NCBI RefSeq assembly: GCF_041261205.1
Contig: NZ_JBGCCH010000003.1
Location: 434,001 to 498,000, forward strand
DNA length: 64,000 bases
From: Catenulispora sp. MAP5-51
Lineage (GTDB): Bacteria > Actinomycetota > Actinomycetes > Streptomycetales > Catenulisporaceae
Direction of reading: 5' to 3'
The translations under genes were made by a program, and so were the position numbers. Below are positions 1-64,000 of this stretch, one piece after another. The number at the start of each line of letters is the position of its first letter. The stretch's first letter is position 1. Below the pieces are notes generated by a model. The model did no database searches and had not been told where the DNA came from. It saw only the letters and a program-made list of their open reading frames with translations.

Positions 1-220
1 GCACGGTCCCGGTGCCGACGACGGTCAGGAACGCCGTCAGGGTGAGCACCCCGAAGACGTAGATCCAGGACGCCACGTACGCCGGCTGCGTGTCCGGAAG
101 CAGTTGCTCCGGCGGCATGGTCTCGACGATGCGGCGCCGCAGCGCGCCGGTCCAGCCGCCGGCCGGCTCCGGTTCCGGCATCGGCTCCGGCAGCGTCTTC
201 TCCTCGATCAGGTCGGTCAT
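1..220 (-). CDS. Cytochrome b-like membrane protein, N-terminal fragment
   Basis: Partial gene; only the first 73 codons are inside the window and the rest lies beyond the left edge. The visible part is a charged, Pro/Glu-rich cytoplasmic leader, then a stretch with PPEQLLPDTQPAYVASW and the start of a hydrophobic helix. This leader resembles actinobacterial proteins carrying a cytochrome b (b6-type) N-terminal domain, which would bind haem in the membrane and pass electrons to or from quinone. The ATG overlaps the stop of the upstream small gene by ATGA, so the two are translationally coupled. The family call rests on the leader alone and is tentative. Confidence 0.5.
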   Translation of the reverse strand, partial: MTDLIEEKTLPEPMPEPEPAGGWTGALRRRIVETMPPEQLLPDTQPAYVASWIYVFGVLTLTAFLTVVGTGTV

Positions 221-438
221 TCGCCGTCCCGTCCCTTCGGCTTGGGCTTGGGGAACGGCACGAACAGCGCGGCCAGGAAGGCCACGCCGATGAGCACGAT
301 CATGACGGTGTTGGCGGCGGAGATCTGGACGAATCCCCAGTGCAGGTAGTGCCCGTGGCCGTTGAGGTTCACGGGTGGTGCGAAGGCGAGGTGTGGGTCG
401 CCCGGCGTGGCGGGTGTGGCGGCGAGTGCGGTGGTCAC
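217..438 (-). CDS. Small single-pass membrane protein coupled to cytochrome b-like gene
   Basis: About 73 residues: a short N-terminus, one transmembrane segment (residues about 40-62) and a basic Pro/Lys tail (PFPKPKPKGR). The GTG at 438 is preferred because GAGGA lies five bases upstream; an ATG at 450 in the same frame has no clear ribosome site. It ends in an ATGA overlap with the cytochrome b-like gene, so it is probably a small accessory subunit of the same redox complex. I do not recognise a named family. Confidence 0.6.
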   Translation of the reverse strand: MTTALAATPATPGDPHLAFAPPVNLNGHGHYLHWGFVQISAANTVMIVLIGVAFLAALFVPFPKPKPKGRDGE

Positions 439-812
439 TGGTGTCCTCATCGAGTGCGAGCCGCCGGGTGGGGCGGCGAGGGCAGGGTCGGGTCCCGGAC
501 CGGGTGGTCCGGGAACGGGTGAAGACGGCCGTCGCCGCGTGATTCTGGTTAAATAAGAACTCGTATGTCAATGGTCTGGCGCCAAACAGGCACTACGTGC
601 GGGTGGCCGGGAAACCAATTACGGGTGCGTGCGTTGTGGCCGGCGCCCTGCCGATCGCGGTGCGGCCTAGGCTTCCGCCGCGGCCGTCCGGTGCCGCATG
701 ACCGACATCTACGAACCGGTCCGTAGTGCAGCGCTCTGGCGCTTATGCCTCATTAGGCCGCTGACCTCGTGGTCAGAGGGGATATGCCTTTCGGGCGTTT
801 AGGGTTGGGGCC
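439..812. promoter_or_regulatory. Divergent intergenic region with a minus-strand promoter candidate
   Basis: 374 bases with no credible gene. On the minus strand there is a TTGACA (566-571 as TGTCAA) and, 18 bases on, CAGAAT (542-547 as ATTCTG), a plausible promoter for the cytochrome b-like pair. The stretch 541-620 is noticeably AT-richer than its surroundings. The plus-strand promoter for the response regulator must also lie here, but I cannot place it with confidence. Confidence 0.4.
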
Positions 813-1553
813 GTGGAGAGGATCGGAACCGAAGCCGGAGCCCGGATCCTGGTGGTCGAGGACGACGCCGGGATCGCCCAGTCGCTGGTCCGCGGCCTGG
901 CCCGGGCCGGGTACGTGGTCGACACCGCGAGCACCGGCGCGGACGCGCTCGACGCCCCGCCGGCCGACGTGGTGCTGCTCGACCTGGGTCTGCCGGACCT
1001 GGACGGCGTCGAGGTGTGCCGGCGCCTGCGCCGTCGGGGCGACGCGGCGATCATCGTCGTGACCGCCCGCGGCGAGGAGCGCGACCGGGTCGCGACCCTG
1101 GACGAGGGCGCCGATGACTACCTGGTGAAACCGTTCGGCCTGGCCGAGCTGCTGGCCAGAGTGCGCGCGGTGCTGCGCCGGGTCCGCCCGGCGGGACCCG
1201 CGGTGTACCTGCACGGACCGCTGGCCGTGGACCCGCGCACCCGCCGCGTCTCCGTCTCGGGCGCCGAGGTGATGCTCACGCCGAAGGAGTTCGACATCCT
1301 CGAGTGCCTGACCGCCGACCCGGGCCGCGTGGTCTCCCGGCAGGAGCTGCTGGAGCGGGCCTGGGACGCGAACTGGTACGGGCCGACGAAGGTGCTCGAC
1401 GTCCACGTCGCCGCGCTGCGCCGCAAGCTCGGGGTCGAGGGGCTGGTCGAGACCGTGTACGGACGCGGGTTCCGGCTCGGCCGGGTCGCCGCGCCGACGG
1501 TACCGGCCGTACCGGGATCTCAGCAGCCCGCGCCGCCCCCGTCAGAAGCCTGA
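813..1553 (+). CDS. OmpR/PhoB-family response regulator
   Basis: A 246-residue two-domain regulator. The receiver domain (about 11-125) has the acidic pocket at E16-D17-D18, the phosphoacceptor D57 in VLLDLGLPD, T84 and K106 in DYLVKPF. The C-terminal winged helix (about 130-226) ends with the typical GRGFRLG wing. It should bind DNA after phosphorylation by the sensor kinase that begins four bases after its stop. The GTG start at 813 gives a normal family length. A short Pro/Ala tail follows the DNA-binding domain. Its place upstream of the redox operon suggests, but does not show, that it controls that operon. Confidence 0.93.
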   Translation: MERIGTEAGARILVVEDDAGIAQSLVRGLARAGYVVDTASTGADALDAPPADVVLLDLGLPDLDGVEVCRRLRRRGDAAIIVVTARGEERDRVATLDEGADDYLVKPFGLAELLARVRAVLRRVRPAGPAVYLHGPLAVDPRTRRVSVSGAEVMLTPKEFDILECLTADPGRVVSRQELLERAWDANWYGPTKVLDVHVAALRRKLGVEGLVETVYGRGFRLGRVAAPTVPAVPGSQQPAPPPSEA

Positions 1554-1557
1554 CCCG

Positions 1558-3006
1558 ATGACCCGCCGCATCGCCCTGGCCTTCGCCGTGCTCGTCGCGG
1601 TCCTGCTCGTGGCCGCCGTCCTGCCGCTCGGCGCGGCGATGCAGTCGCGCGAGGAGCAGTCGTTCCGGTTCGCCACCATCTCCGACGCGCGCCAGCTGAC
1701 CGCCGCCGCCGAGGAGACCCTCGACGACCACCATGCCCCCGGGCCGATGGACCAGGCGGTCGCCGACGCGCAGCGGCATGGGGACTGCGCGGCCGTCTAC
1801 ACCGCCGCGGCGACCGTCATCGCCTCGACCGCCTGCGGCACCGCGAAGGACGCCTCGGCGGTCGCCCTGGCCCGCCGCGCGCTCTCGGCCCGTACCCAGA
1901 TCGTCGCCCGCGACGGGGACTGGCTGCGTGCGGCGATCCCGGTCGGCGACGACGACGATGCCGGCGCCGTGGTCTTCGCGCGCTCGGCTGAATCGCTTGA
2001 CCACCGGGTCGACGTCATGTGGGGCTGGCTCGCGCTGACCGCCGCCGCCTGCCTGGGCCTCGGTGTGGCCCTGGCCTACGCGCTGGCTCGCTGGGTCGCC
2101 CGGCCGCTGCTCGCCCTCGACACCGCCGCGTCCCGGTTGGGCGAGGGCGCGCTCGACGTGCGGGCCCCGGCCGAGAGCGGGCCGCCGGAGGTGCGCAGAC
2201 TCGCCGAGACCTTCAATCGCATGGCCGAGCGCACCGAGACGCTGGTGCACGGGCACCGCGGATGGGTCGCCGACGTCTCGCATCAGCTGCGGACACCGCT
2301 GACCGCGCTGCGACTGCGGTTGGACGTGCTGGTCGGGGAGGTCGGGGAGGCTGCCGAGCAAGCCGGCCGCCCCGCCGACCTCGCCGCCGAACTGATCAGC
2401 GTCCAGGAAGAGATCGAGCGCCTCTCCCGCCTCGTCGACGGCCTTCTCGCCGTCGCCCGCGCCGAGTCGGTCGTCGCACGCCGCGAAGCCGTGCCGGTGG
2501 CTGACATCGCGGCGGAGCGCGTCGTGGCCTGGGAGCCTTTGGCCCACGAGCACGGCCAGCATCTGACCGCCGTCGCCCCGCCCGACGGCGGTCCGCTGCC
2601 GGCCGTACTGGCGCCGGGCGATCTGGAGCAGATCCTCGACAACCTCATCGCGAACGCGCTGGCCGCGGTCCCGCCCGGCGGCCACGTCCGCGTCGAGGCG
2701 CACGCCGACCGCGAGCGCGACCGCGTCGTCGTACGCGTCATCGACGACGGCCCCGGCATGAGCCCGGCGGCCAAGCAGGCCGCCTTCCGCAGGTTCGGCA
2801 CCAGCAGCGGCACGGGAAGCGGCCTGGGACTGGCGATCGTCGATCGCCTGGTGTCCGCGAACGGCGGCGAGGTCCGGTTGGCCGACACCGACACCGACAC
2901 CGGCACCAACTCCGGCACGGGCACCGGCGCCGACACGGACCCCGATGCCCGTACCGCCACCGACACCGGCGGCCTCACCGTGGTCGTGGAGCTCCCGGCG
3001 GCGTGA
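1558..3006 (+). CDS. Membrane sensor histidine kinase
   Basis: 482 residues. A TM helix near residues 7-27 and a second at about 160-182 bracket a 130-residue extracytoplasmic sensor region. A HAMP linker follows, then the dimerisation helix with phosphoacceptor H242 in DVSHQLRTPL, and a GHKL ATPase domain with N362/N366 (N box) and the DDGPGM and GSGLGLAIV glycine boxes. It is the partner of the preceding regulator. A low-complexity Asp/Thr/Gly stretch from a short GACACC-type repeat (about 2885-2965) sits just after the last ATPase motif, where length variation should be tolerated. Confidence 0.93.
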   Translation: MTRRIALAFAVLVAVLLVAAVLPLGAAMQSREEQSFRFATISDARQLTAAAEETLDDHHAPGPMDQAVADAQRHGDCAAVYTAAATVIASTACGTAKDASAVALARRALSARTQIVARDGDWLRAAIPVGDDDDAGAVVFARSAESLDHRVDVMWGWLALTAAACLGLGVALAYALARWVARPLLALDTAASRLGEGALDVRAPAESGPPEVRRLAETFNRMAERTETLVHGHRGWVADVSHQLRTPLTALRLRLDVLVGEVGEAAEQAGRPADLAAELISVQEEIERLSRLVDGLLAVARAESVVARREAVPVADIAAERVVAWEPLAHEHGQHLTAVAPPDGGPLPAVLAPGDLEQILDNLIANALAAVPPGGHVRVEAHADRERDRVVVRVIDDGPGMSPAAKQAAFRRFGTSSGTGSGLGLAIVDRLVSANGGEVRLADTDTDTGTNSGTGTGADTDPDARTATDTGGLTVVVELPAA

Positions 3007-3126
3007 TCCCGAGCCGTGTCGGCACCTTATATATGTGCAGCGGTTTTCTTTGCCTTTTCTGAAGAACCGACGCGGCATGCTGTGTCCCGTCCGCCCCACG
3101 ATCGACCCCCGCCGGAAGGACCGCGC

Positions 3127-3759
3127 TTGACCGCGCTTGTTACGCCAGCGCCAGGAGCGAGTGAGACCCGTGCCGCCGCCGGCGCCGAAGGCAACGAGCG
3201 CCTCACCGCGATCACCGGCTCGCTCCTGCTCGTCCTGTTCGCGATCGAGGGCGTCACGATCCTGGAACTCGACGGCATGCTCTACTGGCACTACTTCTTC
3301 GGCTTCCTGCTGGTCGGGCCGGTGTGCGTGAAGATCTGCAGCACGGTCTACCGCTTCGCGCGCTACTACACGCGCAAGCCGGCGTACGTGCGCAAGGGGC
3401 CCCCGATGATCCTGTTGCGGGTGCTGGGGCCGTTGGTCGTGCTGACTTCCTGCGCGGTCCTGGTGACCGGCATCCTGCTGGGCTTCGCGAAGTCCGAGAC
3501 GGTCCTGGGCCTGCCGATGCTGTTCCTGCACAAGGGCTTCTTCATCGTCTGGGCCGGCGCCATGACCATCCACGTCCTGGCCTACCTGTGGCGCCTGCCC
3601 CGGCTGGTCGCCTCCGACATGCCGGGCGTCCGCCGGATGCGCGGCGCCGCGACGGCCGTCGGCGGGAGCGCCCTGCGCTGGTCGGTGACCGTGGCCGGGC
3701 TGGCCGGCGGCCTGGTGTTCGCGATGCTGGCGGCACACCTGTCGTCCCGGTGGCAGTGA
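3127..3759 (+). CDS. Cytochrome b561-like multi-pass membrane protein
   Basis: About 210 residues with five predicted transmembrane helices and histidines placed inside or at the ends of helices (WHYFFG, LHKGFF, IHVLAYL), as expected for a di-haem membrane electron carrier. I chose the TTG at 3127 because GGAAGGA (3114-3120) lies six bases upstream; a GTG at 3016 would add a non-membrane leader. It opens the run leading to ApbE and the NuoF-like protein. Most likely it moves electrons across the membrane; the exact family is not certain. Confidence 0.7.
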   Translation: MTALVTPAPGASETRAAAGAEGNERLTAITGSLLLVLFAIEGVTILELDGMLYWHYFFGFLLVGPVCVKICSTVYRFARYYTRKPAYVRKGPPMILLRVLGPLVVLTSCAVLVTGILLGFAKSETVLGLPMLFLHKGFFIVWAGAMTIHVLAYLWRLPRLVASDMPGVRRMRGAATAVGGSALRWSVTVAGLAGGLVFAMLAAHLSSRWQ

Positions 3760-3872
3760 TTCGGTGCGATTGAGCGGATCTTTACCTTTTCTGTAGGACT
3801 TCCGAACCCTTTTCTTATGTCCGCGGGGAAGGCTGGTGGGGGAGGAAACCGCATGATCCGGCACGGGGGCCG

Positions 3873-4196
3873 ATGGGAGCCGAGCTGATGGACGCCAGAA
3901 CGCGCGACGCCGTCGCCGCCCGGGACCGTGCGGTCAGCCGGGTCGGCCACCTGACCTGGCGGATCGGGAGCCTCGCGGCGATCGGGGCCGTGGTCCTCGG
4001 CGCCGGGTTCGCGCATCTGCTGCCGACCCATCTGCCGCATCTCGGCAGCTCCGGGAACCCCGGCGACTCCGGCTCGACCGGCACCGGAACCGGCGGATCC
4101 TCGAACTCCGGCGGCAGCAACGGCATCCAGGGGCCCGGGACCGCGCCCCAGCAGGGTTCCGGAGGCGGAAGCCACGTCAGGTCCGGCGGGTCCTGA
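3873..4196 (+). CDS. Small Gly/Ser-rich membrane protein of the redox operon
   Basis: About 107 residues. A basic N-terminus is followed by one hydrophobic helix (about 31-50) and a flexible Ser/Gly/Thr/Pro tail that would lie outside the cell. ATG at 3888 is an alternative start. It sits four bases upstream of apbE. In related operons this position can hold the FMN-binding substrate of ApbE, but I see no FMN-binding domain here, only a short anchor with a linker-like tail. Role unknown. Confidence 0.6.
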   Translation: MGAELMDARTRDAVAARDRAVSRVGHLTWRIGSLAAIGAVVLGAGFAHLLPTHLPHLGSSGNPGDSGSTGTGTGGSSNSGGSNGIQGPGTAPQQGSGGGSHVRSGGS

Positions 4197-4199
4197 GCC

Positions 4200-5276
4200 A
4201 TGGCGGCGGACGCAGCGGTCGGCCGCACCGAGTTCGCAGCACTCGGCGGACTCGCGGTCGTCCTGACCACGGACCCCGACGCCGTCGGACCGGCGACCGA
4301 GGCGGTCCGGGCCGAGGTCGAGGCGATCGACCTGGCCTGCAGCCGCTTTCGCGACGACTCCGAGCTGTCCCGGGTCAATGCCCGAGCGGGGGAGTACGTC
4401 GAAGTCGGCCCGTTGTTCGCCGAGGCGTTGAGCGCCGCGCTCTGGGCGGCCCGGGCCACCGACGGCGACGTGGACCCGACCTGCGGCGCCTCGATGCGGG
4501 CCCTCGGCTACGACAGGGACTTCGCGGAGCTCGCGACCGCGCCCGTGCGACCGGCGGTGCCCCGGCCCGGGGCCGGATGGCGCGCCGTCGACTGGGACGA
4601 GGCGCGGTCCGCGGTCCGGATCCCGGTCGGGACCGCGCTGGATTTCGGCGCCACCGCGAAGGCGCTGGCCGCCGATCGCGCCGCCGGACGCGCGGCCACC
4701 GTGACCGGCAGCGGCGTCCTGGTGAGCCTGAGCGGGGACATCGCGGTGTGCGGACCGGCGCCCGAGGGCGGCTGGCGCGTCCGGGTCACCGAGGACCACC
4801 GCAGCGGCGACGACCTCCCCGGCCAGACCGTCGTCGTCACCGAGGGCGGGCTGGCCACGTCGAGCACCGTGGTGCGGGCCTGGCAGGTCTGGTCCGACGA
4901 GACGGTGCCGCGGCGCGTCACGGTCCACCACATCGTCGACCCGCGCACCGGCAGGCCCACCGACGGCGCCTGGCGCACCGTCTCGGTCGCCGCGGCCACC
5001 TGCCTGGACGCCAACGTCGCGGCCACCGCCGCCATCGTGCGCGGCCACGCCGCCGCGCGCTGGCTCGCCGGGCTGAGCCTGCCCGCGCGCCTGGTGCACA
5101 CCGACGGTTCGGCGGTGACGGTCGGCGGCTGGCCGGCCGACCCGGACAGCCCGGACGGCCCTGGCAGCCCTGGCAGCGCGGGCACCGGCATTCCCGCCGT
5201 CAGCGCCCTGCCGAAGCTCGGCGTCGCGACCGCCTCGCGTCCGTCTCCGCATCGTCTCCCCGGCAGCCGGCCATGA
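4200..5276 (+). CDS. apbE: FAD:protein FMN transferase, ApbE family
   Basis: 358 residues. ApbE enzymes attach FMN covalently to Thr/Ser of extracytoplasmic redox proteins, using FAD and Mg2+. Visible signatures are DFGATAKALAADRA (nucleotide-binding segment), HIVDPRTGRP, and CLDANVAATAA near the C-terminus. No signal peptide is evident, so it may act in the cytoplasm or be exported another way. The stop overlaps the start of the next gene by ATGA. The residues after about 320 are a Pro/Ser/Gly-rich tail. No protein with a recognisable FMN-binding domain is encoded nearby, so its substrate is not identified. Confidence 0.88.
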   Translation: MAADAAVGRTEFAALGGLAVVLTTDPDAVGPATEAVRAEVEAIDLACSRFRDDSELSRVNARAGEYVEVGPLFAEALSAALWAARATDGDVDPTCGASMRALGYDRDFAELATAPVRPAVPRPGAGWRAVDWDEARSAVRIPVGTALDFGATAKALAADRAAGRAATVTGSGVLVSLSGDIAVCGPAPEGGWRVRVTEDHRSGDDLPGQTVVVTEGGLATSSTVVRAWQVWSDETVPRRVTVHHIVDPRTGRPTDGAWRTVSVAAATCLDANVAATAAIVRGHAAARWLAGLSLPARLVHTDGSAVTVGGWPADPDSPDGPGSPGSAGTGIPAVSALPKLGVATASRPSPHRLPGSRP

Positions 5277-6055
5277 TCCTCGCGTCGAACGTGGCCGCCT
5301 CGAACGTCGTCGCCTCAAACGTGGTCGCCTCCAATGTGGTCGCCTCGAACAGCTGGCTCTGGTACGCGACCCGGGCCACCGGTGTCATAGCCCTGATCCT
5401 GCTCACCGGCAGCGTGGTGCTCGGCATCATCGTGCGGGTCCGCGCGGCCTCGCGGTGGTGGCCGAGGCTGGTGACGCTCGGCGTGCATCGGAACCTGTCG
5501 CTGCTGGTGCTGGCGTTCCTCGGCCTGCACATCCTCACCGCGGTCGTCGACACCTACGCGCCGGTCGGGTGGTTGGCGGTCGTGGTGCCGTTCGCCTCGT
5601 CCTACCGCCCGGTGTGGCTCGGGTTCGGGACCGTCGCCTTCGATCTGCTGATCGCCGTGACGATCACGAGTCTGCTGCGGGAACGTATCAATGCTCGTCT
5701 ATGGCGGCTGGTCCACTGGGCTGCCTACGCGTGCTGGCCTTCCGCGGTCATCCACAGCCTGGGGACGGGATCGGACACCAAGCAGCCGTTCGTGCTCGGG
5801 GTGACGGTGGCCTGCGTGGCGGCCGTGCTGCTGGCCGGCGTGTGGCGGCTGGCGTCCGGTTGGCCCGAGCACGCCACGGCTCGCGTGGTCGCCGGCGTGA
5901 CCGCGGCCGCGCTCACGATCGCCGTGACGGTGTGGACGATCGTGGGGCCGCTGCGTCCTGGCTGGGCCTCGCGGTCCGGAACACCGGCGGTGCTCCTGGA
6001 ACAAAAGCACTCGTCGGCCCCGACGGACGGTACCGGTTCGGGGAACGCGCCATGA
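5273..6055 (+). CDS. Ferric-reductase-like transmembrane protein
   Basis: 260 residues, about six transmembrane helices, and pairs of His in successive helices (VHRN, GLHI, VHWA, VIHS) as in ferric reductase-like or YedZ-type b-haem proteins. It overlaps apbE upstream and the NuoF-like gene downstream (both ATGA), so the three are tightly coupled. It probably receives electrons from the NuoF-like/ferredoxin module and passes them through membrane haems. The N-terminus is odd: four to five copies of the pentapeptide ASNVV/ASNVA precede the first helix, from a 15-base tandem repeat. Confidence 0.78.
   Translation: MILASNVAASNVVASNVVASNVVASNSWLWYATRATGVIALILLTGSVVLGIIVRVRAASRWWPRLVTLGVHRNLSLLVLAFLGLHILTAVVDTYAPVGWLAVVVPFASSYRPVWLGFGTVAFDLLIAVTITSLLRERINARLWRLVHWAAYACWPSAVIHSLGTGSDTKQPFVLGVTVACVAAVLLAGVWRLASGWPEHATARVVAGVTAAALTIAVTVWTIVGPLRPGWASRSGTPAVLLEQKHSSAPTDGTGSGNAP
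5281..5352 (+). repeat. 15-bp tandem repeat encoding ASNVV units
   Basis: About five head-to-tail copies of a 15-base unit related to GTCGCCTCGAACGTG at the 5' end of the ferric-reductase-like gene. Copies differ mostly at synonymous positions (tcg/tca/tcc, aac/aat), so the repeat has been kept in frame and is not a very recent slip. Confidence 0.8.
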
Positions 6056-7308
6056 GCGTCACGATCGTCACGCAGCGCCTCACCGCGACCGGCGTCGACT
6101 ACGCCGACCTGGCGACGCACGTCCGTTGCCACGGACCGCTGCCCACCGCCGACGCCGCGCAGATCATCGACACCGTCGAAAGCTCCGGACTGACCGGGCG
6201 CGGCGGCGCCGCGTTCCCGACCGGACGCAAGCTGCGCACCGTCGCGGGAAACGCTCGGCGCTCTGGTGCGGTCGTGATCGCCAACGGATGCGAGGGCGAG
6301 CCCGCCAGCGCCAAGGATCGCAGCCTTCTGCTTAAGGCGCCGCATGCGGTCCTCGACGGCATCACGCTTGCGGCGCGGGCCGTCCGTGCGGAGCGGGCAT
6401 ACCTGTGTATCCACGAGGACCAAAGCGAGCTTCGCAATACTCTGCGGCGCGCGTTCTCCGAGCGAGTGGCGGCGGGAACGCCGGACGTGGACACCGCCGT
6501 CGTCGAGGTGCCGAACCGTTACGTCGCCAGCGAGGAGAGCTCACTGGTGCACCTGCTCAACGGCGGTCCGGCCCTGCCGCTGTACACGCCGCCGCGCCCT
6601 TTCGAGCGCGGCGTCCGGGGCCGGCCCACGTTGGTCGACAACGTCGAGACGCTGGGGCAGCTCGCCCTGGTGGTCCGGCACGGCGCCGCCTGGTTCCGCA
6701 CCGCCGGAACCCCTGACGCGCCGGGAACGGCGCTGGTCACTGTGGCCGGAGCCGTTGCGGCGCCGGGGGTTTACGAGATCGGACTGGGCGTCTCCGGCGC
6801 GGATCTGCTGGCGGTCGCCGGTGGACCCACGGAGCACTTGGGCGCGGTCCTTGCCGGCGGTTACTTCGGCGCCTGGCTGCGCGCCGACCGCTTCGCCGCC
6901 GCCCCGATCAGCCCGCGCGGGCTGCACGCGGCTGGTGCCGCGATGGGTGCGGGCGTCTTCCTCGCTTTGCCCGCCGCGTCGTGCGGTCTGGCCGAGACCG
7001 CGCGGGTGGCGAGATACCTGGCCGACCAGAGCGCCAAGCAGTGCGGGCCGTGTCTGAACGGCCTTCCCGCCCTTGCCGATGCCTTGGCGGCGCTCGCCGT
7101 GCGCGGCGGCGGTCGGGGACCGGGAACCATCGCCGCGCTGTCGCCCTACGTCGTCGGTCGCGGCGCGTGTCACCACCCCGACGGCGCGGTGCGGCTGATC
7201 GGCAGTGCCCTGACAGAGTTCGCGGACGACGTCCGCAGCCACAGCGAGCGCGGTCCCTGCCAGGGGCTCCGCCGTACCCCGATCCTCCCTCTCCCGGCGA
7301 AGGTGTGA
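6052..7308 (+). CDS. NuoF-like NADH dehydrogenase subunit with SLBB and Fe-S region
   Basis: 418 residues. The N-terminal FMN/NADH part carries GRGGAAFPTGRK and NGCEGEPASAKDR, followed by an SLBB-like segment and a C-terminal iron-sulfur region. It should oxidise NADH (or a similar donor) and feed a single Fe-S cluster. The cluster motif has C331, C334 and C373, but the first Cys of the usual CGxCxxC motif is Ala (A328), so either a three-Cys cluster or another ligand must be assumed. It is coupled by ATGA to the upstream membrane protein and followed directly by a ferredoxin gene. This is a free-standing NuoF paralogue, not part of a complex I operon. Confidence 0.82.
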   Translation: MSVTIVTQRLTATGVDYADLATHVRCHGPLPTADAAQIIDTVESSGLTGRGGAAFPTGRKLRTVAGNARRSGAVVIANGCEGEPASAKDRSLLLKAPHAVLDGITLAARAVRAERAYLCIHEDQSELRNTLRRAFSERVAAGTPDVDTAVVEVPNRYVASEESSLVHLLNGGPALPLYTPPRPFERGVRGRPTLVDNVETLGQLALVVRHGAAWFRTAGTPDAPGTALVTVAGAVAAPGVYEIGLGVSGADLLAVAGGPTEHLGAVLAGGYFGAWLRADRFAAAPISPRGLHAAGAAMGAGVFLALPAASCGLAETARVARYLADQSAKQCGPCLNGLPALADALAALAVRGGGRGPGTIAALSPYVVGRGACHHPDGAVRLIGSALTEFADDVRSHSERGPCQGLRRTPILPLPAKV

Positions 7309-7309
7309 C

Positions 7310-7528
7310 ATGCCCGGACGACATCAGGAGCGCACCCTGCGTGTGGACCCGATCAAGTGCGAAGGCCACGGGCTGTGCAGCGAGGCCTTCCCCGAGATGA
7401 TCACCGCGGATCCCTGGAACTACCCGGTTCTGGCCCCCGGCCCTGTTCCGCCGCACCTGATTCATCATGCCGAGCACGCCGTGAAGGTTTGTCCGGTGCT
7501 GGCTTTGCGGCTCGTGGGCCGGGGTTAG
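7310..7528 (+). CDS. [3Fe-4S]-type ferredoxin
   Basis: 72 residues with C17, C23 (C-x5-C, CEGHGLC) and C61 followed by Pro (CPVLAL). This is the layout of small actinobacterial [3Fe-4S] ferredoxins, which shuttle single electrons. It starts one base after the stop of the NuoF-like gene and closes the redox operon. It is likely the soluble partner of that protein. Confidence 0.88.
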   Translation: MPGRHQERTLRVDPIKCEGHGLCSEAFPEMITADPWNYPVLAPGPVPPHLIHHAEHAVKVCPVLALRLVGRG

Positions 7529-7554
7529 CCGGGGTTGGCCGGGGGCCGGAAGGG

Positions 7555-9360
7555 CTATGCGGGCTTCCCCGCCTGGATCCACCGCTCGAAGACATCCGTC
7601 TTCTCCGCCGGCCAGGCGCCGTCGCACGGCATCGAACCCTGCCGGAGCCGGCCGAGGATCGCCTCGGCGTGCCGGCTGACGTCGTCGTGGGACCACAGGT
7701 CGAAGACGAATTTCATCGACCGCCGGTCCATCTCCCGGAACAGGGTTCTGATGTGGGCCTCGAAACTGATCGGCTGGTCGTCGGCGGGCAGGGTCACGAC
7801 AGGTCCTTCCGGGTCGGGTTGTACGGCCAGCGCGGAGACCCGCGCGTCCGGGGTGGCGCCGCAGACCCACCACCAGCGCGGGACCGGCATGTGCGGCGGC
7901 GGCTGGGCGCCCGGCTGGGAGTTCTCCACGGCGATGCGCGAGCCCCACTCGATGTAGGAGACGAACGCCGCACGGAACTCGGGATCGCGGGGCAGCCCGG
8001 CGTCGTCGGCGGAGCGGATGATGAGCTGCGCCCAGCGTGCGCGCTGCTCCTCGGTGAGCGACCGGTTCGCGTGCTGGCTGACCATGCGGTCGTAGCCGCC
8101 GTAGGCGTCGGTGTACCGGGTGGGGCCGCCGAAGGTCTCGCCGAGCCAGGCCGCGACGCGTTCGGGGTGGTCCGGCGACATGGTCGCGAAGATCGGTGCC
8201 AGCAGCGGGTCCTCGGGCACGTACTTCGTATAGAAGATGCGAGTCATCCTGGTCAGTGCCGGCAGGCCGCCGGCCCACTGGAACAGCGTCGGCTCGGCGG
8301 GCGGCGGCGGGTCCCGGAAGTCGGTGTACCAGTGCATGCCGCTGCAGAACGGCTTGTTCTGGGACTGACCGCAGCGACACAGGCTGTAGTGCTCGGTCGA
8401 GGCGCCCGCGGCGCGCGGCTCGGGCTCGCCGTCCGGGCCGGTGAGCGGGATCGAGCCGGTGACCCGGTAGGGGCCGTCTTTGGAGACTTCGATGGCCGGC
8501 GGCCGGGATTCCTGGTCGACCTGGTCGACCTGGTCGCGCGCCTCGCGGCCGTCGATCGCGACACTCAGCGCCCCGGACGGGCAGTCGCGGACTGCTCGGA
8601 CGATCTCGTCCATGCGGCCTCCGCTCGGGGCCACGAAGGGTTCGCGGCCTTGGCGGAACACGGTGGGGAGGCGGTCGGTGCACAGGCCCGAGTGCGCGCA
8701 GATCCCGCGGTTGTCGAGGACGGTGATCTGCTGGCCCGGATACGAGTCCTGCTGATCGGCCACGCGCTCCGGGCTCTTGGCGCCGGTGAAGCCGTTCTTC
8801 GCGTGGGCGCCGTCGCAGAACGGCTTGGTGGCCGAGTCTCCACAGCGGCACAGCGCCATCTGGGGACGGACCGGTATCGGCTCGCCGAGCCAGGTGGTCA
8901 GTTCGGGCGCGTTGGTGACGAGGTAGGGGCCGTCGGGCGCGGCTTGGATGCTGGTCGGCAGACCGGATTGCAGCTCGGTGAGCAGTGCGATCCGCGCTGC
9001 GACCTCTGTCGGGTCCGATGCCAACTCGCAGGTGATGTTCTGGAGCGCGGCGGTGGCCTCGATGAGCAGCGGAGAGGCGTCGGCGGAGACCTCGGTGGTG
9101 GTGCGTAGGCGGGTGGCTTCTTGGGTGAGGCGCCAGAGTTCTCCGTCGGCGTCGACGTCGACGTCGACGGACGGCTCGTCGCCGTCGCTTGCCTCGGCTG
9201 CGGTGCCGGCGGCGTCGGGCCCGACGAGCTGAACCAGGGGCCTGATGACCGACTCGGCCAGGAGGGACGACAAGTCGTCCGGTATTCGGTGCCCGACACG
9301 GCGCACCCCGGCGAGCAACGCCGGCAGCGACGCTGTGGCGGCGTCATTTCCTGTGGTCAC
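7555..9360 (-). CDS. CDGSH / ferredoxin-like / CDGSH / truncated globin fusion protein
   Basis: About 601 residues from the GTG at 9360; upstream starts would run into the tetR gene. In order: an all-alpha N-terminal region (about 1-130), a CDGSH iron-sulfur motif (CRCGDSATKPFCDGAH), a divergent mono-cluster ferredoxin segment (CAHSGLC...CPSGALS), a second CDGSH motif (CRCGQSQNKPFCSGMH), then a group II truncated haemoglobin domain with the likely proximal His in SQHANRS, and a C-terminal extension. Three Fe-S sites and a haem on one chain suggest NO/O2 chemistry or redox sensing. It is divergent from a TetR gene with palindromes between, so it is probably that regulator's target. Confidence 0.82.
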   Translation of the reverse strand: MTTGNDAATASLPALLAGVRRVGHRIPDDLSSLLAESVIRPLVQLVGPDAAGTAAEASDGDEPSVDVDVDADGELWRLTQEATRLRTTTEVSADASPLLIEATAALQNITCELASDPTEVAARIALLTELQSGLPTSIQAAPDGPYLVTNAPELTTWLGEPIPVRPQMALCRCGDSATKPFCDGAHAKNGFTGAKSPERVADQQDSYPGQQITVLDNRGICAHSGLCTDRLPTVFRQGREPFVAPSGGRMDEIVRAVRDCPSGALSVAIDGREARDQVDQVDQESRPPAIEVSKDGPYRVTGSIPLTGPDGEPEPRAAGASTEHYSLCRCGQSQNKPFCSGMHWYTDFRDPPPPAEPTLFQWAGGLPALTRMTRIFYTKYVPEDPLLAPIFATMSPDHPERVAAWLGETFGGPTRYTDAYGGYDRMVSQHANRSLTEEQRARWAQLIIRSADDAGLPRDPEFRAAFVSYIEWGSRIAVENSQPGAQPPPHMPVPRWWWVCGATPDARVSALAVQPDPEGPVVTLPADDQPISFEAHIRTLFREMDRRSMKFVFDLWSHDDVSRHAEAILGRLRQGSMPCDGAWPAEKTDVFERWIQAGKPA

Positions 9361-9403
9361 ACCAATACGGTACAGGCCTGTATTGGATAGATACAATCCA
9401 GGA
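9361..9403. promoter_or_regulatory. Overlapping palindromes, probable TetR operator
   Basis: The 43 bases between the two divergent start codons hold several nested inverted repeats: CCAATAC (9362-9368) with GTATTGG (9380-9386), the perfect dyad TACAGGCCTGTA (9371-9382), and TGTAT (9379-9383) with ATACA (9391-9395). TACAAT at 9392-9397 resembles a -10 box for a nearly leaderless tetR transcript. A repressor bound here would block both genes. Confidence 0.7.
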
Positions 9404-10030
9404 GTGCATCGGAAGCCAACGCCACAGGTCACAGCCCGATCGGCGGCCCAGGGAAGGGCGCGCGACAGCGACATCGACACCCGCATCCTCGCCGCGGCCA
9501 AGCGCCAGCTCGCGGTACTCGGCTACGAGGGCATGTCGATCGCGGCGGTCGCCGCCGAGGCCGGCACCACCCGCCAGGCCCTCTACCGCCGCTGGCCAGG
9601 CAAGGCCGCCCTGGCCGAGGCCGCCGTAGCGAGCGTCGAGGAAGCACCGGCCGAGGCGCCCCCGGAGGCCCCGGCCATCGCGGACCCCTTCGCCGCCCTG
9701 GTCGCCGAACTGACCGACTTCCAGCGCAAGGTCTCACGCCCCGGCCGCCTGTCCCTGGTCGGCACCATGCTCCAAGAGAGCACCGACTTGCAGGTCCGCG
9801 AGCGCTACCAGGCCCGAGTGATCCATCCCCGCCGGCAGCGTCTTACCGCCATCCTCGAAGCCGCTCAGCACCTCGCACTCATCGACGAGGACGCGGACCT
9901 GGCCGTCGCCGTGACCATGTGCACCGGGAGCTGGTACGGCCGTGCTTTGGCTGGCGAGCCGGTTCCGGCCGACTGGCCGATGCGTACTGCCGCTTTGGTG
10001 TGGCGGGCTGTCGGCGGGCAGACGGCGTAA
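9404..10030 (+). CDS. TetR-family transcriptional regulator
   Basis: 208 residues from the GTG at 9404. The N-terminal helix-turn-helix (about residues 20-70) shows the family pattern AAKRQLAVLGYEGMSIAAV...TTRQALYRRWPGKAAL. The C-terminal ligand domain is Ala/Glu-rich and ends with a W...GRALAGE segment common in this family. A start further upstream would overlap the divergent globin-fusion gene. It probably represses itself and that fusion gene through the palindromes in the intergenic space. The ligand is unknown. Confidence 0.9.
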   Translation: MHRKPTPQVTARSAAQGRARDSDIDTRILAAAKRQLAVLGYEGMSIAAVAAEAGTTRQALYRRWPGKAALAEAAVASVEEAPAEAPPEAPAIADPFAALVAELTDFQRKVSRPGRLSLVGTMLQESTDLQVRERYQARVIHPRRQRLTAILEAAQHLALIDEDADLAVAVTMCTGSWYGRALAGEPVPADWPMRTAALVWRAVGGQTA

Positions 10031-10179
10031 TCGTGTTCTTGCTGAGATTTATCAGAGTCTTGCATCACTGAGTCGCCTAGCCGACGATGGAGCGGGGCAT
10101 GGGGGCCGGGCTCCGACGTTTCGAGGGGGCGGTGGCGATGGCTGGACCGGTTTCGGAGGCGATGCTGGGCGGGGTGCGT

Positions 10180-11559
10180 ATGACGGATTGGGTCGTCGTG
10201 CCGTTCGAGGGGCCCGGTGGTGGCGTCGGGGAGCTGACCTGGGGGCAGCAGAAGGTCTGGGCGCTGATGGGGCAGGCCGGTACGTCGCTGAGCATGGGCG
10301 GGGCGGTGCCCGTGACGGATGGCAGGACGGTCGGGGACCTCGCGGCGGAACTTGCCTTCTTCCTGTGCCGTTACGCGTCGATGCGTGCTCGGATCAGGCC
10401 GGGAGGGGACGGCGCGTTGGTTCAGGAGGTGGCGGGTTCGGGGGAGGCGGTGCTGGGCATCGTTGACGTCGCGGAGGACGGCGATCCCGGTCAGGTCGCG
10501 GGGGAGTTGGCCGACTGGTGGGACGCGACGCCGTTCGACCATGCGCGGGAGTGGCCGATCCGGATGGCGGCGGTGCGGGCTCGGGGTGTGGTCAGCCATG
10601 TGGTCGTGACGATCTCCCACATCGCCACGGACGGGGCCGGGATCGCCGTCATGCTCGAGGAGCTGGCCGAGCGGGATCCCGTCACCGGTGCGCCGAAGAA
10701 CGAGGCGTCGGCGATGGGGCCGTTGGAGCTGGCCGCTATGCAGCGCACGCCCTCCGGTCAGCGGCAGAGTGAGGCTTCGCTGCGCTACTGGGAGCGCCTG
10801 CTGCGTGCGGCGGCGCCCCTGCGTTTCGGTCCGCGCGTCGATCGCGGTGAGCACCGCTATCGCCGGGCGTTCTTCGAGTCCCGCGCCGTGCACCTGGCGT
10901 CGAAGGCAGTCGCGGCCCGGGTGGGCGTCCCGGCGTCCTCGGTGCTGCTGGCCGGGTACGCCGTGGCCGTGGCGCGGTCGACCGGCATCAGCCCGGCGCT
11001 GATCCAGGTGGTCGTCAGCAACAGGTTCCGGCCGGGGATCGCGGATGTGTCCCATCCGCTGTCGGTGAACGGTCTGTTCGTGGTGGACGTCGCTGACGTC
11101 ACCTTCGACGAGGTCGTGATCCGCACCCACCGGGCCTCCGCGCTCTGCTCGAAGCACGCGTACTACGACCCGCAGCGGCTGGACGAACTGCGCGCCCGCG
11201 TCAACGACGAACGCGGCGAAGTCGTCGAGCTCTCCTGCCTGTTCAACGACCGCCGCCTCGGCGCCGACACCGAGCCGCCCGGGCCGCCGCCCTCGCGGCA
11301 GGAGCTGGAAGCCGCGCGGGCCGAGAGCACTCTGCGCTGGGGCGAACCCTTCGCGGCGTACCTCGACAAGCTGATGGTCCAAGTCAGTGCGGTCCAGGAC
11401 GCGCTCGAGCTGGAGGTCCAGGTGGACACCCACCACCTGTCCGCGGACGGGGCGCACGCGCTCATGCTGGACCTCGAGTCGCTGCTGGTGGCCGCGGTGT
11501 ACGACGCGGACCTGCCGACCGGGGTACAAAGCGGCACCTCTCCAGGCATCGATACATGA
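10180..11559 (+). CDS. Stand-alone condensation-domain protein
   Basis: About 459 residues from ATG 10180; ATGs at 10138 and 10087 are in frame and possible. It looks like an NRPS condensation domain: ELTWGQQKVW near the N-terminus, the active-site region ISHIATDGAG, and a later VSNRFRPG segment. The usual HHxxxDG has Ser in place of the first His but keeps the catalytic second His. No adenylation or carrier domain is on the chain or nearby, so it may be a free acyltransferase acting on a carrier in trans, or an orphan. The gene is followed by strong hairpins. Confidence 0.75.
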   Translation: MTDWVVVPFEGPGGGVGELTWGQQKVWALMGQAGTSLSMGGAVPVTDGRTVGDLAAELAFFLCRYASMRARIRPGGDGALVQEVAGSGEAVLGIVDVAEDGDPGQVAGELADWWDATPFDHAREWPIRMAAVRARGVVSHVVVTISHIATDGAGIAVMLEELAERDPVTGAPKNEASAMGPLELAAMQRTPSGQRQSEASLRYWERLLRAAAPLRFGPRVDRGEHRYRRAFFESRAVHLASKAVAARVGVPASSVLLAGYAVAVARSTGISPALIQVVVSNRFRPGIADVSHPLSVNGLFVVDVADVTFDEVVIRTHRASALCSKHAYYDPQRLDELRARVNDERGEVVELSCLFNDRRLGADTEPPGPPPSRQELEAARAESTLRWGEPFAAYLDKLMVQVSAVQDALELEVQVDTHHLSADGAHALMLDLESLLVAAVYDADLPTGVQSGTSPGIDT

Positions 11560-11576
11560 CAAAGCCTTGTTTTCAA

Positions 11577-11617
11577 GTCCCGCGGTCGACTCCCCCCACG
11601 AGCGTCGACCGCGGGAC
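11577..11617 (+). terminator. Hairpin terminator after condensation-domain gene
   Basis: A perfect 14-base stem, GTCCCGCGGTCGAC at 11577-11590 pairing with 11604-11617, with a 13-base loop. There is no T tract, as is usual in such GC-rich genomes. A second, weaker hairpin (CAGAGAG 11624-11630 with CTCTCTG 11662-11668) follows. Confidence 0.75.
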
Positions 11618-11801
11618 GACGCCCAGAGAGGCCGGATACGGTCGCAGGGATCTGCGTCGGTCTCTCTGTGGTGCCATCGGCAGTTGTACACCCGGTGATC
11701 AGGCGGGAGAACGGGGTCGAATGTTTGCATCGCGCTTGCGTTTCTCACGCGCCGCTCACGGGCTCGGGGCCCTGCCGCCGTCCGGCTTGCGTCCCGCGAG
11801 A

Positions 11802-11850
11802 CAATGGCTGAGCGGCGGCCGGACAGTATCGGTGTCCGGCCGCCGCATTG
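11802..11850 (-). terminator. Hairpin terminator after pstB
   Basis: A 13-base perfect stem (11812-11824 with 11834-11846) around the loop AGTATCGGT, extended by CAATG/CATTG on the outside. It lies about 40 bases beyond the pstB stop on the minus strand. The remaining intergenic bases 11669-11801 show nothing else I can support. The loop resembles those of two hairpins inside the surface-protein gene train. Confidence 0.75.
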
Positions 11851-11887
11851 GCCGTATCGGCCGCTTCAGCCGCGCTGCGTTCCGGCC

Positions 11888-12772
11888 TCAGCCGAACCGC
11901 CCGTTCACGTAGTCCGACGTCCGCTGGTCCTGGGGCGAGTTGAACATCGCCTCGGTCGGGCCGTGTTCCACGATGCGGCCGGGGGTGCCGGCGGAGGCCA
12001 GGAAGAAGGCGCAGTTGTGGGAGACGCGTGAGGCCTGCTGCATGTTGTGGGTCACGATGACGATCGTGACCTCGGAGGCCAGTTCGCGGATGGTCTCCTC
12101 GATGCGGTTGGTCGAGGTCGGGTCCAGGGCGGAGCAGGGTTCGTCCATCAGCAGCACCTCGGGGCGGACTGCGAGCGAGCGGGCGATGCACAGGCGCTGC
12201 TGCTGGCCGCCGGAGAGTGCGCCGCCGGGTTGCTTCAGGCGGTCGGAGACTTCGTTCCACAGGCCCGCTCGGGTGAGGCAGGACTCGACGATGTCGTCCT
12301 GCTCCGATCGGTTGCGGCGGGTGCCCGTGAGCTTCAGGCCCGCGGTGACGTTGTCGTAGATCGACATGCCGGGGAAGGGGTTCGGCTTCTGGAAGACCAT
12401 GCCGATGCGGGCTCGGGCCTGGGTGAGGCGGATGGTCGGGTCGTAGATGTCGGTGCCGTCCAGGAGGACCTCGCCGGCCAGGGCTGCTGACGACACGAGT
12501 TCGTGCATGCGGTTTAGGATGCGCAGGAAGGTCGACTTGCCGCAGCCGGAGGGGCCGATGAGGGCGGTGACCTGGCCGCCGGGCATGGTCAGGGAGACGC
12601 GGTCCAGGACCTTGCGGTTGCCGAACCAGGCCGAGATCGCGCGGGCCTCCAGGGTGCCCGGGACGGCCGGGGGGCGGGCGTCCGGCTCGTACGGCGCGTT
12701 CGGGGCTTCCGGCACGGTGGCAACGCCGCCGGCGGCTACGGGGCCGATGGGGCCGATATCGCTGTCAGTCAT
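11888..12772 (-). CDS. pstB: Phosphate ABC transporter ATP-binding protein PstB
   Basis: 294 residues. Walker A GPSGCGKST, the PstB-specific Q-loop GMVFQKPNPFPGMSIYDNV, signature ALSGGQQQRLCIARSL, Walker B VLLMDEPCSALDPTST and the H-loop IVTHNMQQASRVSHNCAFF all fit PstB. It should power import through PstC/PstA. The N-terminal 35 residues are a Pro/Ala leader not found in typical PstB. It is the last gene of the minus-strand train, far from pstC/pstA, with surface-protein genes in between. Confidence 0.93.
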   Translation of the reverse strand: MTDSDIGPIGPVAAGGVATVPEAPNAPYEPDARPPAVPGTLEARAISAWFGNRKVLDRVSLTMPGGQVTALIGPSGCGKSTFLRILNRMHELVSSAALAGEVLLDGTDIYDPTIRLTQARARIGMVFQKPNPFPGMSIYDNVTAGLKLTGTRRNRSEQDDIVESCLTRAGLWNEVSDRLKQPGGALSGGQQQRLCIARSLAVRPEVLLMDEPCSALDPTSTNRIEETIRELASEVTIVIVTHNMQQASRVSHNCAFFLASAGTPGRIVEHGPTEAMFNSPQDQRTSDYVNGRFG

Positions 12773-12806
12773 CGAGGTCGCTCCAGGTGGTGCTTCGGTA
12801 GGCGGG

Positions 12807-13874
12807 TCACGTCAGGTTGGGCAGCAGCAGCGCGATCCGGTCCGCGAGCGTCAGCCCCACCACGAGCAGCACCGGCGCGGCGACCAGCCAGGTCTTGGAA
12901 CGTCCCCAGCGCGGCCCGGCCCAGAACGCCAGCACCGTCGCGGCGCCCAGCACCGCGGCCCAGCCGAGGACGTCCCACCGCGCGTAGGGGTCCTCGCCCA
13001 TCGCGGTCTGCTCCGAGCCCGGGTGCGGGGTGCGGCCCGGCGGGGTGGGCTGGACGTCGGAGATCAGGTCGGCGTCGACGTGCAGCGCGTCGTCCGGGGC
13101 GTACGCGATCCCGGTCGCGGTGACCAGGGTGAGGCGGCCGAGTTGGCCGCGCAGCCGCGCGGGTTCCGGGTCGCCGCTGTGCCGGACGTCGGACACGCGG
13201 TACTCGGCCACGCCCTGGCCGGTGGTGACCTCGACGCGGTCGCCCGGCTGCAGCTGGTCCAGGTAGCGGAACGGGCCGCCGTAGGCGGCGGCGCGGGCCA
13301 TGATCTCGCTCGTCCCGGACTGGCCGGGCAGCACCGTGTCGGACGCCAGGCCCGGTCCCGATTCCAGGACCGCCGCGGTGGTGCCCTCGGCGACCACTTC
13401 GTCGACGCCGATGGACGGGATCGACAGCAGCGCGACCGGTGCGCCCGGCTGGAGCGGTACGCCGCGGTAGTCGCGCGCGCCGATCGGGGCGGTCCCCGCG
13501 GCGAGTTCGGCGCGGAAGGCGGCGTACTCGATCTGCTGGTCGTGCCGGTGCTCGAAGCGGCCGAGCACCGCCACCTCGGCGACGAACGTGGACAGGGCGA
13601 CGCCGAGCGTGCAGACCGCGACGCCGGCCATCCGCAGCAGAAGCGCCTTGGTCAGCCAGTCGGGAATCAGGGCACGGAGACGGCGGGCCAGGCGCAGGGC
13701 GGGGCGGAACGGGGGACGCGCGGCGAGGCGGGATGCGAGAAGCTGTGCGCGGCCGGGGGCCGGATCATCCTCGGGTTCCTGCTCCTCGAGCTCGTCGTCG
13801 AAGTCGTCCGCGGTTTCCTCTTCGGAGTCCTCCGCGCTCTCGTCCTCGAAATCGTCCGCGTTCTCGGTGCTCAC
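12807..13874 (-). CDS. Class E/F-like sortase homologue lacking catalytic residues
   Basis: About 355 residues from the GTG at 13874 (GTG 13946 also possible). An acidic Glu/Asp cytoplasmic leader, a TM helix (about residues 80-100), a sortase-like barrel, and two C-terminal TM helices. Sortase landmarks align but the catalytic residues are gone: the His of LxGH is Gln (Q185 in LPGQSGTS), the Cys of TLxTC is Ala (A253 in TLVTAT), and the Arg-bearing strand reads DDALHVDADL. It is therefore probably not a transpeptidase, and may bind or scaffold the neighbouring surface proteins. The call rests on motif spacing, so remote similarity should be confirmed by structure prediction. Confidence 0.7.
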   Translation of the reverse strand: MSTENADDFEDESAEDSEEETADDFDDELEEQEPEDDPAPGRAQLLASRLAARPPFRPALRLARRLRALIPDWLTKALLLRMAGVAVCTLGVALSTFVAEVAVLGRFEHRHDQQIEYAAFRAELAAGTAPIGARDYRGVPLQPGAPVALLSIPSIGVDEVVAEGTTAAVLESGPGLASDTVLPGQSGTSEIMARAAAYGGPFRYLDQLQPGDRVEVTTGQGVAEYRVSDVRHSGDPEPARLRGQLGRLTLVTATGIAYAPDDALHVDADLISDVQPTPPGRTPHPGSEQTAMGEDPYARWDVLGWAAVLGAATVLAFWAGPRWGRSKTWLVAAPVLLVVGLTLADRIALLLPNLT

Positions 13875-13910
13875 GGTCGGCCACGCCTCTTCTTCAGTAC
13901 CGGCGAAAGG

Positions 13911-13947
13911 GGTGGAAGCCAGGCGGTATCGACGCCCGGCTGCCACC
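13911..13947 (-). terminator. Intra-operon hairpin between WxL-like gene and sortase homologue
   Basis: GGTGGaAGCCaGGCG (13911-13925) pairs with 13933-13947 around loop GTATCGA, with two mismatches. It falls in the short gap between two minus-strand genes, so it may attenuate or process the transcript and not end it fully. Confidence 0.5.
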
Positions 13948-13974
13948 CGGTCAGGGAGCTCACCCGCGCGGTCA

Positions 13975-14460
13975 TCAGATCGCGGTGAGCGTGAACGTCG
14001 CGGCCGCCGGGGCGTTCGCCGACAGCGCCGCGTCCAGGCGGGTCGTCCCGAGGCTCGCGCCGGGGGCCGCCGAGGCCAGGATCCGGGGCTGGCCGAGGTT
14101 CTGGCGCGGACCGAGCACGATCGACGCGCCCGGGGCCGCCCCGAGCAGGTTCGGGTTCCAGCCCAGCCCGTCGGCGGGCCGGCCGGTGAGGATCGCGGTC
14201 ACGGTCCATCCCGGGTCCTCGGCGCGGTTGTCGGTGATGACGATCGGCTGGAGCCGCCCGGCCAGCGGCGGCAGCCGCAGCGGCACGCTGATGACCAGCG
14301 AGCCGGGCGCCATGACCGTGGACACGGTGATGTCCCCGCCGCCGAGGGCGGAGCCGGCCGCGGTGGAGGCGGTGGAGGCGGTGGTGGAGGCGGCGGAGCC
14401 GTCGGCGGGCGCGGTCTGAAGCCAGGCGGTCATGACGATCACCGCGAGGACCGGTGTCAT
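13975..14460 (-). CDS. Small secreted WxL-like domain protein
   Basis: 161 residues: a signal peptide, a Ser/Thr/Ala linker, then a beta-rich domain. The domain shares its layout with the C-terminal domain of the protein at 15776-17353: GSLVISVP, ITDNRAEDPGWTVT, LGWNPN, a late SAAPGASLGTTRLDAAL and the ending TLTAI. WxL-type domains in Firmicutes bind the cell wall and work with DUF916-family proteins, and the gene directly upstream is such a protein (ATGA overlap). Probably a cell-surface component; the WxL assignment is by pattern only. Confidence 0.7.
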   Translation of the reverse strand: MTPVLAVIVMTAWLQTAPADGSAASTTASTASTAAGSALGGGDITVSTVMAPGSLVISVPLRLPPLAGRLQPIVITDNRAEDPGWTVTAILTGRPADGLGWNPNLLGAAPGASIVLGPRQNLGQPRILASAAPGASLGTTRLDAALSANAPAAATFTLTAI

Positions 14461-15626
14461 GCGTCCTCCGCCTTCCCCGTTTCGGGCGCGGCGGAGGAAC
14501 CCACGGCGGCCTTGGCGGGTGTGGCCTCCTTGGCCGCAGCCGTCTTCTTGGCCGCCGTCGTCCCGGTCTTCGCCGACTTCGAGCCCTGCTTCGTCTTCGC
14601 CGCCGCCTTGGCCCGCTGCGCCCTGGCCCGCACTCGCCGCCGCCACACCCACACCCCGGCGATCCCGCCGAGCACGAGGACCAGCAGGATCGTCGACCAC
14701 GGGATCGTCGCCACCGAGGCGTCCTGGTCCACCGCCGCGAGCACCGGATCGATGTCCCCGGTGACCGCCGTCGGCACCACCGAGATGTGGGCGGTCGAGG
14801 TGAACGACGGCAGTACCGACTTCACCGTCGCGGTCACCCGCTCCTGGTCGCCGGGAAGCAGTTCCTTGACATCGGCGATCGGCAGGCTCGGCCGGGAACC
14901 GCCGAACAGGCTGGAGACGTGCACCTTCTGGGCCCCGGCCAGCCGCACATTGCCGGTGTTCGCGACCGTGTAGGACACCGTCACGCTTCCGCTCCCGAAC
15001 GGGATCGACGAGCCGTGGTAGGACACTGACACGTGGCTCACCGTCAGCTGGGCCTTCAGCGTCCCGGGGACCCGGACCTGCAACCGCGTCCCGACCCGGG
15101 ACTCGACCGCGATCTGGCCGCCCTTGCCGTCGGCGGCCTGGGTCGTCAGGGAGAGCATGATGCCGCCGACGTGGTCGCCGGGCTTGGCGTCGGCGGGGAC
15201 CTTCAGTGTGAAGGGCAGGATCTGCGAGGACTTCGCGGCCAGGGTGACCACCGTGGTGGGGAAGGACACCCACAGGCCCACGTCCTGGGGCTTGGTGGCC
15301 AGCGGCAGGACGGTGAAGCCGCCGTCGGCGGTGTTGTACGCGTCGGTGGCGTAGATGCGGAGCTTGAGCGGGCTGGTGCTGTAGTTGGAGACCGCGACGT
15401 AGTCGGTCTTCTGCGCGCCCGGGGTGGCCTGGTAGGTGAAGGAGTCGCGGCTCTTGTCGCGCGCGGTGGCGGTCGCCGGCTGGATGCCGAAGGTCGCGGC
15501 GCCGCTCGCGGGCGCGGGGGCGGGGTCGGTCCTGGGCGGCGTCCCGGCCGACGCCGGGCTCGCCAGGAGCGCAGCGGCCATGGCCGTCGCGGCCAGTGCC
15601 TTGATCAGGGAACGGAGACGGGGCAT
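14457..15626 (-). CDS. DUF916-type (WxL-interacting-like) membrane-anchored surface protein
   Basis: 389 residues. Signal peptide (1-27), then an Ig-like extracellular region with DUF916 hallmarks (FTYQATPGAQKTDYVAVSN, an LWVSFP strand, LPFTLKVPADAKPGDHVGGI). A second beta domain follows (VSYTVANTGNVRLAG), then a TM helix (about 322-340) and a long Lys/Ala-rich cytoplasmic tail. In Firmicutes such proteins bind peptidoglycan and WxL partners. It overlaps the small WxL-like gene by ATGA, which supports a working pair. The cytoplasmic Lys/Ala tail is unusual. Confidence 0.8.
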   Translation of the reverse strand: MPRLRSLIKALAATAMAAALLASPASAGTPPRTDPAPAPASGAATFGIQPATATARDKSRDSFTYQATPGAQKTDYVAVSNYSTSPLKLRIYATDAYNTADGGFTVLPLATKPQDVGLWVSFPTTVVTLAAKSSQILPFTLKVPADAKPGDHVGGIMLSLTTQAADGKGGQIAVESRVGTRLQVRVPGTLKAQLTVSHVSVSYHGSSIPFGSGSVTVSYTVANTGNVRLAGAQKVHVSSLFGGSRPSLPIADVKELLPGDQERVTATVKSVLPSFTSTAHISVVPTAVTGDIDPVLAAVDQDASVATIPWSTILLVLVLGGIAGVWVWRRRVRARAQRAKAAAKTKQGSKSAKTGTTAAKKTAAAKEATPAKAAVGSSAAPETGKAEDA

Positions 15627-15671
15627 CGCCTGGTCCTACTCTCGACAGGGGTGCGGGGGTGGTGCTGTGGC

Positions 15672-15706
15672 GCGGCAGCCGGGCGGTATCGGTGCCCGGC
15701 TGCCGC
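15672..15706 (-). terminator. Hairpin between Ig/WxL-like gene and DUF916-type gene
   Basis: A perfect 13-base stem, GCGGCAGCCGGGC (15672-15684) with 15694-15706, and loop GGTATCGGT. It lies downstream of the Ig/WxL-like gene on the minus strand. The loop and stem echo the hairpins at 13911-13947 and 11802-11850. Confidence 0.7.
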
Positions 15707-15775
15707 TCCTGACTCGCTACTCACTCAGTGGAGGTGACAACGCTCCGATGAGATGGTTCCGGTGGTTCGGGCGGT

Positions 15776-17353
15776 TCAGATGACGGTCAGCGTCAACGTG
15801 CTCTGATACGTGCCGGCCGTGGTGGTGGTCGGGACGTTCAGCGCCAGCGACGCGCCGATCTTGGCGGTGCCCAGGCCCGCGCCGGCCGAGGCCGACACCA
15901 GGGTCCGGGACTGCGCCAGGCCCGCGTTGCCGTTGTCGGAGGCCGCGACACCGTTCGCCGGGGCGACGGTCGGGCCGGTGGTCAGGGTCTGGCCCGCCGA
16001 GCCGGTCGGCGTGCCGGGCGTCCACCCGAGGTTCTCCGCGCTGATCTGGACCGAGCCGCCGGTCTGGGAGAACGCCGTGGCCAGGCCCGAGGCGGTCCAG
16101 CCGGGGTTGCCGGCGCGGTTGTCAGTGACGGTCACCGTCTCCAGCGAGCCGGAGGTGGTGAACAGGGTGCCGCTGCTGTTCAGCACCGGGTCCGGCAGGG
16201 AGACCTGGCCGGTCGGCACGCTGATGTTCAGCGAACCCGCGTCGACCGTCGTGGTGATGGTCTCCGTCGTGGTCGGGGGGACGTACTTGGTGACCGCGAA
16301 CGGGACCGCCGGGGAGGCGGAGGGGCCGTAGGCGGTCGTGTTGGTGGGCGTGAACGAGGCCGACAGGGTGTGCGAGCCCAGCGCCAGGGTGGTCGTGTTG
16401 AACACCGCGGCGCCGTTGGCCACCGCGACGGTGCCCAGCGTCGTGGTGCCGTCCAGGAAGGTGATGGAACCCGCGGCGCCGGCCGGCGAGACGTTCGCCG
16501 TCAGGTTGACGTTGCCGCCCTGCACCTGGCCCGAGCCCGGCGTGGTCACCAGCGAGGTGGTGGTGGACACCGGACCCGCCTGGTTGACGACGTAGGAGGA
16601 CGCCGTCGAGGTCGAGCTGGAGAAGTTCGGGTCGGTGGAGGTGAAGGCCGCCGTGATCGAGTGCGTCCCGACCGCCAGCGAGCTGGTCTGGTAGCTGGCC
16701 GAGCCGGCGTTCACCGCGACCGGGGTCGCGTTGAGCGCGGTGGTGCCGTCGAAGAAGGTGACGGTGCCGGCCGCCGCCGGGTTGACGGTCGCGGTCAGGG
16801 TGACCTGCGAGCCGAAGCTCACCGGGCTCACCGGGGCCAGACCCAGCGAGGTGCCGGTCGAGGTGCTGGACGCCGAGCTCCACGCGGTCTCGCTGGAGAA
16901 CGTCAGCTGGCCGGAGTAGTCCGCGCCGACCGTGTTGCCCAGGGCCGGGATGCACTGGACGTCGATCGTGTACGCGGTCTTGCCCGACGGGTCCGGGTCC
17001 AGCTTGGTGACCGCGTAGTTGGTCGCCAGCTGGCGCAGGTTGTTGGAGATGGCGATCGAGTACCCGTTGCCGTTGGCCGCGAGCACGGAGACCGGCTCCT
17101 TGTTGATCGCGACGGCGTTGGCCGGGAAGTTCCCGCCGGTGATCGTGGCGTCCACGTAGGTGTCGTTCGCCGGGCAGACGCCCGAGGTGTTGACGTTGAA
17201 GACCGACGTGTCCGCGCCGGAGCTCGGCGAGAACGTGATGGTGCCGGTGGAGGCGGCCGAGGCGGTGGCGGTGCCGAGCACCGTCATCGCACCGATCGCC
17301 GTGGCGGTCGCAACCGCGGTCGCCGCGTAGCGGGCGAACCTGTTGCTGAACAA
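15776..17353 (-). CDS. Secreted protein with Ig-like repeats and C-terminal WxL-like domain
   Basis: 525 residues. Signal peptide ending near residue 33 (TATASAAS), an N-terminal beta domain with two Cys, two bacterial Ig-like (Big-type) repeats at about 150-250 and 255-350 (each with VTFFDGTTAL or ITFLDGTTTL and a TTSLAVGTHSITA-type strand), then the same C-terminal domain as the small protein at 13975-14460 (GSLNISVP, VTDNRAGNPGW, LGWTPG, LGTAKIGASLALNVP, TLTLTVI). It is probably a wall-associated stalk displayed at the surface. It has no LPXTG or C-terminal TM, so attachment would depend on the WxL-like domain. Confidence 0.78.
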   Translation of the reverse strand: MFSNRFARYAATAVATATAIGAMTVLGTATASAASTGTITFSPSSGADTSVFNVNTSGVCPANDTYVDATITGGNFPANAVAINKEPVSVLAANGNGYSIAISNNLRQLATNYAVTKLDPDPSGKTAYTIDVQCIPALGNTVGADYSGQLTFSSETAWSSASSTSTGTSLGLAPVSPVSFGSQVTLTATVNPAAAGTVTFFDGTTALNATPVAVNAGSASYQTSSLAVGTHSITAAFTSTDPNFSSSTSTASSYVVNQAGPVSTTTSLVTTPGSGQVQGGNVNLTANVSPAGAAGSITFLDGTTTLGTVAVANGAAVFNTTTLALGSHTLSASFTPTNTTAYGPSASPAVPFAVTKYVPPTTTETITTTVDAGSLNISVPTGQVSLPDPVLNSSGTLFTTSGSLETVTVTDNRAGNPGWTASGLATAFSQTGGSVQISAENLGWTPGTPTGSAGQTLTTGPTVAPANGVAASDNGNAGLAQSRTLVSASAGAGLGTAKIGASLALNVPTTTTAGTYQSTLTLTVI

Positions 17354-17407
17354 GGTGCTTCTCCTATCTGTGCACGTGGTGCGGGATGTGAGGCCGGACG
17401 GCCGTCA

Positions 17408-18406
17408 CTACGGAGCGGTAACGTTGGTGGTGCTACCGCAGTCGGGGGCGACGCTGAATCCGTACTTCGTGATCGTCGACACGTCGGTGCAGACCAGCGA
17501 CTGGTTGGTGACGAAGGTGGTGCTCCACGGCGCCGTGGAGGTGTCGGACGTCGGGATGACGTTGTAGACCTCGCGGGTGACCGGGAAGGCCGAGTTGATC
17601 TGCTGGGCCGCGACCCCGCCGATGGCGCCCAGGACCGCCGCGCCGCGCACGTCCTGGATGGTCTGCGACTCCTCGGCGTCGTAGGACGCGATGGAGAACG
17701 GGATGATCGCCTTGTCCGTCAGGACCCGGCCGTCCTGCTCCTCGATCGGCTGGCCGTTGGACTTGTCGGTGATGCAGGGGTACTTGCCCGCGACCACGTC
17801 GGCGTCGGTGATGCCCATCTTGCCCTCCCAGAACGAGCGGGTGCCCGATCCGGCCTGCGGCAGCATCGCGGTGATGGCGTAGTTCGGGCCGGTGCCCACG
17901 ACCGTCGGGTCGCAGGTGTAGATGGACTGCAGCGTGGCCAGGTCCAGGTTGCGCGGGATCAGCGTGTCGGTGCCGGTGATGGCGTAGGTGACGCCGTCCA
18001 GCGCGAACGGGATGTACGTCAGCTGCGCGCCGCCGGTGGAGGCAAGGTTCAGGCTGGAGGAGCGGGAGTACTGCAGGCAGCCGTCCTTGGCCGCCAGCGA
18101 GGCCAGCAGCGCGGTGCGCCCGGCGCCGGAGCCGTTCGGGCGGGCGATCGCCTGGCAGGCCGCGGCGGCCTGGGTGGCGACGGTCGCCGAGCCGGTGGCG
18201 TCGTAGGAGCCCAGGACCTTGGTGCCGTTGATGGTCAGGTCGTTCGACAGCGCGTTCATCACCGGGGTGGTGGTGTCCGAGCCGACGCCGGCCAGCTGCC
18301 GGAACTGCGGGGAGCCGCTCGGGTCGGCCTGCGCCGCGCCGGCCGCGCCGAGCACGAACAGCCCGACCGCGCCGATGACGGCGAGCTTCTTCGCCTTCTG
18401 ATTCAC
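17408..18406 (-). CDS. PstS-like phosphate-binding-fold secreted protein
   Basis: 332 residues with a signal peptide (cleavage near residue 27, AQA-DP) and a periplasmic-binding-protein fold of the PstS type: AGVGSDTTTPVMNAL, YIPFALDGVTYAIT, LATLQSIYTCD, and QAGSGTRSFWEGK, where PstS has SGTT. The later VTREVYNVIPT strand also fits. No lipobox, so it is released or held by partners. The start overlaps the upstream gene (ATGA). Ligand not established; the altered SGTR motif may change specificity. Confidence 0.78.
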   Translation of the reverse strand: MNQKAKKLAVIGAVGLFVLGAAGAAQADPSGSPQFRQLAGVGSDTTTPVMNALSNDLTINGTKVLGSYDATGSATVATQAAAACQAIARPNGSGAGRTALLASLAAKDGCLQYSRSSSLNLASTGGAQLTYIPFALDGVTYAITGTDTLIPRNLDLATLQSIYTCDPTVVGTGPNYAITAMLPQAGSGTRSFWEGKMGITDADVVAGKYPCITDKSNGQPIEEQDGRVLTDKAIIPFSIASYDAEESQTIQDVRGAAVLGAIGGVAAQQINSAFPVTREVYNVIPTSDTSTAPWSTTFVTNQSLVCTDVSTITKYGFSVAPDCGSTTNVTAP

Positions 18407-21273
18407 TGCCCTGTTCCCTTCGAGGGGGACGGTTCCTGGGACGGGTTCGTCCCAGGACTCTCAGAGGTGTCGCCGGTGTCGCCGGTGTCGTCCGGCTCAT
18501 CGGGATCGCCGGGATCGGCGGGATCGGCGGGATCGTCCGGGTCGCCGTCCGGCTCATCGGGATCGCTGGGATCGCCGGTGTCGCCGGTGTCGTCGTCCGA
18601 CTCGGGATCGCTGGGATCGCCGGAATCGCCGTCCAGTTCGGGCCCGCCCGCCGACTGCCGTGCCACGCGCAGCAGCCCCGGCCCGACCAGCACGCTCGCC
18701 CCGGCCGCCAGCAGGCAGATCAGCACGACGTACCGGATCGTCCCGGTCGGCACGCCCGGCGTGGGCCCGGCCGACCCGGCCACATCGGCCGCCGGCATGG
18801 TGCCCTGCACCACGACCGCGGGCCCGGGCCCGGTCGGCTTCGGCAGCGGCGGGTGCTGCACCGGGGCGGCCGGCGGCGGCGCGGACGAGGCGGGATGCGG
18901 GATGACGGCCGACGCGTGCTGGCTGGAGACCGCGCCGGTCGGCGCCGCCCCGGCCGGCGCGGCGTCCGGCACCCCGGCCGCGGTCCGCAGCAGCTTCGCG
19001 GCGGCGGCCGTCTGGGCGGCCATCGCCGCGGTCAGCGGGGCGTAGCCGGGCGGGAGGTCGCCGGGGTCCAGGCCCTGGATCTGCCCGGGACCGGCGATGT
19101 AGTCCAGCAGGTCGGCGTAGTGGCCGCCGTCGGTCTTCGTCAGCTTGCTGGGCACCGTCGCGGCATAGGTGATCGTGGTCAGCGGATAGGCGCCGAGGTC
19201 GATCGCGTTCGGATTCGGGACCACCACCTTCGGCGCGCCCGGACTGGGGTGCGCCGCCGCGGCCCCCTTCAGCAGCGTGTCGGTGGTCGGTGCGACGCAG
19301 TGCGCGTCGAGGTCGCCCGACGGCTGTTGACCCGGCGGCAGCGACGGATCGGGCACCCCGGCCTTGTCGTCGCACAGCTCCGCGGTCGGCAGCCCGTAGC
19401 GCGCGGCGGTCGGCGCGTCGGCGAGCACCAGGATGGCGACCTGGCCGTCCGGCTGCGGCGGGGTCGGGCCCCAGGAGCCGATGTCCGCGCTGTTCGGGTT
19501 CCACGTGACCCGCAGGCCCAGGCTGCCCTTGGTGGCGTTGAGGACGCCGTCGTGCATGGTGACCGGGTACGGGTGCAGCGCCAGGCCGCACAGCGCGACC
19601 TGCTGGTTGTGCGTGCCGGCGTGCGAAGGGTCCTGATACACCGTCGGCCGGCAGTAGGGGTCGGTCGTCGGGAAGTCCTCGATCGGGAACTGCGTCCGGA
19701 GGTAGTTCGGGTTCAAGGTCATGCCCGTGTAGCCGCGCTGACCGTACTTCCCGGCGTTGTCCGGGACCCCGCTGAGGAACTCCTCGGCCGCCGGGTCGTT
19801 CTTGAGCCAGGTCCACAGCTCGGTGTAGGCGTCGGCGTTCCCGAACGGCACCACCACCGACGGGATCCCCCCGGCGAAACTCAGGCCCTTGAACTGCGGG
19901 TTCAGCGCCAGGAACTCCGGATCCACGGTCAGATCCCGCGGGTTGTCCGCCGCCAGGTCGGACGCGGCGCCCTGAGGTGTGCCGACGGAGGAGTCGACGC
20001 CCCACCGGTAGGACTGCGTGACCAGCTTCGCCACCAGCCTGGCGTTGAGATTCAACCGGGTGATCTGCACACCGTTCTGCGCCGCCGGCGGATTCGGTGG
20101 CTGCCCCGGTGGCGGGACGACCGCTTGGCTTTGGACGTAGAAGGAGATGGTCAGTCCGGAGATCGCGGCCGGGGCGTACAGCATCGTCGGCTGTGGCGTC
20201 CCCGGTGTCGGGGCGACCGGTTTGGAGACGAACTGGAAGCCGGGCAGGGGAGAGGCCAGCTGTTGGCGTGCGGCGTCCCCGCCGATCTGCGAGAAACTGA
20301 ACGGGGCCTTGGGGTTCTTCGCGCACAGCCCCGGCTCCCAGCTCTTGACCGCCTCGGCCAGCATCTCGTCGCCGCCGATCTGCACCTCGTTGGCGCCGAT
20401 GGCGCAGGCCGACGCCGCGGGCTGGAAGGTCAGCGGGAAGACGATCCGGTTCGCCCAGTTCGTCGGGGACAGCGGCGAGGTCTGCAGGACGATGTTGGTG
20501 CCGTCGACGGTCGTCTTGCCGTCGGCCTCCAAGGTGCCGCGGGGCACCACGACCAGCCAGCACGGCTCGATCCTGGTCCCGCCCGGCGCCGCCGGGTCGG
20601 CGACCGGCTGCCCGCAGCCCAGCGCCGGCGATTCGCGGACGGTGTCGAGCTGGAAGTAGACGTGGCCGGTGCCGTTGGCGTAGGTCCGCGCGTACGGGAT
20701 CTCGTTCGTGTTCGAGCTGTCGAAGGACGTCGAGATGTTCGACGGGTCCTTGGTCGCCGGGGGCGGCGCGTACGGAGACGTCGGCGCGCTCGTCGGGGCC
20801 GGGACGAAGTCCTCGTACTCCTGATTGGGGTCCTTGGCCACGCCGGGCGGCAGCAGCGGATCAGGGAGCTGAGGGTTGTTCAGGCGCCGCGTCGTCGGAC
20901 CGCCGAGCGTGGTCCCGCCGAACTCGCATTGCGAGGCGTCCGGGCCGCTCGCGGGGTCGTCGCCCCAACACTGCATGATCTGGAGGTAGTCGGCGCCGAA
21001 GTTCGTGTTGTTGTTCGGCGGCAGGGTGGTCGGCGCGCCGGTCCAGCTGATGCTCACGGCCTCGTTGATCAGGTTCTGCGTCTTGTCGACCGTGACCGAC
21101 ATGCCGCCGAAGGCCCCGGTGCCGTTCTTGGTCAGGGACGAGCTCGCGTCCTGCGCGGCGTTCGACAGCGGCCCGGCGGCGGCGTGCTGGGCCGGTCCGG
21201 CGAGCAGACCGGACACCGCGACACAGATGGCGAAGGCGCCGGAAACGGCCCGGGAGATGGCGACCGCTCTCAT
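18403..21273 (-). CDS. Large membrane-anchored PstS-related surface protein
   Basis: 956 residues from the ATG at 21273. Signal peptide, a Cys-containing N-terminal beta region, then a region that reads like a divergent binding-protein fold (NARLVAKLVTQSYRWG, and YPLTTITYAATVP as in the PstS C-terminal half). A Pro/Ala linker leads to one TM helix (about 865-888) and an acidic Asp/Pro/Gly-rich cytoplasmic tail of about 65 residues built of GDPSDPDE-like repeats. I see no SGTT phosphate motif. It overlaps both neighbours by ATGA. Probably a surface receptor or scaffold co-made with the transporter. Confidence 0.72.
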   Translation of the reverse strand: MRAVAISRAVSGAFAICVAVSGLLAGPAQHAAAGPLSNAAQDASSSLTKNGTGAFGGMSVTVDKTQNLINEAVSISWTGAPTTLPPNNNTNFGADYLQIMQCWGDDPASGPDASQCEFGGTTLGGPTTRRLNNPQLPDPLLPPGVAKDPNQEYEDFVPAPTSAPTSPYAPPPATKDPSNISTSFDSSNTNEIPYARTYANGTGHVYFQLDTVRESPALGCGQPVADPAAPGGTRIEPCWLVVVPRGTLEADGKTTVDGTNIVLQTSPLSPTNWANRIVFPLTFQPAASACAIGANEVQIGGDEMLAEAVKSWEPGLCAKNPKAPFSFSQIGGDAARQQLASPLPGFQFVSKPVAPTPGTPQPTMLYAPAAISGLTISFYVQSQAVVPPPGQPPNPPAAQNGVQITRLNLNARLVAKLVTQSYRWGVDSSVGTPQGAASDLAADNPRDLTVDPEFLALNPQFKGLSFAGGIPSVVVPFGNADAYTELWTWLKNDPAAEEFLSGVPDNAGKYGQRGYTGMTLNPNYLRTQFPIEDFPTTDPYCRPTVYQDPSHAGTHNQQVALCGLALHPYPVTMHDGVLNATKGSLGLRVTWNPNSADIGSWGPTPPQPDGQVAILVLADAPTAARYGLPTAELCDDKAGVPDPSLPPGQQPSGDLDAHCVAPTTDTLLKGAAAAHPSPGAPKVVVPNPNAIDLGAYPLTTITYAATVPSKLTKTDGGHYADLLDYIAGPGQIQGLDPGDLPPGYAPLTAAMAAQTAAAAKLLRTAAGVPDAAPAGAAPTGAVSSQHASAVIPHPASSAPPPAAPVQHPPLPKPTGPGPAVVVQGTMPAADVAGSAGPTPGVPTGTIRYVVLICLLAAGASVLVGPGLLRVARQSAGGPELDGDSGDPSDPESDDDTGDTGDPSDPDEPDGDPDDPADPADPGDPDEPDDTGDTGDTSESPGTNPSQEPSPSKGTGQ

Positions 21274-22985
21274 GACCGGCGCCCCTTCCGCAGACGGGAC
21301 ACCAGAGGCGGAGCGAAAACCGTCGTCAGCAGCAGAACCGCCGCCGCGGTCGCCAGGTAGGCGCCGAGCGAGCCGCCCAGCGAGTCGCCGACCGTCACCG
21401 GCACCGCGGCGGCGTCGGCGTCGTCGAGCGAGACCGGGGCGGAACTCGGCGTGGTGGGCACGGTGATGACGTTGATCGTGGAGCTCGGGTGGGCGGACGG
21501 ATTGGCCTTGCCCCCGGCGCTCGCGGCCGGGCCGCCGGCGGCCCCTCCCGCCGATCCGCCGCTGCCGCCTCCGGAATCGCCGCCCGAGCCGCCTCCGGAG
21601 CCTCCCGACGAGCCGCCTCCGGATCCGCCGCCCGAGCCGCCCGATCCGCCGCCCGGGATCGCGGTGACCCCGTCGGCCGCGCATTGGGTGGCGCCGGCCT
21701 TGTCGCAGGGCGCCGGGTTCGGCGCGGTCGCCACCAGCGTGTTGACCCCGCTCGTGGAGAACGTGGGGTTGTTGCAGGAGGAGATCACGATGTTCTGCAC
21801 GACCGCGCCGGGGATCTTCTTGATCTGGTTGAACCCGGCCTGGACCAGGTTGATCGGCAGCGGTGAGTAGCCGAGCGGGGCCATCGTGCTCTGGCCCTGG
21901 CACAGCAGGTAGTAGGCGAAGGCGCTCAACGTCACGCCCTTGGCGGTGTTGAACGGCGGGGCCGTGGACAGCGGGACGATCATGTAGCTGTAGCTGGACA
22001 GCGGATAGGTCCGGGGATCGGAGTACCCGTACACCTGCGACAGCTTCTCGGTGAGGTACTGCGTGGGATCCGAGGCGTTCTCGTTGATCTGGGCCTGGGT
22101 CAGCGACACCGCGACGTTCGAGGCGGACGGCAGGGTGTAGTAGCCGTCGGCGTTGAGCATCTTCGCGACCGGGAAGCCGGACTGGATCGCGTAGGAGTAC
22201 TCGGTGTAGGTGATCGCGCCTTCCGAGGTGGGCTGCGCGACGTAGCCGGCGACCCCGGAGTCCAGCGACTGCGAGATGAAGGCCGACCCGGCCGGCGCCG
22301 GCGGGAAGAACGAGGTCGCTCCGCAGTGCGGGGAGACCACGCGGCCCGCCGCGGAGCAGAACGAGTCCCACAGCCCCGGGTACTCGGCGGCCATCCACGC
22401 CGTCAGCTGTGCGGTGGTGCCGGAGCCGTCGGTGCGCACGACCGGGATGATCTGCCGGGCCGGCAGCGTCAGACCGGGGTTGGTCTTCGCGATCGCCGGG
22501 TCGTTCCAGGTGGTGATGGCGCCGGTGAAGATCTTCGCGATGGTCTGGCCGTCCAGCCGCAGGTTGGTCACCCGGTGGCCGCCGATGTCCAGGTGGTACA
22601 TGAAGGCCGTGCCGCCGGCGACCACCGGCATGTAGGCGAACGGCTTGTCCGGCAGGACGTCCAGGGTGCCGTTGTCGACCGAGCCGTAGGGGATGTCGGA
22701 GATCGCGAAGTCGACCGTGGCCGGGTCCGCCTTGAACTGGTTGCGGCCGTCGGAGGAGCCGGAGCCGGTGTAGCTGACCTGCATGCCGTACTGGGCCACG
22801 TCGCTGGTCCACTGGTTGACCGCGTTCTCGGCCCAGGTGGAGCCGGCGCCGGCGATCGGCGCGTACTGCGTCGCCACGGCGGCCGGCGGCGTCGCGAGCT
22901 GCGTCCCGAGCAGACCGAGGGCGGCTCCGAACAGCAGGAGTCTGCCGCGCGGCGATCGACGGCGCCGCGGGTGGGGGCGGTTCAT
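21270..22985 (-). CDS. pstS: Membrane-anchored PstS-type phosphate-binding protein
   Basis: 571 residues. Signal peptide, then a recognisable PstS fold: PIAGAGSTWAENAVNQW, SGSSDGRNQF, FAISDIPY, IAKIFTGAITTWNDPAI and the phosphate loop RTDGSGTTAQLTAWM. After about residue 440 comes a Gly/Ser linker (GGSGGGSGGG type), a Thr/Ser/Pro stretch and one C-terminal TM helix with a basic tail. Ordinary actinobacterial PstS is a lipoprotein; this one has no lipobox and is tethered by its C-terminus. It is placed right after pstA with an ATGA overlap. Confidence 0.88.
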   Translation of the reverse strand: MNRPHPRRRRSPRGRLLLFGAALGLLGTQLATPPAAVATQYAPIAGAGSTWAENAVNQWTSDVAQYGMQVSYTGSGSSDGRNQFKADPATVDFAISDIPYGSVDNGTLDVLPDKPFAYMPVVAGGTAFMYHLDIGGHRVTNLRLDGQTIAKIFTGAITTWNDPAIAKTNPGLTLPARQIIPVVRTDGSGTTAQLTAWMAAEYPGLWDSFCSAAGRVVSPHCGATSFFPPAPAGSAFISQSLDSGVAGYVAQPTSEGAITYTEYSYAIQSGFPVAKMLNADGYYTLPSASNVAVSLTQAQINENASDPTQYLTEKLSQVYGYSDPRTYPLSSYSYMIVPLSTAPPFNTAKGVTLSAFAYYLLCQGQSTMAPLGYSPLPINLVQAGFNQIKKIPGAVVQNIVISSCNNPTFSTSGVNTLVATAPNPAPCDKAGATQCAADGVTAIPGGGSGGSGGGSGGGSSGGSGGGSGGDSGGGSGGSAGGAAGGPAASAGGKANPSAHPSSTINVITVPTTPSSAPVSLDDADAAAVPVTVGDSLGGSLGAYLATAAAVLLLTTVFAPPLVSRLRKGRRS

Positions 22986-24361
22986 GACGATGGCTCCATC
23001 GGTTCGGTTCGGTCGGCCGCCGCGGGGTCGGTCGCGACGTGGTCGGCCGCCGCGGGGTAGGTCGGTGCCGCGTCGAAGCCGATCGCCGCGAGACCGGTCG
23101 GCTCGGCGCGGGTGGTGTCGAAGAGGGTCCGGCGTGCCAGGAAGCGTTCCTGGACCCGCTGCGAGGCGAGCGTGCGGCGCCGCCGCTGCCGCCGGCTCAG
23201 CTGGCCGGCCCCCTTGCCGCCGACGGCGCGCGCGGCGACGAACAGGATGAGCACCAACAGCATCAGCAGCGCGGCCGCGCCGTATCCGCGCGTGACGTAG
23301 TTCGGCTGGCCGGAGGTGACGAGCTTGAACGTGGCCAGCGGCAGCGAGGTCTGCGGGCCCTTGCGCGGGTCGTAGTTCGTGTACTGCGTGTATCCGGCGG
23401 TCAGCAGCACCGGCGACGTCTCGCCGATGCCGCGGGCCGCGCCCAGGATCACCGCCGTGGCCAGTCCCGACCGCGCCGTCGGGAGCATGACCCGCAGCGC
23501 GGTCCGCCAGCGGCTGGCGCCCAGGGCGTAGGAGGCCTCCTTCAGATGGCCGGGCACCAGGCGGAGCACGACGTCGGAGGCGCGGATGATGATCGGCAGC
23601 GTCATGATGCTCAGCGCGAGCGCGGCGGCCAGCCCCGACTTGGGCAGGCCGAGCTCCAGGATGAGCAGCGCGAAGACGAACAGGCCGGCGACGATCGAGG
23701 GCAGCGCGGTGGCCGCCGCCGCGACCGTGCGCACCAGGTTCGCCAGGCGGCCGGGGGACTCGTTCATGAAGACGGCGCAGGCGATGCCCAGCGGGACCGT
23801 GATGGCCAGGGTGATGGTGATCTGCTCGGCGGTGCCGATCACCGCGTGCCGCAGGCCGCCGATCGAGATCGGCTGGACCGGCCCGGCCACGCGCAGGTCC
23901 TGCGTGTAGAAGTTCAGGTGGGTCAGGGACTTCACGCCGCCCCAGATCGGGAAGCCGACGATCAGGACGAGGACGGCGGCCACGAGGATCGCGATCGAGT
24001 GCGTCACGACGGTCATGAGGCGGTCGCGCAGGATCGGGCCGCTCTCGTCGGTCCAGACCAGGACGGCGTAGCAGGCCAGGAACAGCGGATAACACAGGAC
24101 GACGAAGCCCAGCGGGCCGGAGAACGGCGCGAACCAGTGGCTGATCAGGACGGTCAGGCTGATCGCCGCGGCGGCCGCGCCGAGGAGGGCGAACACCGTG
24201 TCGGGTTTCAGGCGGCGGAGGCGGCGGACCCGTTCGGGCGGGCCCTCGAACTCCGACGGCGGCTCCGGCGGCACGGTCGTCGCCGTGTCCTGGGCCGCCA
24301 CCTCCTGCGTTTCCTGATCTTCCCGGGCTTTCAGGGACCCCAGGGCTTCCGTGGCCGTCAT
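22982..24361 (-). CDS. pstA: Phosphate ABC transporter permease PstA
   Basis: 459 residues. Binding-protein-dependent permease core with the EAA-type loop (LKEASYALGASRWRTALRVMLP) and GIGETSPVLLTAGY, both typical of PstA. It has two extra N-terminal TM helices, a long acidic cytoplasmic leader (about 60 residues) and a C-terminal cytoplasmic tail of about 70 residues, making it much longer than the usual 290. It pairs with PstC upstream and is coupled to the PstS-type gene downstream by ATGA. Confidence 0.93.
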   Translation of the reverse strand: MTATEALGSLKAREDQETQEVAAQDTATTVPPEPPSEFEGPPERVRRLRRLKPDTVFALLGAAAAAISLTVLISHWFAPFSGPLGFVVLCYPLFLACYAVLVWTDESGPILRDRLMTVVTHSIAILVAAVLVLIVGFPIWGGVKSLTHLNFYTQDLRVAGPVQPISIGGLRHAVIGTAEQITITLAITVPLGIACAVFMNESPGRLANLVRTVAAAATALPSIVAGLFVFALLILELGLPKSGLAAALALSIMTLPIIIRASDVVLRLVPGHLKEASYALGASRWRTALRVMLPTARSGLATAVILGAARGIGETSPVLLTAGYTQYTNYDPRKGPQTSLPLATFKLVTSGQPNYVTRGYGAAALLMLLVLILFVAARAVGGKGAGQLSRRQRRRRTLASQRVQERFLARRTLFDTTRAEPTGLAAIGFDAAPTYPAAADHVATDPAAADRTEPMEPSS

Positions 24362-24362
24362 G

Positions 24363-25403
24363 TCAGCCGCTGTCCCTTCCGGACCGGCTGCGCGCGATGA
24401 TCGCCGACGCCGCCAGGTTGATGACCAGGGTGAGGAGGAACAGCACGAGGCCGGCGGCCATCAGCGCGGACAGCTCGAAGGGCGTCGCGGTGCCGTAGTG
24501 CGCGGCGATCAGTGCCGCCACCGAGCTGGCTCCGGCCTGCAGGATGTGCGGCTGGATCCGGAACACCAGCGAGATGATCATGTACACCGCGATCGTCTCG
24601 CCCAGCGCCCGGCCCAGGCCCAGCATCGCGCCGCCGATCACGCCGCCCCGGCCGAACGGCAGCACGACGGTGCGGATCATGCCCCACTTGGTCGCGCCGA
24701 GCGCGTACGCGCCCTCGCGCTCGCCCAGCGGCGCCTGCGAGAACGACTCGCGCATCATGGAGCTGACGATCGGCGTGATCATCAGCCCCACCACCGTCCC
24801 GGCGATGAAGGTCGAGGCGGTGTAGACGGTCAGCGGCGCGAGCGGATCGTGCACCCGCGCGCCGGTGACCCGGAACCCCGGGATCCAGGCCAGATACGTC
24901 GCCATCCAGTGCGCGACCCCGACCGCCCGGTGCTCCAGGAACAGGAAGCCCCACAGGCCGTAGACCACGCTCGGCACCGCCGCCATCAGGTCGATGAGGC
25001 TGGTGAACAGCGGCCGCAGCCGCGGCGGGGCGTACTCGGAGATGTAGAGCGCGACGCCGAACGCCAGCGGCACCGCGATGACGATCGCGACCAGCCCGAT
25101 GAGCACCGTCCCGGTCAGGATCCCGGCCACGCCGAACTTGGCCGCGCCGCCGGTGCCGTTGCCCGGCGACCAGGCCGCGGTGGTGAGGAAGCCGCCCCCG
25201 GCCACGTGCAGCGCCTGCGAGGCGCGGGTGCCCAGGAAGCCGCCGATGACGGCGATGATCGTCAGGACCAGGATCCCGCTGCCGGCCAGCACCGCCAGGA
25301 ACACGCGGTCCCCACCGCGAGCCTTGAGGCGTACCGGGCGCGGCGGCTCGGCACCGGCCGCCGGCGGCAGGTCGACGACGTGCGTCGTGAACTGCTCGGT
25401 CAT
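24363..25403 (-). CDS. pstC: Phosphate ABC transporter permease PstC
   Basis: 346 residues from ATG 25403 (a GTG at 25412 is also in frame). PstC hallmarks: FGVALYISEYAPPRLRPLFTSLIDLMAAVPSVVYGLWG region, REGAYALGATKWGMIRTVVLP and GLGRALGETIAVYMI. Six TM helices. The start overlaps the stop of the upstream small gene (ATGA). It forms the membrane channel with PstA. Confidence 0.93.
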   Translation of the reverse strand: MTEQFTTHVVDLPPAAGAEPPRPVRLKARGGDRVFLAVLAGSGILVLTIIAVIGGFLGTRASQALHVAGGGFLTTAAWSPGNGTGGAAKFGVAGILTGTVLIGLVAIVIAVPLAFGVALYISEYAPPRLRPLFTSLIDLMAAVPSVVYGLWGFLFLEHRAVGVAHWMATYLAWIPGFRVTGARVHDPLAPLTVYTASTFIAGTVVGLMITPIVSSMMRESFSQAPLGEREGAYALGATKWGMIRTVVLPFGRGGVIGGAMLGLGRALGETIAVYMIISLVFRIQPHILQAGASSVAALIAAHYGTATPFELSALMAAGLVLFLLTLVINLAASAIIARSRSGRDSG

Positions 25404-25798
25404 GCTAAGCACACCCGGCCGCGCTCGTCCCGTGTCCGGGCGGGCGCCGGCAACTCGGCGAGCGGAACGGATTCCAAGAAGTGCGCGAGGTTGTAGAGGT
25501 TCTCGCGCCCCCGCAGGTACGTCCGGGCCGACCGCGCGACCACGACGTTGTCGATCTCCAGCCGCCAGGTCCGCCCCCCGGTCTCGGCCGCGACCCCGAG
25601 TACGGGCAGCGCGTCGGCGATCCGCTCCCGAAGAAAGAGAACGGCGGCGTACCCGGTCTCGAAATCGACGAAGCCCTCAGGCGCCCGACCCAGGACCCGG
25701 TTGTTCCCCCCGACCAGCCGCCATGCCGGAAGCGCCGCCCACCCCGGCCCGGCGATCGCGGCCACTGACGCCGCGACGTGAAAGCGAGTATGTGCCAT
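25400..25798 (-). CDS. Hypothetical protein at head of the pst gene train
   Basis: 132 residues, soluble, no signal peptide. The segment WRLVGGNNRVLGRAPEGFVDFETGYAAV is reminiscent of the YegP/DUF1508 fold (a beta-beta-alpha unit following a W-R-L strand), but this is weak. GGGGGAGG lies about ten bases upstream of the ATG on the minus strand. It ends in an ATGA overlap with pstC, so it is probably the first gene of the operon. Role unknown. Confidence 0.65.
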   Translation of the reverse strand: MAHTRFHVAASVAAIAGPGWAALPAWRLVGGNNRVLGRAPEGFVDFETGYAAVLFLRERIADALPVLGVAAETGGRTWRLEIDNVVVARSARTYLRGRENLYNLAHFLESVPLAELPAPARTRDERGRVCLA

Positions 25799-26176
25799 GA
25801 GCCCGATACCTCCCCCACACCCGACAAGGACCGGACGCGGGGAGAGATTCAGCAGTCCCGACGTCCGCGAACACTAGTTCCGTGCAGGCCGAAGGTCCCA
25901 GTCCACTGCGACATAGCGGAGTCTGAGGTGTTAACGCCGGACATGGCGCGCCCAAACCGCAGGCATTCACAGCTCTCTGACCTTGGATGATTCACAGCGC
26001 CGTGGCGGTGACGCACAGTGATGGAGATCGGCCGCGGCCCACCCGCCTTGTCGGCGGCTTTGTCGACGGCTTTGTGGTCCGGCACCGGATCGCAGGCGTG
26101 GAAAGGTCACGCGGTGCACCGACAGGCCGCCGACCCGGAGGGCTCGCGGCGAACGGTGGTGGCGGACACACGAACA
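25799..26176 (-). promoter_or_regulatory. Upstream region of the pst-surface operon
   Basis: About 380 bases without a gene, holding the promoter of the minus-strand train. ATTCACAGC occurs twice as a direct repeat (25965-25973 and 25990-25998), 25 bases apart. The core resembles the TTCAC of PhoP boxes but lies on the strand opposite to that expected, so I call it only a candidate. GTTAACACC (minus strand of 25928-25936) is a second PHO-like match. No -10/-35 pair stands out. Confidence 0.35.
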
Positions 26177-26207
26177 AGCCCCCGACCGAGAATCCCGGTC
26201 AGGGGCT
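26177..26207 (-). terminator. Terminator of tRNA-Tyr
   Basis: AGCCCCCGACCG (26177-26188) pairs with CGGTCAGGGGCT (26196-26207) with one mismatch and a seven-base loop, just beyond the 3' end of the tRNA on the minus strand, followed by a T-containing stretch. Confidence 0.8.
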
Positions 26208-26215
26208 GTCACATG

Positions 26216-26296
26216 TGGCGGGTGAAGGATTCGAACCTTCGAAGCTTTCGCGACGGATTTACAGTCCGCTCCCATTGGCCGCTCGGGCAACCCGCC
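26216..26296 (-). tRNA. tRNA-Tyr (anticodon GTA)
   Basis: On the minus strand the sequence folds as a class II tRNA: acceptor GGCGGGT/ACCCGCC, anticodon loop CTGTAAA giving GTA, a long variable arm, and T-loop GGTTCGAATCC. The long variable arm is right for tRNA-Tyr. CCA is not encoded. It has its own terminator. Confidence 0.95.
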
Positions 26297-26390
26297 AATG
26301 TGCGTCCCGCAGCTCCGACCGAGATCGGCTCCGTGGGGCGACGGCACAACAATAGCGGATCGCGGGGGGTGCTTCGCCACTCGGTTGTCC

Positions 26391-26454
26391 GGTGGGGGAC
26401 CGGGTGGCGTCCGGCGGGGGGTCGGGCGGGGTCGGGTGGGGCCGGTGGGGGGTG
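26391..26454 (+). other. G-run-rich stretch, possible G-quadruplex
   Basis: At least eight runs of three to six G separated by one to ten bases, in the 220 bases between tRNA-Tyr and the ArsR-type gene. Nothing else is recognisable in this gap. On the other strand it would be C-rich and form part of the region upstream of tRNA-Tyr. Confidence 0.45.
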
Positions 26455-26517
26455 TGATCTTCGGGTGGGCGGGTGGTGGGGTTGTCTTTTTGTCGCCTCG
26501 CGGCGGTCTTCCGGTGC

Positions 26518-27471
26518 CTAGGCGGGGCCGGCTTCGGTGAGCATGCGGCCGAGGTCGGTGCGGGTGTGCTGGACGCTGCGGCCGTCGCGGTGGGTGGTGA
26601 TCAGGCCGGCGCGGCGCAGGGCTGCGGTGTGGGAGCTCGCCGCGGCCAGGCTGAGGCGGGTGCCGGCGGCGAGTTCGGTGGTGGTGTGGGGGTGCTCCAG
26701 CAGGCGCAGGACGCGGGCTCGGGAGGTGCCCAGGACGTCGGCGAGGGGATCGCCGCCGGTCGCGGGTGCGGTGGGCGGCGGGAGGCCCGGGCCGGCCGGG
26801 TATACGAGGAGCAGGGGCTGGTCGGGGATGGTGCCGACCAGTGGTTCGTAGGTCCAGTGGAAGGTGGGCAGGAGGGTCAGGCCGTTGCCCGCCAGGTGGT
26901 GGTCGCGGTCTTTGAGCGCGGGGATGTGCCATGTGCCGTCGTCGAGCGTGGAGCCGGGGGCCAGGGCGGTCAGGGTCGGTTCGATGCCGTTCTCCGCGGC
27001 GCCGAGGGCGAAGCGGGTGAACTCGGCCGCGTGGCGTTCGCGGACCGTGGTCCACGAGGTGGCCAGGACCGACTGGTAGGCGTCGCGCAGGCCGCGGTCC
27101 AGGAGGTCCCAGGCCCGGGTGTCCTGCTCCATCAGGGCCCTGACCCAGGGGGTCGGCGGCCGCCGGAGCCGGGCGACGGCGGCGCGGACCGCGCTGCCCG
27201 GGGTGCTGCGTACCAGGTCCAGGGCCTCGTCGAGGTCGCCGGAGACCGGGTCGAGGAAGGCCGGGCCGCGGAACGGCTGGAGCAGGTCCCACAGCGGCGC
27301 GGTGGTGGCCGGGAGGCGCCGGCCGACGTCGCGGCGCCAGCGGCCGAACAGGACCGGCGAGTCGCTGCGGCGGGACATCATCAGCGACAGCTTCAGCTCC
27401 ACCAGCGGTGCGGGCCGGGGCAGGAAGCGGACCCGGGCGAAGTCGCCGGGGCTGAAATGGATGCGCAACAT
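26518..27471 (-). CDS. ArsR-type winged-helix transcriptional regulator (DUF5937-like N-terminus)
   Basis: 317 residues from the ATG at 27471, which has GGAGG five bases upstream. The N-terminal ~220 residues form an uncharacterised domain starting MLRIHFSPGDFARVRF, seen in many actinobacterial regulators. The C-terminal part is an ArsR-like helix-turn-helix (VLGTSRARVLRLLEHPHTTTELA...SHTAALRRAGLI) with a wing of HRDGRSVQHTRT. It is divergent from the hydrolase lipoprotein and probably controls it or itself. No metal-binding Cys cluster is visible. Confidence 0.85.
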   Translation of the reverse strand: MLRIHFSPGDFARVRFLPRPAPLVELKLSLMMSRRSDSPVLFGRWRRDVGRRLPATTAPLWDLLQPFRGPAFLDPVSGDLDEALDLVRSTPGSAVRAAVARLRRPPTPWVRALMEQDTRAWDLLDRGLRDAYQSVLATSWTTVRERHAAEFTRFALGAAENGIEPTLTALAPGSTLDDGTWHIPALKDRDHHLAGNGLTLLPTFHWTYEPLVGTIPDQPLLLVYPAGPGLPPPTAPATGGDPLADVLGTSRARVLRLLEHPHTTTELAAGTRLSLAAASSHTAALRRAGLITTHRDGRSVQHTRTDLGRMLTEAGPA

Positions 27472-27482
27472 CGGTCCTCCGC

Positions 27483-27509
27483 AAGCCTTTCCGTCAGGAT
27501 AGAAAGCTT
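27483..27509. promoter_or_regulatory. Inverted repeat between arsR-like gene and lipoprotein gene
   Basis: AAGCcTTTC and GAAAgCTT face each other across the ten bases CGTCAGGATA, just upstream of the regulator's ribosome site. Size and place fit an operator for the winged-helix regulator. Confidence 0.5.
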
Positions 27510-27544
27510 CGCCGCGGGTTGTCGCGCGAGGCATCGTCGGGGGC

Positions 27545-28912
27545 ATGGCCTTGGATCGGCGACGACCTTCCCGCATCGTGTCCGCGCCGGTCTTGGTGCC
27601 CGCCTTGACGCTGGTCCTGGCGCTTGTCGCCGCGGGCTGCCACGGGGGCAGCCCGCGGACGGCGCCGGGGGGCGCATCAAGCATGGTGACTCAGACTCCT
27701 GCGACAGCCGTCTGTCCGGGACAGCCGAGCGGCGCGCGGGTGTTGACGCTCACCACCGCCGACAACCTGACGCTGCCCGCGGTGGAGATGGGGAAGGGCA
27801 CCCGTGGTGTGGTGCTGGTCCCCGAGGCCGGCTCGCAAGGCGAATGCGGGTGGATGGCGTACGCGGGCGAGCTCGCCGCCAAGGGCCTGCACGTCCTCGT
27901 CTTCGACATGCCGTGCCAAGGCGCGAGCAGCTGCCCGAAAGCCGAAACCGACGAAGGCGTCCCGGCCGTCGACACGGCTCTGAACGAACTCCACTCCGAC
28001 GGCGCCACGACGATCGTGCTCGTCGGAGCCTCGGCCGGGGCGACGACGGCGCTGGCCGCCGAGGCCGGATCCGCTGCGAGCTCGGCGCCGGGTGTGGCGG
28101 CGGTCGTGGCGTTGTCCGCCGACGAGCTGGGCACCTTGCCTGCCAAGGCAGCGACCATCCACGTCCCCGTCTTCATGGCGGTCGCGGACGGCGATCCCTC
28201 CATCCCGACCGCCGCCGAGCGCGGTCTGTTCGACGAGCTCGCGGCGCCGCCGTCGCTCCGGACGCTGACGGTGCGGCCGGCCGGCTCGGGGCACGGCTGG
28301 GATCTGTTGGCGGACAAGGGATTCCAGGGCACGGTGACCGACTTCATCACCGCGCAGCTGGCCGCCGGCTACACGGTCTGGGGCACCGGCGCGCGAACGA
28401 TCGTGCTGAGCAACGAGAGCGACCAGGACCAGTGGTCGTGGCAGGCGTACGCGGACCATCTCGTCGGCGAGGGCTACAAGGTCGCTATGTGGGACTACGC
28501 GGATCAGGATCCTCTCGCCGAGCTGCGGGCGATGGTGGCCGACCTCCGCGCGCACGGATCCGGGCCGGTGTTCCTGCTCGGCGCCTCGAAGGGCGGCAAG
28601 GTGTCGTTGGTCGCCGCGGCCGGGATCAAGCCGCCGGTGAGCGCGGTGGTCACGCTGTCCGCCGAGGCGACGCTCGCTCCGAACACCGACGTGTCCACGT
28701 ATGTCAAACAACTGATGTGTCCCGTGCTCCTGCTGACGGCGGCCCAGGACGGCTACGGTTCGACCGATGCCGCCAAGACGTTCCAGGCGGATCTGCCGAA
28801 CCTGGCGCACGTCCTGACCTACGACGGCTCGGACCACGGGACACAGTTGCTGAACGGCGCCGACGGGGCGAAGGTGCTCGCCGACGTCGACGCGTTCCTA
28901 AGGGCGCACTAG
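27545..28912 (+). CDS. Lipoprotein with two tandem alpha/beta-hydrolase domains
   Basis: 455 residues. A basic start, hydrophobic helix and lipobox VAAGC with C32 mark an outer-face lipoprotein. Two alpha/beta-hydrolase units follow: the first (about 70-270) has nucleophile S163 in GASAGA and likely catalytic H250 in GSGHGW; the second (about 272-455) has S348 in GASKGG and H431 in SDHGTQ. Strand order and flanking sequence of the two halves match (W-x-AYA...L...G repeats), so this is an internal duplication. Likely an exported esterase or peptidase-like hydrolase; substrate unknown. Confidence 0.82.
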   Translation: MALDRRRPSRIVSAPVLVPALTLVLALVAAGCHGGSPRTAPGGASSMVTQTPATAVCPGQPSGARVLTLTTADNLTLPAVEMGKGTRGVVLVPEAGSQGECGWMAYAGELAAKGLHVLVFDMPCQGASSCPKAETDEGVPAVDTALNELHSDGATTIVLVGASAGATTALAAEAGSAASSAPGVAAVVALSADELGTLPAKAATIHVPVFMAVADGDPSIPTAAERGLFDELAAPPSLRTLTVRPAGSGHGWDLLADKGFQGTVTDFITAQLAAGYTVWGTGARTIVLSNESDQDQWSWQAYADHLVGEGYKVAMWDYADQDPLAELRAMVADLRAHGSGPVFLLGASKGGKVSLVAAAGIKPPVSAVVTLSAEATLAPNTDVSTYVKQLMCPVLLLTAAQDGYGSTDAAKTFQADLPNLAHVLTYDGSDHGTQLLNGADGAKVLADVDAFLRAH

Positions 28913-28926
28913 TTCCTGATCACGCA

Positions 28927-30435
28927 CTAGGCGAGGTCGTCGGGTGCGCCGAGGAGCCTTCGGGTCAGCTGGTGCCGCGATCCGGCCAGGAGTTCCAGCG
29001 CCGCGTCGAGGTGGTCGGCGCTGACGTGCAGGCTGCCGGCGGTGTCGGGCGCGGAGCCGTCCTCGCGTGCCTCGAGCGCGATCAGCGCGGCCCGGCGTAT
29101 CAGCTCCTTGATGAAGGAGGCTGTGACCCCGTCCGTGCGCTCGATCAGACCGTCGGCCTTGGTGAGGTCCAGGTCCAGGCCGCCGCGGTAGAGCTCCAGC
29201 AGGCGGGCGCGGCCCTCGGCGTCCGGCAGCGGCACCTCGACGGCGTGGTCCACGCGGCCCGGCCGCATCGCCAGCGCCGATTCCAGGACGTCGACGCGGT
29301 TGGTGGTGAGCAGGAAGGTCACGTCGGCGTCGCCGTCGAGCCCGTCCATCTCGTTGAGCAGCTGGAACATCAGCGGGGTGGCGTGCATGTGGGCCGAGCG
29401 GTCCTGGGCGATCAGGTCCACGTCCTCGACCACCACCAGCGCCGGCTGCAGGGCCCGCGCGATCTCGCAGGCCTGGCCGATCAGGCGCAGGGCGTTGGCG
29501 GTGAGGACCACGACGGTGGTCTCGGGCAGCCGGCTCATCAGGTAGCGGACGGTGTGGGTCTTGCCGGTGCCGGGCGGGCCGAACAGCAGCACGCCGCGCT
29601 TGAGGTGCTGGCCGTGCGCCAGCAGGGCCGCGCGGTGCCGGTTCACGCCCAGGATCTGCGCCTCGATGCCCTCCAGCATCCCCGGCGGGAGGATCAGCGC
29701 CTCGCGGTCCATGACCGGGCGTTCGTGGAAGCTCAGGGCGGACTGGTGCGGGCCGAACACCTCGGCGCCGAACTCCAGAACGTGGCCGCGATAGACGCTG
29801 AACTCGACAGCCAGGCGGCGGATCTCATTGGCGGCCTTGCGGGCCAGGGCGCGGTCGGCGCAGGCGATCTCCAGGCTGATGTCCTGCTGCGGGCCGCGCA
29901 TCTCGGTGCCGCGCAGCAGGATGGCCAGCGGCGGGCGCGGGTCCTCGGTGCGGTCGCCGTCGTCGGGGCCGTCGACGCCGTCCACGAGGTACAGGCCGCA
30001 CTGGACGCAGCTGCGGGTCTGGTCGCCGGGACCGCTGGGCTGGTCGGTCATGGACACGCCGCTGATCGCCATGGCGTGCTGGCCGGTCTCGTGGAACAGG
30101 TCGGACAGGCCGAACATGCGGTGCCGGAAGCCGGCCATGCCGACCAGGCGGAAGGGGGTGCCGTTGCGGGACAGCCAGCGGTCCAGGGCACCCTGGACGT
30201 TCACGTGCTCGTAGGGCGGCCACGTCGCGGTGGTGACGGGGAACAGATCGGCTTCGGGACCGAGGTGGCCGGCGAGGAGTTCGGCGAGGCCGGGGGCGCC
30301 GTTCGGGGCGGCGTCCGCGGCGGGGGCGGGGACCGGGGAGGGTCCGTCGCCGGTGATGACGTTGTTCCGTGAGCCGCTCGGTTCTGCGTCGTTGCGGCGC
30401 GGCGGCATCGGCTGTGACGACATGGGGTCCACCAT
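28927..30435 (-). CDS. AAA+ ATPase
   Basis: 502 residues (ATG 30423 is an alternative). The N-terminal ~230 residues are not recognised and contain a CVQCG pair. The AAA+ core has Walker A GPPGTGKTHT, Walker B LVVVEDVDLI, sensor 1 LLTTNRVD and the second region of homology ending MRPGRVDHAVEV, typical of the classical (FtsH/CDC48-like) clade. No protease domain. Likely a remodelling ATPase. It follows the beta-solenoid membrane protein gene by 41 bases on the same strand, so the two are probably co-transcribed. Confidence 0.88.
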   Translation of the reverse strand: MVDPMSSQPMPPRRNDAEPSGSRNNVITGDGPSPVPAPAADAAPNGAPGLAELLAGHLGPEADLFPVTTATWPPYEHVNVQGALDRWLSRNGTPFRLVGMAGFRHRMFGLSDLFHETGQHAMAISGVSMTDQPSGPGDQTRSCVQCGLYLVDGVDGPDDGDRTEDPRPPLAILLRGTEMRGPQQDISLEIACADRALARKAANEIRRLAVEFSVYRGHVLEFGAEVFGPHQSALSFHERPVMDREALILPPGMLEGIEAQILGVNRHRAALLAHGQHLKRGVLLFGPPGTGKTHTVRYLMSRLPETTVVVLTANALRLIGQACEIARALQPALVVVEDVDLIAQDRSAHMHATPLMFQLLNEMDGLDGDADVTFLLTTNRVDVLESALAMRPGRVDHAVEVPLPDAEGRARLLELYRGGLDLDLTKADGLIERTDGVTASFIKELIRRAALIALEAREDGSAPDTAGSLHVSADHLDAALELLAGSRHQLTRRLLGAPDDLA

Positions 30436-30476
30436 GCCAGCGCATCAGGGCGCTGAACCAGGGGTGGCGCCCTGGC

Positions 30477-32231
30477 TTATGCGCGGTTGACGGCCCGTGC
30501 CACCCCGGCGGCGATGGTGGTGGCGAGGATCCAGCCGGCGGCGGTGAGCAGATAGGCGACCCACTGGGTCCCGCCGGTGGCGATATAGGCGCGGCCCTGC
30601 CCGAAGTTGATGACCGGCAGCAGCAGGTCGAGGGAGTAGATCAGGGCGTTGAAGGGCGGCGCCTTGTCCGGCCCGATCGGCACCGGATGCCGCAGGCCGA
30701 AGACGACGACGCCGGTGATCAGCAGCGCGGCGAGCCATCCCAGGGCGCGCTCGGGCCGGTACCCGTACCCGACGGCCGCGTCCTGCACCACGCCCCACGG
30801 CCGCGCGGCGAGCGAGAGCGTCCGGCGCCGGGCCCGCTGCTTGGCGAGCAGGACCCGGCGGGCTTCACCGTCCAGCCCCTGCCGTCGATAGACGGCGGCG
30901 AGCTGCTCGTAGGGGGCGGGCCGATAGCCGGCGGACTCGCGCGCCAGCCACGCGATGCGGCCGGCGACCGGGCCAGGCTCGGCGATGCGGTCGTAGACGA
31001 AGCCGTCGCGGGTCAGGTGCGGGGGCCAGACGGCGGGGTCGTCATTGAGGACGCCGATCTGGGCGTTGGCGAGGTAGATGCCGCCGGCGGGCGGCGCGGC
31101 GAAGCGGAGGGTGAGTTCGCCGGCGCGGAGGTGGCCGAGGTAGAGGAGATTGGCGGACTCTTCGGCCGCTGCGGTCACCACCGTCCCGCGGAAGTCCACA
31201 TCGTTCCCCACTCGCGCGCTGGCGAAGGCGATGGTGCCGGTGACCCGCATGTCGCGGCAGCGGGCCGCGCCGCCTATCTCGGCGTAGCGGGCGTCCAGGG
31301 CGCTGGAGCCGTTGCCGCGCAGGATGGCGCCGTCGAAGCGCGCGTGACCGGCTATGTGCGCGCCTTGGATGCGGACCAGGCCGTCGGCCTCGAAGCCGCG
31401 GTAGCACTGCAGGTCCGCGCCGATCTTCGCCTGGTACGCCTCCAGGACGGTGCCGCCGGGGGTGCTCAGTTTCGCGTCGGCCAAGCGGAGCAGGCCCTGG
31501 ATCTCCGCTCCGGACAGGCGGATGGTGCCCTCGGCGCGGAGTTCGTCGGCCATCAGGTCGCTGCCGACCTGGATGCGGGCGGCGTCCAGGGCCTGGCCGG
31601 CGGGGTCGCTGAGACGGGCGCGCTCCAGGCTCATGACGCCGTCCACCTTCGCGTCGCGCAGGGACGCGCGGCCCTCGATCGTCGTGCCCCACAGCATCAG
31701 GTCGCCGCCGACGCGGACCCGTTCGGCGCGCAGGGCGAGCTCGCCGGGGTGGGACAGGTGCGCCTCGGTGATCAGGAGTTCGCCGCCGATGACGGCGTGG
31801 TCCAGGCGGAGGCGGCCGTCGACGCGCGCGCGGTGCATCACCACCGTGGCCTCGACGTGGGCCAGCGAAGCGTTCAGGCCGGCCAGGCGGGTACCGCGCA
31901 GGTTGAGGCGGCGCAGGCGCGCGTCGTGCAGGTCCAGGTCGTCCTGGAACCAGCACTCCCCGAAGCTCAGCGAGTAGCCCAGCTCCAGGTACTCCAGCTC
32001 CAGCCGGCCCTCGACCCGCGCGCCGACCACCCGCAGCGGCGCGCGGCGGTCACCGGCCTCCTCGATCAGGCTCCTGATGAACGACGCGCGCAGCGTGCGC
32101 TCCGGGCCCCATGTCGCGCCCACCGCGGGATCGTCCGCCGCCGGGTCGCCGGTGGCGAAGGACGTGCGGCCGCCGTTCCGGAAATCATCCCGGACTTGCT
32201 TTTCGCTGGCGGACAGTCCCGTGAGGCGCAT
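30477..32231 (-). CDS. Beta-solenoid membrane protein
   Basis: 584 residues. Residues about 45-400 are made of short repeated units of the form hxGxLxLxxAxhxGxLxLxxA (for example RLDHAVIGGELLITEAHL), which predict a cytoplasmic right-handed beta-solenoid. A linker with ARRVLLAKQRARR leads to three C-terminal TM helices (about 490-580). Such proteins are common and uncharacterised in actinomycetes. Probable partner of the AAA+ ATPase encoded downstream. Confidence 0.8.
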   Translation of the reverse strand: MRLTGLSASEKQVRDDFRNGGRTSFATGDPAADDPAVGATWGPERTLRASFIRSLIEEAGDRRAPLRVVGARVEGRLELEYLELGYSLSFGECWFQDDLDLHDARLRRLNLRGTRLAGLNASLAHVEATVVMHRARVDGRLRLDHAVIGGELLITEAHLSHPGELALRAERVRVGGDLMLWGTTIEGRASLRDAKVDGVMSLERARLSDPAGQALDAARIQVGSDLMADELRAEGTIRLSGAEIQGLLRLADAKLSTPGGTVLEAYQAKIGADLQCYRGFEADGLVRIQGAHIAGHARFDGAILRGNGSSALDARYAEIGGAARCRDMRVTGTIAFASARVGNDVDFRGTVVTAAAEESANLLYLGHLRAGELTLRFAAPPAGGIYLANAQIGVLNDDPAVWPPHLTRDGFVYDRIAEPGPVAGRIAWLARESAGYRPAPYEQLAAVYRRQGLDGEARRVLLAKQRARRRTLSLAARPWGVVQDAAVGYGYRPERALGWLAALLITGVVVFGLRHPVPIGPDKAPPFNALIYSLDLLLPVINFGQGRAYIATGGTQWVAYLLTAAGWILATTIAAGVARAVNRA

Positions 32232-32240
32232 GGGACGTTT

Positions 32241-32414
32241 CTACCGTGGCTCCGTAAGAGAGATCGAGTCCTGAGGCGGCGATCCCTTCGGCCGCCGTGG
32301 TTCGCGGACGCCGCCGTCCGGACCGGCGGGCCAGTCCGGGCCGCCGCGCTCGCGGTCGCGCCGGCGGGCCTTCCTGGAACGCATGACACGTTTGACTCGC
32401 TGCTTCACCGTCAT
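32241..32414 (-). CDS. Possible small basic protein
   Basis: A 57-codon frame from ATG 32414, rich in Arg and Lys (MTVKQRVKRVMRSRKARRR). It lies just upstream of the beta-solenoid gene on the same strand and ends nine bases before it. No clear ribosome site and no recognised family, so it may be chance. Confidence 0.3.
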   Translation of the reverse strand: MTVKQRVKRVMRSRKARRRDRERGGPDWPAGPDGGVREPRRPKGSPPQDSISLTEPR

Positions 32415-32472
32415 GTTCTGGGAACGCCTCCGGGAAAACCCCAGGTTCCGCAAAGGAGATCACGTACTCTCT

Positions 32473-32512
32473 GGGCGAACAAACCTGGGCGAACAAAACC
32501 GGGGCGAACAAA
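32473..32512 (+). repeat. Three 11-bp direct repeats upstream of ATP-grasp gene
   Basis: GGGCGAACAAA occurs exactly at 32473-32483, 32487-32497 and 32502-32512, spaced 14 and 15 bases apart, and the last copy abuts the ribosome site GGGGAGGG (32514-32521). Likely a repeated regulator-binding motif or a 5'-leader feature. Confidence 0.75.
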
Positions 32513-32527
32513 CGGGGAGGGTCCACC

Positions 32528-33343
32528 ATGATCGAGCTGCCGCGCACACTCGTCTTCTCACCGCGCGCCAACGACACCTCGCACGTCCTGGCCTCGGTCG
32601 CGCACCGCCGCGGCCTGCTCACCGAGCACCTGACCGGCTGGGGAGTCCCGGAGGGCTTCCTGGTCGGCGGACCTGCGCACCTGTATGCCGGTGCGCTGTT
32701 CGCCGACGCGGTCGCCGCCGATCTCGGCATCGGACTGCTGGAGCCGCCGGACGACTGGCTGACCGGACTTCCCCGCGAGGCGGTGCGCCGCGAGATCAGG
32801 ATGCTGACGATGGCCGAGGCGTGGAAACTACGCGCCCCGGCGTTCCTGAAACCGCCCAACGACAAGAGTTTTCCGGCTCGTGTCTACCTCGAGGGCACAC
32901 AACTGCCCGGGCCCGACGCCGTCGACTCCGACACCCCGGTACTCGCCAGCGACCCGGTGCGGTTCACCGTCGAGTTCCGACTCCATGTCATCGACGGCGA
33001 GATCGTCACCGGCGCGCAGTACGCGATCGAAGGCGATCTCGACATCGAGCCGCTGGCCGGCCATGAGGCGGAGCAGCAGATCCTCGGTTTCGCGCGCGAC
33101 GTACTCCAGGAATCGGCCGACAAGCTTCCGAGCGCGGTCGTGGTCGATGTCGGCTTGATCGCTGAAGGAGACGGGAAGCCGGCGCCCGCGGTCATCGAGG
33201 CCAACGCGGCCTGGGCCTCGGGACACTATGCCGCCGACCCCGAACGCGTGCTGGATGTCGTGCTGCGCGCCGCCGGTCCGATGACCGAGATCGGCGAGCG
33301 GGACCGCACCTTCCTGAGGCCGGCCGCCCAGCGCGTCGATTGA
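32528..33343 (+). CDS. ATP-grasp domain protein (DUF4343-like)
   Basis: 271 residues. The central region shows ATP-grasp features: FLKPPNDKSFPARVYL (phosphate-binding Lys strand), FTVEFRLHVIDGEIVTGAQYAI, and a late acidic metal site VIEANAAWASGHYAADP. Enzymes of this fold ligate a carboxylate to an amine or thiol with ATP. GGGGAGGG sits six bases before the ATG. The upstream 11-bp repeats suggest specific regulation. The substrate is unknown. Confidence 0.78.
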   Translation: MIELPRTLVFSPRANDTSHVLASVAHRRGLLTEHLTGWGVPEGFLVGGPAHLYAGALFADAVAADLGIGLLEPPDDWLTGLPREAVRREIRMLTMAEAWKLRAPAFLKPPNDKSFPARVYLEGTQLPGPDAVDSDTPVLASDPVRFTVEFRLHVIDGEIVTGAQYAIEGDLDIEPLAGHEAEQQILGFARDVLQESADKLPSAVVVDVGLIAEGDGKPAPAVIEANAAWASGHYAADPERVLDVVLRAAGPMTEIGERDRTFLRPAAQRVD

Positions 33344-33377
33344 TCGGCGCGTGATCGGCGCGTGCCACGATGACTCC

Positions 33378-34070
33378 ATGCCCGAGCGCCCCCACGTGAT
33401 CCTCAGCGCCGCCATGTCCCTGGACGGCCACCTCGACGACACCACCCCCGACCGCCTCATGCTCTCCGACGTCGCGGACTTCGACCGGGTGGACGCGCTC
33501 CGGGCCGGCTCCGACGCGATCATGGTCGGCGCCGAGACCATCCGGCGCGACGACCCCCGCCTGCTGGTCCGCGATCCGGAGCGGCGTGCGGACCGGGTGC
33601 GGCGCAGCCTGCCGGAGCACCCGGTCAAGGTCACGGTGACCGGCGCCGGCGCGCTGGACCCTGTCGCGCGCTTCTTCACCACCGGCGGCCACAAGCTCGT
33701 CTACTGCGCCGACGCCGCGGTGTCGGCGCAGGCGGACCGGCTCGCCGCCGTCGCGGACACCGAGGTGGTGCAGGCCGGCGCGCTGGTCGACTTTCCCAGG
33801 ATCCTCGCGGACCTGAAGCGGCGCGGGGTTGACCGGCTGATGGTCGAGGGCGGCAGCTCGCTGCACACCCGGTTCCTCGCCGAGGACCTCGCCGACGAGA
33901 TCCACCTGGCGATCGCGCCGTTCTTCGTCGGCGACGACCGGGCTCCGCGCTTCGTGCGGGCCGCGGAGTTCCCGCAGAACGCGCGGCACCGCATGACCCT
34001 CGCGGAGACCAGGCCGATCGGCGATCTGGTCTTCGTGCGCTATCTGATCAGCCACGTCAGTCCCGGCTGA
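33378..34070 (+). CDS. RibD C-terminal-like (dihydrofolate reductase fold) reductase
   Basis: 230 residues from ATG 33378. HVILSAAMSLDGHL at the start, AIMVGAETIRRDDPRLL and DRLMVEGGSSLHTRFL are the NADPH- and substrate-binding motifs of the pyrimidine reductase domain of RibD. It lacks the N-terminal deaminase domain, as in stand-alone reductases of riboflavin or deazaflavin-related pathways in actinomycetes. It starts about 35 bases after the ATP-grasp gene and may share its transcript. Confidence 0.87.
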   Translation: MPERPHVILSAAMSLDGHLDDTTPDRLMLSDVADFDRVDALRAGSDAIMVGAETIRRDDPRLLVRDPERRADRVRRSLPEHPVKVTVTGAGALDPVARFFTTGGHKLVYCADAAVSAQADRLAAVADTEVVQAGALVDFPRILADLKRRGVDRLMVEGGSSLHTRFLAEDLADEIHLAIAPFFVGDDRAPRFVRAAEFPQNARHRMTLAETRPIGDLVFVRYLISHVSPG

Positions 34071-34089
34071 CCCTCAGTTCGGGTGACCT

Positions 34090-34779
34090 TCAGTCCCGGC
34101 CCACGGCGCGCGGCGTCCCGAACCGCACCGGCACGCCCGGCGAGAAGAGAACACTGTCCGGCGGCCGCGAGGAGACGCCCGGCAACCCGGCCGCGGCCAC
34201 CAGATCCTCCTCGCACGCCAGCAGCTTCGCCTCGTGCAACGGCCACCGGGGATGCGCGTTCGGCATGTGCACGGTCCGGCCGGCCAGGGTGAAGTGCAGC
34301 CGCCACCGGGCCGTCAGGAAGTGGTCCAGCGCGGACGGCGTCTCGATGGCCGGTCCCACCTGCACCCCGATCAGGCTCTGCGCGTGCGGCAGCCCCGGCT
34401 CGCGGCGCCGCGAGCCGTACCAGTACACGTCCCCGTACTGGTACGCCGACATCCGCGCCCAGCGGTACGGCAGCCGGAACGCCGCCCGCGCCGTGGCCAC
34501 CGGCAGCAGCCGCGAAGCCTCCAGCGACCGGAACACCACCCCGCGCCGCCCGGCCTCGTCCACCGAGTACAGCCGCACGTTGGTCTCCGGGAACGTCCCC
34601 AGGTACGGCATCCCGGGCAGCGGCCACCACCCGATCCGGTGCATGCGGAAGGCGATGAGCCCGACGTAGGTCACCCCGTCGACGACGTCGGGCCGCACCC
34701 CGGCCGGCAGCAGCGGAGCCACCGTCTCCGGATCGACGGCCCAGTGCAGGAACGTCGCGTCCAGCCAGGACTGCGTCAT
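34090..34779 (-). CDS. DUF2071 (YqjF-like) protein
   Basis: 229 residues. The opening TQSWLDATFLHWAVDP, LLPAGVRPD, AFRMHRIG and LPYRWARMSAYQYG are typical of DUF2071 proteins, which have an acetoacetate-decarboxylase-like fold and no assigned reaction. No earlier ATG/GTG/TTG exists in frame before a stop. Convergent with the RibD-like gene; the upstream gap carries a 15-bp tandem repeat. Confidence 0.85.
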   Translation of the reverse strand: MTQSWLDATFLHWAVDPETVAPLLPAGVRPDVVDGVTYVGLIAFRMHRIGWWPLPGMPYLGTFPETNVRLYSVDEAGRRGVVFRSLEASRLLPVATARAAFRLPYRWARMSAYQYGDVYWYGSRRREPGLPHAQSLIGVQVGPAIETPSALDHFLTARWRLHFTLAGRTVHMPNAHPRWPLHEAKLLACEEDLVAAAGLPGVSSRPPDSVLFSPGVPVRFGTPRAVGRD

Positions 34780-34807
34780 CAGCGGCCGGCCGGGCAGCCT
34801 GGGGGGA

Positions 34808-34867
34808 TCGGCGCTGACCGGTTCGGCGCTGACCGGCTCGGCGCCGACAGATTCGGCGCCGACCGGC
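34808..34867. repeat. 15-bp tandem repeat, four copies
   Basis: Four consecutive copies of a unit like TCGGCGCTGACCGGT fill much of the 109-base gap between the DUF2071 and F420-type genes. Copies one and two differ at one base; three and four are slightly diverged. Confidence 0.8.
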
Positions 34868-34888
34868 TCGGGCTCCCGCGGGTCCGTG

Positions 34889-35305
34889 TCAGACCCCCAT
34901 GCCGTAGGCGTGGGTCACCCGGATGGTCAGCACCAGGCGTTTGTCGGCGATCATCGCGGCCCGGTACTCGTCCCAGTCGGGGTGCTCCTTGCCGGAGGCG
35001 GCCCGGTAGAGGCGGATCAGCGCCTCGACCGTCTCGTCATCCGGACTCTGGGCGACCGGTGACAGCTCGGCGTCGCCCTCGTACACCGCGTACTTGTAGG
35101 CCTCCGGGTGCACCATGAGCGAGACCCGGGGGTCCCGGCGCATGTTGTGGGTCTTCGCCCGGTCCGCGGTGATCGAGACCCGGACGGCCTGCTCAGCGGG
35201 GTCGTAGGCGTAGCTGATCACCGACAGCTGGGGCCGCCCGTCCTTCTTGATCGTCGCCAGTGTGGCGCGTCCCCGTGCGCCCAAGAGTTCCAGGAAGGCA
35301 TCCAT
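34889..35305 (-). CDS. PPOX-class F420-dependent oxidoreductase
   Basis: 138 residues, the usual length of the split-barrel flavin/deazaflavin family. GRATLATIKKDGRPQLSVISY, ITADRAKTHNMRRDPRVSLMV and HPDWDEYRAAMIADKRLVL match the F420-binding branch of PPOX-fold proteins. It would reduce or oxidise a small substrate with F420. Divergent from the peptidase-like lipoprotein with only 42 bases between. Confidence 0.87.
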   Translation of the reverse strand: MDAFLELLGARGRATLATIKKDGRPQLSVISYAYDPAEQAVRVSITADRAKTHNMRRDPRVSLMVHPEAYKYAVYEGDAELSPVAQSPDDETVEALIRLYRAASGKEHPDWDEYRAAMIADKRLVLTIRVTHAYGMGV

Positions 35306-35347
35306 ATCGTGATTCTAGGGTCGGGACGAGGTGATACACATGAGCGC

Positions 35348-37018
35348 ATGAAGGTATTCGGGGCTCGCCGGGGCCGGACCATATCCGTCGTCGCGATGCT
35401 GCTCGGCGGGACCCTGGTCGCCGGCTGCACCTCGACCGGTTCGGTCGGCGGCAGCGGGGGCTCCGCCGGCGGCTCCTCGAGCTCCTCGGGCGGGTCTTCC
35501 GGCGGGTCCTCGGGCGGCTCCTCGGGATCCGGTTCGCTCCCGAGCGGGAAGTTCACCACGCTCCAGGCCTTCGACACCCAGCAGGTCTCCTGGGGGGCCT
35601 GCACCAGCGAGCCGTCCGACGACCCGACCGCGGACCTGAGCGCCTTCCAGTGCGGGACCGTCGTGGTGCCGCTGGACTACACCAAGCCGACCGGCAAGGA
35701 CGTCACGCTCGCCCTGGTGAAGTGGCCGGCCGCGGACCAGGCGAACAAGGCCGGCTCGCTGTTCACCAACCCCGGCGGGCCCGGCGCCTCCGGGGTGGAC
35801 TTCGTCGAGGAGTCCAAGACGGAGTTCGACGGGGCCCTGCACGCGCATTACGACATCATCGGGTTCGACCCGCGCGGCCTGGGCCGCAGCGACCCGATCA
35901 CGTGCCTGGACGACAAGACCCAGGACAAGCTCTACGAGCAGGACCCGCCGAAGGACGCGACGGCGCGGGAGAACAAGGCCGAGCAGGACAGCAAGACCCT
36001 GGCCTCGGCCTGCGAGAAGAACTCCGGCGACCTGCTGCCCTACGTCGGCTCCACGTACGTCGCGCAGGACATGGACCTCATGCGCCAGGTCCTCGGCGAC
36101 AAGAAGCTGAACTACCTCGGCATCTCCTACGGCACCTACATCGGCTCGGTGTACGCCGAGGAGTTCCCGGCCAACGTCGGCCACATGGTGCTCGACGGTG
36201 CCGTGGACCCGAACGCCGACCAGCTCGAGGCGGACGTCCAGCAGCAGGTCGGCTTCGAGAAGTCGCTGGAGAAGTTCGCCGGCGACTGCGTCACCAACTA
36301 CGCCTCGGAGTGCCCGCTGTCCGGGACCCCGGCGGCCGCGGCGCAGCAGCTCGGCCACTTCATCGACGGCCTGCAGGACCACCCGCTGTCCTCCGGCGAC
36401 TCCAAGCGGCCGCTGGACCAGACGCTGGGCTGGACCGGCGTCATCATCGGCCTCTACGGCGATGTCGGCTCGGACTGGTGGAAGTACCTGCGCGAGGCGC
36501 TGACCAAGGCCATGAAGGACGGCGACGGCTCGGAGCTGCTGGCCGGCGCCGACCAGTACAACGGCCGCGACCCCGAGGGCCACTACAGCACCGAGCAGAA
36601 CGGCCTGATCGCGGTGCGCTGCGCCGACTTCACCACCCCGACGCCCAGCGCCTCGGAAGTGCAGAGCGCGTACAGCCAGCTCAAGGCCGGCGCCTCGATC
36701 CTGAACTCGGACCTGGCCCCGAGCGACCTGGCGCAGCCGATGTGCGCGAACTGGCCGTTCCAGACCCAGGAGAAGCCGCACCAGATCAAGGCTCAGGGTT
36801 CGGACACGATCCTGGTCATCGGCACCACCGACGACCCGGCGACGCCGTACCAGAACGCGGTGAACCTGGCCAACGGCTTCGCCAACGCGCGGCTGCTGAC
36901 CCGGGTCGGCACCGGGCACGCGGCCTTCGGCAGCGGCAACCAGTGCGCGCAGTCGGCGATGGAGGCGTACCTGGTCAGCGGCACCCTGCCGCCGCAGGGG
37001 GAGCGCTGCTCGGCGTGA
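35348..37018 (+). CDS. Secreted alpha/beta-hydrolase lipoprotein, tripeptidyl aminopeptidase-like
   Basis: 556 residues. Lipobox LVAGC with C27, then a long Ser/Gly linker (about 30-65) and an alpha/beta-hydrolase core. TNPGGPGASG (oxyanion region), DPRGLGRSDP, nucleophile S260 in GISYGTYIG, and near the C-terminus GTTDDPATPY and GTGHAAFG supply the Asp and His. The C-terminal part fits the TAP-like domain of Streptomyces SlpD/SlpE and tripeptidyl aminopeptidases. It probably trims peptides at the outer face of the membrane. Confidence 0.9.
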   Translation: MKVFGARRGRTISVVAMLLGGTLVAGCTSTGSVGGSGGSAGGSSSSSGGSSGGSSGGSSGSGSLPSGKFTTLQAFDTQQVSWGACTSEPSDDPTADLSAFQCGTVVVPLDYTKPTGKDVTLALVKWPAADQANKAGSLFTNPGGPGASGVDFVEESKTEFDGALHAHYDIIGFDPRGLGRSDPITCLDDKTQDKLYEQDPPKDATARENKAEQDSKTLASACEKNSGDLLPYVGSTYVAQDMDLMRQVLGDKKLNYLGISYGTYIGSVYAEEFPANVGHMVLDGAVDPNADQLEADVQQQVGFEKSLEKFAGDCVTNYASECPLSGTPAAAAQQLGHFIDGLQDHPLSSGDSKRPLDQTLGWTGVIIGLYGDVGSDWWKYLREALTKAMKDGDGSELLAGADQYNGRDPEGHYSTEQNGLIAVRCADFTTPTPSASEVQSAYSQLKAGASILNSDLAPSDLAQPMCANWPFQTQEKPHQIKAQGSDTILVIGTTDDPATPYQNAVNLANGFANARLLTRVGTGHAAFGSGNQCAQSAMEAYLVSGTLPPQGERCSA

Positions 37019-37107
37019 GCCGGGGGTAAAAGAGATCGCAAACGGGAACCCCCGCCGTCCGCAGCCCGTTTAGGATCGCGGAAGGTTCAACGATATGGGG
37101 GGCACCC

Positions 37108-37725
37108 GTGATCTGCTTCTTCGATCCGGCGCACGGCCAGGCGTCAGTCAACGTCATGTGGCAGCCGCAGTGGGGCGTGGCACGGCCCGTCGAGGTCTGC
37201 CAGTTCTGTGCGCAGCGCATCCAGACCACTCAGCCGCCGTACTACCAGCCGGTCCAACAGCAGGGGTACCCGCAGCAGGGCTACCCCCAGGCCGGCTATC
37301 CGCAGCAGGGCTATCCGGCGCAGCAGCCGGGCTACCCGCAGCAGGGGCAGTACCAGCAGCCGCCGCGCCAGGGGCACAGCACCGGCGCGGTGATCGGCGC
37401 GGGCGCGGCGGGCCTGGTCGGCGGGATGCTGCTGGGCGAGATGCTCGAGGGCGATGAGAACAAGCGCGACGAGCAGCAGGCGTACGAGCGCGGCTTCGAG
37501 GAGCGCGGCTACGACGACCAGCAGCAGTTCCAGCAGCAGGAGTACCAGCAACAGGAATTCCAGCAACAGCAGGAGTACCAACAGCAGGAGTACCAGCAGC
37601 AGGAGTTCCAACAGCAGGAATGGCAGCAGAACGACTACCAGCAGGCCGATTACGGCGGCGGCAACGATTTCGGCGGCGGCGGCGACTACAACAACAACAA
37701 CGACGGCGACGGCGGCTTCTTCTAA
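37108..37725 (+). CDS. Gln-rich low-complexity protein with zinc-like CxxC and glycine zipper
   Basis: 205 residues from GTG 37108 (GGGGGGC a few bases upstream). An N-terminal ~35-residue cap (CFFDPAHG...CQFC) may bind zinc. Then come YPQQG-type repeats, a glycine-zipper hydrophobic stretch ([16 protein letters not shown]), a charged segment and a long run of [10 protein letters not shown] units ending in Gly/Asn/Asp. Composition is prion-like. A strong hairpin follows. I know no function; membrane association through the glycine zipper is a guess. Confidence 0.75.
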
Positions 37726-37791
37726 GCGTCCGCGACCCGGCGGTCCATACGGGCCATCGGAAATCGCCGTATCCTATAAAAGTGCTAATAC

Positions 37792-37831
37792 GCCGTCAGG
37801 GCGAGGATCCGCGGATCCTCGCCCTGACGGC
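37792..37831 (+). terminator. Perfect 40-bp palindrome, terminator
   Basis: The 20 bases 37792-37811 are exactly mirrored by 37812-37831 (centre GATCCGCGGATC), giving an 18-base stem with a minimal loop, followed by ATTTCC. It lies 66 bases after the Gln-rich gene. Confidence 0.85.
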
Positions 37832-37868
37832 ATTTCCACCCTCACAACCCTTGCTCACCCCTTACCGC

Positions 37869-38009
37869 GTAGACGCCTCCCCGCACGCATATCACGAGGT
37901 GAGCGCAAGTCCAGGCGTGTCGCAACGTAAAGCGTCTACGTCTTTCTGAGGTTCCTGACACCCTCTACTGTGACGAGTATCGATCTTCGCAATGCAGTAG
38001 ACGCATTGC
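37869..38009 (+). promoter_or_regulatory. Upstream region of the large subtilase gene with repeated GTAGACGC
   Basis: The octamer GTAGACGC appears three times: plus strand at 37869-37876 and 37997-38004, and reversed (GCGTCTAC) at 37932-37939. The third copy is inside an inverted repeat GCAATGC (37989-37995) / GCATTGC (38003-38009). The pattern is consistent with several sites for one regulator. The remaining leader to 38110 shows nothing clear. Confidence 0.5.
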
Positions 38010-38110
38010 CATTCTCCGGGACTCGTCGCAAGACCCTGTAAGGCGCCACCAGGTTCCATCACAAAGGGGGCGCGCGGCGGCGTGGCCGCGCGCCGGGAGA
38101 AAGGCACACT

Positions 38111-41100
38111 ATGCAGTTTGCCCGCAGGCACCGCATCGCGGTGGTCGCGGTCACGGCACTGGGACTGGGGATCGGCACCTCCGCCGCCGCCCTGGCCAGT
38201 CCCATGCCCGCCAAGCCGACGGCGGCCCAGCAACTGGCCGCGCTGTCGACCGGCGCGAAGCACTCCGTGATCGTATTGCTGAAGAACCAGCACCCCGAGC
38301 TGTCGGTCAAGACCGCCAAGGCCCAGCGCAAGGCCGCCACCAGTGCCGACCAGGCTCCCCTGGTCAGCACTGTGCAGGCGACCGGCGCGCAGGACATCAA
38401 GAAGTTCTCGGTGATCAACGGCTTCTCGGCCAAGATGACCGACGCCGAGGCCGCGAACCTGCGGCAGAACCCCTCCGTCGAGGCGGTCGTCGCCGACCAG
38501 CAGCGGGTCGTCAACCCGCTGAGCGACGCCCAGAACGCGGCCATCGCCGACTCCGCCAAGGGCGCGGCCTCCACAGGAGCCGACGGCCAGACCCCGGCCG
38601 ACAAGGTCCTGCCGGGCACCTGCCCGACCGACCCCAGCAAGCCGCTGCTGGAGCCTGAAGCGCTCCAGACGACGAACACCGCGTTCACCGACACCAGCCG
38701 GCCGCAGGCCCAGAGCCTGGTGGACGGCAAGGGCGTGAAGGTCGCGTGGATCGCCGACGGGCTGGACGTCAACAACCCGGACTTCATCCGCGCCGACGGC
38801 AGCCACGTGTTCAGCGACTACCAGGACTTCTCCGGGACGGACCCGAACGGCGCCGAGAGCGGTGACGAGGCCTTCGGCGACGCGAGCTCCATCGCCGCGC
38901 AGGGCCTGCACAGCTACGACCTGTCCAAGTACGTCATGCCGAACCACCCGCTGCCGGCCGGCTGCAACATCACCGTCCGCGGTGTGGCCCCCGGCGCCTC
39001 GCTGGTCGGCCTGAACGTGTTCGGCGCGGCCAACCTGGTCTTCGACTCCACCGTCGTGCAGGCCATCGACTACGCGGTGAACGTGGACAACGTCGACGTC
39101 ATCAACGAGTCCCTGGGCAGCAACCCGCAGCCCACCCAGGGGCTGGACGCCACCAGCCTGGCTGACGACGCGGCGGTCGCCGCCGGCGTCACGGTCGTCA
39201 CCTCCACCGGCGACGGCGGCGTCACCAACACCGAGGGCCAGCCGGCGGTCGACCCGAACCTGATCGGCGTCGGCGCCACCACCACCTTCGAGGACCAGGC
39301 GGCGACCGGCACCGGCGGCGTGCGCAACCTGGCCAGCAGTTGGGCCTCGAACAACACCGCGTCGCTGTCCTCGGCCGGCACCAACGTCCTGGGCCGGGTC
39401 CCGGACCTGGTCGCGCCGGGCCAGGGCGGCTGGGCGCTGTGCAGCCCCGAGGCCCGCTTCAGCGCCTGCGTGGACTACAACGGCAACCCGGCCTCGCTGG
39501 AGGACTTCGGCGGCACGAGCATGGCCTCGCCGCTGGTCGCCGGCGGTGCCGCGCTGGTCATCGAGGCGTACGAGAACACCCACGGCGGGGTCCGTCCGAC
39601 GCCGCAGCTGGTGAAGCAGATCCTCACCTCCTCGGCCAGCGACCTGGGCCTGCCGGGCGACCAGCAGGGCGCCGGCGAGCTGAACACCTACCGCGCGGTC
39701 CGGATGGCCATGTCCGTCAAGGACGGCAACGGCTCGCCGAAGGCGCAGGGCGACGGCCTGATGGCCACGACCAGCACCGGCGACACCCAGATCTCGATGA
39801 TCGGCAACGGCGGCTCGAAGCAGACCACGACCGTCACGCTGACCAACACCAGCCCGAACACCCAGACGGTGTCGGCGAACGTGCGGGAGCTGGACACCAC
39901 GGTCGCGAACGTCTCCGGCACCAAGGCCGTGGACTTCACCGACCCGAACTCGCCGTGGTTCTACGAGGGCTACACCCTGGGGACCCCCGGCCTGAAGCGG
40001 CACTGGTTCAGCACCACGTTCACCGTCCCGGCCGGCGCCGACCACCTGACCGGCACGGCGACCTGCGCCTGCGGCGGCACCAGCACGCTGCTGCGCCTGG
40101 TGCTGGTCGGCCCGAACGGCGAGTACGAGAACTGGAACAGCCCGCAGGGCACGACCAACTACGCGCAGGTCGACCAGGCGAACCCGCCGGCCGGCACCTG
40201 GACGGCGTACTTCTACGCCAACGCCAACGCCACCGGCTTCAAGGGCAACGTCGACTACGACTTCCTGGCCACCAAGTACAAGGCCGTCGGCTCGGTGAGC
40301 CCGTCGGGCGCGGTGCTCAAGCCGGGCCAGTCGCAGCGGTTCACGGTGGCCCAGACGCTGGGCCAGAACCCCGGCGACGTCTCCGCGGCGCTGGCCTTCA
40401 CCACCGGGTTCCACCAGGTGACCACGGTGCCGGTGACCAAGCGGACGCTGATCGCCACGAACAACGACGGCGGCGCCTTCACCGGCGCGCTGACCGGCGG
40501 CAACGGCCGTCCGGGCACGCCGTCGCAGACCGAGTCGTACTACTTCGACGTGCCGCGCGGCAAGAAGAACCTGGCGATGAACATGACGTTCAGCGGCAGC
40601 CACGAGGTCTCGGCCTACCTGGAGTCCCCGGACCACGAGGTCGTCTCGCTGAGCACGAACGTCGCGGTGGACGGGCAGGGCAACCTGTCCGCGCAGCCCT
40701 CGCTGACCGGCTACGTCGACGCCCCGGCCGCCGGCCGCTGGGTGCTGTTCGTGGACGACAACAACCCGGCGGTCCTGAGCGGCGACCTGGCTGACCCCTT
40801 CACCGGGCAGCTGCGCTATAACACGGTCGAGGCCAGTGCCAAGGGCCTGCCGGCGGGCAAGCTCGCGGTCGGCAAGGCGGTGACGGCGACGGTGAAGATC
40901 AAGAACACCGGCGCGGCCCCGCTGACCGTGTTCGCCGACCCGCGCCTGACCAGCAGTGCGGACTACGACTTGCCGGCGCAGCAGCCGCTGGGCGCGACGG
41001 TGGCCCTGCCGTTCGTCACGGCCGGCCCGCAGCCCTCGTTCCAGGTCCCGACGCACACCACCGAGCTGCGTGCGTCGCAGTCCTCGACGATCCCGGCGGA

Positions 41101-41533
41101 CTTCACGGCTGTCGGCCCGTCCGGCCTCCCGGAGATCTACGGCGTGTCCAAGGGCCTGACCGCCGCGGCCACGGTCGACTCGCCGTGGATCACCCAGGGC
41201 GTCTGGGGCCAGGACCCGACCCCGGTGGGTCCGACGAACGGTGCCGTGACCGGCAGCGCGACCGCGGCCGAGAGCGTCACCACGCTGGCCTTCGACCGCG
41301 CGGCCGTGGCCGGCACCGGCGACCTGTGGCTGGACGGGGTCGACCCGACCGCGCCGGCGCTGGCGCCGGTGACGATCCTGCCCGGCCAGACCGGGACGAT
41401 CACCGTCACCTTCACGCCGGCCGGCACGAGCGGCAGCAAGGTGAGCGGCGTGCTGTACCTGGACACGTACAACGCGGCGTTCGGCACCGCCGACGAGCTG
41501 ACGGGCCTGCCCTACAGCTACACGGTGAAGTAA
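38111..41533 (+). CDS. Large secreted subtilase-fold serine peptidase with sedolisin-like active site
   Basis: 1140 residues. Signal peptide (1-34), an I9-like propeptide with HSVIVLLKNQHPEL, then a catalytic domain (about 205-530) and a long C-terminal beta-rich region with a PPC-like part. The nucleophile S470 lies in a standard GTSMASP. The usual DTG Asp region reads IADGLD (D216), the HGTH motif is absent, and instead E253-x3-D257 (GDEAFGD) precedes the core, with D368 in TSTGDGG where subtilisins have Asn. E-x3-D plus Asp at the oxyanion plus Ser is the sedolisin (S53) set. It is likely an exported peptidase, but with changed catalytic residues. Confidence 0.83.
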   Translation: MQFARRHRIAVVAVTALGLGIGTSAAALASPMPAKPTAAQQLAALSTGAKHSVIVLLKNQHPELSVKTAKAQRKAATSADQAPLVSTVQATGAQDIKKFSVINGFSAKMTDAEAANLRQNPSVEAVVADQQRVVNPLSDAQNAAIADSAKGAASTGADGQTPADKVLPGTCPTDPSKPLLEPEALQTTNTAFTDTSRPQAQSLVDGKGVKVAWIADGLDVNNPDFIRADGSHVFSDYQDFSGTDPNGAESGDEAFGDASSIAAQGLHSYDLSKYVMPNHPLPAGCNITVRGVAPGASLVGLNVFGAANLVFDSTVVQAIDYAVNVDNVDVINESLGSNPQPTQGLDATSLADDAAVAAGVTVVTSTGDGGVTNTEGQPAVDPNLIGVGATTTFEDQAATGTGGVRNLASSWASNNTASLSSAGTNVLGRVPDLVAPGQGGWALCSPEARFSACVDYNGNPASLEDFGGTSMASPLVAGGAALVIEAYENTHGGVRPTPQLVKQILTSSASDLGLPGDQQGAGELNTYRAVRMAMSVKDGNGSPKAQGDGLMATTSTGDTQISMIGNGGSKQTTTVTLTNTSPNTQTVSANVRELDTTVANVSGTKAVDFTDPNSPWFYEGYTLGTPGLKRHWFSTTFTVPAGADHLTGTATCACGGTSTLLRLVLVGPNGEYENWNSPQGTTNYAQVDQANPPAGTWTAYFYANANATGFKGNVDYDFLATKYKAVGSVSPSGAVLKPGQSQRFTVAQTLGQNPGDVSAALAFTTGFHQVTTVPVTKRTLIATNNDGGAFTGALTGGNGRPGTPSQTESYYFDVPRGKKNLAMNMTFSGSHEVSAYLESPDHEVVSLSTNVAVDGQGNLSAQPSLTGYVDAPAAGRWVLFVDDNNPAVLSGDLADPFTGQLRYNTVEASAKGLPAGKLAVGKAVTATVKIKNTGAAPLTVFADPRLTSSADYDLPAQQPLGATVALPFVTAGPQPSFQVPTHTTELRASQSSTIPADFTAVGPSGLPEIYGVSKGLTAAATVDSPWITQGVWGQDPTPVGPTNGAVTGSATAAESVTTLAFDRAAVAGTGDLWLDGVDPTAPALAPVTILPGQTGTITVTFTPAGTSGSKVSGVLYLDTYNAAFGTADELTGLPYSYTVK

Positions 41534-41553
41534 GCACAAGCCGCACCTGGACG

Positions 41554-41588
41554 GCGGGCGCTCGGACCTCGGCGGTCCGGGCGCCCGC
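41554..41588 (+). terminator. Terminator after subtilase gene
   Basis: GCGGGCGC and CGGACC (41554-41568) pair with GGTCCG and GCGCCCGC (41574-41588) around a five-base loop, with one mismatch, followed by TGTTGTG. It starts 20 bases after the stop codon. Confidence 0.8.
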
Positions 41589-41672
41589 TGTTGTGTCCAC
41601 CGATCAGCTGTTGTGCGCACTGATCAGTTTTTGAGAAGCCCCGGCGCAGGTCCGCTTCCTACGCTGAACGAC

Positions 41673-42113
41673 ATGGCGAACACGACGAAGAAGACCACCG
41701 AGAACTTCAGCGCCGAGGAGCGCGCCGCGATGAAGGAGCGGGCCAAGGAGGTTCGCACCTCGAAGAAGGCCGCGACCGGCGCGGACGCCGAGGCCGAAGT
41801 GCTGGCGAAGATCGAGGAGTTCCCGCCGGACGACCGCGAGCTGGCCGAGAAGGTGCACGCGGTGGTGAAGGCGGCGGCGCCGGCCCTGACCCCGCGGCTC
41901 TGGTACGGGCAGCCGGCGTACTCCAAGGACGGGAAGGTGCTGGTGTTCTTCCAGCCGGCGTCGAAGTTCAAGACCCGGTACGCCACCCTCGGCTTCAGCG
42001 ACGTGGCCGTCCTTGACGACGGCGAGATGTGGCCGACGTACTACGCGCTCACCGAGATGACCGACGCGGTGGAGAAGCGGATCGCGGAGCTGGTGGCCCG
42101 GGCGGCTGCCTGA
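41673..42113 (+). CDS. DUF1801 / YdhG-like protein
   Basis: 146 residues from ATG 41673. After a charged Lys/Glu/Ala N-terminal region comes a DUF1801-type domain: a helix (LAEKVHAVVKAAAPALTPRL), WYGQPAY, and VLVFFQPASKFKTRYATLGF. Members include the small iron-chaperone-like YdhG proteins; the function of most is unknown. It starts after the subtilase terminator and is therefore a separate transcript. Confidence 0.82.
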   Translation: MANTTKKTTENFSAEERAAMKERAKEVRTSKKAATGADAEAEVLAKIEEFPPDDRELAEKVHAVVKAAAPALTPRLWYGQPAYSKDGKVLVFFQPASKFKTRYATLGFSDVAVLDDGEMWPTYYALTEMTDAVEKRIAELVARAAA

Positions 42114-42154
42114 GGCGGCCGGAGCAGCACGGCACGCCAGGTAGATTTGTGCGG

Positions 42155-43723
42155 GTGATCGAGCAGGATGATGTGGTGGCCGGGCAGGCCGATGGTGCCG
42201 TTGTGACGGATGAGGCCCCGGAAAGCTTCGGCCCCGGCATCGCCCCCGAGCGCCTGGCCCTGCTGCTCGACATCCTGGCCGAGGTCGAGGAGCTGCCGAC
42301 CGAGCATCCCGACGCGGTCACCGTGCGGCGGGCGACGGCCGGCGTTTACAAGAGCGTCAAGATCCGGCGGCGTTCCGAGCGGCAGGCGCGGGTGCTCGCG
42401 GCCGATCGCGCCGTCACCGCCAAGACCGCGACCGGCGCTCCGACCCGGCTCGACGACGAGACGCAGGGGCTGCCGCTCAGTTCGGAGACCGCCGAGTCGG
42501 GCAATGCCGTGGCCGGCGTGCTGACCCGGGAGCGCGGCTGCTACATCTGCAAGGTGCGCTATCGCGAGGTGCACGCGTTCTACCACCAGCTGTGTCCCGA
42601 CTGCGCCGCCGAGAACTGGAAGCGGCGCGACGCCCGGGCCGACCTGACCGGCAAGCGGGCGCTGCTCACCGGCGGCCGCGCGAAGATCGGCATGTACATC
42701 GCGCTGCGGCTGCTGCGCGACGGCGCGCACCTGACCATCACCACCCGCTTCCCGAACGACGCCGCGCGGCGCTTCGCCGCGATGCCGGACAGCGCCGAGT
42801 GGCTGCACCGGCTGCGCGTCGTCGGCATCGACCTGCGGGACGTGGCCCAGGTGGTCGCGCTCGCCGACGCGGTCGCGGCCGAGGGACCGCTCGACATCAT
42901 GGTGAACAACGCCGCGCAGACCGTGCGGCGCTCGGCCGGCGCCTACGAGCCGCTGGTCCGGGCCGAGGCCGAGCCGCTGCCCGACGGTCCGCTGCCGGAG
43001 CTGGTCTCCTTCGGGCGCTTCACCGGGTCGGGGCTGGTCGCGCTGCCCGGGCAGACGCGGTCCTCCGAGGCGATCGCGGCGGATCTCGTCGGCGTGGGGG
43101 CGCGGGGTCTCGGTGTCGCCACCGGTGTCGGGGGCGCGGACCTCGTCTCGCTCGCGTTGACCGCCGGCTCGGCGGCTCCGGACCGCATCGCCGCCGGCAC
43201 CGCGATCGACGCCGGGGGCCTGGTCCCGGACCTGGCCGACAGCAACTCCTGGGTGCAGACCGTCGAGGACGTCGATCCGATCGAGCTGCTGGAGGTCCAG
43301 CTCTGCAACTCGACGGCCCCGTTCGTGCTCATCAGCAGGCTGCGGAACGCCATGAAGGCCTCGCCGGCGGCGCGCAAGCACATCGTCAACGTCTCGGCGA
43401 TGGAGGGCGTCTTCAGCCGCGGCTACAAGGGTGCCGGGCATCCGCACACCAACATGGCCAAGGCCGCGCTCAACATGCTCACGCGCACCAGCGCGCAGGA
43501 GATGTTCCAGACCGACGGCATCCTCATGAACAGCGTCGACACCGGCTGGATCACCGACGAGCGGCCGCACCCGGACCGCGTCCGGCTGGCGGGCGAAGGC
43601 TTCCACGCGCCGCTGGACCTCGTCGACGGTGCGGCCCGGGTCTACGACCCGATCGTGCGCGGTGAGCAGGGCGAGGACCTGTACGGCTGCTTCCTCAAGG
43701 ACTACGCGAACGCCGGCTGGTAG
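42155..43723 (+). CDS. SDR-fold protein with N-terminal zinc ribbon and missing catalytic Tyr
   Basis: 522 residues from GTG 42155 (GTG 42149 also possible; TAGATT at 42143-42148 could be a -10 for a leaderless message). An N-terminal helical region (1-120) leads to a zinc ribbon with C129/C132 and C147/C150, then a Rossmann SDR domain: LLTGGRAKIG, VNNAAQT, S414 in VNVSAMEG. A 100-residue insert splits the fold. The YxxxK motif reads TNMAK (T432, K436), so the general-acid Tyr is absent. It may be an NAD(P)-binding sensor or act by another mechanism. Convergent with an AraC gene. Confidence 0.8.
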   Translation: MIEQDDVVAGQADGAVVTDEAPESFGPGIAPERLALLLDILAEVEELPTEHPDAVTVRRATAGVYKSVKIRRRSERQARVLAADRAVTAKTATGAPTRLDDETQGLPLSSETAESGNAVAGVLTRERGCYICKVRYREVHAFYHQLCPDCAAENWKRRDARADLTGKRALLTGGRAKIGMYIALRLLRDGAHLTITTRFPNDAARRFAAMPDSAEWLHRLRVVGIDLRDVAQVVALADAVAAEGPLDIMVNNAAQTVRRSAGAYEPLVRAEAEPLPDGPLPELVSFGRFTGSGLVALPGQTRSSEAIAADLVGVGARGLGVATGVGGADLVSLALTAGSAAPDRIAAGTAIDAGGLVPDLADSNSWVQTVEDVDPIELLEVQLCNSTAPFVLISRLRNAMKASPAARKHIVNVSAMEGVFSRGYKGAGHPHTNMAKAALNMLTRTSAQEMFQTDGILMNSVDTGWITDERPHPDRVRLAGEGFHAPLDLVDGAARVYDPIVRGEQGEDLYGCFLKDYANAGW

Positions 43724-43734
43724 CGCGCGCGTTT

Positions 43735-44478
43735 TCACCGGCCGCGCAGCGCCCGCGGCGAGGCTCCGAAAGCCTTGCGACAGGCCTTGTTGAACGCTTG
43801 CAGGTCGGGAATCCCGACCGTCGTTGCGATGGCGGTGACGGACAATGTGGAGGCCTGCAACAGATGCAGCGCGCGGGCCATTCTGCGCGAGGCGATGTAG
43901 CCGACGACCGTGTCGCCGACGTGCTGGTGGAACAGGCGCGTGAGCTGGTTGTGCGACACACCGGCGATGCGGGCCAGCTCCGCGACGACCAACGGCTCGG
44001 CCAGGTGCGCCTCGATCCTTCGGATTACGGCCGCGACGACGGGATTCGGCGGCGCGGCTCCGTTGGCGTCCGCGAGGTCTGATACGCGCCACAGCGCTGC
44101 CCACACCGCGGCTGCCGAACGGTCCGGCGAGGTCGGGAACGCGGCCACCGCGTCAAGCAGCAGCTCGCGCAGGACCGGTAGCGCCGGGCCCGCGTCGCCG
44201 ACGAACGGTTCGCGGCGTCGGCATCCGTTCAGGGCGAAGTGGACGTAGAGATGCTCCGAGCGGCCCCGGTAGCGGAACTCGACGGTGGTGCCGGGCGGTA
44301 CCAGGCTCACGGTTCCGGGGCGGAGGTCGTACCACGCGCCGTCGGCGGCGAAGGCCGCGCTGTAGCTGTAGAGATGCAGCTGCCACAGGTCGGGGAGGCG
44401 GAAGACGTCCACCGCGGTGTTGATGCCGTGCACGCCGACGCCGGCGTTGGCGACCAGCGGCGGCGTCTGGAGCTCCAT
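43735..44478 (-). CDS. AraC-family transcriptional regulator
   Basis: 247 residues. N-terminal cupin-like sugar-binding half (about 15-110, with LRPGTVSLVPPGTTVEFRYRG) and a C-terminal double helix-turn-helix (about 145-245: VVAELARIAGVSHNQLTRLFHQHVG and AIATTVGIPDLQAFNKACRKAFG). Divergent from the fucosidase gene with 72 bases between, so it is the likely sugar-responsive activator of that gene. Confidence 0.92.
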   Translation of the reverse strand: MELQTPPLVANAGVGVHGINTAVDVFRLPDLWQLHLYSYSAAFAADGAWYDLRPGTVSLVPPGTTVEFRYRGRSEHLYVHFALNGCRRREPFVGDAGPALPVLRELLLDAVAAFPTSPDRSAAAVWAALWRVSDLADANGAAPPNPVVAAVIRRIEAHLAEPLVVAELARIAGVSHNQLTRLFHQHVGDTVVGYIASRRMARALHLLQASTLSVTAIATTVGIPDLQAFNKACRKAFGASPRALRGR

Positions 44479-44550
44479 GGTGAAAAACTACCAGTGCGGG
44501 TGATCCAGACCGATCCGCAGCATGGCTTCCCGCGCCTAGCGTGGTGAACC

Positions 44551-45810
44551 GTGACCATGCAGCCCTGGTTCGCCGACGCCAAGCTCGGCATCTTCGTCCA
44601 CTGGGGGATCTACGCCGTCAACGGCATCCCGGAGTCCTGGTCGTTCTACAACGGCGAGATCACCTACGAGAACTACATGAAGCAGCTCGACGGGTTCACC
44701 GCGAGCGCTTACGACGCGGGGGAATGGGCCCGCCTGTTCAAGGCGGCCGGCGCGCGCTACGCGGTGCTGACGTCCAAGCACCACGACGGCGTCGCCCTGT
44801 GGGAGACGGCCGAGAACGATCTGAACGTGGTGAAGCGGACGCCGGCCGGCCGCGACCTGCTGGCGCCGTACGCGCAGGCGATGCGCGACGCGGGGCTGAA
44901 GGTGGGACTGTACTTCTCGCACCTGGACTGGTCGCACCCCGACTACCCGTTCCACTCGCGGGAGGAGTTCGAGAGCGGCGGGGCGGCCGAGGGTGCCGAC
45001 GTTGCCGACGTTGCCGAGGACACGCAGGCGTGGGAACGCTTCCTGAAGTTCCACCGCGCGCAGCTGAAGGAGATCGTCGAGGGCTACCAGCCGGATCTGC
45101 TGTGGTTCGACGGGGACTGGGAGCGTCCCGAGGAGCGTTGGCGCATGGCCGAGCTGCGGGAGCAGCTGACGGCGATGAAGGCGGACCTGGTCTTCAACTC
45201 CCGCCTACTGGGCCACGGCGACTACGCGACCCCCGAGCAGGGCGCGCCGATCACGCCGCCGGAGGGGCCGTGGGAGCTGTGCTACACGGTGAACAACTCC
45301 TGGGGCTTCCAGCGCAACGATCACGATCACAAGCCGATCAGCCTCCTGGTGCGCACCTTCGTCGAGACCATCGCCGGCGGCGGCAACCTGCTCCTGGACG
45401 TAGGCCCCCGCGCCGACGGCTCGATCCCGTCGGAGCAGGCCTCGCGCCTGGAGGCACTCGGCCGTTGGATCGCCCGCAACGAACCGGCGGTCTTCGGCAC
45501 GGTCCGCGGCATCCCCGCCGGACACGTCCACGCCCCGACAACCGTGTCGGCGGACCGGCGCACGCTGTACGTGTTCTGCTACGACCCCCCGCGCGACCCG
45601 GTGACGATCAACGGCCTGACGAGCAAGGTCAAGCGGATCACGGCCCTGTCGACCGGCGAGCAGCTGACGCACCGACGGTACGGCGGCTTCGACCCGGTGC
45701 CGGGCGTGCTGGCGATCGATGCGCCGAGCGTCGCGGATCCGGTGGTGACGGTGCTGGCGGTCGAGGTGGAGGGGGAGGTGGAGTTGTATCGGGGGGAGGG
45801 GCGGAGCTGA
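44551..45810 (+). CDS. Alpha-L-fucosidase, GH29 family
   Basis: 419 residues (ATG 44557 is an alternative start). WFADAKLGIFVHWGIYAVNGIPESW at the start, YAVLTSKHHDGVALW, and LLWFDGDW carrying the nucleophile Asp are clear GH29 marks. NNSWGFQRND and a C-terminal beta domain complete it. No signal peptide, so it acts on fucosylated oligosaccharides taken into the cell. Regulated probably by the divergent AraC protein. Slightly shorter than many GH29 enzymes. Confidence 0.92.
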   Translation: MTMQPWFADAKLGIFVHWGIYAVNGIPESWSFYNGEITYENYMKQLDGFTASAYDAGEWARLFKAAGARYAVLTSKHHDGVALWETAENDLNVVKRTPAGRDLLAPYAQAMRDAGLKVGLYFSHLDWSHPDYPFHSREEFESGGAAEGADVADVAEDTQAWERFLKFHRAQLKEIVEGYQPDLLWFDGDWERPEERWRMAELREQLTAMKADLVFNSRLLGHGDYATPEQGAPITPPEGPWELCYTVNNSWGFQRNDHDHKPISLLVRTFVETIAGGGNLLLDVGPRADGSIPSEQASRLEALGRWIARNEPAVFGTVRGIPAGHVHAPTTVSADRRTLYVFCYDPPRDPVTINGLTSKVKRITALSTGEQLTHRRYGGFDPVPGVLAIDAPSVADPVVTVLAVEVEGEVELYRGEGRS

Positions 45811-45891
45811 GGGGGCGGGGGTGTGGTTGGCTGGGCTGGGCTGGGCTGGTTGCGGTTTTGTTTGCGGGTTGACAGGCACAGGCGCTTCTTG

Positions 45892-46164
45892 ACGGCTTCG
45901 CGTACGGTTTGCGGGATCCGCTGGTGGCGCGGCTCGGGGTGGGTGACGTCGTGTGTGGGCGGCGGTGGTGTGGGTAGGTGGTCGGGTCTACTGCCACAGC
46001 CAAGAGCAAGAGCGACAGTCAAGGCAAGGTCAAGGGCTTACAGGCGCCTCCGGCGGCGCCTGCGCGGCGAGCGGCCTCGCTCCGGGGAGTGGGGGGCCGC
46101 GCTGCTGGGCGGCGGACGCTGCTTGTGGTCGCCTTCGTCCCGGATTCCCCGTCGCATCGTCGCC
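45892..46164 (+). repeat. Left arm of the nested palindrome
   Basis: 273 bases, first 210 exactly inverted relative to 46587-46796. The arm itself contains small hairpins, CAGGCGCC/GGCGCCTG near 46041-46062 and GAGCG/CGCTC near 46069-46081, which resemble terminator stems. Confidence 0.9.
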
Positions 46165-46291
46165 TTACGGAAGCAGGCCGGTCCGGTGGTATCAAGTCGG
46201 ATCGCCCAGCTGGTGGCCGGGTATCAGCGACTTGACACAACCGGCCCGGCCTGCTTGGCTTCGCCCGCCGACGCGACGGGGAATCCGGGAC
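46137..46291. repeat. Inner hairpin A
   Basis: Imperfect inverted repeat of about 155 bases, opening with GTCCCGGATTCCCCGTCGC (46137-46155) and closing with its reverse complement (46273-46291). AAGCAGGCCGG and TCAAGTCG also pair within it. Confidence 0.85.
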
Positions 46292-46390
46292 AAACCCACC
46301 TGTGGGAAGAGTTCCCGCGCCTTGTGCACGCACCGCCTGGCCGCCGCTGTGCCTCACCGAGTGGACCGAGTCCACACCACAGGCGGGGGT

Positions 46391-46552
46391 TGTCCCGGAT
46401 TCCCCGTCGCTTCGGCGGTGCTTGCACAACCATCCCGGACTGGGCGGTGTCAAGCCGAACGAAACCGGTGGCCAGCAACAGCGATCCGGCTTGACACCGC
46501 CCAGGCCGGGATGGTTCCCTCCGGGCGACGAAGCGACGGGGAATCCGGGACA
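46391..46552. repeat. Inner hairpin B
   Basis: A second inverted repeat of about 160 bases with the same 19-base ends (46392-46410 and 46533-46551). Inner pairing segments are ACCATCCCGG and GGCGGTGTCAAGCCG, a relative but not a copy of hairpin A. Confidence 0.85.
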
Positions 46553-46796
46553 CAGGCGACCACAAGCAACAACCGCCGCCCAACTACGCGGCCCCCCACT
46601 CCCCGGAGCGAGGCCGCTCGCCGCGCAGGCGCCGCCGGAGGCGCCTGTAAGCCCTTGACCTTGCCTTGACTGTCGCTCTTGCTCTTGGCTGTGGCAGTAG
46701 ACCCGACCACCTACCCACACCACCGCCGCCCACACACGACGTCACCCACCCCGAGCCGCGCCACCAGCGGATCCCGCAAACCGTACGCGAAGCCGT
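46524..46796 (-). repeat. Right arm of the nested palindrome
   Basis: Inverted partner of 45892-46164. The last 210 bases (46587-46796) are identical to the left arm. Confidence 0.9.
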
Positions 46797-46888
46797 AAAA
46801 ATAGCCTGTAAACCCACACACCAGCTGCACTCACACGAAGAACCGACCCACGCCTAAGCCACAGGCCCCGGTTTGGCCCCGAACGCCA

Positions 46889-46961
46889 AGCGCGCAGCGG
46901 CATCCCCCTCATTGGACGCCGCCGCGCGCTCGCCTGTCCCGATCGGCAGTTGCCGATCGGG
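46889..46961 (-). terminator. Two hairpins downstream of the beta-helix gene
   Basis: CCCGATCGGCA (46938-46948) pairs with 46951-46961 around GT, just past the beta-helix stop on the minus strand; a second stem, AGCGCGCAGCGGC (46889-46901) with 46918-46930, lies beyond it. Together they would end transcription. Confidence 0.75.
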
Positions 46962-46970
46962 GGTCTTCGA

Positions 46971-48494
46971 TCAGCAGCCGCGGACCCCGGGGCCGGCGTA
47001 AGCGCCGCGGTTCGGTGCGCCCGGCGGGATCGGGCTGCCGAAGTAGTCCTGGCCGCCGTTGTTCGCGATGGGGAGTCCGTCGGCCAGGGCGGGTGACTTG
47101 GTGCACAGTCGTTCGCCGCGCGGGCCTGTGCCGCCTGCGACCAGCAGTGGGTTCGTCGTCAGCGTTCCCGTGCCCGGTGCCGTTGTGGTGTTGTAGAAGG
47201 TGTTGTTCGTCAGCTGGTAGCTCGTCGCCGGGGACAGGGCGAAGGTCGCGTCGGAGGGGGCGCCGGCGTTCACGACCACGTTGTTCGTGAACTGCACGTT
47301 CCGGGCTGTGCTGTCGTTGTTCTCGCGGAGCACGGCCATGGCGGCGCCGGGCTTCACGTAGATCGTGTTGTTGTAGACCTGGACCGGGCCGGAGGGGCCG
47401 GAGCAGTTCTCGATGCCTCGGTAGCTGTCGTTCTGGCTGATGTTGTAGCGGATCACCGAGTTGCGGACGTAGCCGTCGGTGGTGCCGCAGATGAGGGCGA
47501 AGCCGCCGTCGTTGTCGTGGCTGTAGTTGTACTGGTAGACGATCGTGTCGGTGAAGTCGTCGATGTCGTAGGCCATCGAGTCTTGGTGGCCGTGGCCGCC
47601 GGAGACTTCGTTGTACTGGAACGTCACGTGGTCGGAGTCCCAGGGCCAGATGCCGGCGTTGTAGCCGTGCGAGGTGACGTTGAAGCCGGCCAGGGTGTTG
47701 TGGTCGACCAGGCCGCCGGAGGTCTGCTCGACCACGATGCCGTCGCCGCCGGTCCGGGACAGGGTGTTGCCCTGGATCAGGACGTGGGTGAACGGGTGTT
47801 CCTGCAGCCCTTCGTACTGGGCCCAGGACGAGGCGGTGACGATACCTTCGCGGTTCACGCGGGTCAGTGTGTTGTCGGTGATGCGTACGTCGTCGAACCA
47901 GGTCGGGACGCTGGTCCCGTGCACGCTCACGACGATCCCGTCGCTGCCGTCGGCGTCCTTCGTGTCGTCCCCGAGCACGTCGTGCACGGTCACGCCGCTG
48001 ATCACGATGTGCGACAGCTTGCCGGCGTCCTGGGCGTCCACGTGGATGCCGCGGCGGTTGGTGCCGGGGTTCGCCGCGTTGGTCACGTCCAGGTGGTGGA
48101 TCTCGAAGTACTGCTGGTTGCGGAGCGACACTGTCTCGGTCGCGCCGTTGCCGTCGATCCGCGGGAGGGGCCGGTCGGCTGTGCCGTAGGCGTCCACCAC
48201 GATGTCCGAGCCCGCGATGCCGGAGCCCTGTGGTGCCAGGGTGCCGATGCACGTGGTTCCGCGGGCGAACAGGATGTGGTCGCCGGGGGAGAAGGCCGGC
48301 TTGTTCACGTCCGCCAGCGAGGTCCACGGATGCGCGGCCGAGCCGTTGCCGTCGTGGGTCCGTGAGCAGTCGACGTAGGAGAAGGTGCCGGTCTGGGGCC
48401 CGATGCCGTGCGCGTGGGCCGGCGCGGCGCCCAGGGCCAGAGCAGCGGCCGCCACGGCTCCCACGACAGTGCGGCGGGCGGTGAGGTGTGCCAT
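46971..48494 (-). CDS. Secreted right-handed parallel beta-helix protein
   Basis: 507 residues from ATG 48494 (GAGAGGAA just upstream). Signal peptide ending AHA, then a pectate-lyase-like beta-helix with many short N-rich turns (ITDNTLTRV, IQGNTLSRTGGDGIVVE, VDHNTLAGFN, YNNTIYV), typical of polysaccharide lyases or carbohydrate-binding helices. Cys residues near both ends may form disulfides. In a carbohydrate island next to a sugar ABC operon, it probably acts on an extracellular glycan; the catalytic residues are not obvious. Confidence 0.85.
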   Translation of the reverse strand: MAHLTARRTVVGAVAAAALALGAAPAHAHGIGPQTGTFSYVDCSRTHDGNGSAAHPWTSLADVNKPAFSPGDHILFARGTTCIGTLAPQGSGIAGSDIVVDAYGTADRPLPRIDGNGATETVSLRNQQYFEIHHLDVTNAANPGTNRRGIHVDAQDAGKLSHIVISGVTVHDVLGDDTKDADGSDGIVVSVHGTSVPTWFDDVRITDNTLTRVNREGIVTASSWAQYEGLQEHPFTHVLIQGNTLSRTGGDGIVVEQTSGGLVDHNTLAGFNVTSHGYNAGIWPWDSDHVTFQYNEVSGGHGHQDSMAYDIDDFTDTIVYQYNYSHDNDGGFALICGTTDGYVRNSVIRYNISQNDSYRGIENCSGPSGPVQVYNNTIYVKPGAAMAVLRENNDSTARNVQFTNNVVVNAGAPSDATFALSPATSYQLTNNTFYNTTTAPGTGTLTTNPLLVAGGTGPRGERLCTKSPALADGLPIANNGGQDYFGSPIPPGAPNRGAYAGPGVRGC

Positions 48495-48508
48495 GCGTTC
48501 CTCTCGAA

Positions 48509-50548
48509 TCAGCTTCCGGACATCCGGAAGTCGTACTCGGGCGGTACTGGTAGGTCGGGGTGGGCGGCGAGCCACAACAGGTCCAGGGAGGCCTCGCCCT
48601 CCTGGAGGTTGTCGACGGTGATGCCCTCGTCGAGGAGCCGCCGGACCTGGTCGGTGTCGCCGATCGCCAGCGCGGCCTCCGCGTGGTACAGGCGGATCCG
48701 GCCGTGGTCCCGGTCCTCGGGGGCCAGGGCGGCGATGACGCTCAGCGTGTCGTGGGGGCGGTCGGCGGCAAGCAGGGCCTTGAGGGTCTCGATGGTGAGT
48801 TCGCGCAGATCAGGGTACATGCGGTGGGCCGCCAGGGTCTGGCTCGCGGCCTCGTCCGGCGAGTCGGCGAGGTGGGCCAGGGCCCGCTGCGCCCACGCGT
48901 TCGGGCGGTCGGCCAGCGACCGGGTCCACGCCTGGCGGGCGCCGTCGCGGTCGCCGTCGGCGAGGCGGAGGAGGCCGAGGTGGTAGAGCGTGTGCCAGGC
49001 GGAGGCGGAGGCGGAGTCGGAGTCGGAGTCGGGGGTGGAGGCGGAGGCGGAGTCGGAGTCGGAGTCGGAGTCGGGGGTGGAGGTGGAACCGGAGCCCGAG
49101 TCGGAGGCGGCGGTTTCGAGGAGGTCGCGCCACTTCGAGCCGGTGACCGGCGACGCCGGCGGCTCGCTCGACGGCAGTCGCCCGGTCCGCAGCAGGTCCA
49201 GCCACGGCTGTTGCTCGGCATCGCAGGATCCGAAGGGGCGGAGGCCGTCGTCGGCCAGCACCCCGGCCGCGATCTCCAGGGCGCCCCAGCCAGAGCCCTG
49301 ATGCAGCTGCTCCGGGGCCGCGTGGTCAAACTTTTGTGCGTCGCCGAGCGCGGCGTCCAACGAGGCCCGCGGCACCAACCGCTCCAGCGCTCCGGCCACC
49401 GCCTCGCGGGACTCGTCCCACGTCCCGTGCACCGCCGCCGGATCGGCTTCCAGCAGCCCGTACGCCTCGACCCACTCCCACGTGGCCCCGCCGGGCAGTT
49501 CCAGGTGCTCCAACTGCGTCCGGGCCAGCCCGGCCTGGATCTCGATGTACTCCGCGTCCGGACCGGACAGCCACTCCTGCCAGCGCCGGCCGCCGGCGCC
49601 GATGCCCCACTGGAAGAGCTTGCGGCCGATCAGGCGGTCGGTCGAGGTCTGCACCAGGCCCGAGCCGCTCTCGTCCAGTGCGGCGATCCAGGGGCGCTCG
49701 CCGGACGGGATGTCCATGAAGAAGTCCGCCGCGGCCGGGAACCGCGCGGGGTAGCTCTGGTCGGCGGCATCGGCGGCATCGGCGGCATCGGCAGCGTCGG
49801 TGGCCTCGGCGGTGTCGCCGTTCGGGAAGTCGATGAGCTTCAGCTGCGCCGTGTAGTCGAAATGGAAGGCGCGCTCCGCCGGCGCCACCACGCGCACGTC
49901 GGGGCTCTGCGGCACCGCGATGTTCGACCACCAGTACACCGGCGTCGGCGCCTCGGCCGGGTTGTGGAGCGAGACATGGACCAGCAGCGCCGGCGATCCG
50001 GCCGGCAGCCAGGCGTCGACGGTCATCACCACCCGGCGCAGCCGCTCGAACTCGTACATCCGCAGCACCGGCGTGCCGTCCGGCGCGGTCAGGCGGACCG
50101 CGTGCAGCGGCGAGCAGGTCAGCGGCCAGTGGCCGGTCGCGCCGATGTTCCACTCCACGCCGCCGGCCAGCCACGCGTCGCGCAGCGCCAGGTTCGCCGG
50201 CTGCAGGATCGGGTTGCGGTGCAGGAGTTCGCGGCCGGTCGGCCGGTGCACCAGGGACCACAACCGGCCGCCGTGGTCCGGGAGGAACGTGGCGGTCAGC
50301 ACCTCGTTCTCCAGGACCAGGGTCGGCACCTCGCGCGGGGTGCGCTCGCGCGTGTACGAGTCCTGCATCGTGTACGGCAGCAGCGTCGGCGGTCGGCCGT
50401 ACTCCAGGTTGCGGGCCATGTCCGGGTAGGGGGCCACGGCCGAGTCGAATCCGGGCCGGGCGATCCCGGTCAGGATCGGCAGCAGTCCGGCGGCCGGGTC
50501 GGCGGCGCCCTCGATGGGCAGGACGTCGCGGCGGAGGTGCGTGTTCAC
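48509..50548 (-). CDS. DUF5107-type carbohydrate-associated protein with TPR-like C-terminus (paralogue 1)
   Basis: 679 residues from GTG 50548, overlapping the permease stop by GTGA. The N-terminal ~400 residues are a mutarotase-like beta-sandwich (TATFLPDHGGRLWSLVHRPTGRELLHRNP, GGVEWNIG, VYWWSN) of the DUF5107 kind. The C-terminal part has TPR-like helices (GDRDGARQAWTRSLADRPNAWAQRALAHL). A Ser/Asp low-complexity insert of about 35 residues and an Ala/Asp repeat lie between. Function not established; DUF5107 genes commonly sit with sugar transporters. A clear paralogue is at 53976. Confidence 0.85.
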   Translation of the reverse strand: MNTHLRRDVLPIEGAADPAAGLLPILTGIARPGFDSAVAPYPDMARNLEYGRPPTLLPYTMQDSYTRERTPREVPTLVLENEVLTATFLPDHGGRLWSLVHRPTGRELLHRNPILQPANLALRDAWLAGGVEWNIGATGHWPLTCSPLHAVRLTAPDGTPVLRMYEFERLRRVVMTVDAWLPAGSPALLVHVSLHNPAEAPTPVYWWSNIAVPQSPDVRVVAPAERAFHFDYTAQLKLIDFPNGDTAEATDAADAADAADAADQSYPARFPAAADFFMDIPSGERPWIAALDESGSGLVQTSTDRLIGRKLFQWGIGAGGRRWQEWLSGPDAEYIEIQAGLARTQLEHLELPGGATWEWVEAYGLLEADPAAVHGTWDESREAVAGALERLVPRASLDAALGDAQKFDHAAPEQLHQGSGWGALEIAAGVLADDGLRPFGSCDAEQQPWLDLLRTGRLPSSEPPASPVTGSKWRDLLETAASDSGSGSTSTPDSDSDSDSASASTPDSDSDSASASAWHTLYHLGLLRLADGDRDGARQAWTRSLADRPNAWAQRALAHLADSPDEAASQTLAAHRMYPDLRELTIETLKALLAADRPHDTLSVIAALAPEDRDHGRIRLYHAEAALAIGDTDQVRRLLDEGITVDNLQEGEASLDLLWLAAHPDLPVPPEYDFRMSGS

Positions 50549-51408
50549 TTGCCGATCCCCACTGTCATACCTTGGATGATGCGGCTGCCGAGCCAGCTGA
50601 ACAACGCGATCATCGGAGCGAGCACCACGCACACCCCGGCGAACATCGCGCCCCAGTCCAGGCCGTTGAGCTGGGCCTCCTGGACGAAGTTGGACAGTGC
50701 CACCGGCAGCGTCACCTTGTCCTGGCTGTGGGTCAGCACGATCGCGAACAGCGTCTCGTTCCAGGCCGAGATGAACTGCAGCAGGAACGCGGTGATCAGC
50801 CCGCCGCGGGCCACCGGCAGGATCACCTTGGTGAAGGTGCGCACCATGCCGGCGCCGTCCAGGACCGCGGCCTCCTCCAGCACCTGCGGGATGCCGGAGA
50901 AGAAGCCGGTCAGCAGGTACACGGTGAAGGGCATCGCCAGTCCCAGGTACACCAGGATCAGGCCGGGCTGGGAGTCGTCGAGGTTCGCCTTGGCCATGCC
51001 GATGAACAGCGGGACCACCATCACCTGCCCGGGCACCCCCAGGCCCATGGCGAAGGTCATGCTCATCGCGCCGGAGACCCGGTTGCGGCGCCGGGCCAGC
51101 GCGTAGGCGCAGGGCGCGGCCACCACGACGGCCAGCAACGAGGACAGCACGGCGACCAGCACGCTGTTCAGCGCGGCCTGGCCGAAGCCGCCGTCGGAGA
51201 ACACCCTGCTGTAGTTGGCGAACTTCGGATGCGTCGGCACGCCGAAGGGGTGGTTGAGGATGTCGGTGCCGTCGCGCAGCGAGGTCAGCAGGATCCAGCC
51301 GATCAGGGCGATGTCGGCGGCCACCACCACCCACACCGCGCCGGCGGCGATCCGCATCGGCAGGCTGACGGGCTTGCGCCGGGCGGCGGTCATTGTTCGG
51401 GACGTCAT
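50545..51408 (-). CDS. Carbohydrate ABC transporter permease (MalG-type)
   Basis: 287 residues, six TM helices. The EAA loop reads LEEAAVLDGAGMVRTFTKVILPVARGGLITAF, and the C-terminus WLGSRIIQGMTVGIGK is the usual MalG ending. It forms the inner-membrane channel with the permease upstream. No ATPase gene is present, so a shared MsiK-type ATPase probably serves it, as in Streptomyces. Confidence 0.93.
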   Translation of the reverse strand: MTSRTMTAARRKPVSLPMRIAAGAVWVVVAADIALIGWILLTSLRDGTDILNHPFGVPTHPKFANYSRVFSDGGFGQAALNSVLVAVLSSLLAVVVAAPCAYALARRRNRVSGAMSMTFAMGLGVPGQVMVVPLFIGMAKANLDDSQPGLILVYLGLAMPFTVYLLTGFFSGIPQVLEEAAVLDGAGMVRTFTKVILPVARGGLITAFLLQFISAWNETLFAIVLTHSQDKVTLPVALSNFVQEAQLNGLDWGAMFAGVCVVLAPMIALFSWLGSRIIQGMTVGIGK

Positions 51409-51421
51409 GAGCTCCCCCGGA

Positions 51422-52390
51422 TCAGTACTCGATGGGGTCGCGGCGCAGCAGCCTGCGCAGCACGACCGTGAAGACGACCACGAGGAACAGGCTCACCAGC
51501 GCGGCGGCCGTGGCCAGGCCCAGCTGCGGCGTCGAGGCCGTCGGGAACGCTTCGATGTAGACGTACATCGCGGTGTTCCAGGAGTCCGACGGCGGCTGCG
51601 AGCCGCTGCTGCCTCCGTACATCAGGATCAGCTCGAAGATCTTCACCGAGCTCACCGTCCACAGCACCGCGCAGACCGAGATCACGTCCCAGCACATCGG
51701 CAGCGTCACGTGCCGGAAGCGCTGGAAGGCGTTGGCGCCGTCGAGTTCGGCGGCCTCGTAGAGGTACTCCGGGATCTGGTCGACCGCGGCCATCAGGATC
51801 GCGGTGTAGTAGCCGGTGGCCGTCCACACCAGGGTTCCCAGGATCATCGTCTGCAGGTGCTCGGTCGCCAGCCACTGCGGCGGATGGCTCCAGCCGAGCC
51901 ACCCGAGCACCTTGTTCACCGGTCCGTCGGGGGAGAACAGGACGCCCGCGGCGATGCCGAACACCATCGCGTTCACCAGGCACGGGAAGAACAGCACCGA
52001 GCGGGCGAACAGCTTGCGGTTCATCTCGCGCAGGATCAGCATCAGCGCGAAGGCGATGGCGAAGGTCAGGACGCCGCCGACGAGCAGGATCTTCAGGGTG
52101 TTGGTCAGCGAGTGCCGGAAGATCGGGTCCTGCCACAGGGTCTGGTAGTTCTTCAGGCCCCTCCACTTCTTCGGGCCGATGCCGTCCCACTTGTACAGGC
52201 TGGTCCAGGCCGCGTAGCCGACCGGGACCAGGAACAGCACGGTGTAGATCAGGACGGCCGGGGTGGTGAAGGCCCAGAACATGCGGCGGCGCGAGCGCTC
52301 CAGCGGGGCGCTGCCGGCCGGCGGACGCGAGGCGGACCCGCCCCGGGCGCGGCGCGCCCGGGACGAGTCCGGCAGGGTGGCGGTGCTCAT
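51422..52390 (-). CDS. Carbohydrate ABC transporter permease (MalF-type)
   Basis: 322 residues from ATG 52390. A basic leader, six TM helices, and the EAA loop YLYEAAELDGANAFQRFRHVTLPM. It follows the binding-protein gene by two bases and precedes the MalG-type permease by 13. Partner in the same importer. Confidence 0.93.
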   Translation of the reverse strand: MSTATLPDSSRARRARGGSASRPPAGSAPLERSRRRMFWAFTTPAVLIYTVLFLVPVGYAAWTSLYKWDGIGPKKWRGLKNYQTLWQDPIFRHSLTNTLKILLVGGVLTFAIAFALMLILREMNRKLFARSVLFFPCLVNAMVFGIAAGVLFSPDGPVNKVLGWLGWSHPPQWLATEHLQTMILGTLVWTATGYYTAILMAAVDQIPEYLYEAAELDGANAFQRFRHVTLPMCWDVISVCAVLWTVSSVKIFELILMYGGSSGSQPPSDSWNTAMYVYIEAFPTASTPQLGLATAAALVSLFLVVVFTVVLRRLLRRDPIEY

Positions 52391-52392
52391 GG

Positions 52393-53706
52393 TCAGCTCT
52401 GGCTCTTCCAGAAGGAGACCTGGTCGGACTTCATCTTGGCGATGAAGGCCGCGGCGTCGATCTTGCCGTGCCAGAAGTCCAGGAAGTTCTGGTTCCACAC
52501 CTTGGTGGTCCAGTCGCCGGACACGCCGTCGAAGGTGAGGCGCAGCTTGGGCGCGTCCAGGGTCTTCTGCACGTCGGTCAGCTCGGCCGGGGCCGGGATG
52601 TCGGTGCGCGGCGTGATGTTGCCGGCCTCGGTGGAGATGCCCGAGAGCGTCTTCTTCTGCAGGAAGTAGGCCATGAACTGCTCGGCCTGGCTGACGTTCT
52701 TGGCGTTCTTGGTCAGCGCGAAGCCGAAGATCATCGAGTCCGGCTGGGTCGCGCCCGGCGGGAGCATGAAGCCGTACTTCCAGGTGCTGGGGATCTGCTT
52801 GGCGACCTCGGCGGTGACCCAGTTGCCGTTCATCAGGAAGCCGGCCTTGCCGCCGGCCCAGTTGGTCTGCTGCGCCGGGTACTTCGTGGCGGTGTAGGTC
52901 GGGATGATGTAGCCGCCCTTGACGAGCTGCTCGACCTGCTGTGCGGCCTTCAGCACGGCCGGGTTGTCCCAGGCGGCCCCGGTCTTGTCGCTCGCCAGGT
53001 CGTTGAAGTTCACGCCGCCGGCGTTGAGCAGGTAGTCGAACCACAGGCCGTTGGTCCAGGAGTCCTCGCCCTCGGAGGCCAGACAGGGCTCGCTTTTGGC
53101 CTTCAGGGCGTCGCAGACCTTGATGAAGTCGTCCCACGTGCTCGGCTGGGAGGACATCGCGGCCGAGACGGTCGGGTCGGCGGAGTTGTAGAAGATGCCC
53201 GCGGTGCTGGCCTCGTAGGGGATCACCCAGTGCTGGCCGCCGTTGGGGTCCTTCGGCAGCGAGTCCCAGTACTTCGACGGGACAGCGGCCGAGACCTTCT
53301 CGTTGTCGGTCGGGATGGTCATGTCCAGGACCGCCGAGAGGTCCTTGGCGTTGCCGTTCTGCGCCGCCGCGCCGTAGATGACGTCCGCGCCCTCGTCCCA
53401 CATGTCGGGGGCCTTGCCCGCGGCCATCGCCGGGCCGATCTTCTTGGCCACGTCCCGGCCGGTCCACTCGACGTTGACCTTGATGCCGGTGTCGGCGGTG
53501 AACTGGTTGATCGCCGCCTGGATCACCTTGGCCTGCGGCTCGTCCTGCCGCCACATCGACCAGTAGCTGAAGCTGCCGCCGGACTTGCCGGAGCCGCCCG
53601 CCGACGAACTGCTCTTGCTGCTGGAGCACGCGCTGACACCGACCGCGAGGACGGCGGCGGTTGCTATCGCGAGAAGCCGGGGGCCCCGGCCGGTGCTGCT
53701 GCCCAT
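52393..53706 (-). CDS. Sugar ABC transporter substrate-binding lipoprotein
   Basis: 437 residues. Lipobox VSAC with C27, a Ser/Gly linker, then an extracellular solute-binding family 1 fold (WRQDEPQAKVIQAAINQFTADTGIKVNVEW, PDMWDEGADVIYG, GKAGFLMNGNWVTAEVAKQ). It captures a sugar or oligosaccharide for the two permeases. First gene of the operon; DeoR-type half-sites lie about 120 bases upstream. Confidence 0.93.
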   Translation of the reverse strand: MGSSTGRGPRLLAIATAAVLAVGVSACSSSKSSSSAGGSGKSGGSFSYWSMWRQDEPQAKVIQAAINQFTADTGIKVNVEWTGRDVAKKIGPAMAAGKAPDMWDEGADVIYGAAAQNGNAKDLSAVLDMTIPTDNEKVSAAVPSKYWDSLPKDPNGGQHWVIPYEASTAGIFYNSADPTVSAAMSSQPSTWDDFIKVCDALKAKSEPCLASEGEDSWTNGLWFDYLLNAGGVNFNDLASDKTGAAWDNPAVLKAAQQVEQLVKGGYIIPTYTATKYPAQQTNWAGGKAGFLMNGNWVTAEVAKQIPSTWKYGFMLPPGATQPDSMIFGFALTKNAKNVSQAEQFMAYFLQKKTLSGISTEAGNITPRTDIPAPAELTDVQKTLDAPKLRLTFDGVSGDWTTKVWNQNFLDFWHGKIDAAAFIAKMKSDQVSFWKSQS

Positions 53707-53828
53707 ATTCGTTTCCTCCGAAGGCTTGGAACGCCGAAGAGCCGGACTGAGAAAGGACCAGAAGGATCACTGGGGGAGCTCTGGGAGGAGACAGTAGGAC
53801 GCCGATCGCGTGAACTACAAGCATTCTT

Positions 53829-53899
53829 TGCAAGATTTCTATCAGCGATGCGAGATTGAGATCTCTGATTGCAGTGGCTCGCACGAAGTTGCAAAACTT
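53829..53899. promoter_or_regulatory. Candidate operator sites upstream of the sugar ABC operon
   Basis: TTTGCAAGATT (53828-53838) is matched exactly, inverted, by AATCTTGCAAA in the deoR intergenic region. A related half-site ATGCGAGATT (53848-53857) follows 19 bases on, and a short dyad AAGTT/AACTT (53886-53899) lies further upstream. Confidence 0.6.
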
Positions 53900-53920
53900 G
53901 TAAGAAAAGGCGGCACAAAG

Positions 53921-53948
53921 CAGCCGCAGCCCATGTGAGCTGCGGCTG
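53921..53948 (-). terminator. Terminator of the second DUF5107 gene
   Basis: CAGCCGCAGC (53921-53930) pairs with GCTGCGGCTG (53939-53948), eight-base loop. On the minus strand it is followed by a T-rich stretch, as in intrinsic terminators. Confidence 0.8.
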
Positions 53949-53975
53949 AATCGGGTGCTGCGAAGAAGGAAGCTG

Positions 53976-55970
53976 TTACAGCTGGCGGACGCTGTAGTCG
54001 TAGCTGCACGGCAGCGGGTGCTCTTCGCGCAACCGCTGTGACACGACCGGACCGAGCCCGCCGTCCTGCTGGGAGTGGAACTCCCACCACATGTCCGACA
54101 GCGGGTCCTCGCCCTCGCGGACGTCCTCGACGACCAGACCGGTCTCCAGGATCCGGCGCGCCCGCACCAGATCGCCGGCGTTCAGGGCGGCACGGCACTC
54201 CAGCATCAGGATCCGGCCGGCGAAGCGGTCGGGCTCCTTGAGCCGGTCGATGATGTCCAGCGCCTCGCCGGGACGCCCGGCGGTGATCAGCGCGCGCAGG
54301 GTCTCGATCGTCATCGGCCGCAGACGCGGCGAGAGCTGCCAGGCGCGCAGATAGCGGTCCGCGGCCTCGTCCAGGCGGCCCTCGGACTCGTCCAGGATCG
54401 CCAGATTCCGGTGCGCCCACGCGGTCTCGGCCGCGGCCATCGACCGCTCCCAGGCTTCGCGGGCACCGGCCAGATCGCCGGCGTGATAGCGGTTCACGCC
54501 CAAGTGCAGCCAGGTGAACCAGGTCGCGTGCGCGGGATCGGAGGTCGCCTTCTCCAGCAGTGCGCGCCAGACCGGGCCCACGGCGTAGGACGAGGGCGGC
54601 AGCGCCGGGGCCGGCGTCGGCATCTGGCCCTTGCGGACCAGCGAGAGCCAGGACTGCTGGTCGCGGCCGATCGTCCCGTCGGGGAACGGGGTGCCCGGCA
54701 GGTTCAGCGCGCGGTTGCGGCCCAACGCGCGGCGTTCCAAAGCGCCCCAGCCGGTGCCGGCGTGCAGGACCTCCTCCGGCGGTCTGTCGGCCAGCGCCGT
54801 CATCGTCGCCAGCTCTTCGTCCAGGCGGTGCACGGGCAGCAGGTCGGCGAGCGCGGACGCCGCGGCCCTGGTGGCGTCGGGCCACTTCGCGCCGTGCACG
54901 TTTTCGGGATCGGTCTGAAGCAGCCCGTAAGCCTCGACCCAGGAGAACGACTGGCGGCCCGGCAGCCGCAGGTGTTCCAGCTGGGTGCGGGCCAGACCCG
55001 CCTGGATCTCGAAGTACTCCCGGCGCGGCCCGGACAGCCAGTCCTGCCAGTTCCGGCCGCCGGATCCGGTGCCCCAGTGGAACAGCTTGCGGCCGCGCAT
55101 CCGGTCGGTCGAGGTCTGGAAGAGCCCTGATCCGCCCGCGTCGACGGCCGCGATCCAGCGGCGCTCGCCGTCCGGGATCTCGGCGAAGTAGTCCGCGCCG
55201 TAGTCGATGCGGCCGGGATAGGACGTGTCGGCGTCGCGCCAGCGTGGGAACGGGATGCGGCGCATCCTGCCGGTGTAGGAGAAGTGGTACGCCGAGGTCG
55301 CGGGCATCAGTGCGCGGGTATCAGGGGTCTGTGGTACGGCGGCGCTGCTCCACCAGTAGACCGGCGCGTCCTCGGGGAAGGGGTTGTGGACGCGGACGTG
55401 GACCAGCAGGGCCGGCGAGCCGTCGGGCAGGTAGCAGTCGAGCTGGTAGACCAGGCGGCGCTGGCGCTCGTACTCGTACATCCGCAGGACCGGGGTGCCG
55501 TCGTCGCGCGTGACGCGGACGGCGTGCATCGGGGAACAGGTGAGGGCGGTGTGGCCGAAGGTGCCCAGGTTCCATTCGACGCCGCCGGCGAACCAGGCGT
55601 TGCGCAGGCCCAGGTTGGCGAGCTGGAGCTTCGGGGGGAAGTGCAGCAGTTCGCGGCCGGTGGGCACGTGGCGCAGCGACATCAGGCGGCCGCCGTAGCC
55701 CAGGAGGAACTCGGCGCGCAGGACGTCGTTCTCCAGCACCGCCGTGACCAGCTCGCGGTCGGGCGTCTCGCGGGTGTAGCCGTCCTGGAACGTGTACGGC
55801 AGCAGGGATTCCACGTGGCCGTAGCCGAAGTTGGCGACCATCTCGGCGTCGGCCTCGGAGACGTCCAGGCCGCCGCGCGGGTCCGCGAGCTTGCGCAGCG
55901 GCGGGAGCGGGTTCTCCGGGCCGATCGCGGCCACCGGGAGCAGCGCGGAGGCCAGGCGCAGGACGCTCAA
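53976..55970 (-). CDS. DUF5107-type carbohydrate-associated protein (paralogue 2)
   Basis: 664 residues from TTG 55970, chosen because AGGGGG is seven bases upstream and the start then aligns with paralogue 1. Same plan: mutarotase-like N-terminal domain (FLLGYGGRLMSLRHVPTGRELLHFPP, GGVEWNLG, VYWWSS, RKLFHWGTGSGGRNWQDWLSGP) and TPR-like C-terminus (GDLAGAREAWERSMAAAETAWAHRNLAIL). It lacks the Ser/Asp insert. Divergent from deoR and transcribed separately from the ABC operon. Probable enzyme or binding protein for the imported sugar. Confidence 0.85.
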   Translation of the reverse strand: MSVLRLASALLPVAAIGPENPLPPLRKLADPRGGLDVSEADAEMVANFGYGHVESLLPYTFQDGYTRETPDRELVTAVLENDVLRAEFLLGYGGRLMSLRHVPTGRELLHFPPKLQLANLGLRNAWFAGGVEWNLGTFGHTALTCSPMHAVRVTRDDGTPVLRMYEYERQRRLVYQLDCYLPDGSPALLVHVRVHNPFPEDAPVYWWSSAAVPQTPDTRALMPATSAYHFSYTGRMRRIPFPRWRDADTSYPGRIDYGADYFAEIPDGERRWIAAVDAGGSGLFQTSTDRMRGRKLFHWGTGSGGRNWQDWLSGPRREYFEIQAGLARTQLEHLRLPGRQSFSWVEAYGLLQTDPENVHGAKWPDATRAAASALADLLPVHRLDEELATMTALADRPPEEVLHAGTGWGALERRALGRNRALNLPGTPFPDGTIGRDQQSWLSLVRKGQMPTPAPALPPSSYAVGPVWRALLEKATSDPAHATWFTWLHLGVNRYHAGDLAGAREAWERSMAAAETAWAHRNLAILDESEGRLDEAADRYLRAWQLSPRLRPMTIETLRALITAGRPGEALDIIDRLKEPDRFAGRILMLECRAALNAGDLVRARRILETGLVVEDVREGEDPLSDMWWEFHSQQDGGLGPVVSQRLREEHPLPCSYDYSVRQL

Positions 55971-56103
55971 CCGACGGCCCCCTAGGATTTGGATGGCTGA
56001 CACCTTGCAGGATCGCTTCAGTGTGCCAGAAAATCTTGCAAACAAGGTCACGATCCCGTCATGGAGTGATCTGTTCGGAGCGTGACCGATCGAAGGGCTT
56101 GCC
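55971..56103. promoter_or_regulatory. Divergent promoter region with DeoR-type half-sites
   Basis: TTGCAGGATC (56005-56014) and, inverted, AATCTTGCAA (56032-56041) match at eight of ten positions; the second copy extends to the 11-mer shared exactly with the sugar ABC promoter. A DeoR-family regulator starts 60 bases away, so these are its likely operators. Confidence 0.65.
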
Positions 56104-56889
56104 GTGAACCGCTACGAGCGCTGGAGCGTCCTGCTGGAGATGCTCGCCGAACTCGGCAAGCTGGAGATCGAGGAGACCGCGGACAAGCTCAACGTCTCGG
56201 CGGCCACGGTGCGCCGCGACTTCGACGAACTCGCCGCGCAGCAGCTGCTGTCGCGTACTCGTGGCGGGGCCACGGCGCACAGCGTCTCTTATGACCTGCC
56301 GCTGCGCTTCAAGGTGGCCCGCCACGCCCCCGAGAAGCAGCGCATCGCCTCGGTCGCGGCCGGCATGGTCGCGGTCGGCTCCACGGTCGGCATCAACGGC
56401 GGCACCACCGCGACCGAGGTGGCGCGGGCCCTGGCCACGCGCGCGGACCTGGCCGGGGAGCAGCGCGGGCCAGCGGTGACCGTCGTGACGAACGCGCTGA
56501 ACATCGCGCAGGAGCTGGTGGTCCGGCCGTACCTGCACGTGGTCGCGACCGGCGGGGTCGGCTCGCCGAAGTCCTACGAGCTGGTCGGCCCGGTGGCGGC
56601 GGCGATGCTGGAACGCGTGGCCCTGGATCTGGCGATCCTCGGCGTGGACGCCCTCGACGCGGAGCACGGTGCCAGCGCGCACAACGAGGCCGAGGCCACC
56701 GTGAACCAGACGCTGGCTTCGCGGGCGCGCCACGTCGTGGTGGTCGCCGACTCCTCGAAGCTGGGGCGCCGGGCCTTCGCCCGGATATGCCCGATATCCG
56801 CTGTCACGACGCTGGTGACCGACGGCGACGCGCCGGAGGAGATGGTGGCGCGGTTCACGGAGCTCGGCGTGCGGGTGGTGCGCGCTTAA
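56104..56889 (+). CDS. DeoR-family transcriptional regulator
   Basis: 261 residues. N-terminal DeoR helix-turn-helix (LEIEETADKLNVSAATVRRDFDELAAQQLLSRTRGGA), then the sugar-phosphate sensing domain with INGGTTATEVARAL, a conserved VDALD segment and VVADSSKLGR. Such regulators sense a phosphorylated sugar and usually repress catabolic genes. It is divergent from the second DUF5107 gene. Its stop overlaps the stop of the convergent gene on the other strand. Confidence 0.93.
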   Translation: MNRYERWSVLLEMLAELGKLEIEETADKLNVSAATVRRDFDELAAQQLLSRTRGGATAHSVSYDLPLRFKVARHAPEKQRIASVAAGMVAVGSTVGINGGTTATEVARALATRADLAGEQRGPAVTVVTNALNIAQELVVRPYLHVVATGGVGSPKSYELVGPVAAAMLERVALDLAILGVDALDAEHGASAHNEAEATVNQTLASRARHVVVVADSSKLGRRAFARICPISAVTTLVTDGDAPEEMVARFTELGVRVVRA

Positions 56890-57485
56890 AGCTGTTCCAG
56901 CGGCGCGCTGACGAGCACATGGCGGTCGACGTTCGCGATCACCGCGGCGGCCAGTCCGGCATCGGCGGACAGGTCTGCCGCCCAGCGTTCGGCGGCGCCC
57001 AGAAACGCGATCAGGTCCTCGCGCACGCCCGCCATCAGCCCGGGCAGCGCGCCGGCCGCGATCTTCACAGGGCTCTGCGATGTCTCGTCCTCGCGGATCC
57101 ACAGCCCGTCGTCGGCGTGCTTGATCTGCGGCCCGGGATGGCCGTGCCACGTGTTCGGCCAGTCCCGCCAGTTCTCGAGGTCGACGCAGCAACCCGGATT
57201 CACTGCCGTCTCGGCGTCGGCGGCCCGGATCCCGGCGCTGAGAACCAGATACTCCGCCTCGGCGATCCAGCGCAGGGCCTCGACGGCCGTCGGCTCGAAG
57301 TCCTCCTCGGCGTCCTCCGGCCGGCACCACCGGGCCAGCGCGGCCATGACCGTGCCGATCGTGGCCGGCGCGGTCGATCCGTCGAGGACCTCCCACCGGT
57401 AGGGCTCCGCCTTCTCGATCGGCCAGGGCGCGTCGTCCTCGTCGGCCCAGGGCTCGATCTCCACCACCGCGCGCAGCGTCGCCAT
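56886..57485 (-). CDS. Hypothetical protein
   Basis: 199 residues from ATG 57485. Soluble, acidic, Trp-rich (WPNTWHGHPGPQIKHADDGLW), no signal peptide or TM. The stop TAA overlaps the deoR TAA on the opposite strand (TTAA at 56886-56889). I do not recognise it. Confidence 0.7.
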   Translation of the reverse strand: MATLRAVVEIEPWADEDDAPWPIEKAEPYRWEVLDGSTAPATIGTVMAALARWCRPEDAEEDFEPTAVEALRWIAEAEYLVLSAGIRAADAETAVNPGCCVDLENWRDWPNTWHGHPGPQIKHADDGLWIREDETSQSPVKIAAGALPGLMAGVREDLIAFLGAAERWAADLSADAGLAAAVIANVDRHVLVSAPLEQL

Positions 57486-57538
57486 CCGCCGATGATGCCA
57501 TGCGGGAACCGAACCTAGATCGGCCGCATCCAACGGCC

Positions 57539-58342
57539 ATGGACCTCACCCTCAGCCTCACCCGCCGCACCGTGGTGCTCGGCGTCGCGACTCTTCTGGC
57601 CGCCGGCGGCGCGGTCGCCGTCGGCCTGTCCGGCAACAGCTCGGCGCCGAACGCCAGCGCCTCGCCCTACGGGTCCGTGTTGGCCGCGGACTCCACGGCG
57701 GTGGCGCCGGACGCCTTCCCCGGCATCACCGTCCAGGGCACCGGGAAGGTGACCGGGACCCCTGACACGCTCATCCTCACGCTGACCGTGAGCGACACCG
57801 CCTCGGACGTCAGCTCGGCGATGAACACGCTGGCCTCGACGATGGGTGCGGTGCAGAACTCGCTGTCCGGCAACAAGGTCGCGACCGCGGACCAGAAGAC
57901 CTCCGGGCTGAACGTCGGTCCCCAGTATGAGAATTCGAGCGGCAAGACGACGGTCACGGGGTATCAGGCCTCGGAGAACCTGACCGTGACGCTGCGCGAT
58001 CCGAAGTCCGCCGGCGCGGTCATCGCCGCCGCCTCGGCGGCCGGCGGGAACGCCACCCAGATCTCCGGATTGTCGACCGATCTGCAGAACGACGCCGGGT
58101 TGCTGGGCCAGGCGCGCGACTCCGCCTTCAACGACGCCAAGGCCAAGGCCGCGCAGTACGCGAAGTCCGCGGGCCGCACCCTGGGCCAGGTGGTGCGGGT
58201 CGAGGAGAGCGACAGCAACCCCGCCACCCCGAGCCCGGTCGACTTCCGGGCGCCCGCGGCCGCGGCGCCGAGCGCGGTGCCGATCCAGATGGGCAGCACC
58301 GACATCACGGTCAGTGTGACCGTGGTGTTCAGCTTCGCTTGA
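57539..58342 (+). CDS. Secreted SIMPL-domain protein
   Basis: About 267 residues from ATG 57539 (ATG 57500 also in frame). An N-terminal membrane-targeting segment (TM or signal helix at about 10-30), then a SIMPL (YggE-like) domain: GITVQGTGKVTGTPDTLILTLTVS, YQASENLTVTLRD, KAAQYAKSAGRTLGQVVRV and a final ITVSVTVVFSFA strand. YggE-like proteins form rings and are linked to oxidative stress; the role here is open. Confidence 0.87.
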   Translation: MDLTLSLTRRTVVLGVATLLAAGGAVAVGLSGNSSAPNASASPYGSVLAADSTAVAPDAFPGITVQGTGKVTGTPDTLILTLTVSDTASDVSSAMNTLASTMGAVQNSLSGNKVATADQKTSGLNVGPQYENSSGKTTVTGYQASENLTVTLRDPKSAGAVIAAASAAGGNATQISGLSTDLQNDAGLLGQARDSAFNDAKAKAAQYAKSAGRTLGQVVRVEESDSNPATPSPVDFRAPAAAAPSAVPIQMGSTDITVSVTVVFSFA

Positions 58343-58369
58343 GCCGTTCGGCCGCCCCCCGTTCGGGTC

Positions 58370-58385
58370 GGTGCGGCGCCGCACC
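58370..58385 (+). terminator. Short palindrome after SIMPL gene
   Basis: GGTGCGGCGCCGCACC is a perfect 16-base dyad 28 bases after the stop codon, in the gap before the convergent NUDIX gene. A weak terminator candidate. Confidence 0.4.
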
Positions 58386-58450
58386 ACACCGGCGGCGCCG
58401 CGCCGGCCGCCCTGCCGTCCGGCCGCTTACTGCCCAACCGCCCTGCCGCC

Positions 58451-59011
58451 CTACCGTCCGGCCAGCACGCGCAGCAGTCCGACCAACGACGATGATGTGG
58501 CGATCTGCCCGGCGTCGATCAGCCCGAGTACCTCGTCCAGCGGAACCCAGGCGACCTTCTCGGCTTCGTTCTCCTCGGTCGGCTCGCCGACGTACTCGGC
58601 GCCGACCGCGCGGAACAACCGGTACCGCGTCCGCAGCATCCCGCCGACCGGGTGAAAGGTCAGCAGGGGTGTGACCTCCCTCACCCGCCAGCCGGTCTCC
58701 TCCTCGACCTCGCGGCGCGCGGTGTCGGCCGGGTCCTCGCCCTCCTCGATGAGTCCGGAGGGGATCTCCCAGACCCACTTGTCGATCGCGAAGCGGTGCC
58801 GCCAGATCAGCAGCACCTCCTCGCGGCCGGCCTCGGTCCTGGTCACCACACAGCTGGCGGCCTCGCGGGTGCGCACCACGTGGTGCTCGAACCGGGTGCC
58901 GTCGGCGAGCTCGACGTCGGCCATCAGGACGTCCAGCCACGGGTTCTCATAGACCGGCCGTTCGCCGTGTACGGTCCACTGGCTTCGGCTGCGCGCCACA
59001 GGCTCTGACAT
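58451..59011 (-). CDS. NUDIX hydrolase (ADP-ribose pyrophosphatase-like)
   Basis: 186 residues from ATG 59011. The NUDIX box runs through SGLIEEGEDPADTARREV and EEETGW. VLLIWRHRFAIDKWVWEIPSG upstream and HPVGGMLRTRYRLF downstream fit the ADP-ribose/nucleoside diphosphate sugar branch. It hydrolyses X-linked nucleoside diphosphates. Confidence 0.9.
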   Translation of the reverse strand: MSEPVARSRSQWTVHGERPVYENPWLDVLMADVELADGTRFEHHVVRTREAASCVVTRTEAGREEVLLIWRHRFAIDKWVWEIPSGLIEEGEDPADTARREVEEETGWRVREVTPLLTFHPVGGMLRTRYRLFRAVGAEYVGEPTEENEAEKVAWVPLDEVLGLIDAGQIATSSSLVGLLRVLAGR

Positions 59012-59102
59012 GCGGCTGAGCGTAGTGGACGAGCGCTGCGACACGGCCCCCGCAAACCCGATTTCGCGCCTGGCCCAAGACCGTGTAACTTATTCCTTGC
59101 TC

Positions 59103-59175
59103 GCCCCTTTAGCTCAGTCGGCAGAGCGTCTCCATGGTAAGGAGAAGGTCTACGGTTCGATTCCGTAAAGGGGCT
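59103..59175 (+). tRNA. tRNA-Thr (anticodon GGT)
   Basis: 73 bases folding as a normal tRNA: acceptor GCCCCTT/AAGGGGC, anticodon loop ATGGTAA (GGT), T-loop GGTTCGATTCC, discriminator U. CCA is not encoded. Confidence 0.96.
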
Positions 59176-59190
59176 CAGGTCACGCCGGTG

Positions 59191-59232
59191 GTCCGGCGGA
59201 CACGAAAGGGTGAAAGCCCGTGTCCGCCGGAC
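59191..59232 (+). terminator. Hairpin between tRNA-Thr and tRNA-Met
   Basis: GTCCGGCGGACACG (59191-59204) is perfectly mirrored by 59219-59232, 14-base stem and 14-base loop with a small inner stem GGG/CCC. It probably ends the tRNA-Thr transcript. Confidence 0.75.
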
Positions 59233-59253
59233 TGTTCGGTTCGTTGATCGAGT

Positions 59254-59327
59254 GGCGGTGTAGCTCAGCCTGGTAGAGCAAGCGGCTCATAATCGCTGTG
59301 TCGCCGGTTCAAGTCCGGCCACCGCTA
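59254..59327 (+). tRNA. tRNA-Met (anticodon CAT)
   Basis: 74 bases. Acceptor GGCGGTG pairs with CACCGCT (one G-U), anticodon loop CTCATAA gives CAT, T-loop GGTTCAAGTCC, discriminator A. The G-U first pair and lack of initiator features fit an elongator Met tRNA. Confidence 0.93.
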
Positions 59328-59347
59328 CGCATTGCAAAACCCCTCAG

Positions 59348-59370
59348 CCCTGCAAGGTATCCTTGCAGGG
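59348..59370 (+). terminator. Terminator of tRNA-Met
   Basis: CCCTGCAAGG (59348-59357) with CCTTGCAGGG (59361-59370), three-base loop, followed by TTGTCC. Confidence 0.8.
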
Positions 59371-59435
59371 TTGTCCATCGTGAGGGCCGACCTGGGAAGG
59401 TCCGGAGCCCTCGAAAGAAGAAAGAGGCACCCGAA

Positions 59436-59600
59436 GTGGCTGCTGTCGACGTCCGGCCGAAGATCACCCTCGCGTGCACCGAGTGCAAGCGGCGCAACTA
59501 CATCACCAAGAAGAACCGCCGCAACGACCCGGACCGCATGGAGCTGAAGAAGCACTGCCGCTGGTGCAACAAGCACACCCCGCACCGCGAGACCCGCTAG
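59436..59600 (+). CDS. rpmG: 50S ribosomal protein L33, zinc-binding form
   Basis: 54 residues from GTG 59436 with GAAAGAGG upstream; longer frames would run into the t[21 protein letters not shown] and [12 protein letters not shown] carry the two CxxC pairs of the zinc-containing (C+) L33. A structural protein of the large subunit. Its place after tRNA-Met and before the hadA-like gene is conserved in actinomycetes. Confidence 0.96.
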
Positions 59601-59724
59601 TCTTCGCGGCCCGCGGCCCGCACTGCCGGGCCAGCGCGCGCGGCCTGTAGTTTTGGACCGCCCCGCCGACTCCTTCGGGAGTGGGCGCGGGCGGTTTCTT
59701 CATATCCAAGGAGGCACAGGGACC

Positions 59725-60213
59725 ATGGCGCTGGACGCCGGTTTCATCGGCCGGACCTACCCGCCCACCGCGGTGTACGAGGTCGGCCGCGAGAAGATCC
59801 GAGAGTTCGCCGACGCGATCGGCGACCCGAACCCGGTCTACCGCGACCCGGCGGTGGCCCAGGACCTCGGGCACCGCGACGTGCTGGCCCCGCCGACCTT
59901 CCCGATCGCCATCACCTGGCCGGCCGCGACGGTCATCATCGAGGACCCGGACCTCGGTCTGGACTTCAGCCGCGTCCTGCACGGCGAGCAGCGCTTCGTC
60001 TACGCCCGGCCGATCTACGCCGACGACCAGCTGACCGCGACCGTGATCATCGAGGACGTCAGCGAGCGCATGGGCCAGGGTTTTCTGAGCACCCGCACCG
60101 ACCTGGTCACCGTGGACGGCGAGCACGTGGTGTCGGGGTTCTCCAAGCTGGTCGTGGTCGGGGCGGCTGAAGCCGCCGGAGCCGCCGGAGCCGCCGAGGG
60201 GGAGCAGTCGTGA
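59725..60213 (+). CDS. hadA: MaoC-like (R)-hydroxyacyl dehydratase subunit, HadA/HadC type
   Basis: 162 residues from ATG 59725 (AAGGAGG nearby). Single hot-dog fold with FADAIGDPNPVYRDP, APPTFPIAITWP and HGEQRFVYARPIYADDQL. In mycobacteria HadA lacks the catalytic dyad and pairs with HadB in fatty-acid synthase II. Ends with a short Ala/Gly tail and overlaps hadB by GTGA. Confidence 0.9.
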   Translation: MALDAGFIGRTYPPTAVYEVGREKIREFADAIGDPNPVYRDPAVAQDLGHRDVLAPPTFPIAITWPAATVIIEDPDLGLDFSRVLHGEQRFVYARPIYADDQLTATVIIEDVSERMGQGFLSTRTDLVTVDGEHVVSGFSKLVVVGAAEAAGAAGAAEGEQS

Positions 60214-60638
60214 TCAAGTTCGCCGACGTCGCCAAGGGCGATCTGCTGCCCGAGCAGACCTTCCCGATCCGCCGGGTGGACCTGGTGAAGTACGCCGGCG
60301 CCTCCGGCGACTTCAACCCGATCCACTGGAACGAGCGCTTCGCGCAGTCCGTCGGGCTGCCCGACGTGATCGCGCACGGCATGTTCACCATGGCCGAGGC
60401 AGTGCGCGTGGTCACCGACTGGTGCGGGGACCCGGGAATGGTCGTGGAGTACCAGGTGCGCTTCACCAAGCCGGTGGTGGTGCCGGACGGCGTGGACGAG
60501 GAGTCCGGCGCCCGGCTGACGGTCACCGGCAAGGTCAGCGCGGTCAACGAGGACGGCACGGTGCGGGTCGACCTGGTGGCGACCAGCGGCGGGGAGAAGG
60601 TGCTGGGACTGGCCCGGGCTCTGGTGCGCCTGCCCTGA
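60210..60638 (+). CDS. hadB: MaoC-like (R)-hydroxyacyl dehydratase catalytic subunit, HadB type
   Basis: 142 residues from GTG 60210. The hydratase motif GDFNPIHWNERFA supplies D34 and H39, the dyad that dehydrates 3-hydroxyacyl thioesters. IAHGMFTMAEAVRVV and VRFTKPVVVPD follow. Forms a heterodimer with the overlapping HadA-type protein. Confidence 0.92.
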   Translation: MIKFADVAKGDLLPEQTFPIRRVDLVKYAGASGDFNPIHWNERFAQSVGLPDVIAHGMFTMAEAVRVVTDWCGDPGMVVEYQVRFTKPVVVPDGVDEESGARLTVTGKVSAVNEDGTVRVDLVATSGGEKVLGLARALVRLP

Positions 60639-60733
60639 CCTGCTCGGCGGGCGAACATTTCGGACCCCGTGACGATCGTTCGGAGACTGAGATGGCGCGC
60701 CCGCCGCGCCCGGCACCCGGTAGCGTGTCCCTC

Positions 60734-61798
60734 ATGCTCGAACAGGCCTCGGCACCCCTCGCGCCCCTGACCACCCTGCGTGTGGGCGGACCGGCGCGGC
60801 GAATGGTGACCGCGACCACGGAGCAGGAGATCGTCGAGACCGTCACGGACTGCGACCGCCGCGGCGAGCCGCTGCTGATCCTGGCCGGCGGCTCCAACCT
60901 GCTGATCGGCGACGACGGCTTCGACGGCACCGTGCTGAAGATCGCCACCACCGGCGTGGCGAAGCAGAAGACGTGCTCGGGCCTGCGCCTGGGCGTGGCC
61001 GCCGGCCACGACTGGGACGCCTTCGTCGCCGAGGCGGTGGACCTCGGAGCGGTCGGCGTCGAGGCGCTGAGCGGCATCCCCGGCTCGGCCGGCGCGACCC
61101 CGATCCAGAACGTCGGCGCCTACGGCCAGGACGTCGGCCAGAGCATCGCCTGGATCCGTGCCCTGGACCGCGAGACCGGCGACATCCGCGGCATGCAGTC
61201 GCGCTGTCTGGAGTTCGGCTACCGCGACTCGGTGTTCAAGAAGAACGCGGGCAAGTACGTGGTCCTGACGGTCTGGTTCGGCTTCGACCCGCCAGCCGCC
61301 ACCGAATCCGAGCGCCTCTCGGCCCCGATCCGCTACGCGGAACTGGCCCGCGCCCTCGGCGTCGAGGAGGGCGACCGCGTCCCGCTGGCCCACGTCCGCC
61401 AGACGGTGCTGAAGCTGCGCGCCGCCAAGGGCATGGTCCTGAACGCGGAGGACCACGACACCTGGTCGGCGGGCTCCTTCTTCACGAACCCGGTCCTCGA
61501 CCCGGACGCCTTCGACGCCCTGGTCGCCCGCGCGACCGCCGCCCCGCCGCGCTTCCCCGCGCCGAACAACCAGGTGAAGACCTCGGCGGCCTGGCTGATC
61601 GAGCAGGCGGGCTACCCGAAGGGCTACGGCGCGGGCCCGGCGACCCTGTCCACGAAGCACACGCTGGCGCTGACCAACCGGGGCGCGGCCGCGGCCGCGG
61701 ACGTGCTGGGGCTGGCGCGGGAGATCCGGGACGGGGTGCGGGACCGGTTCGGGGTGGAGTTGGTGCCCGAGCCCGTTTTCGTGGGCGCGGATCTGTAG
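60734..61798 (+). CDS. murB: UDP-N-acetylenolpyruvoylglucosamine reductase MurB
   Basis: 354 residues from ATG 60734 (a GTG nine bases upstream is also in frame). FAD-binding LAGGSNLLIGDDGFDG and GIPGSAGATPIQNVGAYGQD, the catalytic Ser in SAGSFFTNPV, and VKTSAAWLIEQAGY identify MurB (type I). It reduces UDP-GlcNAc-enolpyruvate to UDP-MurNAc with NADPH. The stop codon lies inside the first copy of a 19-bp tandem repeat. Confidence 0.95.
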   Translation: MLEQASAPLAPLTTLRVGGPARRMVTATTEQEIVETVTDCDRRGEPLLILAGGSNLLIGDDGFDGTVLKIATTGVAKQKTCSGLRLGVAAGHDWDAFVAEAVDLGAVGVEALSGIPGSAGATPIQNVGAYGQDVGQSIAWIRALDRETGDIRGMQSRCLEFGYRDSVFKKNAGKYVVLTVWFGFDPPAATESERLSAPIRYAELARALGVEEGDRVPLAHVRQTVLKLRAAKGMVLNAEDHDTWSAGSFFTNPVLDPDAFDALVARATAAPPRFPAPNNQVKTSAAWLIEQAGYPKGYGAGPATLSTKHTLALTNRGAAAAADVLGLAREIRDGVRDRFGVELVPEPVFVGADL

Positions 61799-61884
61799 TC
61801 CCGCCTGGAATCTGTATTTTTTTCTGAGATCTGTATTTTTTCTGAGATCTGTATTTTTGCCTGAAGTCTGTAGTCTCGCCTGAA
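61791..61884 (+). repeat. 19-bp tandem repeat at the murB 3' end, T-rich
   Basis: Five copies of an 18-19 base unit (ATCTGTAnTnnnnCCTGAA / ATCTGTATTTTTTTCTGAG). The middle three carry runs of five to seven T, striking in this GC-rich sequence; the outer copies are GC-richer. The first copy includes the murB stop codon. Confidence 0.85.
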
Positions 61885-61891
61885 ACGAGGT

Positions 61892-61929
61892 GCGGCGGGT
61901 GAGTGGGCCGTACCCCACTCACCCGCCGC
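61892..61929. terminator. Strong bidirectional terminator between murB and glycosyltransferase gene
   Basis: GCGGCGGGTGAGTGGG (61892-61907) is perfectly mirrored by 61914-61929, 16-base stem, six-base loop. Convergent genes lie on each side. Confidence 0.88.
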
Positions 61930-61943
61930 GTTCGTGATCCTCC

Positions 61944-64000
61944 TTATGAGGTCGGCGATGTCAGGTCGTAGATCGTGACGTTGTCCACGGTCTGTGCCTT
62001 GTAGTGGGCCGCGACCCAGGTACCGATCGAGCTGCCCTCGTCGGCGCCGCCGTTGGCCTGTCCGCCGATGCCGCCGCCGATGTAGTAGTGGATCTTGTGC
62101 TGGGCGACGTAGGCCTGGAACTGCGCCAGCGTCGGGGACGGGTCGGAGCCGTTGAAGCCGCCGATGGCCATCACCGGGTCGCCGGTGGCGAGCTGGTAGC
62201 CGGCCGCGTTCTGGGCGCCGATGGCGGCGGCGGCCCAGCGGTACTTCGACGCGTCCTGCTTCAGCAGAGCCTGGATCTGCGCGCCGGGGGTGCTGGCATC
62301 GAGGAGGTTGCCCATGCCGCCGCCGGCGCCGCCCCTGCTGGTGCCGCCGGTGGTTCCGCCGGTTCCGCCGGTTCCGTTGGTACCGCCGGTGCCGCCAGTG
62401 CCGCCGAAGCCGCCCATGCCGCCGGGTGCGGTTCCAGTGCCGCCGCCGAAGCCGCCCGGGCCGGTCTGGCCGGTGGTGCCGCCGGTGTTGCCAGTACCGC
62501 CAGTGTTGCCAGTGTTGCCAGTGCCGCCAGTGCCGGTGGAACCGCCGGGTCCGCCCTGGAAGAATCCCTGACCCCCGCCCGGCATCGTGAAGCGTCCTCC
62601 GCCTCGACCGCCGCCGAAGCCGCCGGGGCCGCCGAAGCCCGCACCGGCCGGTCCGGCCGAGGGGATGGAGCCGCTGTGGCCCTGTCCGGTCGTGGCCACG
62701 GCGTACGCCGCCGGGCCCAGCAGCGCCGCGCCCACGCCGAGCGTCACCGCGGCCAGTCGCAGTGCCTTGCTCCGCGACGCGTTCGCAGCAGGTGCCGCCG
62801 CCGCAGCCGTGGCAGCCGGGCTCGACGTAGAAGCCGACACAGGACTCGAAGCAGACACAGGACTCGAAGCAGACACAGAACCCTGCTCGGACCCGCTCGC
62901 GTTCGCGCCGCCGGTCGTCGGCACCCAACTCGGCTGCCCGACGCCTCCGCCGGTCTCGGCCGCCGGCACCGCGCCCGCCGCGCCCTGCGCTTCACCCGGG
63001 GCGCCCTGCGCGCCGGCCGCGCCCTGCGCTTCGGTCCGCAGCCATCCCGGCCCGGCCAGCAGCAGCACCGTCCCGACCACACCGACGACCGCGATCAGGT
63101 ACCGCAGCCACGAGTACCAGTCCGGCGTTTGCCCCAGCAGGTGGAACGACCACCACGTGGTCACCCCGACTGCGCCGGCCAGCCCGATCCGTGCCAGCGG
63201 CTCGGCGCGCCGGGCCCACAGCATCCCGCCGCCGATGCCGATCGTGACGGCGATGAGCGGGGCCAGCGCGATCGTGTAGTACGGGTGGAAGATGCCCTGC
63301 ATGTAGCTGAAGACCGCGGCCGTGCTCAGCAGCGACAGTCCCCAGGCCAGCAGCGCGGCGCGTGCGTGGTCGGTGCGGCGGGCGCGGCCGGCGGCCCAGA
63401 GGCCGAAGACGAACAGCACCAGCGCCGCCGGGATCAGCCAGCTGATCTGGTTGGCGATCTCGGAGTCGAACATCCGGCCCAGGCCCGTGCCGGAGCTGAA
63501 GCCGCCGGGGCCGCCGCCTCCGCCGGGACGCCCGCCGCCGAAGCCGCCGGCACCGCCGGTGCCGCCGGGCACCGTGATGGTCTGCCCGCCGGGCGCGGTG
63601 AACTGGAGGCCGCCGCCGGCCCCGGTGGCCGTGCCGGCCTCCAGGCCGCGCCGGAACCCGCCTCCGCCGCCTCCGCCGCCCCCGCCGACGCTGCCGGTCT
63701 CGTTGCCGGTCAGGCGGCCGAAGCCGTTGTAGCCGAAGGTCAGGTTCAGGAAGCTGTTGTCCTGCGAGCCGCCGATGTACGGCCGCGAGCTCGCCGGCCA
63801 GAACTGCACGATCGCCACCCACCAGCCGGCGCTCACCACGATGGCCAGGCCGGCCGCGCCGATCTGCCACAGCCGGCGCAGGAACTTGCCGGGGCCCAGG
63901 GCCAGGTACACGGCCGTCAGCGCGGGCAGGATCAGGAACGCCTGCAGGGTCTTGGTGAGGAAGGCGAAGCCGATCAGCGTCCCGGCCAGCACCAGCCAGC
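61944..64000 (-). CDS. Glycosyltransferase-family membrane protein with Gly-rich inserts (partial)
   Basis: C-terminal ~685 codons; the start is beyond the right edge. The visible part has about eight TM helices (for example ALLAWGLSLLSTAAVFSYMQGIFHPYYTIALAPLIAVTIGIGGGMLW), matching the later half of GT39/ArnT-like mannosyltransferase-type proteins, and the C-terminal domain ends in a beta-rich segment (HKIHYYIGGGIGG...IGTWVAAHYK). Gly-rich inserts fall in the extracytoplasmic loops: a run of Gly near 63670, PGG/GGP stretches, and about 100 residues of GGTGNTGG-type repeats. Likely transfers a sugar from a polyprenyl carrier. Confidence 0.83.
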   Translation of the reverse strand, partial: WLVLAGTLIGFAFLTKTLQAFLILPALTAVYLALGPGKFLRRLWQIGAAGLAIVVSAGWWVAIVQFWPASSRPYIGGSQDNSFLNLTFGYNGFGRLTGNETGSVGGGGGGGGGGFRRGLEAGTATGAGGGLQFTAPGGQTITVPGGTGGAGGFGGGRPGGGGGPGGFSSGTGLGRMFDSEIANQISWLIPAALVLFVFGLWAAGRARRTDHARAALLAWGLSLLSTAAVFSYMQGIFHPYYTIALAPLIAVTIGIGGGMLWARRAEPLARIGLAGAVGVTTWWSFHLLGQTPDWYSWLRYLIAVVGVVGTVLLLAGPGWLRTEAQGAAGAQGAPGEAQGAAGAVPAAETGGGVGQPSWVPTTGGANASGSEQGSVSASSPVSASSPVSASTSSPAATAAAAAPAANASRSKALRLAAVTLGVGAALLGPAAYAVATTGQGHSGSIPSAGPAGAGFGGPGGFGGGRGGGRFTMPGGGQGFFQGGPGGSTGTGGTGNTGNTGGTGNTGGTTGQTGPGGFGGGTGTAPGGMGGFGGTGGTGGTNGTGGTGGTTGGTSRGGAGGGMGNLLDASTPGAQIQALLKQDASKYRWAAAAIGAQNAAGYQLATGDPVMAIGGFNGSDPSPTLAQFQAYVAQHKIHYYIGGGIGGQANGGADEGSSIGTWVAAHYKAQTVDNVTIYDLTSPTS

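Follow-up and report, generated by a model that had tools for sequence, protein, structure and literature searches.

A palindromic repeat of Catenulispora with ISL3-type ends and two outward-facing modules that appear to be selected for folding on one strand

What kind of sequence is a palindrome of about one kilobase that lies between two converging genes and is bounded and filled by inverted repeats? The question is raised by a locus of Catenulispora sp. MAP5-51, which we analyzed within a window of 64,000 nucleotides (NZ_JBGCCH010000003.1, positions 434,001 to 498,000; coordinates below count from the first base of this window). The initial annotation had offered a MITE-like element, a REPIN-like array, a recombination site, or a switchable structured RNA as candidates. 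Our results make it probable that the locus is an old non-autonomous element of the ISL3 family, approximately 1.05 kb in length and widespread in Catenulispora, and that it contains two outward-facing modules that fold as single strands, probably as RNA.

The window copy extends from about 45811 to 46869, its approximate ends being set by homology with the most similar copies (343 and 347 bases beyond the outer 20-mers). It occupies the gap of a convergent gene pair, with an alpha-L-fucosidase gene on the left (44551-45810, plus strand; PF01120) and the gene of a right-handed beta-helix protein on the right (46971-48494, minus strand; PF13229). The left end is decayed and adjoins the fucosidase stop codon, while the right terminal inverted repeat (46847..46869, minus strand) is also decayed, with at most 5 mismatches to a 23-base consensus (L079:5048-5070). 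None of the five open frames tested inside the copy had a Pfam match at an E value of 0.1. The identical 210-base outer arms described in the initial annotation were recovered as an exact inverted match (45892..46101, plus; 46587..46796, minus), and the full arms are 276 nt long and 96% complementary. Between them lie a left hairpin module (46136..46292), which folds on the minus strand as its sense strand and has one non-standard stem pair, and a right module (46391..46552), which folds on the plus strand as its sense strand and has no broken stem pairs. Both modules point outward from a 98-bp centre (46293..46390). Their base stems are built from four copies of a 20-mer in alternating orientation, at 46136..46155 (plus), 46273..46292 (minus), 46391..46410 (plus), and 46533..46552 (minus); these had been reported as 19-mers at positions correct to within one base. 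Two mutually exclusive folds of the whole block had also been proposed, which holds only in part. The outer arms and the upper stems pair within themselves and, on our reading of the pairing, competition is mainly among the four 20-mers, which can join as 1-2/3-4 or as 1-4/2-3. The RNA folding energy of the window palindrome was -898 kcal/mol, compared with -452 ± 9 kcal/mol for 20 shuffles. In this and other copies, small units built around CTTGAC and GTCAAG recur in the outer arms (window 45960-46035 and 46650-46720); they could be protein sites or products of slippage.

The locus belongs to a family. A genome-wide search with the repeat, which had been suggested as a check, returned 147 matches to the 20-mer (at most three mismatches) compared with none for a reversed control, and excluded the possibility of a single-copy sequence without relatives. 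A 950-bp query gave 89 matches in the same genome, many of which represent one place on both strands; because the best 40 of 301 candidates were scored, we give the copy number as about 40. Among these copies, 27 were complete, with their 20-mers spaced 137/118/142, give or take a few bases, or in the mirrored order, and four of the 27 had a longer centre. Copies with clear ends (L041, L043, L046, and L054) measured 1028-1071 bp, and the GC content of the element was 68.4%. All nine same-genus relatives that we searched contained a match. The full layout recurred in G001, G004, G006, and G008, and the loci read from G002, G003, G005, G007, and G009 were partial. An exact pattern of the module retrieved 11 stretches, all from Catenulispora rubra, from a collection that may lack close records of the window's genome. 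Contig ends of the window's genome often fell within or next to copies. An assembly artefact was rejected as the sole cause, since a relative assembled as one contig of 10.47 Mb carries the same family, and the family itself is thus no artefact. For the window copy, arm-to-arm identity was at the top of the range found among the 27 complete copies (65-96%); its identical arms fit recent conversion and possibly, in a draft assembly, collapse. A phage or plasmid origin was likewise rejected, given that the element had no match in phage and plasmid collections and the module pattern had 0 matches in viral contigs. A literature search, limited to bibliographic entries, found nothing on the palindromic element or on ISL3 elements that choose terminators.

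The ends of the copies point to the source of their mobility. When the arms were aligned outward, many shared a sharp common end, GTCAGGGGCGCC with close variants, and the inward end pattern (at most three mismatches) occurred 59 times compared with once in the control. These ends are shared with an autonomous ISL3 insertion sequence (L107), whose two ends differ by 2 and 4 mismatches from the 23-base family pattern GGCGCYCCTGRCYTNTGTGTGGG. The intact element lies in the relative G004, is 1403 bp long, and has an open frame of 435 aa. The encoded transposase is of the ISL3 type (NF033550, 266.7 bits against a cut-off of 180; PF01610, 239.2 bits), and the element is bounded by the duplication CATTTTTC immediately 3' of a strong terminator hairpin. 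In the window's genome only a remnant of this partner was found, which makes present-day activity doubtful there; at C1:523784, a solo end continues directly into a sequence for the C-terminal portion of an ISL3-family transposase, the frame of which stops inside the end repeat. The same genome contains another, intact-looking ISL3-family element (L100:1408-2810; G000 C34) with ends GGCTCTTCGCTCGTGTTTGTGGG and a relative in G001 (L109). This element was rejected as the partner of the palindromes because its ends differ (GGCTCTTCGCTCG).

Target duplications were documented at 18 sites, where 9 were perfect (8/8), 5 matched at 7/8, and 4 at 6/8. The perfect duplications flank 8 palindromic copies and the insertion sequence of G004. 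This set comprises 17 of 76 loci with a duplication of at least 6/8, one-base offsets to either side being allowed, along with the insertion sequence; the right end of L051 was placed within the script. Three loci with 6/8 (L065, L117, and L121) were dropped by judgment as their ends looked misplaced, and no uniform rule was applied, since 3 or 4 end mismatches were present at some of the retained sites too. The remaining loci were left out for decayed or cut ends or for poorer duplications. The initial annotation saw no obvious target duplication, which is correct for the window copy with its decayed ends and incorrect for the family. Furthermore, some sites are empty in relatives. The joined flanks of L043 were found without the 1-kb insertion in G008, G004, and G009, where the match was close in G008 but had more gaps within the intergenic DNA of G004 and G009. 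The joined flanks of L046 were empty in G001 and G006, with the terminator of the site intact. Taken together, the ISL3 ends, 8-bp duplications, and empty sites suggest that the palindrome is best read as a non-autonomous derivative of an ISL3 element, which would be mobilized in trans. The proposal of a MITE-like element was therefore correct in kind: the copies have the ends of an autonomous insertion sequence and target duplications, number in the dozens, and are without a recognizable gene.

Two further observations concern sites and elements of this type. The L043 site (4986-5100) varied between relatives (L181, L183, L186, L187, L192, and L188): between several hundred and roughly 1150 bases of other DNA were present in G001, G002, and G005, and contigs broke there in G006. 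In addition, one-arm or very short elements with the same type of end were seen at L084:5967-5989, L088:7500-7522, L086:1299-1551, and L096:7263-7454, with sizes by eye of roughly 70, 50, 250, and 200 bp, respectively. They are likely to be further non-autonomous derivatives of the same insertion sequence.

Insertion favored a particular kind of site. Three consecutive T or A were present in 15 of the 18 duplications, compared with 3.2% of 8-mers drawn at random from these loci in full, with their coding DNA, so that an intergenic background would exceed this value. Terminators were rejected as a general target. The hairpin at the site was among the strongest 5% of local controls in just 4 of 18 cases (folding energy; Wilcoxon p = 0.043), and the rule is better phrased as a T-rich tract near a gene end than as a terminator alone. 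Neighboring genes were called with our own codon-usage gene caller. For the 27 copies with both neighbors called, 13 gaps were convergent, 12 tandem, and 2 divergent, compared with 30, 105, and 61, respectively, among 196 background gaps. The excess of convergent gaps (13/27 vs 30/196, p = 2.5e-4) and deficit of divergent ones (p = 0.011) agree with a T-rich target and with tolerated insertion behind genes.

What distinguishes the element is its interior. The right module and the reverse complement of the left one are paralogs, each approximately 160 nt in length and facing outward. Their fold rises from a base stem of 20 bp through a four-way junction, which bears two mini-hairpins, into a long upper stem capped by an open loop. 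A tag, TCGGCGG, marked the outward-reading side in 92/92 modules from 46 complete elements in five genomes, and with one mismatch it was also present at the opposite end of 3 modules. In a set of 24 modules that were at most 93% alike, 98.8% of the positions in 52 pairs were standard compared with 91.2% in shuffles, and 17 pairs had changed on both sides compared with 10.3 in shuffles, while the count of further pair types was not clearly above shuffles in this set (44 of 500). When the pairing was slid by 1-3 columns, at most 46.3% remained paired. The two mini-hairpins, which stand at the foot of the upper stem and complete the junction, were both kept in 24/24 modules. Across 90 unique modules, the side hairpins contained 558 Watson-Crick pairs and 0 wobble pairs, counted from the base to the first non-pair. 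Their loops were 2-4 bases long, with 35 TT and 39 GNA loops on the left (19 GTA, 15 GAA, and 5 GCA). A known RNA family was rejected for the module: no Rfam family reached its gathering threshold, with only tRNAs found in the window and a best other score of 28.5 bits against a threshold of 100.

Is the fold itself maintained, or is pairing just a by-product of the palindrome? On a tree of the 90 unique modules, standard pairs changed to G·T 53 times and to A·C 2 times, whereas unpaired columns of the same modules showed 28 C>T and 31 G>A changes (asymmetry, Fisher p = 1.8e-9). These counts are events inferred on one tree, and conversion may inflate them but should not create the asymmetry. 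In the 24-module set, 14 column pairs contained G·T and 2 contained A·C. Splitting the modules in half and counting stem mismatches in the outward sense, a cruder approach, gave a less marked asymmetry, 241 G·T vs 49 A·C, and the longer, A-type modules of G006 taken by themselves were nearly even (15 vs 12). If pairing were kept only by gene conversion or template switching, with a fold that is not itself selected, then a double-stranded palindrome should have about as many G·T as A·C mismatches. The outer arms behave in this way, with 390 G·T and 407 A·C mismatches, though they are a weak control since opposite outward biases would cancel there. The arms also look as though they had been exchanged between copies: left-left, left-right, and right-right similarities are alike, and an arm's own partner was its best match in only 6 of 27 copies. 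Conversion or template switching may well explain the outer arms. For the modules, such an account is very unlikely, because conversion is strand-blind and, like a double-stranded cruciform, fails to predict 53 vs 2 next to unbiased unpaired sites. Instead, the asymmetry strongly supports the view that the outward strand of each module is selected to fold as a single strand, be it RNA or single-stranded DNA. The suggestion of a structured RNA that switches accordingly gains support in its folding half, that is, for folding of each module on one strand, and in that half alone.

Which nucleic acid folds is a separate matter. The modules could act as single-stranded DNA, with hairpins that form during resection of the 5' strand or at the replication fork, and several features suit such a role. 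A DDE transposase joins the 3' end of the outward sense strand to its target, strand-specific tolerance of G·T fits single-stranded DNA as well as RNA, and a consensus scan for sigma-70 types found no sigma-70-like promoter in the element. Short TT and GNA loops are common, and among 36 GNNA loops of the right side hairpin, 13 violate the GNRA rule of RNA; DNA loops of the GNA and GNNA types are exceptionally stable. However, the other 23 loops conform to GNRA, and these loops and the common G-CUUG-C loop, both RNA favorites, suit RNA as well. Moreover, transcription of comparable repeats is ordinary: the BOX repeats of pneumococcus are reported to appear in transcripts, where they extend genes on the 5' and 3' sides (PMC3049150). 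On balance, we regard single-stranded DNA in transposition as the main rival but unlikely, and the folded form is probably RNA. Read-through from neighboring genes received no support as its source. In 10 one-direction contexts (10 of the 12 tandem ones, the remaining two being incomplete copies), broken pairs were equally frequent in the proximal and distal modules, 9 vs 9.

The interior is also plastic. Relative to the modules, the centre was found in one orientation in 11 copies and in the other in 16 of the 27, which indicates that inner segments have been inverted or exchanged. In L050, L061, and L070, a third module type takes the place of one of the usual pair, and one module was cleanly lost from L171. 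These rearrangements are what might be expected of a shufflon-like cassette with site-specific inversion at the 20-mers. Yet a free shufflon would flip the modules too, and the tag shows them facing outward without exception. In addition, no recombinase was found among the five open frames of the window copy or in its two flanking genes. We hold a dedicated cassette to be highly improbable. The early idea of a recombination site is partly right, in that the centre occurs in both orientations, for which ordinary recombination between inverted repeats would suffice. With our preferred reading of an ISL3-type derivative with selected modules, the inverted arms and 20-mers would let segments flip, swap, or drop out through recombination or slippage. 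The centre received insertions as well: an IS256-family element with a 451-aa transposase is nested in the centre of one palindromic copy (L067:4420-6069; G000 C9), and inserts of about 215 bp with GGTGTAAG...CTTACACC-like ends lie within the 98-bp centre of L064, L065, and L068. With 4 of 27 centres interrupted, the centre resembles an insertion hotspot.

The element shares traits with several known systems. Within the ISL3 family (the IS204/IS1001/IS1096/IS1165 group), the intact Catenulispora element has nearly identical terminal repeats and likewise makes an 8-bp duplication, in the one G004 copy also in a T-rich target. Unlike that insertion sequence, the palindrome has no transposase gene, and arms of up to about 340 bp extend its ends into a single long palindrome; the partner element (L133), in turn, yielded no match to the module 20-mers. 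Bacterial MITEs are similarly gene-less and intergenic, with terminal inverted repeats, target duplications, and dozens of copies. They measure a few hundred base pairs, whereas the palindrome has about 1.05 kb and a nested structure with two conserved structured modules. Its GC content also departs from the AT-rich composition described as typical of MITEs (PMC10969869). The BOX, RUP, and SPRITE repeats of pneumococcus are described as dispersed, folded, and enriched between convergent genes, with BOX being modular (PMC3049150), and dispersal, folding, and convergent enrichment are shared by the Catenulispora element. The systems differ in host and size, in the identification here of a partner family by its ends, and in the measurement of one-strand selection. 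In REPIN/RAYT systems, hairpins occur as extragenic inverted pairs, and the Catenulispora element has inverted hairpin pairs and an extragenic position in common with them. Nevertheless, a REPIN-like array is disfavored: the RAYT transposase acts on REP pairs of about 100 nt, whereas the 20-mers described here are the base stems of 160-nt modules within an element that has DDE-type, ISL3 ends.

These findings can be assembled into a mechanism. An ISL3 transposase supplied in trans would recognize the ends of the element, which would insert with an 8-bp duplication into T-rich tracts, some of them intrinsic terminators and often between convergent genes. Selection would keep each module as a folded single strand, for which pair conservation and strand-specific G·T tolerance provide support. 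RNA would arise when transcription crosses the element along the outward direction of a module, and by forming short RNAs or stable structures at the 3' ends of genes it might render insertions harmless to neighbors. Our best guess is that the fold stabilizes or ends transcripts at gene ends. Gene-less bacterial repeats are mostly known from their sequence, and the importance of their folds is often open. What is new here is the inside of the element, where two paralogous outward modules are selected for folding on one strand. With 90 distinct modules, selection on the fold can be tested directly, which makes the function of such a repeat, as RNA or single-stranded DNA, accessible to experiment. 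Our results also connect the repeats with a named family of transposases and with a target preference for T-rich tracts close to gene ends, and the covariance model of the module is a means to find more.

When this model was applied to 296 genomes from the class, with the best 10 candidates scored per genome and with rough E-values, matches were confined to two genomes, the window's own and one from another family. Within that other family, 3 of 40 genomes matched, each from a different genus and with the module as single hairpins (best 74 candidates scored, E-values again rough). Those of G142 and G345 have two side hairpins, as in Catenulispora, and common descent of the modules in both families is likely. 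In G338, the two strands scored nearly equally (72.4/67.2, 63.6/62.7, and 45.2/45.2), so that part of the match may reflect general palindromic character. A tentative proposal, which we rate as somewhat doubtful, is that the module belongs to an unrecognized class of four-way-junction hairpins of about 160 nt in Actinobacteria, solo elsewhere and doubled outward in the ISL3 element of Catenulispora, with the selected strand being the transferred strand, and that it acts in mobility or at gene 3' ends as RNA or single-stranded DNA. Single module-like hairpins at L179 (524-1651) and L177 of G338 have right flanks that are similar by eye. At L179, a gene for an IS110-family (RNA-guided) transposase (PF02371 above its cut-off, the NCBIfam IS110 model below) ends about 80 bases upstream of the hairpin, so that the hairpins may be a target or a part of an IS110 element.
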